Below are positions 1-42,666 of a stretch of 42,666 nucleotides of DNA, in pieces. This DNA comes from Candidatus Peribacteraceae bacterium (GTDB taxonomy: Bacteria > Patescibacteriota > Gracilibacteria > Peribacterales > Peribacteraceae), in contig JAQTQU010000005.1 in the NCBI GenBank assembly GCA_028712095.1, positions 1 through 42,666 of the forward strand, written 5' to 3'. The translations under genes were made by a program, and so were the position numbers. Below the pieces are notes generated by a model. It was not told the origin of the DNA. It worked only from the letters and a program-made list of their open reading frames with translations, and made no database searches. Every line of letters begins with the position of its first letter. Within the stretch, counting starts at the first letter, position 1.

Positions 1-1062
1 CCCTAGTCTGAAGTCTCAAACGCATATCGCTTGATTTCCGCATCAAGCACCTCTTTTGGCGTACGGAAGTTGAGGGAACGACGAGGACGATTGTTGATGA
101 GTTCGACAGCGTGAGCAAGTTCTTCCTGACTCACATCTCGGAAATTGGTGCCTTTGGGAAAGAAATCTCTCAGCAGACCGTTCGTGTTTTCGTTCAGTCC
201 GCGCTCCCAGGAATGGAATGGCCGTGCGCAGTACACCACGATTTTCAGCATCTCGGTGATGCGCTCATGGCCGCAAATCTCCTTTCCATTGTCATGAGTC
301 ATCGTCAGTCGGAGCGCATCCGGAATGATGGACAGAGCGCTGTGTGCTCCGGCAACAAATGCCTCGGCACTTCGATCCGGTAAGAGGGCGGCACGGAGAT
401 ACTTTGAAAAACGCTCCACGAAGGTTGCGACCGCTCCACTGCCGCTGCGAGGACTGACCACAAGATCGCTCTCCCAATCTCCGCAACGCTTCCACCGATC
501 CACAATCTTCGGGCGCTCAGAAATGTCTCTACGATGCGGAATATTCACTTTCTCCGTCTGAACGATACCGAACCACTTCGGTCTTCTTCCCCTGCGACGC
601 AGATGCAGATGGAGACAGCCTCCCTCGCACCGAACCTTCCAGATGTAGGTGTAGATGCTCTTCGCAGAAACGCTATGTGCCCTGAACCACGGTGACTCCC
701 TTTTCATCCGTCCCTCGATCTGCTCCGGACTCTGACGCTGTCGCAAAAGTTTCAGAACGAATTCCATCACCCGCGCATCGTCGTGCCAACATGCCAGCGT
801 TCGCTGCCTCTCCTCCGCACGACGCTGTGCCGTGTTCGCCGCGTAGTGGGAACCGCTGCGTTTCAATTCGCGGCTGACGGTGGATTGGTTACAACTCAGA
901 ATGCGAGCGATGTCCCTTTGGGAGAGGCCCGCGCGGTAGAGCGCTTCGAGCTGATCTCGCATAGAACGTGTAAGGTGAGCCATACGGTGAGGAGGGGAAG
1001 GTTGCTAGCCATTCCCTCCCACCGTACCTTCAGAAGTGATGCATTTGAGATTTCAGTTCAGG
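1..1062 (-). mobile_element. IS30-family insertion sequence
   Basis: The element carries one transposase gene flanked by imperfect inverted repeats. The left end (about 2-23) and the right end (about 1041-1062) match at roughly 17 of 22 positions when one is reverse-complemented; the inner block (8-23 against 1041-1056) matches at 14 of 16. The left end lies at the window edge, so the target duplication cannot be read. Its right end is only 11 bases from the -35 box of the next gene. The transposase frame is intact, so the copy may be functional. Confidence 0.85.
3..983 (-). CDS. IS30-family transposase
   Basis: A DDE transposase of 326 residues, the usual size for IS30. An N-terminal helix-turn-helix (about 8-42, with SQRDIARIL and STVSREL) would bind the terminal repeats. 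The catalytic triad is visible as D173 (in WESDLV), D231 (in THDNGKE) and E265 (in LNENTNG), followed by the typical family tail with PKGTNF. No frameshift or internal stop is present. The leader before the ATG is pyrimidine-rich with no Shine-Dalgarno sequence, like several host genes here. It mediates cut-and-paste or circle-forming transposition of its own element. Confidence 0.93.
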   Translation of the reverse strand: MAHLTRSMRDQLEALYRAGLSQRDIARILSCNQSTVSRELKRSGSHYAANTAQRRAEERQRTLACWHDDARVMEFVLKLLRQRQSPEQIEGRMKRESPWFRAHSVSAKSIYTYIWKVRCEGGCLHLHLRRRGRRPKWFGIVQTEKVNIPHRRDISERPKIVDRWKRCGDWESDLVVSPRSGSGAVATFVERFSKYLRAALLPDRSAEAFVAGAHSALSIIPDALRLTMTHDNGKEICGHERITEMLKIVVYCARPFHSWERGLNENTNGLLRDFFPKGTNFRDVSQEELAHAVELINNRPRRSLNFRTPKEVLDAEIKRYAFETSD

Positions 1063-1073
1063 TACACGGTAAA

Positions 1074-1102
1074 TTGACAGTATTTGCTTGTTGTTGTAAC
1101 AT
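1074..1102 (+). promoter_or_regulatory. Promoter of the ACP-like gene (leaderless)
   Basis: A perfect TTGACA -35 (1074-1079), a 17-base spacer and TAACAT -10 (1097-1102), then exactly six bases to the ATG at 1109. Transcription would start at or next to the A of the start codon. It lies 11 bases outside the IS30 right end. Confidence 0.75.
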
Positions 1103-1108
1103 ACACAT

Positions 1109-1432
1109 ATGTCCTCTGAAGAGATCAACGTCGAGAAAAAGGTGGGAGCAATTGTTATTGATGCAATTGCATCACATATTGAGGTGGAGCACGCGCAGGT
1201 CACATCCGACATGTCGCTAACTGATCTCGAATCACTCGATCGACAGGATGTGCTCATGGAAATCGAAGAGCAATGTGATCGTATGCCGCCTCTCGATAAA
1301 CACAATTTGCGTCTTCAACTTCCTGATATGAAAGCTCAGAACGCAAAAACTGTCGCAGATCTCACTTCCGTCGTTCTCGCCGAAGTCGAAACACTGCTCA
1401 GCTCTGCGTCAGGAGACACCCAGACGCGATAG
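1109..1432 (+). CDS. Acyl-carrier-protein-like protein
   Basis: A 107-residue acidic helical protein that fits the acyl/peptidyl carrier fold. Helix I is KVGAIVIDAIASHI. The motif DLESLDRQDVLMEIEEQ corresponds to the family's DLGADSLD..EL...LE. Ser42 is the likely 4'-phosphopantetheine site, although the usual Asp before it is Glu. The last helix (KTVADLTSVVLAEV) follows a loop about ten residues longer than in typical ACPs. No fatty-acid or polyketide gene lies in the window, so the cargo is unknown. The 3' end overlaps the convergent prfA gene by 24 bases. The start is fixed by the promoter six bases upstream. The fold call is an inference from motif spacing. Confidence 0.6.
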   Translation: MSSEEINVEKKVGAIVIDAIASHIEVEHAQVTSDMSLTDLESLDRQDVLMEIEEQCDRMPPLDKHNLRLQLPDMKAQNAKTVADLTSVVLAEVETLLSSASGDTQTR

Positions 1433-2467
1433 CTGCTGCTCCACGTGCCACGCCTTGAGTGCTTCAAGAATGTCGCCGATTTGCCCTTCCATAATGGAGG
1501 GAAGATTACTGAAATTCCGATTCACGCGGTGATCCGTCACGCGATCCTGCGGAAAGTTATAGGTGCGGATCTTTTCGCTGCGGTCTCCCGAGCCGATTTG
1601 TCCCGCACGCATCTCCCCCCTCTCTTTTGCCAGCTTCTCCCGCTCCGCTTCGTAGATGCGGCTCCGAAGCAGGCTCATCGCGATATCACGGTTGCGCTGC
1701 TGGCTGCGTTCGGTCTGGCAAGCCACCACCGTATTCGTAGGAATATGTGTAATGCGGATCGCACTCTCCACCTTGTTCACGTTCTGTCCGCCGGCACCTC
1801 CGCTCCTGAACGTGTCTATTCTTAAATCCTGCGGTCGGATTTGGATATCCACTTCCTCCGCCTCGGGAAGCACGGCAACGGTTGCCGCGGAGGTATGTAC
1901 ACGCCCTTTCTTCTCCGTCTCGGGGATGCGTTGCACACGGTGCACGCCGGATTCAAACTTGAAGTCCCCAAAGGCCGGGCCCTCAATACGGACGACTGCC
2001 TCTTTGATTCCGCCGCCTTCCGCATCGGTCTTGCTCACAAGCTCGGCCTTCCACTTCTTCTGCTCAGCGTATCGTAAGTACATCCGCAGAAGCTCCGCCG
2101 CGAAAAGAGCCGCCTCCTCACCTCCCGTGCCAGCACGGACTTCCAGAATCACGTTGCGATCATCCTGCATGTCCTTGGGCACAAGAAACGAGCGCATGTC
2201 GCTCAGCAGCTCCTCCTTACGCTTCACTGCCCGCGTTGCCTCCTCCGCGGCCAGCTCCTTCAGATCCGCTTCGGTCACGTGCGCGCCGAAGGAAATTGCC
2301 TCCTCACAACGGTCATATTCCCGAAGGAGCAGAACAAGCTTCTCAAGCTCCTTGTACCGTTTGCCGCACTGTGCCATGCGCTTGGGATCGGAGAGGACAT
2401 CGGGGTTTTGCATCTCCAGACCGATGCGGTCGTACTCGGCAGCCAGTGCGCGGAGTTTTTTAATCAC
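1409..2467 (-). CDS. prfA: Peptide chain release factor 1
   Basis: Class I release factor that recognises UAA and UAG and triggers peptidyl-tRNA hydrolysis on the ribosome. The 352-residue length is typical. The catalytic loop is seen as RSGGAGGQNVNKVES, which contains the invariant GGQ. The codon-reading PxT motif appears as PET (in RIPETEKKGRVH), marking RF1 and not RF2, which has SPF. The GTG start lies six bases after a CATAAT -10 box, so the mRNA is predicted leaderless. The gene is divergent from mnmA with only 64 bases between the start codons. UGA stops elsewhere imply that an RF2 gene exists outside the window. Confidence 0.96.
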   Translation of the reverse strand: MIKKLRALAAEYDRIGLEMQNPDVLSDPKRMAQCGKRYKELEKLVLLLREYDRCEEAISFGAHVTEADLKELAAEEATRAVKRKEELLSDMRSFLVPKDMQDDRNVILEVRAGTGGEEAALFAAELLRMYLRYAEQKKWKAELVSKTDAEGGGIKEAVVRIEGPAFGDFKFESGVHRVQRIPETEKKGRVHTSAATVAVLPEAEEVDIQIRPQDLRIDTFRSGGAGGQNVNKVESAIRITHIPTNTVVACQTERSQQRNRDIAMSLLRSRIYEAEREKLAKERGEMRAGQIGSGDRSEKIRTYNFPQDRVTDHRVNRNFSNLPSIMEGQIGDILEALKAWHVEQQLSRLGVS

Positions 2468-2473
2468 GGAGTC

Positions 2474-2479
2474 ATTATG
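2474..2479 (-). promoter_or_regulatory. -10 box of prfA (leaderless)
   Basis: On the minus strand CATAAT is followed by exactly six bases and the GTG start. A -35 is not clear; TTCAAT at 17 bases spacing is the best candidate. Confidence 0.55.
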
Positions 2480-2497
2480 GCAAACTCTGACGAATTA

Positions 2498-2525
2498 TTG
2501 AAGGGAAGACAGATCAAGGTAGGAT
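2498..2525 (+). promoter_or_regulatory. Promoter of mnmA (leaderless)
   Basis: TTGAAG (2498-2503), a 16-base spacer and TAGGAT (2520-2525), then six bases to the GTG at 2532. The purine-rich stretch before the start could be misread as a ribosome binding site, but it is the -10 region. Confidence 0.55.
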
Positions 2526-2531
2526 GAAGCT

Positions 2532-3638
2532 GTGCGCATTCTTGTTGCCATGTCGGGGGGGGTGGATTCCAGCGTGGCCGCGTGCCTGCTCAGGGAACAA
2601 GGGCACGATGTGATCGGCGTCCGCTTTCAACTGTGGCAGGATCCCCTCGCCCCCGCGATCACGAAGGTGCTGCCGACCAAGTGTTGTGATGCCCAGTCAC
2701 TCGCGCGGGCACAAAGCGTCTGCAGGAACCTGGCGATTCCTTTCCATACTCTCGATCTGCAGGACGCATTCAAATGCACCGTGGTGGAGCCCTTCATCAA
2801 AGCATATCGCAGCGGACGCACACCCAATCCCTGTGTGCTCTGCAACCGGTCGTTCAAGCTTCACCACCTTCTCGCCTTCGCAAAGAAACTCAAGTGTGAC
2901 AAGGTTGCAACCGGTCACTACGCAAGAATTGTCCGCAGGAGCGGAGGCTTTGCACTATTGGAGGCAACAGATAAAATGAAAGATCAAAGTTATTTTCTCT
3001 CCCGCTTAACACAGAAGGAACTTTCGCGAACAGTGCTGCCACTTGGAACAAAGACAAAGAAGGAAACCTACATGCTTGCGAAGAAGTTTCGGATTTCACT
3101 TGATCCCTTAAGCTACAGAGAAAGTCAGGATCTCTGCTTCATACCGGAGAAATCTCCGGCAGCGTTCCTCAGGCGCTACATCACGGACGTTGCACCCGGT
3201 CCCATCAAGACACTGGATGACAGGATAGTAGGAACACACGACGGTCTGCCGTTCTACACCATCGGACAGCGGAAAGGACTCAAGATTGGCGGACAGAGCA
3301 CTCCTGTTCACGTGCTGTCTATTGATCAAAAAAGTAATACAATTTTTGTCGCTTCATCTAGGGCTCTTCTCAAAAATGATATTCATGTAATGTCACTAAA
3401 CTTCACGCGTGGAATTCCCGCGGAAAACCGGAAGATCCGCCTCTCCGCCCGCATCCGTGCCCGATCAAGGAAAGAACGAGGAACATTCGTTTTTCGTGGA
3501 GCTACAGGGCTCTTTAGGTTCGATCACCCCGTACGTGCGGCCACCACGGGCCAGGCACTCGTGCTGTACCGCGGGCAGGAAATTGTAGGATGCGGCCTCA
3601 TCACTGCACTATCCAAACCTACAGGTAAGATGCAATGA
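2532..3638 (+). CDS. mnmA: tRNA-specific 2-thiouridylase
   Basis: Transfers sulfur to C2 of wobble U34 in tRNAs for Lys, Glu and Gln, using ATP. It is 368 residues, normal for the family. The ATP-pyrophosphatase loop SGGVDSS is at 8-14. The two working cysteines are present: Cys101 in TPNPCVLCNR and Cys202 in SQDLCFIP. GHYAR (128-132) and TIGQRKGLKIGG are also family signatures. The GTG start agrees with the -10 box six bases upstream; the ATG at 2524 is in another frame. The sulfur relay partners are not in this window. Confidence 0.96.
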   Translation: MRILVAMSGGVDSSVAACLLREQGHDVIGVRFQLWQDPLAPAITKVLPTKCCDAQSLARAQSVCRNLAIPFHTLDLQDAFKCTVVEPFIKAYRSGRTPNPCVLCNRSFKLHHLLAFAKKLKCDKVATGHYARIVRRSGGFALLEATDKMKDQSYFLSRLTQKELSRTVLPLGTKTKKETYMLAKKFRISLDPLSYRESQDLCFIPEKSPAAFLRRYITDVAPGPIKTLDDRIVGTHDGLPFYTIGQRKGLKIGGQSTPVHVLSIDQKSNTIFVASSRALLKNDIHVMSLNFTRGIPAENRKIRLSARIRARSRKERGTFVFRGATGLFRFDHPVRAATTGQALVLYRGQEIVGCGLITALSKPTGKMQ

Positions 3639-3695
3639 GATGAAGAAGTCTGCTAGGATTGATCTCCGCTCCCTGTGGCTCTAAAAGCTATTCTC

Positions 3696-3704
3696 TGGTA
3701 TACT
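3696..3704 (+). promoter_or_regulatory. Extended -10 promoter before the sortase gene
   Basis: TGG directly followed by TATACT (3699-3704) forms an extended -10 element. Transcription should begin at about 3710-3712, on top of the proposed GTG at 3708. No good -35 is present. Confidence 0.55.
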
Positions 3705-3707
3705 ACC

Positions 3708-4931
3708 GTGATTCCTCTCGATCGCCACCCGCACCGGCAGCATGCTGCAAATTACGACTCTGAGGGAAACATCATCCTCCCCATGGAGGCACCCTCGTCT
3801 GCTGCGCGGGAAACACCTGCCACTGTACCGTTCAAGCCGGTAGAGCAGACACAAGAGAGAGCCCTTCCAAAAGAGAAAAAAAAGGCATTTCCATCCTGGA
3901 TCCCGCGGCTCCGGTCCGCAGTTGCTTCACTGCCCTCTCACGCTTCGGCAAATGCGAATGAATTGCTGCAGGAAACCGCACGCCAGTACCGTCAGAGTGC
4001 GGAGGGATGCAAAGCGATATCCCAGCGCACGTGTCGGGGACTGAGGGGGACCGCGGGGCATGTTTGGGCATTCCTCGTGCAACCGGTATGGGTGGTGCGA
4101 CCAAAGCGTGAGCCCAAGCGCTACAGCAGAATCGTCCTTTTTTTCATCGATACTGTCCGCTTCGGCGGAACATTCGCCGCGCTCTTCGTCTCGCTCTTCG
4201 TCTCGCTCAATTACCAGAGTTTCTGGCAGATCATTCAGACGAGACTGGACCCCCTGCAGGAAATCCGAACAGAGACGGGTTTGGGAGCAGGAACAACGGC
4301 AGAGCTCCGGGAGAAGCTGCTCAAATCCCCCATGCTCACAACCGCAGGCAGTCAGGAGAACAGCAGCCTCTTGAGCTTTCTCCCTCCCGTGGGTCCGCCG
4401 GAAGACCGCCTGATCATCCCGAAATTGAATCTGAATGTCCCCATTGTCATCCCTCCCTACGAAGCTCTGCTGCGCGAAGATTGGACGCAGGTGGAAACTG
4501 ACATTCAGCAATCACTCGAAAAAGGCGTCGTGCACTATCCGGGTACAGCCAAACCCGGACAGGCCGGCAACTTCTTCATGACCGGACACAGTTCCTATTA
4601 CCCATGGGCACCGGGCAATTACAAAAACGTCTTCGCAAGACTCCACATGCTCTCTGAGGGTGATGACTACTGGGTGTACTACGGCGGAGACAAGCATCGT
4701 TACATCGTGCGTTCGATCACCGAAGTGAAACCCTCCAACGTGGACGTACTCGATCAGCCCGCCGACCGGAGGTTGAGCACACTCATGACCTGCACTCCCG
4801 TGGGAACGACCTTACGCCGCCTGATCGTTGCGGCAGAAGAAGTAGATCCCGAAACTGCAGAGCCGCTCGCCGTCGGGCAGCAACCCGTACGTGAACAGCC
4901 CAAGTACAAGATGGAGATGCTGCCCATCTGA
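3708..4931 (+). CDS. Membrane-anchored sortase (class D/E-like)
   Basis: A cysteine transpeptidase predicted to join LPxTG-like proteins to a surface acceptor. A long charged N-terminal region precedes one membrane span (about 141-170, LFFIDTVRFGGTFAALFVSLFVSL). The sortase beta-barrel follows (about 225-390), with catalytic His294 in FMTGHSSYYPW, Cys362 in LMTCTPVG and Arg370/371 in TTLRRL. The frame is open back to 3675, but the extended -10 at 3696-3704 makes a GTG at 3708 the better start; ATG at 3783 is an alternative. Possible substrates are the proteins at 13813-15498 and 15495-16541, which end in P-x-T-G-like motifs plus a membrane segment. Confidence 0.9.
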   Translation: MIPLDRHPHRQHAANYDSEGNIILPMEAPSSAARETPATVPFKPVEQTQERALPKEKKKAFPSWIPRLRSAVASLPSHASANANELLQETARQYRQSAEGCKAISQRTCRGLRGTAGHVWAFLVQPVWVVRPKREPKRYSRIVLFFIDTVRFGGTFAALFVSLFVSLNYQSFWQIIQTRLDPLQEIRTETGLGAGTTAELREKLLKSPMLTTAGSQENSSLLSFLPPVGPPEDRLIIPKLNLNVPIVIPPYEALLREDWTQVETDIQQSLEKGVVHYPGTAKPGQAGNFFMTGHSSYYPWAPGNYKNVFARLHMLSEGDDYWVYYGGDKHRYIVRSITEVKPSNVDVLDQPADRRLSTLMTCTPVGTTLRRLIVAAEEVDPETAEPLAVGQQPVREQPKYKMEMLPI

Positions 4932-5117
4932 GGTGAGGAAAGTGAGAAAGGGCAGAAGGGGCAGGAATGTTTTATTTTCCGGATCTTCCTTACGTTCCTT
5001 ACCTTCCTGCCTTTCCTTACCTTCCTGCCTTTCCTTACCTTCCTGCCTTTCCTTACCTTCCTGCCTTTCCTTACCTTCCTGCCTTTCCTTACCTTCCTGC
5101 CTTTCCTTACCTCCCAT
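4932..5117 (+). repeat. Long palindromic element with an 18-base tandem array
   Basis: Begins at the sortase stop codon. A purine-rich left arm (about 4932-4968) is followed by a short AT-rich loop and a pyrimidine-rich right arm. The right arm holds six copies of an 18-base unit at a strict period (ACCTTCCTGC recurs at 5001, 5019, 5037, 5055, 5073 and 5091). The left arm is a degenerate complement of the array, so the transcript could fold into a long hairpin. The open frames through it are repeat artefacts. Confidence 0.85.
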
Positions 5118-5152
5118 TCGCATCTCACCTGCTGACTTTGCTCCGAGCGTTC

Positions 5153-5158
5153 TATACT
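5153..5158 (+). promoter_or_regulatory. -10 box of tRNA-Leu
   Basis: TATACT lies 20 bases before the tRNA 5' end. The -35 is weak. Confidence 0.4.
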
Positions 5159-5178
5159 CTACTCAAAGATCCTTCCAT

Positions 5179-5266
5179 GCCGCTGTGGTGAAATGGTAAA
5201 CACGGGGGACTTAAAATCCCCTGCCCCTTACCGGGCATGCTGGTTCGATTCCAGCCGGCGGCACCA
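5179..5266 (+). tRNA. tRNA-Leu (anticodon UAA)
   Basis: An 88-base class II tRNA with encoded CCA. The acceptor stem pairs GCCGCTG with CGGCGGC (one G-U pair). The anticodon loop CTTAAAA shows TAA at its centre. The variable arm is long, as expected for Leu, and the T arm is GCTGG-TTCGATT-CCAGC. It reads UUA and, by wobble, UUG codons. Confidence 0.93.
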
Positions 5267-5400
5267 TTCGACTCGCACCGCATGCGCGTGGCTCGCTCAT
5301 GGTCCTCGTTCCTCGCTGCACTCGGAGCTTCGACCATTTTTGAGCAGGTCAGCTGAATGTCACGAGCGAACGCAGTGAATCGAATGGGCAGGCGGCACCA
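5264..5400 (+). repeat. tRNA-tail palindrome flanked by a direct repeat of the tRNA end
   Basis: CCATTCGA starts inside the CCA of tRNA-Leu (5264-5271) and is complemented by TCGAATGG at 5380-5387, with further imperfect pairing in between. The last ten bases of the tRNA gene, GGCGGCACCA (5257-5266), recur exactly at 5391-5400. Inside, ATGGTC (5299-5304) can pair with GACCAT (5332-5337) followed by five T, a possible terminator. No gene is seen here. Confidence 0.65.
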
Positions 5401-5403
5401 CTC

Positions 5404-5661
5404 TCAGGTTACCTCAATGGAATTGGTCAACTGACCGACTCCAGGAACAGCGAAGGCTGCTGTCTGAGCTTTCTGTTTCGTGTAGTACGCGCTGCACCGA
5501 CCAAACAGTTCGACAGCCTGTGCGTGAACCTCCACCCTCAAATTCTGAACACCACCCCCTGTTTCTCGGGCAACAGCCCGCTCAACTGCACCCGCCAACG
5601 CATCGGCGTCTGCCTGCTGATCGGAGGAGACTCCGAGTCCTGCGGCTTTTTCTGAATCCAT
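5404..5661 (-). CDS. Single BON-domain small protein
   Basis: An 85-residue protein. Residues about 40-85 fit a BON domain: a VEVHAQAVELFGRC strand pair, a helix KQKAQTAAFAV, then PGVGQLTNSIEV, which matches the family's VPGV..V.N.I.V ending. BON domains usually bind membranes or other envelope parts, but no signal peptide is present here, so it may be cytoplasmic. The start is the ATG at 5661, because TATTTT lies exactly six bases upstream (5668-5673, minus strand). The longer GTG start at 5667 would sit between the promoter and the transcription start. Confidence 0.65.
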   Translation of the reverse strand: MDSEKAAGLGVSSDQQADADALAGAVERAVARETGGGVQNLRVEVHAQAVELFGRCSAYYTKQKAQTAAFAVPGVGQLTNSIEVT

Positions 5662-5667
5662 ATACAC

Positions 5668-5696
5668 AAAATAGGGCTTTTTTTTACATAGAACAA
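5668..5696 (-). promoter_or_regulatory. Promoter of the BON-domain gene (leaderless)
   Basis: On the minus strand TTGTTC (5691-5696), a 17-base spacer and TATTTT (5668-5673), then six bases to the ATG. Confidence 0.5.
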
Positions 5697-5743
5697 GAAA
5701 CCGGCAGATTTTTCCCGTTATGGCGTAATTGACTTATATATTG

Positions 5744-5749
5744 TATAAT
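5744..5749 (+). promoter_or_regulatory. -10 box of the EamA gene
   Basis: A consensus TATAAT ends 11 bases before the ATG, giving a leader of only about four or five bases. An overlapping TAATAC (5749-5754) would give exactly six bases. Confidence 0.5.
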
Positions 5750-5760
5750 AATACTTACAC

Positions 5761-6756
5761 ATGCAAACCCTCACAGGAGTCCTCCGGCAGCCTGCCATTC
5801 ATGTACGCAGACATCTCTGCCCCGCCACCATCGGCTGGATCGCATTGACCGTGATGATCCTTTCAGGATCTACAACCACCGTCTTCGGCAAAAAACTCAC
5901 GGAATTCTTCTCGCCACTCTCCATGCTTTTCTTAAGCGAAGTCATGCTGCTGCTCTTCGCCGTGCTCACATTCGGGTTCTTTCCGATCATCAAAAAAATC
6001 CGGCGTGTGCATCCCGCTGTCATCCTGCCGCTCCTGACCGCCGGTGTTCTCAACGGCGTGGTCGCCCCTGTCTTCTGGTTCACGGGTCTCGAGCGGACAT
6101 TCGCCGTCAACTCGCAACTCTTCAGTAATGCCGAAACGCTCTTCCTGATCCTTTTCGGCATGTTGCTGATGCACTCATTTCCGAAACGAACACAATGGTT
6201 CGGAGGCATCATCATCTTCGCTGGATTGCTCACGGTCGCCCTGCACGGATTCACGGAGAAGATCAGCATGGCCGACGGCGACATACTCATCATCCTCGCA
6301 GGATGTTTCTACGGCCTCGGCGGGGCATTCATCCGCAAATACCTGCGCACCATCGAACCGCAGATCATCATCGTCACGCGGTCCTGCTGCGCCATTGCCT
6401 TCTTCTTCCTGCTCGCTCCTTTCCTCACACACTCGTTCGCCTCCGAGCTCACGTCCTTTCCGCTGGAGTTTCTGGGTGTACTGATCGGCTACGGACTCAT
6501 TTCGCGTTTTCTGCTGATCTTCAGCTTCTACGAATCCATTGAACGCCTGCCGCTTCCCACCGTCTCCCTCCTTGGTACCGTCACGGTCGGCACCGGTTTG
6601 CTCTTCGCTCACTGGTTCCTCGGCGAATCAATCGTCTGGTACCAGAGTACGGGAGCGGCACTGATCATTCTCGGCGCCATGGTTGTGCAGTGGGGAAGTC
6701 TGCGCAAATTGGAAGAGAACGTGGCGCACTATCTGCAATCCCATCACCATCATTAG
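5761..6756 (+). CDS. EamA/DMT-family membrane transporter
   Basis: A 331-residue, strongly hydrophobic protein with about ten membrane segments in two repeated EamA halves (roughly 20-155 and 165-315). This is the standard layout of drug/metabolite-transporter exporters; the substrate cannot be read from sequence. The stop codon is the first TAG of the heptad hairpin that separates it from the convergent SLH gene. The C-terminal run of four His is natural. Confidence 0.88.
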   Translation: MQTLTGVLRQPAIHVRRHLCPATIGWIALTVMILSGSTTTVFGKKLTEFFSPLSMLFLSEVMLLLFAVLTFGFFPIIKKIRRVHPAVILPLLTAGVLNGVVAPVFWFTGLERTFAVNSQLFSNAETLFLILFGMLLMHSFPKRTQWFGGIIIFAGLLTVALHGFTEKISMADGDILIILAGCFYGLGGAFIRKYLRTIEPQIIIVTRSCCAIAFFFLLAPFLTHSFASELTSFPLEFLGVLIGYGLISRFLLIFSFYESIERLPLPTVSLLGTVTVGTGLLFAHWFLGESIVWYQSTGAALIILGAMVVQWGSLRKLEENVAHYLQSHHHH

Positions 6757-6878
6757 GGAGTAGGGCGTAGGGCGTAGGATTAGGGAGTAGGGGGGTAGGT
6801 CTTAGTGGATTATCTCTCGGTAATTTGCCGCCTTTTCCTATTCCCTGTTCCCTACGCCCTACTCCCTACGCCCTATTA
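6754..6878. repeat. Heptad palindromic element between convergent genes
   Basis: The left arm (6754-6800) is a run of seven-base units such as TAGGGAG and TAGGGCG. The right arm (6836-6878) is built from the complementary units (CTACGCC, CTACTCC, CTGTTCC). The loop is about 35 bases. The first TAG unit is the EamA stop and the other arm contains the SLH gene's stop, so the element fills the whole gap and could act as a two-way terminator. Confidence 0.85.
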
Positions 6879-7718
6879 CTCTCCGTACACCTGCAGTGCC
6901 TGTGCCACGATTTTTGCGACTTCCGCACGATTCACAGGGTCCAACGGGCGGAAGGTGCCTGTGGCTTTTCCCTGCGCATCGCTGTCTCCCGTCACGACCC
7001 CCGCCCGGGCAGCCGTCTCGATTGCGGCGGCGAATTCCACGGAACTGTCTATGTCCGTGAAGATCCCACCCGTCCGCTGCTCGGTCTTGACTCCCAGTGT
7101 CTGCAAAAGAGTCGCGACCACTTCCGCGCGCCGGGCCAGTCGCAGCGCATCGACCGATCCATCGGCATAGACGGCCCATCCCCTCTGCTCGGCACAACGG
7201 ATGTACCCTTCCGACCAGCTTCCCTTCACTGCAGCGTTCTTGAGTGACGCTCCACAGCCGGCAAGATCCACGTTGCCCGCCTGCACTGCGATCTTGGCCA
7301 GCTGCTCCACCGTGAGCGGATCGGCGGGACCGAAGAGCCCCTTCAGTGTTCCGTCCGCTTCACGATAGCCTGAGACGATCCCCTGCCCCGTGACACTGCG
7401 GACGTACGGCGCGAACCACGCATCCTTCGGCACATCACGCAGAATCACCGGTACGCCATCGACCCGCGCAGTGAGAAAGACGGGATCCTCATCAACGAGG
7501 TTCTGACGACTGGCGGAACTCTCCTGTCCGGCCGACGGAAACACTTCCGATCCCGCTTCGCGCAATTGATCTGACGACTGGCCCTGCTGTTCGCCGAGCA
7601 TCTGCCTGAGTACCCCGTCGAACGATGCAGCATCATGCACCACATCATCCATCGGACCCGCGAGAACGAGTGATGGCAGAAGAACACAGAGGAAGACCGG
7701 AACGGTTGATGGACGCAT
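6876..7718 (-). CDS. Secreted S-layer-homology (SLH) protein
   Basis: A 280-residue protein with a signal peptide (about 1-20, VFLCVLLPSLVLAGP) and a Gln/Ser-rich spacer. Three SLH-type repeats follow from about residue 90, with phrases such as DVPKDAWFAPYVRSVTGQGIVSGY, GPADPLTVEQLAKIAV, DIDSSVEFAAAIETAARAGVVTG and FRPLDPVNRAEVAKIVA. SLH domains bind cell-wall polymers, so it is probably a surface-layer or wall-associated protein. It stops inside the heptad element. A TTGTCA box at 7752-7757 (minus) with a weak TTCACT is the best promoter guess. Confidence 0.9.
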   Translation of the reverse strand: MRPSTVPVFLCVLLPSLVLAGPMDDVVHDAASFDGVLRQMLGEQQGQSSDQLREAGSEVFPSAGQESSASRQNLVDEDPVFLTARVDGVPVILRDVPKDAWFAPYVRSVTGQGIVSGYREADGTLKGLFGPADPLTVEQLAKIAVQAGNVDLAGCGASLKNAAVKGSWSEGYIRCAEQRGWAVYADGSVDALRLARRAEVVATLLQTLGVKTEQRTGGIFTDIDSSVEFAAAIETAARAGVVTGDSDAQGKATGTFRPLDPVNRAEVAKIVAQALQVYGE

Positions 7719-7807
7719 GCAGTGTTCCAGTGAACCGTTTTACGTTGCATCTGACAATTGACAGCAGGAAAGAGCGACGCATTGCGCACGGAGAACGGTA
7801 AAAAAAC

Positions 7808-7836
7808 TTGCCATGCGCTGCCCCAGACGGTAGGCT
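7808..7836 (+). promoter_or_regulatory. Promoter of carB
   Basis: TTGCCA (7808-7813), a 17-base spacer and TAGGCT (7831-7836). Transcription at about 7843 leaves a five-base leader before ATG 7848 and excludes the upstream TTG start at 7758. Confidence 0.5.
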
Positions 7837-7847
7837 GCCGCGCGACC

Positions 7848-10800
7848 ATGACCGGACCTGCAGCAGCCGGCCCCCGCGGCCCAGAGAAGGGCAGGGGGAC
7901 GCCGTTTCCCGATGTCACGCATCCTGACCCGCAACGCCTGAAAGGCAAAACGATCCTCCTGCTGGGTTCCGGGGCGCTCAAAATAGGCGAAGCGGGGGAA
8001 TTCGACTACTCGGGCAGCCAGGCTATCAAGGCATTCAGGGAGGAAGGGGCACGCATCGTTCTCGTGAATCCGAACATCGCCACGAACCAGACGAGCTGGA
8101 ATCTGGCTGACCGCGTGTACTTCGTACCGGTCACGCTTGCGTTCGTCGAACGCATCATTGCGCAGGAACGCCCGCAGGCCATCGCATTGAGCTTCGGCGG
8201 ACAGACAGCCCTCAACTGCGGACTCGCACTCGCAGATGCGGGCGTGCTGAAGAAGTACAACGTGGAAGTGCTCGGCACACCCGTCGAGAGTATCCGCAAA
8301 ACAGAAGACCGCGCACTCTTCAACGCAGAGCTCAAATCCATCGCCGTGGATGTTCCGCGTTCCGCTGCCTGCGCATCCGTCCAAGCCGCGTTGCAGGCGG
8401 CGAAGGAGATCGGATTCCCCGTCATCATCCGCGGCGCGTTCGCCCTCGGCGGCAAGGGCAGCGGGCGGGCGATGAATGAGAAGGAGCTCACAGAGATCTG
8501 CAAGGTCGCATTTGTGGAATCGCCGCAGGTGCTCGTGGAGGAGGACCTCACCGGCTGGAAGGAAATCGAGTATGAGGTGGTGCGGGACCAGGCCGACAAC
8601 TGCATCACGGTCTGCAACATGGAAAACGTGGATCCCCTCGGCATCCACACAGGGGAGTCGATCGTCATCGCCCCGAGTCAGACGCTCGACAACGAGGATT
8701 ACCAGATGCTCCGGTCCATCGCACTGAAGGTCATCCGTCATCTGACCATTGTCGGCGAGTGCAATATTCAGTACGCACTGGATCCGAAGTCCCGCCGGTA
8801 TCGCGTCATCGAGGTGAACGCGCGCCTGAGCCGCAGCTCCGCCCTCGCCTCGAAAGCGACGGGGTACCCACTGGCCTTCGTCGCAGCCAAACTCGCCCTC
8901 GGAGCTCTGCTCCCTGACCTGCACAACGCCATCACGCAGGTCACGTGCGCGGATTTCGAGCCTGCGCTGGACTACGTCGGCGTGAAGATGCCGCGATGGG
9001 ATCTGCAGAAATTCCGTCACGTGAGCGATACCGTGACGAGCGAAATGAAATCCGTGGGCGAGGTGATGGCACTGGGAAGGACCTTTGAAGAAGCCCTGCA
9101 GAAGGCGATCCGGATGCTGAACATCGGGGAGGAGGGGCTCGCGCCCTGCACGATGAAATTCGCGGAAATCGGTAAGGAGATCAAACGCCCCACCCCGCGC
9201 AGACTCTTCGCAGTCGCCGCGGCGCTGGCGGGCGAGTGGTCCGTGGATGAAATCTCGATCGCCACTGGCATGGACCGCTGGTTTCTGGAGCGCATCCGCG
9301 CATGCATCACCATCGCCGCAACGTTGCAGCAGACACGGGCGAAAGCTCCCCTCACCCCCGAGCTTCTGCGGCAGGCCAAGCGCGCCGGTTTCTCGGACAA
9401 GGCCATCGGTATCCTCGCGGATCGCACGGCACACGAAATCCGCGCGTTGCGCATCGAACACGGCATCACCCCCGTCATCAAGCAGATCGATACCCTTGCC
9501 GGAGAATTCCCCGCACAGACGAATTATCTGTATTTAACCTATCATGGAACAGACAATGATGTTTCCTTTGGATCTTCAGAGAAGGACTTAGGACTTAGGA
9601 CAAAGGACAAAGGATCGCAGGATAGCGGACGTCCCAAGTCCCAAGTCCCACGTCCCAAGTCCTCCGTCGTGGTTCTCGGAGGCGGACCGTACTCCATCGG
9701 ATCTTCCGTGGAATTCGACTGGTGTTGCGTGCAGGCCGCCCATGAATTGCAGCGTCAGCACTTCGAGGTACTGATGATCAACTCGAACCCCGAAACGGTG
9801 AGCACCGATTTCGACGAATGCGACGCGCTCTTCTTCGACGAGCTGACCGAAGAACGCGTGCGCGATATCGCGGATCTCACGCAGCCTGCCGGGATCGTCG
9901 TCTCGATGGGCGGGCAGATTCCGAACTCCCTCTCGCCCAAGCTCGCCGCCGCGGGGTTGCCCATTTTCGGTACATCGCCCAAGGATATTGACAGGGCCGA
10001 AGACCGCCACAAGTTCAGCTCGCTTCTGGATGAGCTCACTATTGACCAGCCGGAGTGGAAAGAATTCTCGGAGCTGTCGTGCGCCTCGTCGTTCGCCGAG
10101 TCCGTGGGATACCCGGTGATCGTCCGGCCGAGTTACGTGCTCTCCGGCGCCTCGATGGCCGTGGTGCATTCGCACGATGACCTCACGGACTACGTGCAAC
10201 GCTCCGCCTTCGTCAACAAAGAGGCACCCATCGTCATTTCCAAATTCGAAGTGGGCGCCAAGGAAATTGATTTCGACGGCGTGGCGCAGGAAGGCCATCT
10301 GCTCCTCTATGCAATTTCAGAGCACGTTGAGAATGCCGGCGTGCACTCGGGCGATGCCACGCTGGTTCTGCCGCCGCAACGCGTGAATCTGGAGACGCTC
10401 CGCCGGGTGAAGCAGATCGCCAAGGGTATCGCCAAGGGTTTACACATCTCCGGCCCCTTCAACCTGCAACTCCTCGCCAAAGAAAACCGGCTCAAGGTGA
10501 TCGAGTGCAATCTGCGCGCCAGCCGGAGCTTCCCCTTCGCCAGCAAGGTGACCGGCGTGAATTTCATCACCCTCGCCACGCAGGCTCTGCTGAAGAAAGC
10601 ACCACCGGACACGCGCTACCAGACGATTGACTTGGACCACGTGGGCGTGAAGGCCGCACAGTTCAGTTTCTCGCGCCTGCGCGGGGCCGATCCGCGCCTC
10701 GGCGTGGAGATGGCCAGTACCGGCGAGGTGGCCTGCTTCGGTGAAAATGCCGAACAGGCACTCCTGCTCGCGCTGCTCGCCGTCGGTTTCAGGATCCCGA

Positions 10801-11216
10801 AGAAGAACATCCTCGTGACCGTCGGCCACATCGAGGACAAGCTGGACCTGTTCCCCTCCATCAGGCGTCTTGCGGAACGGGGCTTCGCCTTCTTCGCCAC
10901 GCAGCGGACACATGAGTTTCTGGAATCCCGCGGGATTCCTTCGGTACTGCTGCACAAGATCTCAGAACCGCGCAGCCCGAACATCCGCGAGTATCTGGAG
11001 CAGAAGCGTGTGGATCTGGTCATCAATGTGCCGACGCACAGCAGCTCCGCCGAACAGACGGACGGCTACTTTATCCGGAGACTCGCCACGGACCACGGCA
11101 TTCCGCTCATCACGAACGTCCAGCTGGCGAAGCGCGTCGAAGAGGCCCTCTCCCGTGAAGCTCTCGAGCGTTTGCCGCTCCTCGCATGGCCGGATCTGCT
11201 CAAGGAGGAACGCTGA
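7848..11216 (+). CDS. carB: Carbamoyl-phosphate synthase large chain, CAD/CPS1-like
   Basis: Makes carbamoyl phosphate from bicarbonate, ammonia and two ATP, for pyrimidine and arginine synthesis. It is 1122 residues against about 1070 in E. coli. The first ATP-grasp half has GSGALKIGEAGEFDYSG and GFPVIIRGAFALGGKGSG. The second has GSSVEFDW and GYPVIVRPSYVLSGASM (about 754). A C-terminal MGS-like regulatory domain begins near 990. Wording such as EIEYEVVRD, NPNIATNQTS and QTNYLYLTYHGT is close to the animal CAD/CPS1 form as I recall it. A heptad palindromic element adds about 29 in-frame residues (578-606) in the linker between the halves. The frame is open to 7758, but the promoter favours ATG 7848. 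carA is not in the window. Confidence 0.95.
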   Translation: MTGPAAAGPRGPEKGRGTPFPDVTHPDPQRLKGKTILLLGSGALKIGEAGEFDYSGSQAIKAFREEGARIVLVNPNIATNQTSWNLADRVYFVPVTLAFVERIIAQERPQAIALSFGGQTALNCGLALADAGVLKKYNVEVLGTPVESIRKTEDRALFNAELKSIAVDVPRSAACASVQAALQAAKEIGFPVIIRGAFALGGKGSGRAMNEKELTEICKVAFVESPQVLVEEDLTGWKEIEYEVVRDQADNCITVCNMENVDPLGIHTGESIVIAPSQTLDNEDYQMLRSIALKVIRHLTIVGECNIQYALDPKSRRYRVIEVNARLSRSSALASKATGYPLAFVAAKLALGALLPDLHNAITQVTCADFEPALDYVGVKMPRWDLQKFRHVSDTVTSEMKSVGEVMALGRTFEEALQKAIRMLNIGEEGLAPCTMKFAEIGKEIKRPTPRRLFAVAAALAGEWSVDEISIATGMDRWFLERIRACITIAATLQQTRAKAPLTPELLRQAKRAGFSDKAIGILADRTAHEIRALRIEHGITPVIKQIDTLAGEFPAQTNYLYLTYHGTDNDVSFGSSEKDLGLRTKDKGSQDSGRPKSQVPRPKSSVVVLGGGPYSIGSSVEFDWCCVQAAHELQRQHFEVLMINSNPETVSTDFDECDALFFDELTEERVRDIADLTQPAGIVVSMGGQIPNSLSPKLAAAGLPIFGTSPKDIDRAEDRHKFSSLLDELTIDQPEWKEFSELSCASSFAESVGYPVIVRPSYVLSGASMAVVHSHDDLTDYVQRSAFVNKEAPIVISKFEVGAKEIDFDGVAQEGHLLLYAISEHVENAGVHSGDATLVLPPQRVNLETLRRVKQIAKGIAKGLHISGPFNLQLLAKENRLKVIECNLRASRSFPFASKVTGVNFITLATQALLKKAPPDTRYQTIDLDHVGVKAAQFSFSRLRGADPRLGVEMASTGEVACFGENAEQALLLALLAVGFRIPKKNILVTVGHIEDKLDLFPSIRRLAERGFAFFATQRTHEFLESRGIPSVLLHKISEPRSPNIREYLEQKRVDLVINVPTHSSSAEQTDGYFIRRLATDHGIPLITNVQLAKRVEEALSREALERLPLLAWPDLLKEER
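9581..9665 (+). repeat. Heptad palindromic element in frame inside carB
   Basis: The left arm (9581-9613) repeats GGACTTA/GGACAAA-type heptads. The right arm (9627-9665) repeats the complementary CAAGTCC/CACGTCC units, with a loop of about 13 bases. It is translated as a hydrophilic Lys/Ser/Pro-rich linker between the two CPSase halves. The architecture matches the intergenic elements at 4932, 6754 and 25282, although the unit sequence differs. Confidence 0.8.
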
Positions 11217-11232
11217 GAACACTGCGAATTCC

Positions 11233-11261
11233 TTGCAAGAAAACCGCGCACCGCCTAGCAT
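11233..11261 (+). promoter_or_regulatory. Promoter of greA
   Basis: TTGCAA (11233-11238), a 17-base spacer and TAGCAT (11256-11261). The predicted leader is about 21 bases, almost all pyrimidine near the start codon, with no Shine-Dalgarno sequence. Confidence 0.6.
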
Positions 11262-11288
11262 GGCGCTCACTCCTTCCCCGTTCCTGCT

Positions 11289-11843
11289 ATGCCAGATATG
11301 GACGACTTCACCATCGCGGATGAACCACTGACCACCTCCGCCGGCGGAGCCGGATCCGGCACGACCGCCGGCGACGACGAGCAGACCCTCGTCACGCGCG
11401 AAGGCTTGAAAAAACTGCAGGACGAGCTCGATTACCTCAAGAAGACCCGGCGCCAGGAGGTGGCTCAGCGTCTGAAAGAGGCCATTTCTTACGGAGATCT
11501 TTCCGAGAACTCTGAATATGAGGAAGCCAAGAACGAGCAGGCATTTGTGGAGGGTCGGGTATTGGAGCTGGAACGGAAAATCAAGAACTCGAAGATCATC
11601 GCCGAGAAGACCACGCACAAAACCGTGGAAATCGGCTCCACCGTGACCGTGCGCAACAAGACGAGCCGCGACGAACCCGAAACCTTCACCATCGTGGGCG
11701 CCACGGAGGCCGACCCCATCGAGAACAAGATCTCTAACGAGTCCCCGCTCGGCAAGGCCTTTCTCAGCAAGCGAACCGGAGACAACGTGGATGTCGCCGC
11801 GCCGGGTGGAACCTTTCGCTATGAGATACTGAAAGTGGCGTAA
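11289..11843 (+). CDS. greA: Transcription elongation factor GreA
   Basis: Rescues backtracked RNA polymerase by stimulating transcript cleavage. It has 184 residues, about 25-30 longer than E. coli GreA because of an acidic, Gly/Thr-rich N-terminal extension (1-32). The coiled-coil finger spans about 36-105, with GDLSENSEYEEAK at its tip carrying the acidic residues that enter the polymerase channel. The FKBP-like domain has VEIGSTVTVRN, ESPLGKAF and GD-VDV near the end. It has its own promoter with a pyrimidine-rich leader and is followed by a small coiled-coil gene. Confidence 0.95.
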   Translation: MPDMDDFTIADEPLTTSAGGAGSGTTAGDDEQTLVTREGLKKLQDELDYLKKTRRQEVAQRLKEAISYGDLSENSEYEEAKNEQAFVEGRVLELERKIKNSKIIAEKTTHKTVEIGSTVTVRNKTSRDEPETFTIVGATEADPIENKISNESPLGKAFLSKRTGDNVDVAAPGGTFRYEILKVA

Positions 11844-11871
11844 GGCATCATGTCATCGAGTCTTCTTGAAC

Positions 11872-11900
11872 TTTACCTGTACGCGTTGAAGACGTACTCT
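11872..11900 (+). promoter_or_regulatory. Promoter of the small coiled-coil gene (leaderless)
   Basis: TTTACC (11872-11877), a 17-base spacer and TACTCT (11895-11900), then exactly six bases to ATG 11907. This argues against the upstream ATG at 11850. Confidence 0.55.
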
Positions 11901-11906
11901 TGGGCC

Positions 11907-12287
11907 ATGACTGATCCGACGAAGGCGACGGGCGTCCAGATTCCTGATGAATTGAAGAAGAAGTACCCCGCATTGACCGGGCTCATTCTGCAATCCGAGA
12001 GCATGAATGACGAAGAGCGGCAGTATTGGGTGAACATTCTGCCGGTCATGACACCGGAGCAGATTCAGAATCTCAACGATATTCTCGTCAACGAAAAACA
12101 GCAGCTTGCTGCGATTGACCGCAAGTACGCCAAAGAGATCGAGCGCATCGGGGAAACGCAGCTGCTGCAGCAAGTGGATGAGGAACGGCGCAAGCGGCGC
12201 GAACAACGATCACAGAGCGAACAGCATGCACGGCAGGAAGAGGATGCCCATGCCGAAGAAATCCTCGGAAAAATCCAGCAGGAGTAA
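11907..12287 (+). CDS. Small coiled-coil protein of unknown function
   Basis: A 126-residue hydrophilic protein I do not recognise. The N-terminal half has a short conserved-looking region (PALTGLILQSES, MTPEQIQNLNDIL). The C-terminal half (about 60-126) is a charged Glu/Arg/Gln-rich helix that should form a coiled coil. There is no signal peptide or membrane span. The frame is open from 11850, but a promoter inside that extension with six-base spacing points to ATG 11907. It ends six bases from the convergent holA gene. Confidence 0.7.
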   Translation: MTDPTKATGVQIPDELKKKYPALTGLILQSESMNDEERQYWVNILPVMTPEQIQNLNDILVNEKQQLAAIDRKYAKEIERIGETQLLQQVDEERRKRREQRSQSEQHARQEEDAHAEEILGKIQQE

Positions 12288-12293
12288 CCCGCG

Positions 12294-13313
12294 TCACCCC
12301 TCACGTGTGTTGCGCTGCGGGAAACTGAGCAGGCACCGGTCGAGGAGGGCGACGAGTTCCTCTTCGGAATCTGCACCTGCCTTCCAGACTCCGGTCTTCA
12401 AACTGATGTCAGCATCCGTCACACGCAGCAGCAGATCCTTCAACTGCTCTTTGCGACAGGAACGGGCCAGAGGAAGAAGGGAACGGGCGGCCCCGAACTT
12501 CACTCCTGTCGCCTGCATAATGCCCTGAATACCGGTCGTACCCTCGCCTGCCGCAGAGACGATGGCAACAAGACTCGAAACAATCCAGAGGAAGATAGTC
12601 CAGACACTCTGGGCGCTTTCTCCGCTCCTGAGGAGCTGCCGGCAATACAGAACCGCCTCCTGCGCGCGGCCCTCTCCCAGCAGATCCAGCAGACGCCAAA
12701 CCGTCTGCTCCGAAGAAGCGAAGACGAGCGTGCTGATATCCCGGCTCGTAACCGTCCGGCCGGAGGCGTACAGCGCAAGCTTCGCTATCTCCTGCGCGAG
12801 CTTGCGCTGATCCTCCCCCACCTGCTCGACGAGCAGCGCCGGAATCGCAGGCTCGAACTGGGTCCCCGCATCACGAAACGTCTGCTGTATCCACCGCAGC
12901 AACGCCTCGCCGCTGAGAGGAACAAACGTCCGGACCGTCGCGAGCTCTAAGAGCTCTTTGGTGGATGTGAGACGCCGATCCGGCTTGGGAGCGATAAAGA
13001 GGACAATGACCTGCGGATGCACCTGTTCGAGCGCCGCGCGCATGCTCAGTCCGCCTTTGGGACCCTTGCGCCTGCCCGTAACACTCTCCTCCAGCGAAAA
13101 GGAGGGAATCTCATCCACAACAACCAGTCGGCGCTCGGCAATGAACGGAGAGGAGGCAACCTCATTCAACAATGCCGAAGGTGTCATGCCGTCCGCACTG
13201 AGACGCGTCAGGTTTTCTTCACCATGCCGCTCGCGGAATTCCCGCATCCAGCGGATGACCTCCTGTTGCAACAGGTAGGAATTTTCGCCAGTGAAGAGAA
13301 AGACGTTTTCCAT
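12294..13313 (-). CDS. holA: DNA polymerase III subunit delta
   Basis: The delta subunit opens the sliding clamp within the clamp-loader complex. It has 339 residues, as expected. The N-terminal domain begins VFLFTGENSYLLQQEV and continues with SPFIAERRLVVVDEIP, followed by a second region with VIVLFIAPKPDRR. A helical middle (VEQVGEDQRKLAQEIAKLALYA) and a C-terminal collar (QTVWRLLDLLGEGRAQEAV) complete the family pattern. The Walker A motif is absent, as is normal for delta. On the minus strand TACACT lies 13 bases before the ATG and the leader is short. Confidence 0.9.
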   Translation of the reverse strand: MENVFLFTGENSYLLQQEVIRWMREFRERHGEENLTRLSADGMTPSALLNEVASSPFIAERRLVVVDEIPSFSLEESVTGRRKGPKGGLSMRAALEQVHPQVIVLFIAPKPDRRLTSTKELLELATVRTFVPLSGEALLRWIQQTFRDAGTQFEPAIPALLVEQVGEDQRKLAQEIAKLALYASGRTVTSRDISTLVFASSEQTVWRLLDLLGEGRAQEAVLYCRQLLRSGESAQSVWTIFLWIVSSLVAIVSAAGEGTTGIQGIMQATGVKFGAARSLLPLARSCRKEQLKDLLLRVTDADISLKTGVWKAGADSEEELVALLDRCLLSFPQRNTREG

Positions 13314-13463
13314 GAAAAGAGCTTTCAGTGTACGCAGGGCATCTCTATTCCGATACTTTACAAATATTGATTCGAGTTTATTAATATCGCATTCTTCGAT
13401 TGAAACATACTACTAGCACACTAAGTCAACTTCCCTCCTCTGGAGGAAAACCCTGAACTGTCC

Positions 13464-13469
13464 TATACT
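13464..13469 (+). promoter_or_regulatory. -10 box of the dockerin/cohesin operon
   Basis: TATACT is followed by eight bases and the ATG at 13478, so the leader would be zero to two bases. The 164-base gap back to holA is AT-rich and otherwise shows only a small CCTCC/GGAGG hairpin (about 13434-13446). Confidence 0.5.
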
Positions 13470-13477
13470 GGTACGAA

Positions 13478-13792
13478 ATGCACATTCCATACCGTTCACG
13501 GCAATTGCTGCGGGTCCTCCTCTTCAGTGGCATCTGCGTTACGGCTTCCTTCCTGATCGGCATTCAGAGTGCCGGAGAAGTGCAGCCCATCGCACTCATC
13601 GAAGCCGGATCCGTCAGTGAAACGGGCGACCTCACCGGCGACGGCAGAGTGGATATGCAGGACGTGATCACCATCCTCGAGGTGGTGCAGGGGTACGCGC
13701 AAGCGACTCCCGATCAACTGCGTGCCGACCCCAACGGGGATGGCGCGCTCACGATCGATGACGCCCTGCGGATCCTCCGCGCCCTGCCGTAA
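13478..13792 (+). CDS. Secreted stand-alone dockerin protein
   Basis: A 104-residue protein with a signal peptide (about 1-32, LLRVLLFSGICVTASFLIG), a 17-residue spacer and a type I dockerin. Two calcium-binding loops are visible: DLTGDGRVDMQD (about 51-62) and DPNGDGALTIDD (about 84-95), each followed by an amphipathic helix (ITILEVVQ and ALRILRAL). Dockerins bind cohesins; the next gene, 20 bases downstream, has a cohesin-like domain. There is no catalytic domain, so it is a bare plug module, probably an adaptor. Confidence 0.87.
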   Translation: MHIPYRSRQLLRVLLFSGICVTASFLIGIQSAGEVQPIALIEAGSVSETGDLTGDGRVDMQDVITILEVVQGYAQATPDQLRADPNGDGALTIDDALRILRALP

Positions 13793-13812
13793 GTTCGACG
13801 GTTCTCCGCTGT

Positions 13813-15498
13813 ATGACACCTACCGCCTCCCCGCGCCGGCTGACCCTCGTCAGAATCCTCCTGCTCCCCACGCTGGTGGCGGCGATCCTGCTGATTCCCG
13901 ATAACTTCACAGCAGAGGAATCGGCTGAGCCGACGCTCTTGCTGCGACCGCACTGCGCAGATGACACCGTAACCTGCCCGACATACACAGTAAAGGATCC
14001 CGAGACACTTCAAACACCTCCACAGAAGCAGAATGACGATCTCCATATGGATCTCGTGCTCACGAATCCCGGAAAGCGGCAGATTTCGCGCGTACGGGCA
14101 TGGCTGCAGTACAACCCCGCGGTCATGGAAGGAAAAGGAATCACCGCCGGAACCGCGTTGCCCACCCCCGCACCCGGAGAGCTGGAATTCTCTGCCACGG
14201 ACGGACTGATCAAAATCGATCTCTCTGCGAAGACAAACGAAGAGTCGGCTGCTGAAGAAATTGTGGTTGCCCGCTTGCTGCTGCAGGTGAAAACCGTACC
14301 GCAGACCAAAACGGACGTACTCAGTTTCTATGACGTGCAACCCACGGGACACACCCGCGTCGTCGCAGTGAAAGCGTCCGGCGGCACGGAGGACATTCTC
14401 ACGCAGAATCCCGGTTCGCTCCTCATTACCTTCGAGACGCCTGCGGCTTCATCCGCCTCCTCCGGCTCAGGTTCCAGCGCTGCCACAGGATCCGGTGCAA
14501 GTTCCATCGCGCAATCGTCCGGCAGCGCCACTTCATTCGATCTTGAAAGTGGCAGTGGTTCCAGCACGAGCAGTGACGCAACCCATGCCGCAGGCAGCGG
14601 CAGCTCGGCGGTTTCTTCCATCACGAGTGCTTCCTCGTCCGCTGTAGCTCCCATCTGCGGCAACGGCATCGTCGAAACCGGTGAACAGTGCGATGACGGC
14701 AACTTTCTCGCGGGGGACGGATGCTCCATCGCGTGCACCATTGAAGTCCAATCGAGTTCCAGTGCGGCCACCGGTTCCGGATCTTCTGCCGCCGCCAGCT
14801 CCGTGAGCTCCAGAGTCCTGCTGCCGGACGGCATGGCCTGCAGCGAGCACGGCGATTGTAAAGGAGGGCTCTGCAGCGGAGGCGTGTGCCGCGGCGACAT
14901 CCTGAAAGTGGAAAACGGCGGCGCGTGCACCGCCCCCGGCAACTGTATCAGCGGCATCTGCGAGAGCAACCGCTGTGCGCCGGCGGCTGCAACATCGTCC
15001 GCACCGGCCGTTCCACCCGTCAGCGGGACAGCGTTCGCGCTGCTGCAGGTGCGCAACGTCAGAATCACAACGGAAGGAACCAGTCTGTACATCGCCTGGG
15101 ATCCGCTCACTTCTTCACAGCTGAAGGCCTACAACCTCTACTACGGCACCACGTCGGGACGGTACATCCAACGCAAGACCATCTCGGGGGATTCGACGAG
15201 CATGGCGATTCGGGGATTACCGGAAAAGACGACCTACTTCGTCGCCATCCGTGCCCTGAGTACGCAGGATGAAGAATCCGCCTTCAGTCAGGAAGTCGCC
15301 GTAGAGGTGGGAAATCCCAAAACATCCACCTCCCCCCTCACGGGAGATCTGCTGGCTACCAGAAAGCCGGTCACCGTTCCGGGAGAAACAGGTATGTCAT
15401 CGGTGATCACGCTGATTCTGACCATCTCGGCCATTACGGGAACGGCACTCGCCTCCCGCAGGCAGATCGTGGCGCTGACCACCCCCCGCGCACCATGA
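13813..15498 (+). CDS. Cohesin/DUF4215/FnIII surface protein with sortase-like tail
   Basis: A 561-residue multidomain surface protein. In order: an N-terminal signal or anchor (about 13-30); a cohesin-like beta-sandwich (about 55-205); a Ser/Gly/Ala-rich linker; a Cys-rich DUF4215-type repeat (CGNGIVETGEQCDDGN...GDGCS); a second Ser-rich linker; two short Cys-rich knots (CSEHGDCKGGLC and CTAPGNCISGIC); an FnIII domain (about 410-500); and a tail of VPGETG, a hydrophobic segment and Arg-Arg. The tail resembles a cell-wall sorting signal. It overlaps the next gene by four bases (ATGA). It probably displays the dockerin protein or another partner at the cell surface. Confidence 0.85.
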   Translation: MTPTASPRRLTLVRILLLPTLVAAILLIPDNFTAEESAEPTLLLRPHCADDTVTCPTYTVKDPETLQTPPQKQNDDLHMDLVLTNPGKRQISRVRAWLQYNPAVMEGKGITAGTALPTPAPGELEFSATDGLIKIDLSAKTNEESAAEEIVVARLLLQVKTVPQTKTDVLSFYDVQPTGHTRVVAVKASGGTEDILTQNPGSLLITFETPAASSASSGSGSSAATGSGASSIAQSSGSATSFDLESGSGSSTSSDATHAAGSGSSAVSSITSASSSAVAPICGNGIVETGEQCDDGNFLAGDGCSIACTIEVQSSSSAATGSGSSAAASSVSSRVLLPDGMACSEHGDCKGGLCSGGVCRGDILKVENGGACTAPGNCISGICESNRCAPAAATSSAPAVPPVSGTAFALLQVRNVRITTEGTSLYIAWDPLTSSQLKAYNLYYGTTSGRYIQRKTISGDSTSMAIRGLPEKTTYFVAIRALSTQDEESAFSQEVAVEVGNPKTSTSPLTGDLLATRKPVTVPGETGMSSVITLILTISAITGTALASRRQIVALTTPRAP

Positions 15499-16541
15499 CC
15501 GATTTGCACCCAAACTGGCAGGCTACCGATGCGTCCGCAGAGGAGCGGGCGCTCCCGGTGCGCGTTGCGGAAAAGCCGAAGCAGAGTCCGCCCCTCCCCG
15601 CAGAACCGGCGCATCCTCCGCGTTTGCGGCGCCTCTCGCGGCAACCGGCTGCCGTTGCAGGCATGTTGATTGCCATCTCAATCGGCCTCTCATTCTTCTT
15701 TGGCTTCGATCGGGGAACGGAGATTACCGTCCGTATCACGGAGACCGGTTTCTCCCCCAAGGCGGTCACCGTCACTACCGGAGGCGACATTCGGTGGATC
15801 AATGAAACAAACAAACCGCACGTGCTCCAGTCTGACGCGCTCTGCACCCGGAATCAGGAATGCTTTTCGACGCGTGCCATCGAACCGAAGCAGAGTGCGG
15901 TACTCAACATCACATCCGATTTCAACGCCGGCACCTATCCGTACTACAGCATCAGTGCACAGGGCATGGAGGCCAGCATCACGGTGCTGGCAGGAACATC
16001 GGGGACGCCAGCCACAGCCGCCAACACGGCGACACAGCAGCACCTCGCACAAGCCGTACCCTTCGATGGCGCCTCACCCGGTTCCACCGCCTCTGCCGGA
16101 ACGGGACAGTCTTCGGCCACAGATTCGCGCATGGGCACAATGGCATTTGCCATCCCGCCAGCCGATGAGGATGGATTCGTGGACGTGACTTCCGTACTCA
16201 CGGAAAACGACAATAGCGCTCCTCAGGGACAGTATCCTGCCGCAGATCAGTCGGTGGGTGCCGCATCTTCAGAGAGCGCACGGCAGCCGTCATCGCGCAC
16301 CACGCAACTGCCGGTCAATCCGTACACCGTAGGAAGTACGCGTGCACATCCCTTCGATGCAGAGGGCAAGCCCGTCACCGCAGGCGGCAATGCATCTTCA
16401 ACGGGTACCTTGCACGGCGGCGCTCCCCGGCCCCTCTCGCAACCCGAGACGGGACCGGCACTCTGGATCACCCTGTTCGGCTCGTTCGGCCTGCTCTTCC
16501 TCGTCACACGCAATCTGCTGCAGCGGGCCCATATTGAATAA
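15495..16541 (+). CDS. Degenerate cupredoxin-fold surface protein with LPxTG-like tail
   Basis: A 348-residue membrane protein. A cytoplasmic Pro-rich N-terminus precedes a membrane span (about 53-71). A cupredoxin-like domain follows (about 75-165: ITETGFSPKAVTVTTGGDIRWINETNKPHV). In copper-binding relatives the last loop reads Y-x-C-x-x-H-x-x-M; here it is YPYYSISAQGM, so Cys and His are lost and only the first His and the Met remain. Two extra Cys (ALCTRNQEC) could form a disulfide. A long low-complexity stalk leads to SQPETGP, a hydrophobic span and an Arg-containing tail, which is a P-x-T-G sorting-like signal. It is translationally coupled to the gene before it. Confidence 0.85.
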   Translation: MTDLHPNWQATDASAEERALPVRVAEKPKQSPPLPAEPAHPPRLRRLSRQPAAVAGMLIAISIGLSFFFGFDRGTEITVRITETGFSPKAVTVTTGGDIRWINETNKPHVLQSDALCTRNQECFSTRAIEPKQSAVLNITSDFNAGTYPYYSISAQGMEASITVLAGTSGTPATAANTATQQHLAQAVPFDGASPGSTASAGTGQSSATDSRMGTMAFAIPPADEDGFVDVTSVLTENDNSAPQGQYPAADQSVGAASSESARQPSSRTTQLPVNPYTVGSTRAHPFDAEGKPVTAGGNASSTGTLHGGAPRPLSQPETGPALWITLFGSFGLLFLVTRNLLQRAHIE

Positions 16542-16590
16542 ATTATTTGTACAGTTAGCGCTGCGTCTACCATCCCGCACGCGAGAGCTT

Positions 16591-16596
16591 TAGAGT
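16591..16596 (+). promoter_or_regulatory. -10 box of the TMTC-like gene (leaderless)
   Basis: TAGAGT is followed by exactly six bases and the GTG at 16603. A -35 is not obvious. Confidence 0.5.
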
Positions 16597-16602
16597 GGAA
16601 CG

Positions 16603-18522
16603 GTGACGGTCACCCCGCGTCCTTCCCCTCCCCTTCCCTCCCGCACGCTGCTGTGGTGGATCGCCGGCATATTCTTCCTGCTCACGTTCATGGTCTACGG
16701 CGGTTCGATGACCAACCAGTTCGTCCGATGGGATGACGGTCTGCTGATTTACGAAAATCCCGCCATCCGCTCCATTACGCCCTCCACGCTCAAGACGATC
16801 TTCACCCGGTACGATCCCGAGCTCTACATTCCACTCACCTTCTTCAGTTATCAGATCGATTACCTGATCGGCGGCACCAATGCCACGGTCTATCACATCC
16901 AGAACCTGCTCTGGCACACGCTCAATGCCCTGCTCGTCGCATGGCTGCTGCTCCCGCTCACACGACGCAGGTGGCTCGCCTTCCTCGGCGGTCTGCTCTT
17001 CGCACTGCACCCGCTCCACACCGAGGCGGTCGTCTGGGCCAGCGCGCGCAAAGACGTGCTTTCGACTTTCTTCTTCCTCATAAGTTTCATCGCCTACCTC
17101 TCGTACCGCTGCGATCAGAAACGTTCGACGTATGCCCTGAGCCTCCTCGCGTTCTGCTGCGGTCTGCTTGCCAAAGTCACCGTGATCACCCTGCCCGTGC
17201 TCCTCCTCCTCGCCGATTTCCGCGAACGACGAAGGTGGGATCGTACTATGCTGCTGGAAAAACTTCCGTACTTCGCGCTCTCGATACTCTTCGGCATCAT
17301 CGCATGGATCGGAAAAACCGCTGTTGTGGATGCCTCCACCCTGACGGAGAAAATCCTCATGGCACCGAAGAGCATGGTGTTCTACCTGGAAAAACTCTTT
17401 GTGCCCGCAGGCCTGACCGTGCTCTATCCATTCACCGGAACGATCACGCTGTCCCGCCCCGATCTCCTGATCCCGCTCGCGATCCTGTTCGCGCTCGCCA
17501 CAGGAACGCTGCTCACGCTGCGATGGACACGGAACATCTTCTTCGGAATCGGATTCTTCTGCATGACGGTAGCGCCCACCCTGATCAATTTTGCCAAGGG
17601 GGACACGTTTTACTTCGCCTCCGACCGCTACGCATACGTGCCGAGCATCGGCATTGTTTTTCTGGTTGTGCTGATATTTGGCTGGCTGTGCCAGAGACGA
17701 GTCAAGGCCTGCATCGCCGTTGCGTGCGTGCTGCTTGCCACGCTCGGTGTGCTCTCTGCGTTGCAGGCACGCACGTGGAAAGACAGTGAAGCCCTGTTCA
17801 CGCAGGCACTGAAGATCTCACCCGACGCCTACGTTGCCCGCGTGAATCTGGGTAACGTGGAGCGCTATCGCGGGAATGAACAGCAGGCCATCGCCGCGTA
17901 CCGTACAGCGCTTGACATCATGCATGAAAAAGGCCGGACCGGACCGGCACTGGATCGCTCGCTCTCGAAGACGCTGAGCAACCTTGCGTCCGCGCAGAGG
18001 GAACAGGGCGATTTTGCTGCGGCACAGTCATCGTATCAGGAGGCGCTGCGCCTCAATCCGCAAAACGTCTACGCGCTCCTCGGCCTGGGCACGGTCGCCG
18101 GACAGCAGGGGGATGCCGCATCCGCCGAACGCTACTACCGGCAGGCGATTCTGTCGGCGCCGGACTTTGCACCGGCCCAGCTCAATTTGGGAGCGCTCTT
18201 GGTCGGCTCGGGACGGCTCGAAGAGGGAGTGACCGCGTACCGGGCCGCCCTCGATTTGAACCCCTTCTTCCCCCAAGCTCACTACAATTTGGGTGTGGCA
18301 CTGATGAAACTGAATCGTCCGGAGGAAGCGGAAGCAGCCTACCGCGAAGCCGTCCGCCTGCAGCCACAGTTCACGGCTGCACGACTCAACCTCGGCATCC
18401 TGCTCTTCAATTACGAACATGATGCCGAAGGTGCAGCAGAGCAGTTTGAAGAAATTCTGCAGCTCGATCCGTCAAACGCACAGGCACGTATGGCGCTGCA
18501 ACAAATCCGCGGGCAGCGTTAA
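16603..18522 (+). CDS. TMTC-like membrane glycosyltransferase with TPR repeats
   Basis: A 639-residue membrane protein. The N-terminal two thirds has about ten spans and the family phrases FVRWDDGLLIYENP (with the DD typical of GT-C loops) and HPLHTEAVVWASARKDVLS. The C-terminal 240 residues are TPR repeats, for example NPQNVYALLGLGTVAGQQGDA and NPFFPQAHYNLGVALMKLNR. Eukaryotic TMTC proteins are O-mannosyltransferases with the same layout; bacterial relatives are uncharacterised. Next to secreted Ser-rich proteins it may glycosylate them, which is inference. The GTG start is supported by the -10 box. Confidence 0.85.
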   Translation: MTVTPRPSPPLPSRTLLWWIAGIFFLLTFMVYGGSMTNQFVRWDDGLLIYENPAIRSITPSTLKTIFTRYDPELYIPLTFFSYQIDYLIGGTNATVYHIQNLLWHTLNALLVAWLLLPLTRRRWLAFLGGLLFALHPLHTEAVVWASARKDVLSTFFFLISFIAYLSYRCDQKRSTYALSLLAFCCGLLAKVTVITLPVLLLLADFRERRRWDRTMLLEKLPYFALSILFGIIAWIGKTAVVDASTLTEKILMAPKSMVFYLEKLFVPAGLTVLYPFTGTITLSRPDLLIPLAILFALATGTLLTLRWTRNIFFGIGFFCMTVAPTLINFAKGDTFYFASDRYAYVPSIGIVFLVVLIFGWLCQRRVKACIAVACVLLATLGVLSALQARTWKDSEALFTQALKISPDAYVARVNLGNVERYRGNEQQAIAAYRTALDIMHEKGRTGPALDRSLSKTLSNLASAQREQGDFAAAQSSYQEALRLNPQNVYALLGLGTVAGQQGDAASAERYYRQAILSAPDFAPAQLNLGALLVGSGRLEEGVTAYRAALDLNPFFPQAHYNLGVALMKLNRPEEAEAAYREAVRLQPQFTAARLNLGILLFNYEHDAEGAAEQFEEILQLDPSNAQARMALQQIRGQR

Positions 18523-18558
18523 AGAAAAGTCCCGAGGCGCGCGTGGCAACCTCGGGAC
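18521..18558 (-). terminator. Rho-independent terminator of the minus-strand gene
   Basis: A perfect nine-base stem, GTCCCGAGG (18529-18537) against CCTCGGGAC (18550-18558), with a 12-base loop. On the minus strand it is followed by TTTTCTTT, so it terminates the gene ending at 18585. It may also end the plus-strand TMTC-like transcript. Confidence 0.8.
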
Positions 18559-18584
18559 AGCGTTGGCAGTGCATAGCTGAATGA

Positions 18585-19169
18585 TCAGCGAATGATGATC
18601 GTGGCGGCAATGGCCGCCCCATCCTGCTCATTCGGGTGCCACTCATGCCACAACAGGCACGGCGGCTCCACGACGAGCAAAGAGCCTTCCTCCTCTTCGA
18701 GTTGGGCCGATTCGGGGACGATGACGAACTTCTCGTGGGCCACGAGAGGAATGACCGCACCTCCGTACTCATGACGGTGTGTCGTCCAGTCCATATCAAT
18801 CCATCTTCCAATCAGGCGAAGTGCTTCCTCATGTGTTGGAAGTTCTCCGTCGATGCACGTTGCGAAGAGACGTTCGTGCCCTGGCGTGTTCCAGAGCATT
18901 AGTACAGGAGTTTTCCACTGAGGGAAGTGGAACACCTGCCAATCCCGTGGACGTGCAATACGCACGTTGTGGCCATTGACCTCACCCACGAGATGAAAGA
19001 ACACAGGAGCTTTCGCTCCCTTCGACAACTGAACGCTCGTTCGTTTCTTCATGTCTTCTCCATTACAAGAACGCATCTCGTCTGGTGCCACGAACCATTC
19101 GTGATCCATCCATTTGAAGACGAGAGCAACTCCCAACATCTCACCAAAGACACTGAGAGTCGCCCTCAC
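18585..19169 (-). CDS. Hypothetical protein
   Basis: I do not recognise this protein. The frame is open from 19253 (TTG), but a promoter at 19234-19261 puts the transcript start near 19227, so a later start is needed; GTG 19169 (194 residues) or ATG 19139 are candidates. The visible part is soluble, rich in Trp and His (FHFPQWKTPVLMLWNTPGHE, HEYGGAVIPLVAHEKF, PPCLLWHEWHP) and looks mostly beta, with no signal peptide. It is followed by a strong terminator and is divergent from the A2M gene. Confidence 0.6.
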   Translation of the reverse strand: MRATLSVFGEMLGVALVFKWMDHEWFVAPDEMRSCNGEDMKKRTSVQLSKGAKAPVFFHLVGEVNGHNVRIARPRDWQVFHFPQWKTPVLMLWNTPGHERLFATCIDGELPTHEEALRLIGRWIDMDWTTHRHEYGGAVIPLVAHEKFVIVPESAQLEEEEGSLLVVEPPCLLWHEWHPNEQDGAAIAATIIIR

Positions 19170-19233
19170 TTCAAAAATTCCGCCGTGCCTGCCAAAGATC
19201 AGAACCCGGAAGGCATGCCCTCTGAGCCGGTAA

Positions 19234-19261
19234 ATTGTACAGAAATTGTTCAAATAGTCAA
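19234..19261 (-). promoter_or_regulatory. Promoter of the hypothetical gene at 18585
   Basis: On the minus strand TTGACT (19256-19261), a 16-base spacer and TACAAT (19234-19239). A second TTGACT lies just upstream. Confidence 0.55.
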
Positions 19262-19289
19262 TTAGTCAACGCCAGACTCGCATGGGAAA

Positions 19290-19319
19290 TTGAGGGCCGG
19301 GCCTGTACCCCGCTAGCAT
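19290..19319 (+). promoter_or_regulatory. Promoter of the A2M gene
   Basis: TTGAGG (19290-19295), an 18-base spacer and TAGCAT (19314-19319), the same -10 hexamer as greA. Transcription near 19326 leaves a pyrimidine-rich leader of about 22 bases to ATG 19348 and excludes ATG 19318, which overlaps the -10. Confidence 0.5.
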
Positions 19320-19347
19320 GAACATTCATCCTTTCTGCTTCTTCTCT

Positions 19348-22300
19348 ATGTCTTTCTCCGAACGCCTCGCAATCGCCACCGCAACCATCGGCCGCCGGCC
19401 GATCGCACTGGCAACCGTACTGGTCGTCTTCATCACGCTGATCGCGCTCTTCGTCACAGGGACAGTGCGATTTCCCAGCAGACAAACCACGATGGATTTT
19501 GCGCTGCGTCAGAGGGTGTCGGCAGCCTCGACATTGCAATTCAGCTTCCCTGCGCTCATGGATCACCAGAGCGCGGAGGAGGCCATGGCCATCCCCGATG
19601 GCGTGTCGGGGGCGTGGTCCTGGGAGGGAGAGACCATGACATTCGCTCCCGCCGCTCCCCTCGCCGCGGGCAGCACGCTCGTCTTCCACTTGGGTCATCA
19701 GGCCAAAAAATCGGATGGATCGCCCCTCGGAGAGGATCTTGACTTCACCTTCATCGTCGCCGGACCGCCGACGGTCGCCCTGCGGATCCCCGAAACGGGC
19801 GCGCAGGACGTCTCGGTGTCCTCCAAGATCACCATCATCTTCGACCGTCCCATGATCCCCCTCACGCAGGTACAGGGAGACGCGTCGCAGGCGCGCCTCG
19901 CGCACTGGCCCGTGACCATCGCGCCCGACACGGCGGGACGGTGGCGCTGGCTCTCGACCGTGGCCGTGGAATTCATTCCGGAGAAGGGGCTCACGCCGAG
20001 CACCCGCTACACCGTGAGCCTGCCCAAAGGCATCGAGACGGCGTCGGGTGATGCGACGGCGGAGGACTTCTCCTGGACATTCGAGACCGCCCGTCCCGCC
20101 GTGGTCTCCGCCGATCCTGCAAACGGCTCTTCGCGCGCGGGACCGACCACGCTCCCCGCCCTCACGTTCAATCAGGAAATGAATCCAAGCCGCGCCGAAG
20201 CATTCCTCTCACTCGCCCGCATCCCGTCTTCGGGAAATCCCGAGACGGTTCCCATCCGGTCGGTGGCATTCGGAACCCGCACGGAAGAGAAGCGCACCAT
20301 CACGGACAAAACCGTGCTCGTGATCACGCCCGCCGAGCCTCTCGCCTTTTCCTCCGCCTACACGCTCACCGTCGCTCCGGGCCTCACGGGAGCGGTCGGC
20401 ACGCTCGGCAGTGCATCGGGATTCACGCTCCGCTTCTCTACGGTCGGTCCCCTTGAGGTCCAGAAGGCAGCCCTCGAATACGGCCGCGTCGTCTTCACGT
20501 TCTCGAATCCCCTCTCCGAGGACTCCCTGAAGAACCAGATCACGATCACCCCTCCCCTCGCGAAGGAACAGGAAACGGATTGGCAGGTCGCTTCGTGGGC
20601 GGATAACCGGGAGCTCGCGGCGTACCCGTCCCTCGCGCCCTCCACGCAGTACACGATCACGCTGAAAACGGGCATCGCGGACCCCTTCGGGCAACATCTG
20701 AAGGAACCGTTCGCCTACACTTTCACCACGGATCCGCTTTCGCCGGAACTCTGGATCGAATCGAAGGGCGAATTCGGAATCTTTGAGCGCGAGAAACCGC
20801 CGGTATACCGCCTGAAATCCGTCAACATCACGCGCGTCGAGGCGGAGCTCTCCTCCGTGAGTCTCACCGACTTCCTCGCGTTCCGCTCTACGCGCCAGAC
20901 ATGGAATGGGCTGCCCGCTGCGCTCACGCCCCTGCAAGCGTGGACGTACGTTCCCAAGACGGACAAGAACGTCCGTGACATCCATTCGATCGATCTGACT
21001 CAGGAGGCGAAACAGTCGCTGCCCTCCGGCTTGTACGCGCTCCGCCTCCGCACCCCGAATGAGAAGGGATACAACGGAAAGCCCCTGCAGCAGACCCAGA
21101 TCTTCGCGCTCACGAACACCGCGCTCACCCTCAAGTACTCGGGCAACCGCGCGCTCGTCTGGGCAACGGATATCCGCACGGGGGATCCGGTTGCCGGCGC
21201 CGCGATCGCTTTCCATGCGCTCGACGGCGAGACGGTGGTGACCGGCAAGACCGACAAGGAAGGATTGTTCGAAACGGAGATCGACATGACGAAACTCGTC
21301 ACGCCCATGAACGAATGGGAACCGGAATTCTGGGTGACCGCCGAGAAGGGCTCCGATCGCTCCTTCGTCTCGAGCAAGTGGAACGACGGCATCCGTCCGG
21401 ACCTGTTCGGGTTCTATCCGGATTTCTGGAATCCCATGGACCGCGCCGAGCGCATCCACTCGTACCTGTACACGGACCGCCCGATCTACCGGGCGGGGGA
21501 TACCGTGCACTTCAAGGGCATCCTGCGTTCACGCGACCGCGAGGGCGTGCTCTCCCTGCCCGGCAAACGCTCCGTCACCGTGACCGTGCGGGACGTCAAC
21601 GGCAACGAAATCCTCAGCAAAACCCTGAACCTCTCGGCATTCGGCAGCTTCGAGGATACGCTCCCTCTCGATTCCTCCGCCCCGCTCGGCACCTACCAGA
21701 TCTCCGCCCAATTCACCGATCAGCCCTCGTACGGAGACGCATTCGGTTCCTTCGAGGTGCTCGCGTACCGCAAGCCCGAGTACCGCGTGGATCTCACGAC
21801 GCCGCAGGAGGAGTACTTCCAGGATGACACGGTGAAGGCCACGATCGAAGGGGCCTACTACTTCGGCGCGCCCATGGGCGGCGCCAAAGTCACCTGGAGA
21901 GCGCAGACCACCGATTACTTCTTCAACCGCGTCCGGGATGAGTGGTACTCCTTCGGGCTGGAAGACGCATTTTGCTGGCGGAACTGCGAACGCGAAACGA
22001 AGCTCCTCGCCGAGGGTGAAGGCAAACTGGATGCCGCCGGACGGTTGGAGGTTTCCGTTCCCGCGCAGATCGCGGACAAGCCGGTGAGCCAGATACTCAC
22101 CATCGAAGCTGATGTGACGGATCCGAACAATCAGGTCGTGAGTAACCGCGTTTCTGTTCCCGTGCACAAGGCCGACGCGTACGTGGGCGTGAAGACGGAA
22201 GACTACGTCGTGACGCCGGGAACCGATGCCGCGATCGCCGTGATCACGGTGAAGCCCGACGGCTCTCCCCTGCCGCACACGACGGTGACGCTCAATCTCT

Positions 22301-25284
22301 ACAGCCGCACGTGGAACTCCATCCGCAAGAAAGGCGTGGATGGCGAGTACTACTACGATAATACTCCCGAGGACACGTTCATCCGCGCCACCAAGGTGAC
22401 GACGGATGAGAACGGAAAAGCCAAGGCGACCGTGCGACCCGATCAGGGCGGCGAATTCCGCGTTTTTGCCGTGGTCGAGGATAAACAGGGACGGGAGGCA
22501 AAAGCCGCCACAGGCCTCTACGCGTGGTCCAGCACGTACGTGAACTGGCCCCACGAGAACTCTCATCGCATCGACGTCGTCCCCGACAAGGCGGAGTACC
22601 GCATCGGCGATACCGCCACCCTGCTCATCAAATCCCCCTTCCAGGGCAAGAACGTGAAGGCCCTCGTCACCGTGGAACGCGAGCAGGTGATCCGCCGGGA
22701 AATCATCACGATCGAGAGCTCCGCCCAGAAGATCACCATTCCGATCACCGAGGACCTCACGCCCACCGTCTACGTCTCGGTGGTGGTGCTCAAGCCGCGC
22801 ATCGGCGAGACCTTCGACGAGAACGGACTCGATACGGGCGCTCCCGCCTTCCGCATCGGGTATGCCAAGCTCCCCGTCGAGACGACCCGCAAACATCTCT
22901 CCGTCGAGGTGCAGGCGGACAAGGAGAAGTATCTGCCGGGGGAACAGGTCACAGTGAAGCTCACGGCGAAGGATTGGCAGGGCAATCCCGCCCGCGCGGA
23001 GATGTCGCTCGGCGTCGTGGACATGAGTGTCCTCGCGCTGACCGGATTCGAACTCCCCGATCTCATCCAGCAATTCTACGGTGAGCGCCCGGTGGGCGTG
23101 CTCACCGCCGAGATGCTCACGTACTTGATCGACCGCTACAAACCCGGATCCAAAGGCGGGGGAGGCGCGGATCTCGAGGCCAAGAAGCGCGGCAACTTCA
23201 AGGACACGGCCTACTGGAATCCGACGATCCTCACGGACGAGAAGGGCGAAGCCAGCGTCTCGTTCACGCTCCCGGACAACCTCACGACGTGGCACCTGCT
23301 CGCCGTCGGACAGACGAAGGCATCCACGTTCGGAGCCGCGGAGGAGACAGTGATCGAGACCAAGCGCGTCATCGTGCGTCCCGTGCGTCCGCGCTTCACA
23401 GTCGTGGGGGACCGCGTAAACCTCGGCGCCATCGTCCACAACTTCCTCGATGAGTCGGCGACCTTCACGGTGTCTCTCAGCGGGAGCGGTTTCACGCTCA
23501 CCGGAGAGCGAACGCAGCAGGTCACGATTGCCGCCGGTGCGCAGAAGGTGGTGCCCTTCCCCGTGACCATCAACCGAACGAAGAGAGCGACTTTCACGTT
23601 CCTCGCAGAGGCGGAGCATGCGCGCGACGAGGTACAGGAATCGATTCCCGTGTTCGTCTACGGCACACCGCAGAGCGCCGCTACCACCGGCTTCACCGAA
23701 GACAACGTCACCGAGACCGTGCTCGCGCCGAGTGAGAAGGACGCGCGCGACGGAACGCTCTCCGTGACTGTCTCCCCCTCGCTGGCCACGTACCTGCCCG
23801 ACGGCCTCGAGTACCTCGCCCACTACCCGTACGGCTGCGCGGAGCAGACGCTCTCGAGCCTGGTCCCGAACGTGGTTCTCACGCGGCTGCAGGGATTCGA
23901 CGCCTTCCACGTCGTGGACCGTAAGAAACTGGATGACATGGTCACGGCGGGACTCACCCGTCTCTACACCTTCCAGCGCGGCGACGGAGGGTTCGGCTAC
24001 TGGCAGGAGAGTAACCGAAGTTTCCCTTCCTTAAGCGCCTATGCGCTCCAGGCGCTCTCGCTCATTCGCGATAACGGCTACGCGGTGGATGACGGCGTGA
24101 TCACGCGCACGCGCCAGTACCTCGATGCCGCCCTGCGGCAGTCCGATCCCAACGCACCGATCAATGCAGCTACCCGCGCCCAGATCCTCTTCGTGCTCGC
24201 CGAAACGGGGAACGTCGACACGAACCTGCTCGCGAACCTGTACGAGCAACGCGGCAAGCTCCCGCTCTTCGCCAAGGCGCAGCTCGCGATGGCGTTCGAC
24301 CGCGCCAAGTCCAAGGCGAAAGCGCGCGACCTCCTCACCGATATTCTGCGTTCGGCGAAGGTGGACGGACGCGGCACACACTTCGAGGAAGAAGACATCG
24401 GCCGGTACGGTTCCCTCATGCACACGAACGACCGCACGACCGCGCTCGTCCTGCAGGCGATGCTGCGCATCGACCCAAAGAACACCCTCGTTCCCAATGC
24501 CGTCCGCTACCTGCTCGCCGTCCGCAAGGACGGCCACTGGGATACGACTCAGTCCACCGTCTCGGTGCTCCTCGCCTTCATCGAGTACCTGCAGCAGACG
24601 AAGGAACTCGACGCGAACTTCACGGCGGGCGTGGAAGTGGACGGAACGAAGGTTCTCGACTGGAAGGTCACGAAGCAGAATATCCTCTCGCGCAAAGAGG
24701 TGACACTGGCACTGGATGATCTCCTGCGGGGCGAGGAATCTCAGCTCAAGATCGGCAAGGAGGGGACGGGACGGCTGTACTACGACGCCGTGCTCTCTTA
24801 CTTCTACACAGCCGACACGCTCCCGCCCGCCGAGGAAGGGATCAGTGTGCTCCGGTCCATCGAGCCGCTCCCCGATCAGAAGAAGACGCCCACCGTCGGC
24901 AACACCTACCGCGTGACCCTCACGATCACCGTTCCCGAGGACCGGCACTTCGTAGCCGTCGAGAGTCCGTTCCCCGCGGGATTCGAGCCGGTGGATGTGA
25001 ACCTGCAGACCGCGCAGAAGACGCTCTTCAAGGACGACACCACGCGGACATGGGACGAGAACTACTGGCAGAGCGGCCTGTGGCGGTTTTCGCACCGGGA
25101 ACTGAGGGATGACTCATTCTTCGCCTTTGCGGACGAGCTGCCCACCGGCGTCTACCAGCTCACCTACCTGGTGCGCGCCACGACCCCCGGCACCTTCCAC
25201 GAGCGTCCGGCCCGCGTCTTCGAAATGTACTTCCCGGAGGTCTTCGGGCAAACGGCTGGCAAGATGGTGACGATTGGGGAGTGA
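19348..25284 (+). CDS. Bacterial alpha-2-macroglobulin (thioester protease trap)
   Basis: A giant 1978-residue envelope protein expected to trap proteases by a conformational snap and covalent thioester bonding. An N-terminal membrane span (about 20-45, IALATVLVVFITLIALFVTG) anchors it; no lipobox is seen. Tandem bacterial Ig-like (Big_5) domains follow, then MG domains (including IYRAGDTVHFKGILR) and the A2M/thioester region. The thioester motif is intact as YGCAEQT, with Cys at 23836-23838 (about residue 1497), followed by the alpha/alpha toroid (YTFQRGDGGFGYW). PBP1C follows after 88 bases, the classic yfhM-pbpC pairing. The start is ATG 19348 by promoter position; ATG 19318 would add ten residues. 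Confidence 0.94.
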   Translation: MSFSERLAIATATIGRRPIALATVLVVFITLIALFVTGTVRFPSRQTTMDFALRQRVSAASTLQFSFPALMDHQSAEEAMAIPDGVSGAWSWEGETMTFAPAAPLAAGSTLVFHLGHQAKKSDGSPLGEDLDFTFIVAGPPTVALRIPETGAQDVSVSSKITIIFDRPMIPLTQVQGDASQARLAHWPVTIAPDTAGRWRWLSTVAVEFIPEKGLTPSTRYTVSLPKGIETASGDATAEDFSWTFETARPAVVSADPANGSSRAGPTTLPALTFNQEMNPSRAEAFLSLARIPSSGNPETVPIRSVAFGTRTEEKRTITDKTVLVITPAEPLAFSSAYTLTVAPGLTGAVGTLGSASGFTLRFSTVGPLEVQKAALEYGRVVFTFSNPLSEDSLKNQITITPPLAKEQETDWQVASWADNRELAAYPSLAPSTQYTITLKTGIADPFGQHLKEPFAYTFTTDPLSPELWIESKGEFGIFEREKPPVYRLKSVNITRVEAELSSVSLTDFLAFRSTRQTWNGLPAALTPLQAWTYVPKTDKNVRDIHSIDLTQEAKQSLPSGLYALRLRTPNEKGYNGKPLQQTQIFALTNTALTLKYSGNRALVWATDIRTGDPVAGAAIAFHALDGETVVTGKTDKEGLFETEIDMTKLVTPMNEWEPEFWVTAEKGSDRSFVSSKWNDGIRPDLFGFYPDFWNPMDRAERIHSYLYTDRPIYRAGDTVHFKGILRSRDREGVLSLPGKRSVTVTVRDVNGNEILSKTLNLSAFGSFEDTLPLDSSAPLGTYQISAQFTDQPSYGDAFGSFEVLAYRKPEYRVDLTTPQEEYFQDDTVKATIEGAYYFGAPMGGAKVTWRAQTTDYFFNRVRDEWYSFGLEDAFCWRNCERETKLLAEGEGKLDAAGRLEVSVPAQIADKPVSQILTIEADVTDPNNQVVSNRVSVPVHKADAYVGVKTEDYVVTPGTDAAIAVITVKPDGSPLPHTTVTLNLYSRTWNSIRKKGVDGEYYYDNTPEDTFIRATKVTTDENGKAKATVRPDQGGEFRVFAVVEDKQGREAKAATGLYAWSSTYVNWPHENSHRIDVVPDKAEYRIGDTATLLIKSPFQGKNVKALVTVEREQVIRREIITIESSAQKITIPITEDLTPTVYVSVVVLKPRIGETFDENGLDTGAPAFRIGYAKLPVETTRKHLSVEVQADKEKYLPGEQVTVKLTAKDWQGNPARAEMSLGVVDMSVLALTGFELPDLIQQFYGERPVGVLTAEMLTYLIDRYKPGSKGGGGADLEAKKRGNFKDTAYWNPTILTDEKGEASVSFTLPDNLTTWHLLAVGQTKASTFGAAEETVIETKRVIVRPVRPRFTVVGDRVNLGAIVHNFLDESATFTVSLSGSGFTLTGERTQQVTIAAGAQKVVPFPVTINRTKRATFTFLAEAEHARDEVQESIPVFVYGTPQSAATTGFTEDNVTETVLAPSEKDARDGTLSVTVSPSLATYLPDGLEYLAHYPYGCAEQTLSSLVPNVVLTRLQGFDAFHVVDRKKLDDMVTAGLTRLYTFQRGDGGFGYWQESNRSFPSLSAYALQALSLIRDNGYAVDDGVITRTRQYLDAALRQSDPNAPINAATRAQILFVLAETGNVDTNLLANLYEQRGKLPLFAKAQLAMAFDRAKSKAKARDLLTDILRSAKVDGRGTHFEEEDIGRYGSLMHTNDRTTALVLQAMLRIDPKNTLVPNAVRYLLAVRKDGHWDTTQSTVSVLLAFIEYLQQTKELDANFTAGVEVDGTKVLDWKVTKQNILSRKEVTLALDDLLRGEESQLKIGKEGTGRLYYDAVLSYFYTADTLPPAEEGISVLRSIEPLPDQKKTPTVGNTYRVTLTITVPEDRHFVAVESPFPAGFEPVDVNLQTAQKTLFKDDTTRTWDENYWQSGLWRFSHRELRDDSFFAFADELPTGVYQLTYLVRATTPGTFHERPARVFEMYFPEVFGQTAGKMVTIGE

Positions 25285-25372
25285 CGGAGTATGAGAGTAC
25301 TGGAATAATGGAGTATTAGGGAAAGCAAATAAGCTAGCCCTAATATTCCGATACTCTAATATTCTCGTCTCT
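25282..25372 (+). repeat. Heptad/octad palindromic element between A2M and PBP1C
   Basis: Starts at the A2M stop codon. The left arm (25282-25321) has units like GGAGTAT and GGAATAAT. The right arm (25338-25372) has the complement (CTAATATTC, ATACTCTAATATTC) and runs up to the PBP1C ATG. Near the 16-base loop the arms match at 11 of 12 positions. TAATAT at 25357-25362 in the right arm could serve as a -10 box for PBP1C. Confidence 0.8.
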
Positions 25373-27778
25373 ATGAAGAGGGAACATATCCGGATTTGGC
25401 AGGTCTCTGCGCTCGTAGCATGCCTCCTCCTGACGGCCTTGAGCCTCCTGCCGCTCCCCGGGCGTCTGCTCACAGGCGGCTCCTCCTCCGTGCGCATCTT
25501 GGACCGCAACGGCGAAGAGCTGTACGAGGTGCAACCGGCGCAGGAGGGATCGCAGCGGTGGATACCGCTCTCGGATATTCCGCCTTCGTGCGTCGCGGCC
25601 GTCCTCGCGATCGAGGACCGCGATTTCTACGCACACCTTGGCGTGAGCCCCAAGAGTACTGTCCGTGCGCTCTGGCAGAACCTGACTGCCGGGCGCATCG
25701 TGTCGGGCGGCTCCACCATCACACAGCAGCTCGCCCGGATCACTCTGGGCTCCCGGGAACGCACGGTGACTGCCAAAATCCTCGAGGCGCTCCTCGCCCT
25801 CAAGATGGAACAATCACTCTCCAAGGACGCCATCCTCGAGCGCTACCTTAACCGCGCCTACTTCGGCCATCGGGCCTATGGCTTGGGCGCAGCGGCGCGG
25901 ACGTACTTCGGCACCTCAGCGGGAGAACTCTCCACGGCGCAGTGCGCCCTCCTCGCCGGACTGCCGCAGTCACCCTCCGCACTCGACCCGTTCGCGCACT
26001 TCACCGAAGCCAAACAGCGACAGGACCGGGTGCTGGCCGCCATGCGTGAAACGGGGGCGATCGACGACGGAGCAGAACAGGATGCCTCACACGAACCTGT
26101 GGCGCTGAAAGAAGACCATACGGCGATCAGCGCGCCGCACTTCGTGATGTGGCTCATGAACGAGCGACCGGACGATCTGCATGCTCCCGCCGTGCGCACG
26201 ACACTGGATCTCACTCTCCAGACCGAGGTCGAGCGTATCGTGGAACGCAAGCTCCGGGAGCTTGAGGAGAAGAACGTCACCTCGGCGGCCGTCGTCGTGC
26301 TCGACGCACGCACGGGTGACGTGCTCGCCATGTTGGGTTCCGCCGACTACTTTGACGCGGAACACGATGGACAGGTGAATGTGGCACTCGCACCGCGCCA
26401 ACCGGGCTCCGCCTTGAAGCCCTTCACCTACGCGCTGGCCTTGAGCCGCGGCGATACCGCCGCCACGACCGTGGCCGATACGGCCGTGCAGTTCCTGACG
26501 CAGGAGGGCACTCCCTACACCCCGCGCAACTACGACTACCTCGAACATGGTCTCGTGCGCTATCGCGAGGCGTTGGCCAACTCCTACAATATCGCCGCCG
26601 TGCGCGTGCTCAAGCGGGTGGGCGTCGAAGCGCTCCTGTCATTCCTGCGCTCCGCGGGCCTCACCACCCTCACGGAGTCACCGGAGCACTACGGACTCGC
26701 ACTCACGCTCGGTGACGCGGAAGTGCGTCTACTGGAACTCACGCAAGCATACGGTATCTTCGCTCGGAACGGCGAAACTCTCCACCTCCGCACCCTCCTC
26801 TCCGATCCTCCACGAAACGGAACCGCCGTCCTCGACCCCGGAGTGGCCTGGCTCATCACCGATATTCTCAGTGACCCTTCGGCCAGACTCGCGGAATTCG
26901 GCGAATCGGGACCGCTCAACTTCGACTTCCCCGTCGCAGCCAAGACGGGAACGACCAGAAACTCCCGCGATAACTGGACGATCGGTTTCACCTCTGATCG
27001 CATTGTCGGCGTGTGGGTGGGTAACGCGGACAATTCACCGATGCGCGACACCTCGGGCGTGACGGGCGCGGGGCCGATTTTCCACGACGTGATGCTCGCA
27101 GCCACCAGAAATCTGCCACCCCGCGATTTCGCACAACCGCAGGGGCTGACGAAGGCGACGGTCTGCAGCCTCTCCGGCAAACTGCCGACCCCTCTCCCAT
27201 TCGGGCCTGAAGGCCCTCAGGGCCTGAACGGCTGTCCGCACACGATCGATGAATGGTTCATCGCGGGGACGGAACCGACGGAGCAGGACGATCTCTATCA
27301 ATCCTTTCTGATCGACACGCGCAACGGTCTCCTTTCGAACAAAAATTGTGATCAAAGATTTACGCAACAGAAAGCCTTCGCTGTGTTTCCAAAGGACACC
27401 GAGCAGTGGTCGAGGGAACATGGCTGGCCTGTCCCTCCAACCCGCTTCTCGCCCCTGTGTGATCAGCGTGCTTCTTCTGCATCCTCTGCTTCTTCTGCTT
27501 CTTCCGTTTCCTCATGGATAGAAATCACCCGGCCTCAACCCAATGAGAGCTACCTCTTGGATCCCCTCATTCCGGATGCATCCGAATTCATCCTGCTCGA
27601 AGCCCACGCATCGCCCGACATCCGAACGATCGATTGGTACGTGAATGGAAAGAAAATCGGCTCGGCAGTGGCGCCGGATTTTCGCGGCAAGTGGCAACCC
27701 ACAGCGGGAAGAGTCGTCATCGAAGCAAAATCCGGTACACTCTCCGAACGACGGACCATCGAGGTGCTGGAACGGTGA
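25373..27778 (+). CDS. pbpC: Penicillin-binding protein 1C
   Basis: A bifunctional peptidoglycan synthase of 801 residues, with a membrane anchor near 8-28. The glycosyltransferase (GT51) domain has catalytic Glu81 in AIEDRDFY and GGSTITQQLAR (112-122). The transpeptidase domain has the active-site SALK (Ser346-Lys349), SYN (404-406) and KTGT (524-527). After a Ser/Ala linker (near 701-715, encoded by TCT/GCT-rich repeats) comes the BiPBP_C domain typical of the 1C class. The pairing with an A2M gene upstream is the well-known E. coli-type arrangement and suggests that the two act together in wall repair or defence. Confidence 0.95.
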   Translation: MKREHIRIWQVSALVACLLLTALSLLPLPGRLLTGGSSSVRILDRNGEELYEVQPAQEGSQRWIPLSDIPPSCVAAVLAIEDRDFYAHLGVSPKSTVRALWQNLTAGRIVSGGSTITQQLARITLGSRERTVTAKILEALLALKMEQSLSKDAILERYLNRAYFGHRAYGLGAAARTYFGTSAGELSTAQCALLAGLPQSPSALDPFAHFTEAKQRQDRVLAAMRETGAIDDGAEQDASHEPVALKEDHTAISAPHFVMWLMNERPDDLHAPAVRTTLDLTLQTEVERIVERKLRELEEKNVTSAAVVVLDARTGDVLAMLGSADYFDAEHDGQVNVALAPRQPGSALKPFTYALALSRGDTAATTVADTAVQFLTQEGTPYTPRNYDYLEHGLVRYREALANSYNIAAVRVLKRVGVEALLSFLRSAGLTTLTESPEHYGLALTLGDAEVRLLELTQAYGIFARNGETLHLRTLLSDPPRNGTAVLDPGVAWLITDILSDPSARLAEFGESGPLNFDFPVAAKTGTTRNSRDNWTIGFTSDRIVGVWVGNADNSPMRDTSGVTGAGPIFHDVMLAATRNLPPRDFAQPQGLTKATVCSLSGKLPTPLPFGPEGPQGLNGCPHTIDEWFIAGTEPTEQDDLYQSFLIDTRNGLLSNKNCDQRFTQQKAFAVFPKDTEQWSREHGWPVPPTRFSPLCDQRASSASSASSASSVSSWIEITRPQPNESYLLDPLIPDASEFILLEAHASPDIRTIDWYVNGKKIGSAVAPDFRGKWQPTAGRVVIEAKSGTLSERRTIEVLER

Positions 27779-27794
27779 GTCCCCCTTCGCATCC

Positions 27795-27824
27795 TTGCCA
27801 ACGCAAAGAAAAAGGCATTAGATG
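27795..27824 (+). promoter_or_regulatory. Promoter of the kinase-deaminase gene
   Basis: TTGCCA (27795-27800) and TTAGAT (27818-27823) at 17 bases, or TAGATG (27819-27824) at 18. The latter leaves exactly six bases to ATG 27831. Confidence 0.4.
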
Positions 27825-27830
27825 ATCCCC

Positions 27831-28859
27831 ATGCTCCAGATCATCGGTCTCACCGGCTACCTCGGGAGCGGCAAGGGCGAACTCGTCAAACTTCTCCAGA
27901 AGCAGGGCTACTCGTACACGTCCCTCTCGGATGTCGTGCGGCAAGAGGCCACCAGGCAGGGGCTGGAGCACACACGCGAACACCTGCAGAACGTCGGTAA
28001 TCGTCTGCGCGAGGAACACGGTGCAGGCGTGCTGGGCAAAAAGATTCGCGATACGGTCGAACAGGAACTGGAACGACGTTGGGTAATTGATGGTATCCGC
28101 AATCCCGGCGAGTGGGAGGAGCTCAAGAAGCTTCCAGGCTTTCAGATGATTGGAGTGACTGCCTCACCCGAGACGATTGTGGACCGGATCACGCGTCGAA
28201 ACCGCGAGGGCGCTCCCCTCACCCGCGAGGAGATCCTGGAAAAACTCAATCGCGAACGCGGCATCGGCGAACCGCCCGAAGGACAGCAGGTGCAGCGCTG
28301 CCTGGACCGCGCCGACTACCTGATCGTGAATGAGGGAACGCTTGAGGATCTCAATGCAAAGCTCACACACTTCGAGCGGCTGGAAACCGGCGAAGACCGT
28401 CCCACCTTCCACGAGGTCTTCATGGAGATCGCCTACACGTGGGCCAAGCGCGCCACGTGCCTGCGCCGCAGAGTGGGCGCCGTGATCGCCAAGGACAAGC
28501 AGCAGCTGACGGCGGGATACAACGGCGCTCCGCGCGGCGTACCGCACTGCGCCGAAATGGGCGGGTGCCTGCGGGCGAAGCTGGGCATCCCCTCGGGCCA
28601 GCGCGCGGAGATCTGTCGGGGGACGCACGCCGAGCAGAACGCCATCACGCAGGCCGCCAAGTTCGGCATTTCTATCGAGGGTTCGACTCTCTACTGCAAC
28701 ACCTTCCCCTGCGTGATCTGCGCCAAGATGATCCTGAATGCCGGCATCGAGACCGTGGTCTATGACGCCGACTACGACGATCCCTTAAGCAAAGAGATTC
28801 TCGGCCAGCAGAGCCTGCTCACGCTTGTGCGGTATGAGGGGCGGAAGATGCGGGTGTAA
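27831..28859 (+). CDS. P-loop kinase domain fused to dCMP deaminase
   Basis: A fusion of 342 residues. The N-terminal half (about 1-180) resembles dephospho-CoA/adenylate-type kinases, with GYLGSGKGE as Walker A and LQNVGNRLREEHGAGVLGKKI. The C-terminal half is a zinc deoxycytidylate deaminase: H266-A-E268 in GTHAEQNA and P-C294-V-I-C297 complete the zinc site and proton shuttle. It would convert dCMP to dUMP for thymidylate synthesis. The same order, P-loop domain then deaminase, occurs in yeast Dcd1 and in the DcdV/AvcD antiphage proteins, which are longer. The ATG at 27822 is an alternative start three residues upstream. It is convergent with the next gene, four bases apart. Confidence 0.88.
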   Translation: MLQIIGLTGYLGSGKGELVKLLQKQGYSYTSLSDVVRQEATRQGLEHTREHLQNVGNRLREEHGAGVLGKKIRDTVEQELERRWVIDGIRNPGEWEELKKLPGFQMIGVTASPETIVDRITRRNREGAPLTREEILEKLNRERGIGEPPEGQQVQRCLDRADYLIVNEGTLEDLNAKLTHFERLETGEDRPTFHEVFMEIAYTWAKRATCLRRRVGAVIAKDKQQLTAGYNGAPRGVPHCAEMGGCLRAKLGIPSGQRAEICRGTHAEQNAITQAAKFGISIEGSTLYCNTFPCVICAKMILNAGIETVVYDADYDDPLSKEILGQQSLLTLVRYEGRKMRV

Positions 28860-28863
28860 CCCG

Positions 28864-29463
28864 TCACTTTCCGGCAGGTTTGCAATTGGGATACTGAAAT
28901 GCCTGTTTCCATGTATCGACCATGCCGTCTTCATCGCGCGCGAGAAAAGCGAACATGCGCGGCACCGTGCGTCGCCTGATCTCATCACCCAGAACAAAGA
29001 CACGACCTCCGGGACGTTGCTCCCAGCCGCGTTCGAGAATAGTCGTTCGTGCATCCGCCAGCAGCTCCAGAAATTGATCCCGCAGTTGCGACGACGAAAA
29101 GGCGAGGACCGCGCGCTTGTCGGGGTCATGTCGCATCACGTCCCGCATGGTCCAGTAGAGCGAACGGGGCGGATCAATTGTGGTGAGAATGGTGGAATCA
29201 TCCAGGTGCTGCCTGCGCCTGCCGCGTAATTCCTCCCCATGCAGCTGATGCTCCTCAAGCCTGCAGCGAAGATGCAGATCATCTGCGCAGGACAATAGAC
29301 GCTCACGGTAATCGTCCAGCCAGTCATCGAGGGCGGGAACGTATGCATCCTCTCCATCTCCGCGATACTGCCCCTCCCGCTCCCGTTCCTGCTCGGCAAA
29401 TGACATCCAGCTCGTCTCGGGCGGACGAAGCAGAGCAACGGTACATGGTTTTGATGCGCGCAT
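28864..29463 (-). CDS. Hypothetical protein
   Basis: A 199-residue soluble, charged protein that I do not recognise. The N-terminal half is rich in Arg, Glu, His and Asp (LDDWLDDYRERLL, LHLRCRLEEHQLHGEELRGRRR). The second half looks like an alpha/beta domain (KRAVLAFSSSQLRDQFLELLADARTTIL, GGRVFVLGDEI). There is no signal peptide or clear catalytic motif. A TTGACT box lies upstream on the minus strand at good distance, but the -10 is weak. Confidence 0.65.
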   Translation of the reverse strand: MRASKPCTVALLRPPETSWMSFAEQEREREGQYRGDGEDAYVPALDDWLDDYRERLLSCADDLHLRCRLEEHQLHGEELRGRRRQHLDDSTILTTIDPPRSLYWTMRDVMRHDPDKRAVLAFSSSQLRDQFLELLADARTTILERGWEQRPGGRVFVLGDEIRRRTVPRMFAFLARDEDGMVDTWKQAFQYPNCKPAGK

Positions 29464-29586
29464 AGGAGGCCCAGTCTGCCAAAGCAGATGGCAGAGTCAA
29501 TTATTCATGGCTGATGAACTCTCCCCATTCCAGAAATGACGAGGAAGAAACTCAAGAAATCGGGGGAAGGATGTCGTGAATTTCGC

Positions 29587-29615
29587 TTCACTGAAGGGAA
29601 AATACCCCATACGAT
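29587..29615 (+). promoter_or_regulatory. Promoter of the hypothetical gene at 29624
   Basis: TTCACT (29587-29592), a 17-base spacer and TACGAT (29610-29615), then eight bases to ATG 29624. Confidence 0.45.
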
Positions 29616-29623
29616 GCTTCGCT

Positions 29624-29953
29624 ATGGCAAAAAGGCGGGATCGCTTTCCCATCGGCGAGCACGAAGAAAAGATGACATTCCGGACGAGTGTTTACCCCCT
29701 CGGGAACACACAGAATGAGCAGCTTCTTGACGAGGTGCTTCAAGTCGTCGATTCGGACCAATCTGCCGTTCACTGCCTCATGGGCGAAATACGCATCACG
29801 CGTCTCACACTCGACTACGCTACGACAGTCCGGAAATTACTTGAGGGTCGCAGAGTGCTCGGCGGTCAGTGCACGCTGCATGAGCAGTACATGACACTCG
29901 GGCAATCAGGCATCTCTCACCTCACGAAGGAGCGAGGCGCCGTTCTGTTGTAG
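29624..29953 (+). CDS. Hypothetical small protein
   Basis: A 109-residue protein that I do not recognise, rich in Arg and Leu, with no membrane span or signal peptide. Recognisable stretches include VYPLGNTQNEQLLDEVLQVVDS and LTLDYATTVRKLLEGRRVL. The frame is open from 29576, but the promoter favours ATG 29624. Its tail overlaps the minus-strand small frame by 48 bases. Confidence 0.5.
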   Translation: MAKRRDRFPIGEHEEKMTFRTSVYPLGNTQNEQLLDEVLQVVDSDQSAVHCLMGEIRITRLTLDYATTVRKLLEGRRVLGGQCTLHEQYMTLGQSGISHLTKERGAVLL

Positions 29954-30202
29954 TACGACCCGGCGACACGCCTCGCAGAGCCCCTGCATGAGAGCATCAG
30001 CAGCATTACTACAGGGCGGCGGCTGCGACTCACACTGCTTTTGTACCGATTCACGGATGGAGTTTGACCCGAACATCGCCCGAACTACGGGCGCCGCTGG
30101 CATCTCTTGGGCAAGAGAGGCAACGGTTACACGTCCGTTACCGTTTTTAACTGAGTACGGGCACCGTCGTGTGGACTGAAAGGGGCAAGGACCACGTTCC
30201 AT
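29906..30202 (-). CDS. Possible small Cys-containing protein
   Basis: A 98-residue frame with six cysteines, including CESQPPPC and CEAC. No family is recognised. Support comes from the leader: on the minus strand TAGCAT (30225-30230), identical to the -10 of greA and A2M, is followed by a pyrimidine-rich stretch of 22 bases and ATG 30202. A longer start at 30226 would lie inside that promoter. No clear -35 is present. Confidence 0.35.
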   Translation of the reverse strand: MERGPCPFQSTRRCPYSVKNGNGRVTVASLAQEMPAAPVVRAMFGSNSIRESVQKQCESQPPPCSNAADALMQGLCEACRRVVLQQNGASLLREVRDA

Positions 30203-30327
30203 ACTGTGGAGAGAAAAGGAGCACATGCTATGTCAAAGCAGGCAGGGAATCCATTGAACACCGTGGGCTTTTCTCATACACTTCCCGCGGTTAAAAAGCT
30301 CCTTGCATCAACGATTCTCTCTATCGT

Positions 30328-30413
30328 GGGTCGGTACCGAAGTGGTCAAACGGGCCAGACTGTAAATCTGGTGCCTCATGGCTTCGGGGGTTCGAATCCC
30401 TCCCGGCCCACCA
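30328..30413 (+). tRNA. tRNA-Tyr (anticodon GUA)
   Basis: An 86-base class II tRNA with encoded CCA. The acceptor stem pairs GGGTCGG with CCGGCCC. The anticodon loop CTGTAAA shows GTA. A long variable arm is present, as in bacterial tRNA-Tyr, and the T arm is GGGGG-TTCGAAT-CCCTC. Confidence 0.93.
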
Positions 30414-30480
30414 TCCTTCGCGCAGCGAAGGATGTCCACCGTAGCCTTGGCGGAGGTGGACTCTGTTCTGCTGTTTTTTT
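30412..30480 (+). terminator. Tandem hairpins and T run after tRNA-Tyr
   Basis: The first hairpin is a perfect ten-base stem, CATCCTTCGC against GCGAAGGATG (30412-30434), that begins with the last two bases of the tRNA's CCA. A second stem pairs GTCCACC (30434-30440) with GGTGGAC (30455-30461). Seven T follow at 30474-30480. The bases up to 30549 hold only one more weak inverted repeat (TGCTGCG/GCAGCGAAG). Confidence 0.65.
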
Positions 30481-30549
30481 GCTGCGCTTCGGATGGCAAG
30501 CCAACCAGCAGCGAAGGCTGACAATACAATTGAGATCTTCTGTCTACGG

Positions 30550-30579
30550 TTGGCAGGACATCCTAAAAAATAGTAAAGT
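30550..30579 (+). promoter_or_regulatory. Promoter of the GIY-YIG gene
   Basis: TTGGCA (30550-30555), an 18-base spacer and TAAAGT (30574-30579), then nine bases to ATG 30589, so the leader is about three bases. Confidence 0.5.
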
Positions 30580-30588
30580 TAGCAACTT

Positions 30589-30846
30589 ATGTGGCACTAC
30601 GTTTACATACTCGAAAACGAAACCGGACGTCAGTACGTTGGATCGACGACAAATATTGGCAATCGTTTGCACAAACACAATAAAGGGGACGTGCCTCACA
30701 CTGCAAAATTCCGACCGTGGAAAGTAGTTTATGCTTCTTCTTTTCCTTCCAAGAAACAAGCATTGGAATTTGAGAAGTATTTAAAATCAGGCTCAGGGAC
30801 AATATTCCGCTATCGTCATCTCGCACCAAACAAGCTTGCGAAGTAA
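30589..30846 (+). CDS. GIY-YIG domain protein
   Basis: An 85-residue single-domain protein of the UPF0213/YhbQ type. It begins MWHYVYILENETGRQYVGSTTNIGNRLHKH, which has the two YVY and YVG strands and the catalytic-region Arg, and ends EFEKYLKSGSG in place of the usual conserved Glu region. The family includes structure-selective nucleases, but the role of these small versions is unclear. The gene is more AT-rich than the surrounding genes, as is the next one. Many CPR genomes carry such genes, sometimes as recent acquisitions. Confidence 0.9.
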   Translation: MWHYVYILENETGRQYVGSTTNIGNRLHKHNKGDVPHTAKFRPWKVVYASSFPSKKQALEFEKYLKSGSGTIFRYRHLAPNKLAK

Positions 30847-30866
30847 TCCCTCTCTGCTCACCACTA

Positions 30867-31682
30867 TCAGAAAATCTTAATCGCAGCCAAGAGAACAAAA
30901 ACGCAAAGTAGACTGAAGAACAGAGTAGTTTCGAAATAAATAACTCGTAATTTTGGTAAATTAATTAAACCGTTACCACTAGCAATATGTGAAAGACGAT
31001 CACCCAAAAAGGTGATTCGAAAATATAGCAAGAAACTAAAAACTAATGAATTTCTGACGAGAAAGATGCCTCGACGGGGCCTGGCATACTTTTGTACTTC
31101 TCCAGCTGAGTCTCTGGCCTCAAAAACCTCAATCAAATTATGCTGAGCAAGCTGCTCATCAATACGAGAGTTATGTGCTGCTTGCCGGTTACCATTTGGC
31201 ACAAACGCCCAAAAATATTGGGAATCATCGGATAGTAGTGGTCTTTCTGCATTCCAGATATTCATAAATCTATCTGCTTGTGCAAGCTCTCTGTATATGT
31301 CTCTACCCAAACATCTATTTCTTCTTATGAGTTTTAGTGCCACAAACATTGCAGGTAAAACTACTAAACCAACCAGTATGAATAAAAATAGAACGATAAA
31401 CGGATGATTTGTGGCTTTTACAGAAAGTGAAGAGACTAATGAAATCAGATTTTGGTAACTGTCATGAATTCGAATTGGAAATGTCCAACTTAATAGCCTG
31501 AAAAAAAGCACAGCAAGAACAGCGGAGATCAGTCCAAGAATTATTTGCTCAGCATAATATTTGAGCTTTGATGAAAGATATAGTCTAAGTCCCATTTGAA
31601 AATGAATACTATGGCCCAATTCTATACCGAATAACTTTTCCTTCCCACTTCGCCATTCTAACGCAGAGCTAACACTGCACAC
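30867..31682 (-). CDS. Hypothetical membrane protein, AT-rich gene
   Basis: A protein of up to 271 residues with about four membrane segments: two in the N-terminal half (IILGLISAVLAVLFF and FIVLFLFILVGLVVLPAMFVAL) and two near the end (LVFSFLLYFRI and TTLFFSLLCVFVLLA). A soluble loop of about 80 residues lies between the pairs. No family is recognised. The GTG start at 31682 overlaps the end of the reductase gene by 14 bases; ATG 31595 is an alternative giving 242 residues. Base composition is clearly lower in GC than the neighbours, which suggests transfer. Confidence 0.65.
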   Translation of the reverse strand: MCSVSSALEWRSGKEKLFGIELGHSIHFQMGLRLYLSSKLKYYAEQIILGLISAVLAVLFFRLLSWTFPIRIHDSYQNLISLVSSLSVKATNHPFIVLFLFILVGLVVLPAMFVALKLIRRNRCLGRDIYRELAQADRFMNIWNAERPLLSDDSQYFWAFVPNGNRQAAHNSRIDEQLAQHNLIEVFEARDSAGEVQKYARPRRGIFLVRNSLVFSFLLYFRITFLGDRLSHIASGNGLINLPKLRVIYFETTLFFSLLCVFVLLAAIKIF

Positions 31683-32541
31683 AATTTTTGTTCAAAGTTT
31701 CGACTCTTTTCGGTCCCACTGCGGATTTTTTGTATTCCATGAGAGCAGACCTCACGGCCTCCTCCACCGGCCGAAGCGAAATCCCCTCCTCCTTCAATTT
31801 CTCCGTCGAGAGCACGCAGTTGCTCCGCCCCGCGCGCACCACCTGGGACAGAGACCCCGGGAGCAGGCGCTCGCAACAGTGTGCCGGATCGACAATCTCG
31901 CGATAAAGTTCCATGATGCGATAGGGCGAAATGGCGCCTTCGTTCACGATGTTGTAAATGCCGGTCGCACGCCTGGCAATGAGCGCCTCCGCAGCATCGA
32001 GGAAATCGGGCAGACACGTGATGGAGTTCTCTGTATCGAGCACCCGCTCGAACTGCGCGAGCTTCGTGAGAAGGTTGCGTGGATGCGGGGAGCCGTCGAA
32101 CGGCATGCGCAAGCGGAGAATAAGCATTGGAAAATCGCGAAGTGATCGCTCGCATGCGGCCTTGGTACGGGAGTAGTAACTGCCGGTGAAATTGGGTTCG
32201 TCGGTTTCGGCAAATCCCCTCCCCCCGTTATCACCGGAGTACACACAGCCGGAACTCAGGTGTACCCAGTAGATGCTGCGCTTCTGGCAGGCTTCGAGCA
32301 GCACAAGCGGCCCCAGGACATTGCTATGGAAAGTCTCGAGTTTGTGTTCCTCACACCAGTCCACATTCGGAACGCCGGTTTTACCGGCGGCATTGATAAC
32401 GAGATCGGGCTTTTCGGCATCAAGAACGGCCTCTACTCCAGCGGCATCGGCAATATCCACAGAAGGCGTAATCGCATCGGGATAGATCTGCAAGAATTGC
32501 CCGCCCATGTATCCACGGCCGCCGAAGAGGAGAATTGTCAT
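31669..32541 (-). CDS. Sugar-nucleotide epimerase/reductase, NRS/ER (RHM C-domain)-like
   Basis: A 290-residue short-chain dehydrogenase of the dTDP-4-dehydrorhamnose reductase type. The NAD(P)-binding loop is GGRGYMGG (7-14), and the catalytic Tyr123 and Lys127 lie in YYSRTK with Ser96/97 upstream. Phrases such as VDWCEEHKLETFHSNVLG, EPNFTGSYYSRTKA, HPRNLLTKL and GIYNIVNEGAISPYRIMELYRE resemble the plant and viral NRS/ER (RHM C-terminal) enzymes that epimerise and reduce UDP-4-keto-sugars to UDP-rhamnose. The product may be a deoxysugar for surface glycans. TAGTAT lies seven bases upstream of the ATG on the minus strand. Confidence 0.85.
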   Translation of the reverse strand: MTILLFGGRGYMGGQFLQIYPDAITPSVDIADAAGVEAVLDAEKPDLVINAAGKTGVPNVDWCEEHKLETFHSNVLGPLVLLEACQKRSIYWVHLSSGCVYSGDNGGRGFAETDEPNFTGSYYSRTKAACERSLRDFPMLILRLRMPFDGSPHPRNLLTKLAQFERVLDTENSITCLPDFLDAAEALIARRATGIYNIVNEGAISPYRIMELYREIVDPAHCCERLLPGSLSQVVRAGRSNCVLSTEKLKEEGISLRPVEEAVRSALMEYKKSAVGPKRVETLNKNCVQC

Positions 32542-32563
32542 GTCAGCAATACTACCGTACCAT
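32535..32563 (+). promoter_or_regulatory. Promoter of the gene at 32586, overlapping the divergent reductase promoter
   Basis: TTGTCA (32535-32540), a 17-base spacer and TACCAT (32558-32563). It contains the minus-strand TAGTAT (32549-32554) of the reductase gene, and its -35 lies over that gene's start codon. Confidence 0.55.
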
Positions 32564-32585
32564 CATTCACTTCGCTTCCATATTG

Positions 32586-33023
32586 ATGACAAACCGCCCA
32601 ACAGAACAACCTTGGGAAGGATCATTACAGGCCATCCAGCAGGATCTCAACCGAACCAAGGACGCAGCCGACATGACGGGATGGATGTTGCGTGATGAAA
32701 TCGTACAGTTTTTGTGTGGGATCAGGGTTATTCTCTCGCTCCCCACGACAGTGTCTCGTACAGACCAACAATCCCAGCTCCCTCATCTGGTCAGTGCCCT
32801 CGAAAGATGCAACACAGCCCTATCAAATATGCTGTACATGGATGATAAGAGTATCCCGGATTCAGTGATCTACCGTCTCGTTGCCCTATCGACGCAGACG
32901 TCCCTGAAGGCAAAACGACTATTGAAACAGTTACACATACGCGCCAACGCTATGACAGGCGAAGCGGCGAATTTGAGGGCAAAAGCACCGATACTCCTCC
33001 GTAAATTCAGGCATCGTCTGTAA
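32586..33023 (+). CDS. Hypothetical helical protein
   Basis: A 145-residue protein that I do not recognise, predicted to be all helical with no signal peptide. Segments include LQAIQQDLNRTKDAADMTGWMLRD, LPHLVSALERCNTALSNML and a basic C-terminus (ILLRKFRHRL). The frame is open from 32535, but a promoter covers that stretch, so ATG 32586 with a leader of about 15 bases is the better start. Confidence 0.6.
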   Translation: MTNRPTEQPWEGSLQAIQQDLNRTKDAADMTGWMLRDEIVQFLCGIRVILSLPTTVSRTDQQSQLPHLVSALERCNTALSNMLYMDDKSIPDSVIYRLVALSTQTSLKAKRLLKQLHIRANAMTGEAANLRAKAPILLRKFRHRL

Positions 33024-33110
33024 ATCGCACAACGCTACAAGCGCCCGCGGTTGCCTTATCTGCGGAACATGCCAGTATTTCTTCTACTACAAAACCCGTC
33101 CCGACACGTC

Positions 33111-33116
33111 TACAAT
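33111..33116 (+). promoter_or_regulatory. -10 box of ftsK (leaderless)
   Basis: TACAAT is followed by exactly six bases and GTG 33123. This selects the GTG start over the upstream in-frame codon at 33051. Confidence 0.55.
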
Positions 33117-33122
33117 CCCACC

Positions 33123-35366
33123 GTGCCCCGTCACCGTCGCACACTCAAGCGGCCCAGAAGCAGAAAACATTCATCTGCGATCGAGATGAGTCCGACCACG
33201 CGGCGGCAGGTGAGCGGCGTCTTCCAGTTCATGGTGGGCATGCTCATTGCGCTCTCGCTTCGTGAACAGGCCGGCTCTGCGGGCGGCGCGGTCCGTACCG
33301 TGCTCACATTCTTCTTCGGCAAATGGAGCATCATCTTTCCCGTCGTCCTCATCGTCTCCGCCCTTCTGCACTTCTTCACGAGTGAGGATCACTTCAAGAC
33401 CAAGCGATCTGTAGGGTTAGTCCTGTGTCTCGTGACCTTCCTCGGACTCATGCACATCGGCGCCCCCGTTCAAGAAATCGCCACGAAGAAGGAAGAACTG
33501 GGCGGGGCCATCGGCTTTCTCGCCAGCGTGCCCTTTCTGCTCTTCTTCTCGCGACCCGTGGGCTACACCGTCCTTGGCGCGCTCTTCTTCATCGGCATCG
33601 TCATTGCGTTTGAGCCCAACGTGGGCGCGATCTGGCAGTTCTTCCGTGATCTCACAGCCAAGCGCGAGACCCTGAAACCACGCGCACCCCGTGCCACCCG
33701 TACCGAGGAGGCAAAAAAGGAAAAGATCGAGGAGGAGGAAGGAGATCTCGTGGAGGAGGACCATGAGGCTCCGGAGCTGAATATCATCAGGCCGGCTTTC
33801 GCGCAGAAAGAGAGCAAGAAGGCAATGGCCAAAAAGATCGCCGCGGAAAAGAGCGAGAAGAACGTGAAAGCGAAGATCAAAGACATCCTGCAGATGAAAG
33901 ACACGCGCTTTGAGGAGTGGACGTTCCCGGGGTTGGAGCTGCTGGAAGACACACACAGCGAGCTCGCCATCGATGACGAGGAGCTCAAAATGCAGGCCAA
34001 GAAGATCGAAGAGAAGCTGGAGGAATTTGAAATCTCCGTGACCATGCGCGACGCTCATCCGGGACCGACGGTGACGCAATTTACACTGCTGCCCGCCGAG
34101 GGCGTGAAGCTGAGCAAGATCGAGGGCCTCAAGGACGATCTTGCCCTCGCGCTCGCCGCGCCCAGCCTGCGCATTCAGGCACCCATTCCGGGCAAGTCGC
34201 TCGTGGGCCTCGAGATGCCGAACAGCAAACGCACCACCGTTCATCTGCGCGAAATCCTCGAGAGTCCGGAATTCACCCAATCGACCTCGCAACTGTCGCT
34301 TCCGCTCGGCCGCGATGTCGGCGGTGCCGCGGTGGTGGCCGCCCTCAACGACATGCCGCACCTGCTCATCGCCGGCGCCACAGGATCGGGCAAATCCGTG
34401 TGCATGAATACGTTCCTGACATCACTCCTCTACCAGAACGCCCCGAATGAGCTCAAATTCATCCTCATCGACCCCAAGCGCGTGGAGCTGACACCGTACG
34501 ACGGCATCCCGCACCTGCTCACCCCCGTCATCTCGGAATCGGAGAAAGCCCTGCAGGCGCTGCGCTGGGCGGTGGCCGAAATGGGCCGTCGTCTGCACCG
34601 TTTCTCCGACGCCGGCGCGCGCAATCTGGATGAGTACAACGAGAAGCAGACGGATGAGGCCAATCTGCTGCCGCGCATCATCGTGGTGGTGGACGAACTG
34701 GCCGACCTCATGATGCGCCAGTACCGGCGCGATACCGAGACGATGATCGCCCGCATCGCCCAGATGGCACGGGCCGTGGGGATGCACCTCATCATCGCCA
34801 CACAGCGGCCCAGCGTGGACGTGATCACCGGACTCATCAAGGCCAACATCCCCACGCGCATCGCTTTCCGCACGGTGAGCTCGGTCGATTCGCGCACGAT
34901 TCTGGATGGCGTTGGGGCGGAGGACCTGCTCGGCAAGGGCGACATGCTCTACATGACCGCCTCCACGCCCGATCCTGTGCGCATTCAGGGCATCTTTGTC
35001 GGCACCAAGGAAGTGGAGCGCGTGATCAACGCGGTGAAGATCGCCGGCGGCGGCCGCATCACCGAGCAGATCGCCCTCGCGGAGGAGGAAGAGGAAGGCG
35101 AGGGCGGGGTTCAGAGTCTCTCGCAACCGTACGCGCAGATTGATCTGGATGCCGATGATAACGGCGGCGACGACCTGTTCTTCGAAGCGGTGAAAGTGGT
35201 GCAGGAAACGGGCAAAGCATCGGCCAGCCTGCTCCAACGACGGCTGAGTGTGGGCTACGCGCGCGCCGCGAAGCTCCTCGACATCATGGAACAGAAGAAC
35301 CTCATCGGACCCGTCGAGGGAGCGAAGGCGCGGAAGGTGTACATCGAGAAAATGGCCACGCCCTAA
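33123..35366 (+). CDS. ftsK: DNA translocase FtsK/SpoIIIE
   Basis: Pumps chromosomal DNA through the division septum. It has 747 residues. A basic N-terminus is followed by about four membrane spans (40-175), a charged linker rich in Glu and Lys, and then the motor domain. Walker A is AGATGSGKSV near 420, and Walker B is IIVVVDELADLMM. The C-terminal gamma winged helix (DDLFFEAVKVVQETGKASASLLQRR...GYARAAKLLDIME) recognises orienting DNA sequences. The stop overlaps the start of the rdgB-like gene (TAATG). The GTG start is set by the -10 box. Confidence 0.95.
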   Translation: MPRHRRTLKRPRSRKHSSAIEMSPTTRRQVSGVFQFMVGMLIALSLREQAGSAGGAVRTVLTFFFGKWSIIFPVVLIVSALLHFFTSEDHFKTKRSVGLVLCLVTFLGLMHIGAPVQEIATKKEELGGAIGFLASVPFLLFFSRPVGYTVLGALFFIGIVIAFEPNVGAIWQFFRDLTAKRETLKPRAPRATRTEEAKKEKIEEEEGDLVEEDHEAPELNIIRPAFAQKESKKAMAKKIAAEKSEKNVKAKIKDILQMKDTRFEEWTFPGLELLEDTHSELAIDDEELKMQAKKIEEKLEEFEISVTMRDAHPGPTVTQFTLLPAEGVKLSKIEGLKDDLALALAAPSLRIQAPIPGKSLVGLEMPNSKRTTVHLREILESPEFTQSTSQLSLPLGRDVGGAAVVAALNDMPHLLIAGATGSGKSVCMNTFLTSLLYQNAPNELKFILIDPKRVELTPYDGIPHLLTPVISESEKALQALRWAVAEMGRRLHRFSDAGARNLDEYNEKQTDEANLLPRIIVVVDELADLMMRQYRRDTETMIARIAQMARAVGMHLIIATQRPSVDVITGLIKANIPTRIAFRTVSSVDSRTILDGVGAEDLLGKGDMLYMTASTPDPVRIQGIFVGTKEVERVINAVKIAGGGRITEQIALAEEEEEGEGGVQSLSQPYAQIDLDADDNGGDDLFFEAVKVVQETGKASASLLQRRLSVGYARAAKLLDIMEQKNLIGPVEGAKARKVYIEKMATP

Positions 35367-35974
35367 TGGATCTTCTCATCGGGACCAACAACGCAGGCAA
35401 GATCATCGAGATTTCCGAAGTGCTGAAAGGCCTGCCGCTTCAGATCCTCAGTCCGAAGCACCTGAATATTGCTGAAGCGGCTCCCGAGACGGGAGAAACC
35501 TTCGAAGCAAATGCTCTTGAAAAGGCGCGCTTCTACTTCGAGAGGACTAGGCTCCCGACCGTCGCGGATGACTCGGGCATCATCGTGGAGGCGCTGAAGG
35601 ATGAATTGGGCATCCACACGCGCCGTTGGGGCGCGGGACCCGAGGCAAGCGATGAGGAATGGATCGCGCATTTTCTGGAGCGCATGAAGGAGGAAGAGAA
35701 CAAGCGCGCGGCATTCGTCTGCGTGCTCGCTTTCATCGAAGACCGCGGCCGCGAAGGGCCGCAACTGCATACCTTCGAAGGACGCTGCGAAGGCATCATC
35801 ACGCCCACGCTGGAAGCGGACTATCTGCCGGGACTTCCGATCTCTGCCTGCTTCAGGCCGGAAGGTCATTCTTGTGTATTTTCAGCCTTAAGTATTGAAC
35901 AAAAAAATAGTACGAGCCATCGGGGAAAAGCGGCACATGCCCTCAGAGAACACCTGCATCAAAGGAAAAAATGA
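35366..35974 (+). CDS. rdgB: Non-canonical purine NTP pyrophosphatase (RdgB/HAM1-like)
   Basis: Hydrolyses dITP, ITP and XTP to monophosphates to keep damaged purines out of DNA. It has 202 residues. Family motifs are IGTNNAGKIIEI at the N-terminus, ETGETFEANALEKA, VADDSGI.VEAL with GIHTRRWG, and SHRGKAAHAL at the end. The usual FGYDP loop that contacts the base is replaced by a PGLPIS sequence before ACFRPEG, so specificity may differ. It is translationally coupled to ftsK by a one-base overlap. Confidence 0.9.
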   Translation: MDLLIGTNNAGKIIEISEVLKGLPLQILSPKHLNIAEAAPETGETFEANALEKARFYFERTRLPTVADDSGIIVEALKDELGIHTRRWGAGPEASDEEWIAHFLERMKEEENKRAAFVCVLAFIEDRGREGPQLHTFEGRCEGIITPTLEADYLPGLPISACFRPEGHSCVFSALSIEQKNSTSHRGKAAHALREHLHQRKK

Positions 35975-35980
35975 TACAAT
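35972..35980 (+). promoter_or_regulatory. Extended -10 promoter, leaderless
   Basis: TGA immediately followed by TACAAT (35975-35980), then exactly six bases to ATG 35987. It lies within the last codons of the rdgB-like gene. Confidence 0.65.
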
Positions 35981-35986
35981 CACCTC

Positions 35987-36370
35987 ATGAAAAATGAACT
36001 GAGGATCTTGGATCCAGTTCTCAACGTACAACTTGGGAATTTGGACAAGGCGACAGCAGTTTATCCCGATGCGTCCTCCGAAACGAAGCGCGCCGAACGA
36101 ATCTGTGCACTGAGCCGGGACATCCGTTTCCGTCTGGGACCTTCGTGGTCCAATAGTCCTGCAGTCACCGAATCCATCGCCGAAAAACTCTGCTCGGCGG
36201 CATCAACCGTTACTGGAACTCACGAATCTGCCGAAAAACGCGCCTTTGTCGCGCATACCCTCCAGAGAGCAATTTTCCTCATACAAGGTTTGTTCAGCAC
36301 AACTGAAACTCCCTGGTGGTCCAAAGTGGAGGCTTTGCAGAAGAAAAAGCAGCAAACTACAGCGGCGTGA
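35987..36370 (+). CDS. Hypothetical small helical protein
   Basis: A 127-residue soluble protein that I do not recognise. It appears mostly helical (SSETKRAERICALSRDIRFRL, AEKRAFVAHTLQRAIFLIQGLF) and ends in a Lys/Gln-rich tail. The very good leaderless promoter argues that it is real. It is similar in size and character to the hypothetical protein at 32586, but no clear sequence match between them is seen. Confidence 0.65.
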   Translation: MKNELRILDPVLNVQLGNLDKATAVYPDASSETKRAERICALSRDIRFRLGPSWSNSPAVTESIAEKLCSAASTVTGTHESAEKRAFVAHTLQRAIFLIQGLFSTTETPWWSKVEALQKKKQQTTAA

Positions 36371-36408
36371 AATCCAGCAATTGTATGGCAAGAAACCTGT
36401 CATTCTCG

Positions 36409-36436
36409 TTGTCACACAATTTTGTCATCCTACGAT
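36409..36436 (+). promoter_or_regulatory. Promoter of the PHPT-like gene (leaderless)
   Basis: TTGTCA (36409-36414), a 16-base spacer and TACGAT (36431-36436), then exactly six bases to ATG 36443. Confidence 0.6.
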
Positions 36437-36442
36437 AACGGC

Positions 36443-36880
36443 ATGAACAAGGCAGATACCATCGAATATCGCATCGGAGCACTGGAACTCACTCCGGGAT
36501 TCCTCCCGTACGACGACACTGAGGCAAACAACCTTGAAGTCGATGATACCCCCTTCCATCTCTTCATCGTTTCGGTGCGGGGAAACATTGCTTCGCTCTT
36601 CGTGGGCAGTCCTCGTGGGCACTTGGCGCTCGCGCGTATGAATTCTCTCAACGCAGACAATGTCAAAGGCGGCGGCTTCTGTTACATCGACCCCGGGCAC
36701 CGACTCACGCTCGCGGGGTTCTCCGGCTCCTTCGGCGCGATTTCCAAGGCACTTGCCGAACGATTCTGTGACCTCCTCGCTCCCGCTCTGAAGGAGCGCT
36801 CAATCCCGTTCGAGGGAACGAAAGCGGAACCGGACGAACGGAGGATCAATGAATGCTGGAGGGCATTCACAGCGCAGTGA
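36443..36880 (+). CDS. Small protein resembling PHPT1/Janus phosphohistidine phosphatases
   Basis: A 145-residue soluble protein. Its C-terminal half reads KGGGFCYIDPGHRLTLAGFS followed by GSFGAISKALAERF. The GGG, then a strand, then xGxSxxFG order resembles the 14-kDa phosphohistidine phosphatase (PHPT1/Janus) pattern, in which a catalytic His precedes GGGRI and YGYS.aYG. Here His60 precedes Gly76-78 by 16 residues, against about 22 in PHPT1. The resemblance is from memory and weak. The TTG at 36422 is an alternative start, but the promoter favours ATG 36443. The 3' end overlaps the convergent helicase gene by 14 bases. Confidence 0.6.
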   Translation: MNKADTIEYRIGALELTPGFLPYDDTEANNLEVDDTPFHLFIVSVRGNIASLFVGSPRGHLALARMNSLNADNVKGGGFCYIDPGHRLTLAGFSGSFGAISKALAERFCDLLAPALKERSIPFEGTKAEPDERRINECWRAFTAQ

Positions 36881-39845
36881 AATCCAGCGCCGTGATCTTG
36901 GCCCAGACTTGCTTGATAAGAGCCTTCAGCTCGTTCACTTCCTGCTGCGTGATCTCAAAACTGATCTCCCGCCGCGCCTCATCCTCATTGCCGATGAAAT
37001 CCAGGGTGAAGCGTTTCGCCTCGTGAATAAACTTGGGATCGGCAGAGCAGAGGATCTTGTAGAACGCAATCTGCCGGAAAAGATCCTCCTTTTTGCGGAC
37101 GGCATCCTCCGTCTTTTTGGTCTGGCCGGTCTTGTAATCCAGAATGCGGCACTCTCTGCCGTTCGGTTCAAAGAGGTCGATGCGGTCGACCTTGCCCTTG
37201 ATCGGCACGTCATCCACCACCGCGTGGAACGTCCGTTCCGTCGAGAGCACGAGCGGAATGCCGGAGGAAGTTTGCTCGCCGTACCGACGCACGATATCGC
37301 CGCCAATCAGCCGGTAATGCTCCCATTCGTCTTTCGTGAGGATTTCCCGTTTCAGATGATTCTGGAAGGCATCCACCAGCGCATCAACGGAGAATGCCTC
37401 CCCCTGCTGCCACGCGGCGTTCCTCTCTTCCAGAGAGGCGTGGACCGCGGTGCCGAAGGCAAGGGCGGGTTTCTTCTCGCTTGGCATCTGGAGCAGCTGC
37501 TCCCAGAGAAATTTCTGCGGACCGTCCTCTTTGTCCAGAAACACATTGAGGGCCGTGACGGAGAGCTCGTACTCCTGCAGGCGCTCCAGCAGGAATGCAC
37601 GAAAAGCCGCATCAATGACCAGCGGCGGCGTGCGCAAGGTCTCGATGGGTAGCGGCAGTTGCTCCTGCGTCAGCGTGACTTCGTCTATGTGTTCTCCCGC
37701 CTCCGCGACGAAGCTGCTGACTTGTGCATCGCGCATCTGCTCGCCGCTGCGATACGTCTCGGGGAACGCAAGATACAGTGCGCGTCTCGCACGCGTCATC
37801 GCCACGAAGAAGAGTCTGCGCTCATCCTCCTGTCCCGCCCTCTTCTCGACCTCTTTGTCGATGCCGATGATCAGGTGGTCGGGCAGCGCGAGCGCATTGC
37901 CGCTGTTCCTGTTCCCCCAGTTGCGGTACCGCACATCCGGAACGATTACCAGATCAAATTCCAGCCCCTTGGCCCCGTGGCCGGTCATCAGCTGCACGCC
38001 ATCCTGCGTAAGATGCGGGAGGTCATACTCCAGTCTCAGTTTCTTCTCGTTCATGTACTGATCGATATCGGACAGCAGTGAGGCCAGCGACGTTGTCTTC
38101 ACCTCATAACAACGGCTCTTCACGTACTCATAGAACGCATGCAGGCCTGCAATGACGCGCGGATCCGCCTGCTTGGCCTCCATGGGCGGCAGAAGACCGG
38201 ACTCCGTCAGGACATGTGCAACGAGCGCCGTGAGCGTGACACCGGGGATGCTCTGGTGCATTTTCATGATGAATTCGTGCGCTTTCTTGATTGTTGCCGG
38301 GAGCACTGACTCCTTCAGCAGATACTCGTGCAGGCTGACTTTCTCTTTCGTACGCTTGAAGGTGCGGAAATCCATGAAGAGCCTGCCTAATTCCGCCGGA
38401 TGACACTGAAAGCACGGCAGGGCCAACGCTCCCGCAAGCAGGCTGGAATGCTCCTGTTCATGAATGGCACGGAGCAGCATCACCGCCTGCAGAACCTGCG
38501 GGTGCTGGATCAGATCCTGCTTGGCGACGACGACCGTGGGAACACCGGCAGCGGTCAACGTGTCCGCGATCTCCAGCACTTCCTCGTTCCTGCGGCAGAT
38601 GACCGCCATTTCCTTCCAGGCAGTCCCCTCTTTCCTGCCGTTGCGAAGAATACCCACGATCCCCGCATACTCCGTGCTCGTATCGGGATAGCGGATGAAT
38701 TGCGGTTTTTTGCCGCCTTTCTGCCTGCCTGCGACCAGATTTTTCTCAATACCTTTGATCACATGGACCAGACGCTCCTCATTGGCGGCAATCACGGCGG
38801 AAGCGGAATCCAATATCGGCTGGGTGGAGCGGTAATTCGTCGCGAGCGTCATCACCGCCGTCCGGGGGAACCTCTCAAGAAAAGACTTCATATTGCCGAT
38901 ATTCGCGCCCTGAAAGCGGAAAATCGCCTGATCATCGTCGCCGACGACGAAGATATTGGGATCCTGCTGGACGTGCGCATACGTCGTGAGCAGATCGAGG
39001 AGACGGTTCTGCGCTCCGTTGAGGTCCTGAAACTCGTCAACCAGAATGTACTGGTAGCGCTCCTGCAGGGATTCGAGCAGCCATTCGTGCTCTTGCAGCG
39101 CCTCAAGCGCGATGAGCACCATATCGTCGAAGTCGTACCGGTGTGATGCGGCCAGCTCCCCGCTATATGCCGTGTAAACCGTGATGAATTCCCGGAACTG
39201 CTGCACCTTCCTCAGATCATCCTTGTACGCCTTGCTCGTGGGATCTCTGTCTCTGCCTGTGGGCGTCTTTTTGAGCTCCTCCGCGTAGACCTCCACGTGT
39301 TTCAACAGGTCGTCGGGCGCGATCCCCTCTTTCTTCATCTGCGTGATGCGACCGAGCACGTCCGCGGCCCGGTCGTGCTCCGCGACGGGCATGTAGAGCT
39401 CGGATCGCTGCCCAAGCTCTTTGATCGCTCTGCGGACGATCTGCAGTTGCTCGATAGAGCTGACCTGCTCAAGGGCCCGGAAGTTCACGAACACATGCGG
39501 GTACTGCTGGATCAGGTCGTTACAGAAACTGTGCACGGTGCTTACGGTGACCCCGTAGGCATCGCTTCCGATGATCTTTCGCAACCGCTCGCGCATCGCC
39601 TTCGCTCCCGAAGTGGAGAACGTGAGGCAGAGGATGTTCGTCGGGCGCATTTGGGTACGACGCAGGATGTTCGCCGTGCGCATGGCCAAGACCTCGGTTT
39701 TGCCCGTCCCCGGCCCCGCCACCACCATCACCGGGCCTTCAATCGTCTCGACCGCGCGCTTCTGCCCTTCGTTCAGACCGGCAAAACGCTCCTCGAATGC
39801 TTTGGAGGACAAAGCGCGAACGGCCGCCTGCTGCTTCTTTCGCAT
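36867..39845 (-). CDS. UvrD/Rep-family helicase with C-terminal RecB-like nuclease
   Basis: A 992-residue superfamily 1A helicase. Motif I is AGPGTGKTEVL (43-53), II is VDEFQDLN, III is VGDDDQAIFRFQGAN, IV has NYRS, V is GHGAKGLEFDLVIVPDV and VI is VAMTRARRALYL. The last 250 residues form a PD-(D/E)XK nuclease: HASLEER, GKVDRIDLFE and ILDYKTGQTKK carry the active-site acids and Lys. The layout is that of AddA/AdnA-like end-processing enzymes for double-strand break repair. The frame is open to 40049, but TATGCT six bases before ATG 39845 sets the start, and the longer form would run through the next gene. Confidence 0.93.
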   Translation of the reverse strand: MRKKQQAAVRALSSKAFEERFAGLNEGQKRAVETIEGPVMVVAGPGTGKTEVLAMRTANILRRTQMRPTNILCLTFSTSGAKAMRERLRKIIGSDAYGVTVSTVHSFCNDLIQQYPHVFVNFRALEQVSSIEQLQIVRRAIKELGQRSELYMPVAEHDRAADVLGRITQMKKEGIAPDDLLKHVEVYAEELKKTPTGRDRDPTSKAYKDDLRKVQQFREFITVYTAYSGELAASHRYDFDDMVLIALEALQEHEWLLESLQERYQYILVDEFQDLNGAQNRLLDLLTTYAHVQQDPNIFVVGDDDQAIFRFQGANIGNMKSFLERFPRTAVMTLATNYRSTQPILDSASAVIAANEERLVHVIKGIEKNLVAGRQKGGKKPQFIRYPDTSTEYAGIVGILRNGRKEGTAWKEMAVICRRNEEVLEIADTLTAAGVPTVVVAKQDLIQHPQVLQAVMLLRAIHEQEHSSLLAGALALPCFQCHPAELGRLFMDFRTFKRTKEKVSLHEYLLKESVLPATIKKAHEFIMKMHQSIPGVTLTALVAHVLTESGLLPPMEAKQADPRVIAGLHAFYEYVKSRCYEVKTTSLASLLSDIDQYMNEKKLRLEYDLPHLTQDGVQLMTGHGAKGLEFDLVIVPDVRYRNWGNRNSGNALALPDHLIIGIDKEVEKRAGQEDERRLFFVAMTRARRALYLAFPETYRSGEQMRDAQVSSFVAEAGEHIDEVTLTQEQLPLPIETLRTPPLVIDAAFRAFLLERLQEYELSVTALNVFLDKEDGPQKFLWEQLLQMPSEKKPALAFGTAVHASLEERNAAWQQGEAFSVDALVDAFQNHLKREILTKDEWEHYRLIGGDIVRRYGEQTSSGIPLVLSTERTFHAVVDDVPIKGKVDRIDLFEPNGRECRILDYKTGQTKKTEDAVRKKEDLFRQIAFYKILCSADPKFIHEAKRFTLDFIGNEDEARREISFEITQQEVNELKALIKQVWAKITALDFTAL

Positions 39846-39851
39846 GCGGGA

Positions 39852-39857
39852 AGCATA
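39852..39857 (-). promoter_or_regulatory. -10 box of the helicase gene (leaderless)
   Basis: On the minus strand TATGCT is followed by exactly six bases and ATG 39845. No good -35 is seen; the upstream small gene may also co-transcribe it. Confidence 0.45.
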
Positions 39858-39876
39858 GCATTCTTCCGCACCGGAC

Positions 39877-40089
39877 TTACACGATTGCATCGATCGCCAT
39901 CTGCCCTGCGCCATCCTTATGAACACGTACATGCAGAACCTGCCCGACCGAAAACCGCACCTTGGCCTGAGGGTAATGGAGAACATGGGCTTTCTCCGTT
40001 GTGTCCGTGATCTCGACACGCGCGTCTTCCACGCGGGTGACGTGGCCATCGAGGTAATTCATCTTTGCGGCATCAGGAGTATCTGACAT
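39877..40089 (-). CDS. Small beta-barrel protein (DUF3006-like)
   Basis: A 70-residue protein with a run of short strands: YLDGHVTRVEDARVEI, KAHVLHYPQAKV and SVGQVLHVRVHKDG. This suggests a small SH3- or OB-like barrel, somewhat like DUF3006 proteins, which have no known function. It lies directly upstream of the helicase gene on the same strand and may be co-expressed. ATG 40089 follows a promoter at 40114-40141 with a 24-base pyrimidine-rich stretch. The frame is open to 40200, but that part would overlap the SGNH gene end. Confidence 0.6.
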   Translation of the reverse strand: MSDTPDAAKMNYLDGHVTRVEDARVEITDTTEKAHVLHYPQAKVRFSVGQVLHVRVHKDGAGQMAIDAIV

Positions 40090-40113
40090 AACGGAGGGAG
40101 GAAAAGAGGCGAC

Positions 40114-40141
40114 AGGATACCCGCCATGGCGAACAGGGCAA
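40114..40141 (-). promoter_or_regulatory. Promoter of the small beta-barrel gene
   Basis: On the minus strand TTGCCC (40136-40141), a 16-base spacer and TATCCT (40114-40119). Confidence 0.5.
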
Positions 40142-40165
40142 GCGAATAGCGCGGCTACCAACTCT

Positions 40166-40288
40166 TCAGCTCCCGCACGTGATCCCAAGCCACTTCGCAA
40201 GACGCCGGAGAACGGAAACGCGCCGCGGAGAGTCGACAGGAATCCAGCGGTCTACACGGGCGCAGATGCGCTCCGTACGGGAGGGAGA
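40166..40288 (-). other. Conserved 40-residue C-terminal module, copy 1
   Basis: Encodes SPSRTERICARVDRW, then IPVDSPRR and VLRRLAKWLGI up to the stop. DNA similarity to copy 2 (42044-42166) continues into the Ser-rich linker (to about 40399), interrupted by length differences. It is basic and amphipathic, with no membrane span. Confidence 0.8.
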
Positions 40289-41863
40289 CTCCGCGGAAAC
40301 GGCAGACGAGGATGATGCGCCCTCGGCGGCGGTGAAGGACGGAGAGCTTGCCTGCGAAGTATTGAGGAGGCGGTAGGGATCGGAAGAAGAGGACGAACCC
40401 AGGGTTCCGCTCCCGCCGACGGCTGCAGCTTGCTGCTCAAGTTCCTGCTCGTACTCCTGCCACCATGCATCGAACGACTGCCTCGCCGCGGCAGCGCCGT
40501 TGGACGAAAAGGTAACGGTAATAGTGTGGTCTGCCGTAACATCAGAAAATGTATAAGAATCTGAAACTACTACACTTACCCCATCCACTAAAATGTCCAC
40601 GATAGTACGATTTGCTGCAGGCATTATGGTAAATGTCTGAGACGATCCTTCATCGACGTCTGTCGCTCCTGTAGGATCAATCGCACCACCCGCCCCCGCG
40701 CTTGCCGTAATAGTCCAATTGGGCTTTATCGGAATTCCATAGAAAGACTCTAATGCGTTAAGCCACAGAGACCACAAAACATATACTCCCCCGGTAGTGG
40801 GATGCACGCCATCAAAAGTGTATATTGGCAATAAATCATCAAGTTCCCCGGTTGACACTCTGATTTGCCCCATTGAATCGTGGCTGCTTATTAAATGAGC
40901 ATTATTCTCCGCACACCATGTCGCCAGGTTCGCGTTCCAGGTCCGAACCGTATCGGCCTGAGCATCACTGCCGTTTGTCCATGGCAGGATTTCATCAATG
41001 AAGAGATCTTGGTTCGTCAGCAATGCCTTAATACTATTGAGATCTGCAAGAACATCGGCCCAGGTTCTTCCGGTATTGATGTCATTGACTCCCGCATGAA
41101 TAATTATCGTTCTGGCGCCTGAAGCAATGGCGCAAGGAACTCCGGTGGAGAGCGCCCACGCAAATGTTGTATCGCCCAGTGCGCAATCCACTGGGATAAT
41201 TCCAGAGGATGCAAGCGAATGACCGCTTGGTGTATCCCCCGGATAAGTATCGGGAAAGTATATTGCTTGATGTTGAGCAATAGAATCACCGGTAACTGCC
41301 ACACTTCTTGGATTCCAATTTACAGTTGCGGCTGTAATCTTGCGGACTGTAATGTTAGAAACCGATCCTATGAATGTGTCCGACCCACTTATGAAGATTG
41401 CGGATGAACCCCCAGAGAAATAAATGATTTCCCGAAAGGTCCCGGGGCCGTACCTATGCGCAGAGTAGTCGGTCCATCCCTGTACCCGAATAGCCCCACT
41501 GGTATAGTCAGAAACCGTGTAGATGAATTCATAGTAGGAATCCGCATCAAGCGCAGTATTCTGTCTAAATAGGCCATTTCCTGTCCAATTTGCTTTTCCA
41601 TCGCTAATCGTTCCTCCTGCCGGTTTGATCCAGTCGGAATCGGCATCAAATGACCCATTTACTACAACATTTGGACCAACAGTTGCTCCTTCTTCCGTAC
41701 GAAAGGTTGTCCTCGTGATCCCCCACGCAGTGCCGGCAAAACCGAACATTCCGATAAAAAATAAGGAGGCGACAATCGTTCGACGCAGGAAACGAGCACA
41801 GCATCTACTACTCAGCGTTCTACCGCCTCCGCTGCAACAGTGACCCCCCCCCCAGAAGAACAT
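40166..41863 (-). CDS. Secreted SGNH/GDSL hydrolase with conserved C-terminal module
   Basis: A 565-residue secreted esterase-type protein. The signal peptide lies at about 27-48 (TIVASLFFIGMFGFAGTAWG). A carbohydrate-binding-like beta domain spans about 60-178. The SGNH hydrolase domain follows: Ser194 in TGDSIAQH, Asn260 in HAGVNDI, and Asp351/His354 in DGVHP. An InlB-type repeat lies near 388-463, then a Gln/Ser linker and a 40-residue tail (526-565) almost identical to that of the next gene. It may deacetylate or cleave surface glycans. A run of ten G falls in codons 4-7, so the start region may be unstable. TATCCA lies six bases before the ATG. Confidence 0.88.
   Translation of the reverse strand: MFFWGGGHCCSGGGRTLSSRCCARFLRRTIVASLFFIGMFGFAGTAWGITRTTFRTEEGATVGPNVVVNGSFDADSDWIKPAGGTISDGKANWTGNGLFRQNTALDADSYYEFIYTVSDYTSGAIRVQGWTDYSAHRYGPGTFREIIYFSGGSSAIFISGSDTFIGSVSNITVRKITAATVNWNPRSVAVTGDSIAQHQAIYFPDTYPGDTPSGHSLASSGIIPVDCALGDTTFAWALSTGVPCAIASGARTIIIHAGVNDINTGRTWADVLADLNSIKALLTNQDLFIDEILPWTNGSDAQADTVRTWNANLATWCAENNAHLISSHDSMGQIRVSTGELDDLLPIYTFDGVHPTTGGVYVLWSLWLNALESFYGIPIKPNWTITASAGAGGAIDPTGATDVDEGSSQTFTIMPAANRTIVDILVDGVSVVVSDSYTFSDVTADHTITVTFSSNGAAAARQSFDAWWQEYEQELEQQAAAVGGSGTLGSSSSSDPYRLLNTSQASSPSFTAAEGASSSSAVSAESPSRTERICARVDRWIPVDSPRRVSVLRRLAKWLGITCGS
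41844..41853 (-). repeat. Homopolymer tract of ten G in the SGNH coding start
   Basis: Ten C on the plus strand (G on the coding strand) lie about 10-20 bases into the frame. A second run of eight C lies upstream at 41906-41913. Such tracts can vary by slippage or be miscounted in sequencing. Confidence 0.7.
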
Positions 41864-42043
41864 TTCGGCTGGATAATGTCATCACCCCGAAAGTGTACCA
41901 CGAGACCCCCCCCGCAACATCACCTCAATATCCCGAACCCTGTCCCGTCAAAACCAGATCAATAATCAGCAACCGGCTTCTCTACCAGCTCTTCAGCTCA
42001 TACGCGCAGTGGTCGCACTTCTTGAGGGATTTGCCCTCCGGCC
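41864..42043. other. Intergenic region between the two module-bearing genes
   Basis: Holds no gene I can support. It contains an eight-C run, the possible TATCCA -10 of the SGNH gene and the out-of-frame remnant after copy 2. Confidence 0.5.
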
Positions 42044-42166
42044 TCAGCCACCGCAGGAAATTCCAAGCCACTTCGCAAGACGCCTGAGAACGGAAACGCG
42101 TCGCGGAGAGTCAACAGGAATCCAGCGGTCCACCCGGGCGCAGATGCGCTCCGTGCGGGATGGAGA
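42044..42166 (-). other. Conserved 40-residue C-terminal module, copy 2
   Basis: Nearly identical in protein to copy 1; the differences are confined to the last few residues (GISCGG against GITCGS). Past the stop, another frame reads EGKSLKKCDHCAYELKSW to a stop at 41982. The last 18 bases of that frame recur after copy 1 (40155-40172). Confidence 0.75.
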
Positions 42167-42666
42167 CTGTACAGAGACAGCAGATGAAGATGATGCGCCC
42201 ACAGAGGAAACGGAGGAGGAGCTTGCCTGTGAAGTATTGAGGAGGCGGTAGGGATCGGAAGAAGAGGAAGACGACGAGAAAGAAGAAACGGACGATGTGG
42301 AGGAGGCTGAAGAGGTCTGGCTGCCGTTCTCCCACCACTCGACAAAATCAGAGGGGGCGATGCCATCCTCGTACAGACGGCGCCAGTAGTTGGCGGCTCC
42401 GCCAGCGCCGAGGGAGGTCGAGGTGACGGTATGCGTCAGGCTAGCGGAGGTGGAAGTGGTGTAGTTGGTGTCGCCCTCATAGACCGCCGTAATTGTGTGA
42501 GTACCAGCACTCAAGCTCGTCGTCGGGTACGTGCCGCTCCCCTGGCCAAGCGTGGCGGTCCCCAGGGTTGTTCCGCCGTCCTTGAACGTGACGTTGCCGG
42601 TAGGGGAATCAGCTCCTGGCGTCACCGGTGTGACCGTGGCTGTGAACGTGACAGCCTGGCCGAAGG
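42044..42666 (-). CDS. Secreted Ig-like-domain protein, partial (5' end beyond window)
   Basis: The frame stays open to the window edge, so the N-terminus is missing; the GTG at 42625 is an internal codon. The visible part begins with a bacterial Ig-like domain of the Big_3_5 type (FGQAVTFTATVTP, GNVTFKDGGTTLGTATL, LSAGTHTITAVYEGD). A short region with FVEWWENG, a Ser-rich linker and the 40-residue C-terminal module shared with the SGNH hydrolase follow. It is probably a large cell-surface or secreted adhesin-like protein. The stop is TGA at 42044-42046. Confidence 0.85.
   Translation of the reverse strand, partial: FGQAVTFTATVTPVTPGADSPTGNVTFKDGGTTLGTATLGQGSGTYPTTSLSAGTHTITAVYEGDTNYTTSTSASLTHTVTSTSLGAGGAANYWRRLYEDGIAPSDFVEWWENGSQTSSASSTSSVSSFSSSSSSSDPYRLLNTSQASSSSVSSVGASSSSAVSVQSPSRTERICARVDRWIPVDSPRRVSVLRRLAKWLGISCGG

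Follow-up and report, generated by a model that had tools for sequence, protein, structure and literature searches.

Short regions of homology at the C-termini of unrelated exported proteins are known as CTERM signals, among them PEP-CTERM, GlyGly-CTERM and MYXO-CTERM, the last of which also has an invariant cysteine (PMC1569441, PMC3237569, PMC11980579). The module described here resembles these signals in belonging to one lineage and in following a low-complexity linker, but it has no transmembrane helix, is not restricted to the C-terminus, contains two cysteines, is predicted to fold into a hairpin and is without a match in NCBIfam. PEP-CTERM/exosortase substrates end in a PEP-type motif, a transmembrane helix and a basic cluster; as evidenced by the lack of a C-terminal hydrophobic segment and by 21 tails that gave no NCBIfam match at E<=0.05, the module proteins do not belong to them. 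In the strictly C-terminal MYXO-CTERM and GlyGly-CTERM signals, a short motif with Cys or GlyGly precedes a transmembrane helix and an Arg-rich end, and the missing transmembrane helix, together with the 8 of 43 copies that are not C-terminal, likewise sets the module apart from them. With the substrates of LPxTG sortases they share that they are exported surface proteins and that sortase genes are present. Their C-termini, however, lack the succession of LPxTG motif, transmembrane segment and charged tail; an LPxTG-like pentapeptide is absent from the C-terminal sequences, as is a hydrophobic segment. The original prediction, made from the window sequence, that the tail is of neither the LPxTG nor the PEP-CTERM type is thus borne out.

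Like SLH and other non-covalent wall-binding domains, the module is small and portable and occurs at either end of diverse exported enzymes and adhesins; unlike SLH, it is a single copy of about 35 residues with an unrelated sequence that has no Pfam match. The Excalibur domain (PF05901) comprises approximately 40 residues with two cysteines and is found on bacterial surface proteins including nucleases. The module is likewise a small two-cysteine domain on surface proteins including nucleases, but it is predicted to be a basic helical hairpin, whereas Excalibur is characterized by an acidic, calcium-binding DxDxDG motif. It does not belong to that family, as its tails gave no Pfam match at E<=0.1 and a DxDxDG-type motif is absent from our alignment A5. 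From the same lineage as the window, Ca. Peribacter riflensis is known to encode large, cysteine-rich FG-GAP and lactonase-like exported proteins (PMC4736985). Their folds are similar to those of some of our partner proteins (FG-GAP, lactonase-type propeller), and no common terminal module was described for them (PMC4736985); a search of the open-licence literature returned no description of such a module either.

Two unrelated proteins with one ending

The window, i.e. the whole stretch of 42,666 nucleotides that was analysed, is an entire contig (G000:C19) from a Candidatus Peribacteraceae genome of the CPR (1.25 Mb in 67 contigs, 97.7% complete). As the window ends with the contig, the 5' end of the Ig-like gene is missing and its start lies beyond the contig end (Table 1). 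The GDSL/SGNH esterase-like protein has one N-terminal hydrophobic segment, a signal peptide, and carries the shared module at its C-terminus. With a GDSL domain in the one and a Big_3_5 domain in the other, as assigned by Pfam, the two proteins are otherwise unrelated, and their last 40 residues are identical in 38 of 40 positions, the shared ending being SPSRTERICARVDRWIPVDSPRRVSVLRRLAKWLGI[T/S]CG[S/G], in agreement with what had been noticed originally. The serine-rich linker with DPYRLLNTSQASS, which had been noted ahead of the shared tail, does precede both window copies, but it is peculiar to the window genome; DPYHLL stands in the linker of a same-genus relative, and the rest of the family uses other low-complexity linkers.

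Table 1. Coordinates of the two module genes, their parts and the adjoining helicase gene in the window
Feature	Position	Strand	Basis
UvrD/PcrA-like helicase adjoining the module genes; synteny anchor	36867..40049	-	ORF, synteny comparison
Exported GDSL/SGNH esterase-like protein, 565 aa	41863..40166	-	ORF; Pfam PF13472, E 6.3e-8
GDSL-like lipase/acylhydrolase domain PF13472	40790..41290	-	Pfam, residues 197-363 of the frame starting at 41878
Module copy 1: SPSRTERICARVDRWIPVDSPRRVSVLRRLAKWLGITCGS, invariant Cys pair at a spacing of 29	40169..40288	-	ORF, alignment, AlphaFold2
Copy 1 Ser-rich linker within duplicated DNA (SSSSDPYRLLNTSQASS...)	40289..40396	-	Local DNA alignment
Ig-like exported protein, 3' part, 206 aa	42664..42044	-	ORF; Big_3_5 PF16640, E 1.1e-22
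Big_3_5 Ig-like domain PF16640	42422..42664	-	Pfam
Gly-rich hinge and Arg/Trp helix (STSLGAGGAANYWRRLYEDGIAPSDFVEWWENG...), present too in G002 and G004	42299..42421	-	Sequence comparison
Copy 2 Ser-rich linker within duplicated DNA	42167..42271	-	Local DNA alignment
Module copy 2: SPSRTERICARVDRWIPVDSPRRVSVLRRLAKWLGISCGG	42047..42166	-	ORF, alignment

By local DNA alignment the duplicated DNA comprises approximately 230 bp (about 40166-40396 and 42044-42271), and the similarity stops exactly at the stop codons, with unrelated 3' flanks. Between the two copies, 10 of the last 40 codons carry synonymous differences and 2 carry non-synonymous ones, and the values of dN 0.023 and dS 0.44 (NG86; dN/dS about 0.05) show that the protein sequence of the module has been kept by selection. 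The pair is thus an old copying event under purifying selection and not a fresh duplication; of the recent duplication or gene conversion that had been proposed, the duplication stands and the recent date does not.

Extent, sequence and predicted fold of the family

A single-sequence search revealed one clear relative, 52% identical and located on an unrelated 767-aa protein of a same-genus genome (G004), and otherwise weak matches; below the window copies, G004, G005 and G023 the list consisted mostly of chance matches. Inspection of the weak matches did reveal distant but unmistakable members, and the family emerged only with profile searches (profiles A1, then A2, then A5), which detected 44 copies in 26 of the 74 Peribacteraceae genomes with E-values down to 1e-23. 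A 27th genome holds a true copy that is cut by the contig end (G093/L144). The module is absent from 47 of the 74 genomes and is present in 2 of the 5 of the window genus, and in the complete genome G003 of the window genus group the profile search found no copy. Genomes with the module often hold two to five module proteins, and many others have a single copy. The only copies in the window genome are the two of the window. This and the stretch of similar DNA common to them would suit a simple local duplication without wider meaning, but the copies found elsewhere in Peribacteraceae, with their invariant residues, and the low dN/dS of the window pair refute this reading and leave it practically no probability. 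The original prediction had named confinement of the tail to this locus as the finding that would speak against it, and copies exist across the family.

Beyond the family, a class-wide profile search of 353 genomes gave no match outside Peribacteraceae, a phylum sample of 380 genomes gave nothing credible, its one extra match reading as a wrong frame, and a scan of viral contigs was without a module match. When 84,980 species genomes were scanned with a stricter pattern, only four loci were returned, all of them in Peregrinibacteria. Three matches that were weak or lay outside Peribacteraceae (G390/L126, G071/L143 and G066/L145) were rejected as wrong-frame chance matches. The module profile matched no PDB sequence up to E=1, and a Foldseek search of the PDB with the predicted fold yielded only noise, with no match below E=1; the module was therefore not assigned to any family with a solved structure, and no function can be borrowed. 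It constitutes a previously unlisted domain family, absent from both Pfam and NCBIfam and confined to Peribacteraceae, in line with the lineage-specific character ascribed to it from the outset.

In the alignment of 43 sequences, residues C9, R11, R29 and C38 are invariant throughout, and R7 and an aromatic or hydrophobic position 16 are nearly so. Of the cysteine, tryptophan and arginine residues originally called conserved, the cysteines and arginines hold across the family, whereas W15 and W33 are often replaced by arginine, phenylalanine or other residues. The two cysteines are spaced by 29 in 36 of 43 sequences, and a few members have a loop that is two residues shorter. Structure prediction, suggested along with the original observation, gave a confident result: for window copy 1, AlphaFold2 yields a two-helix hairpin with helices at residues 4-15 and 21-34 (pLDDT 92), and the same hairpin is obtained for an N-terminal member (pLDDT 95). 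Four module proteins contain no cysteines beyond the two invariant ones, so that an intramolecular disulfide is the simplest reading, and the conserved pair probably closes the hairpin in this way. The module is also distinctly basic, with a mean net charge of +14.8 per 100 aa versus -2.8 for the remainder of the proteins, and 42 of 43 copies are more basic than the proteins that carry them.

In 35 of 43 sequences the module is C-terminal, at most 8 residues from the stop codon. Five others are found at the mature N-terminus, right after the hydrophobic leader (L100, L105, L109, L112 and L113), and three are internal, preceded by an N-terminal YHYH-like segment and followed by an SNase domain (L115, L116 and L117). 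With these eight, a folded domain becomes likely, and a tag for sorting or secretion that is cleaved off becomes unlikely. The idea of a C-terminal sorting, attachment or secretion tag was hence too narrow, and attachment is our best guess for the function. A single hydrophobic segment, at the N-terminus, is present in most complete module proteins; next to a C-terminal module no such segment was found, save in a VKOR-type membrane protein (L108). That the module is a small folded exported domain is well supported, and the models suggest an arginine-rich two-helix hairpin of about 35 residues.

C-terminal copies typically follow a glycine-rich hinge with a short arginine-rich helix and then a long linker rich in serine, proline, threonine and alanine. 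The motifs of the hinge helix are YWRRLYEDG, LELRRQNNLDMWG and ARxRRxxLM. Hinge and conserved helix follow the last folded domain and precede the linker in the Ig-like protein of the window as well as at L095, L111 and L118.

Partner proteins and a possible docking function

Pfam scans took in 40 of the 43 module proteins. A listing of partners across related genomes, proposed with the original observation, shows the module on many unrelated proteins: GDSL esterase, Big_3_5, Big_5, FG-GAP, LamG, C-type lectin, YncE/lactonase-type propeller, right-handed beta-helix, SNase and VKOR. Trypsin-like proteases (Trypsin_2) are partners in four genomes of four genera, and further carriers include a lipoprotein-like protein (L103) and several proteins without a Pfam match. 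The three SNase-type nucleases with an internal module come from three genomes of one genus group. Among the 40 proteins scanned no SLH domain (PF00395) was found; as a positive control, a neighbouring protein in G004 does match SLH with an E-value of 5.5e-22.

Conserved residues, diverse partners, occurrence at both termini, basic charge and the absence of a membrane anchor all support a docking function. The partner proteins would be exported by an ordinary signal peptide, with the hairpin at one end, in most cases C-terminal behind a long flexible linker and in some at the mature N-terminus. Its basic face may then bind an acidic component of the envelope, such as phospholipid head groups or a polysaccharide of the wall or surface, and so retain the attached esterase, protease, nuclease or adhesin on the cell with no covalent processing step. 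We estimate at roughly one half the probability that the exported, likely disulfide-closed basic hairpin docks its partners non-covalently in this manner, where disulfide, ligand and retention are what we infer. With 47 of 74 genomes lacking it, the module is not an essential anchor. Two carriers sit uneasily with docking. In the VKOR-type protein (L108:2550-3191 (+), G014) the module follows right after the last membrane helix. Ordinary VKOR topology would place it in the cytoplasm, a poor fit with an exported disulfide domain. For the lipoprotein-like L103, a second anchor would be unneeded, which counts against docking.

The main rival of docking is protein-protein assembly, in which the hairpin would pair with itself or with a partner protein, through helix packing or an intermolecular disulfide, and build surface complexes instead of binding a polymer. 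Short helical hairpins often dimerise, and this habit favors assembly, as do the several module proteins present in many genomes, some of them in tandem, and the fact that same-genome copies are nearest neighbours 9 times versus 1.2 expected from label shuffling. However, local copying of modules also explains this similarity, a fixed partner would have to be something else in the many genomes with a single copy, and the strong, conserved positive charge disfavors simple self-association, so that we regard assembly as unlikely. If the module were a CTERM-like tag for sorting or processing, with an enzyme of its own to recognise and cleave it, the many copies close to a stop codon, usually after a low-complexity linker, would be accounted for, and sortases are available in 73 of the 74 family genomes. 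This reading is nevertheless improbable: eight proteins have the module N-terminal or internal, no hydrophobic segment adjoins it, its confidently predicted fold is not a linear motif, and the practically universal sortases do not track a patchy module that has no recurrent partner gene except surface paralogues.

Genes for type II secretion and type IV pili have been reported in Peribacteria (PMC4736985), and the module might be an export signal for a second secretion step of that kind, read as a folded patch, which could act at either terminus. A single-membrane envelope would need no second step, though, and one to five cargo proteins per genome, patchily distributed, contrast with a machinery reported as general in the group, leaving this option only a slim chance. 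Slighter still is the prospect of an effector-like function, in which a cationic disulfide hairpin would act on or adhere to the membranes of neighbour or host cells. The module is cationic, amphipathic and probably disulfide-closed, and its carriers include adhesin-like and hydrolytic proteins; the lineage probably lives in association with hosts, symbiosis having been inferred for it (PMC4736985), but carriers such as the VKOR-type membrane protein and the lipoprotein would not act at a distance.

Possible exchange of terminal modules and genomic setting

The locus adjoining the UvrD helicase gene (window 40049-42664, set against L160, L161, L162 and L152) varies between species. Two module genes are present in the window, one surface gene in G002 and none in G001 and G003; in 2 of 5 same-genus genomes a LysE-like gene precedes the helicase with no surface gene between them. 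The syntenic protein of G002 (952 aa) shares the hinge, with 84% identity, but ends in another basic helical tail that lacks Cys, FQRVLERLQERINRRLRDHPELKTFFDRVLERAMARLER (L152:4953-7808 (+)), as would be expected for docking if the basic hairpin and not one cleavage motif is what matters. A 52% identical relative of this tail ends a Big_5 protein in G015 (L150:37-1641 (+)), and judging from these sequences the Cys-less tail is possibly a second interchangeable terminal module. Both Cys-less-tailed proteins show the same style of hinge and linker.

Module genes occur in tandem in the window and as pairs at L096 and L111, and the excess of nearest neighbours within genomes indicates that modules were copied between genes of one genome. 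Peribacteraceae may, more tentatively, own a system of non-covalent surface display in which interchangeable basic hairpins, two-Cys or, in G002 and G015, Cys-less, are copied between genes and joined, by way of a glycine hinge and a linker of low complexity, to the termini of exported enzymes and adhesins that are otherwise unrelated. The module provides a handle on the ways in which ultra-small CPR bacteria retain such proteins on their surface and engage with other cells, as its sharp signature picks out displayed proteins across the whole family without culture.

Neighbour clustering found no gene family recurring across genera except paralogous surface proteins, other recurrent neighbours being syntenic genes in single genera, and VKOR, which is rare in the family, does not track the module across genomes. 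The module genes are accessory. Note that the window contig also carries a sortase gene (PF04203, E 1e-22) at 3675-4931 (+).
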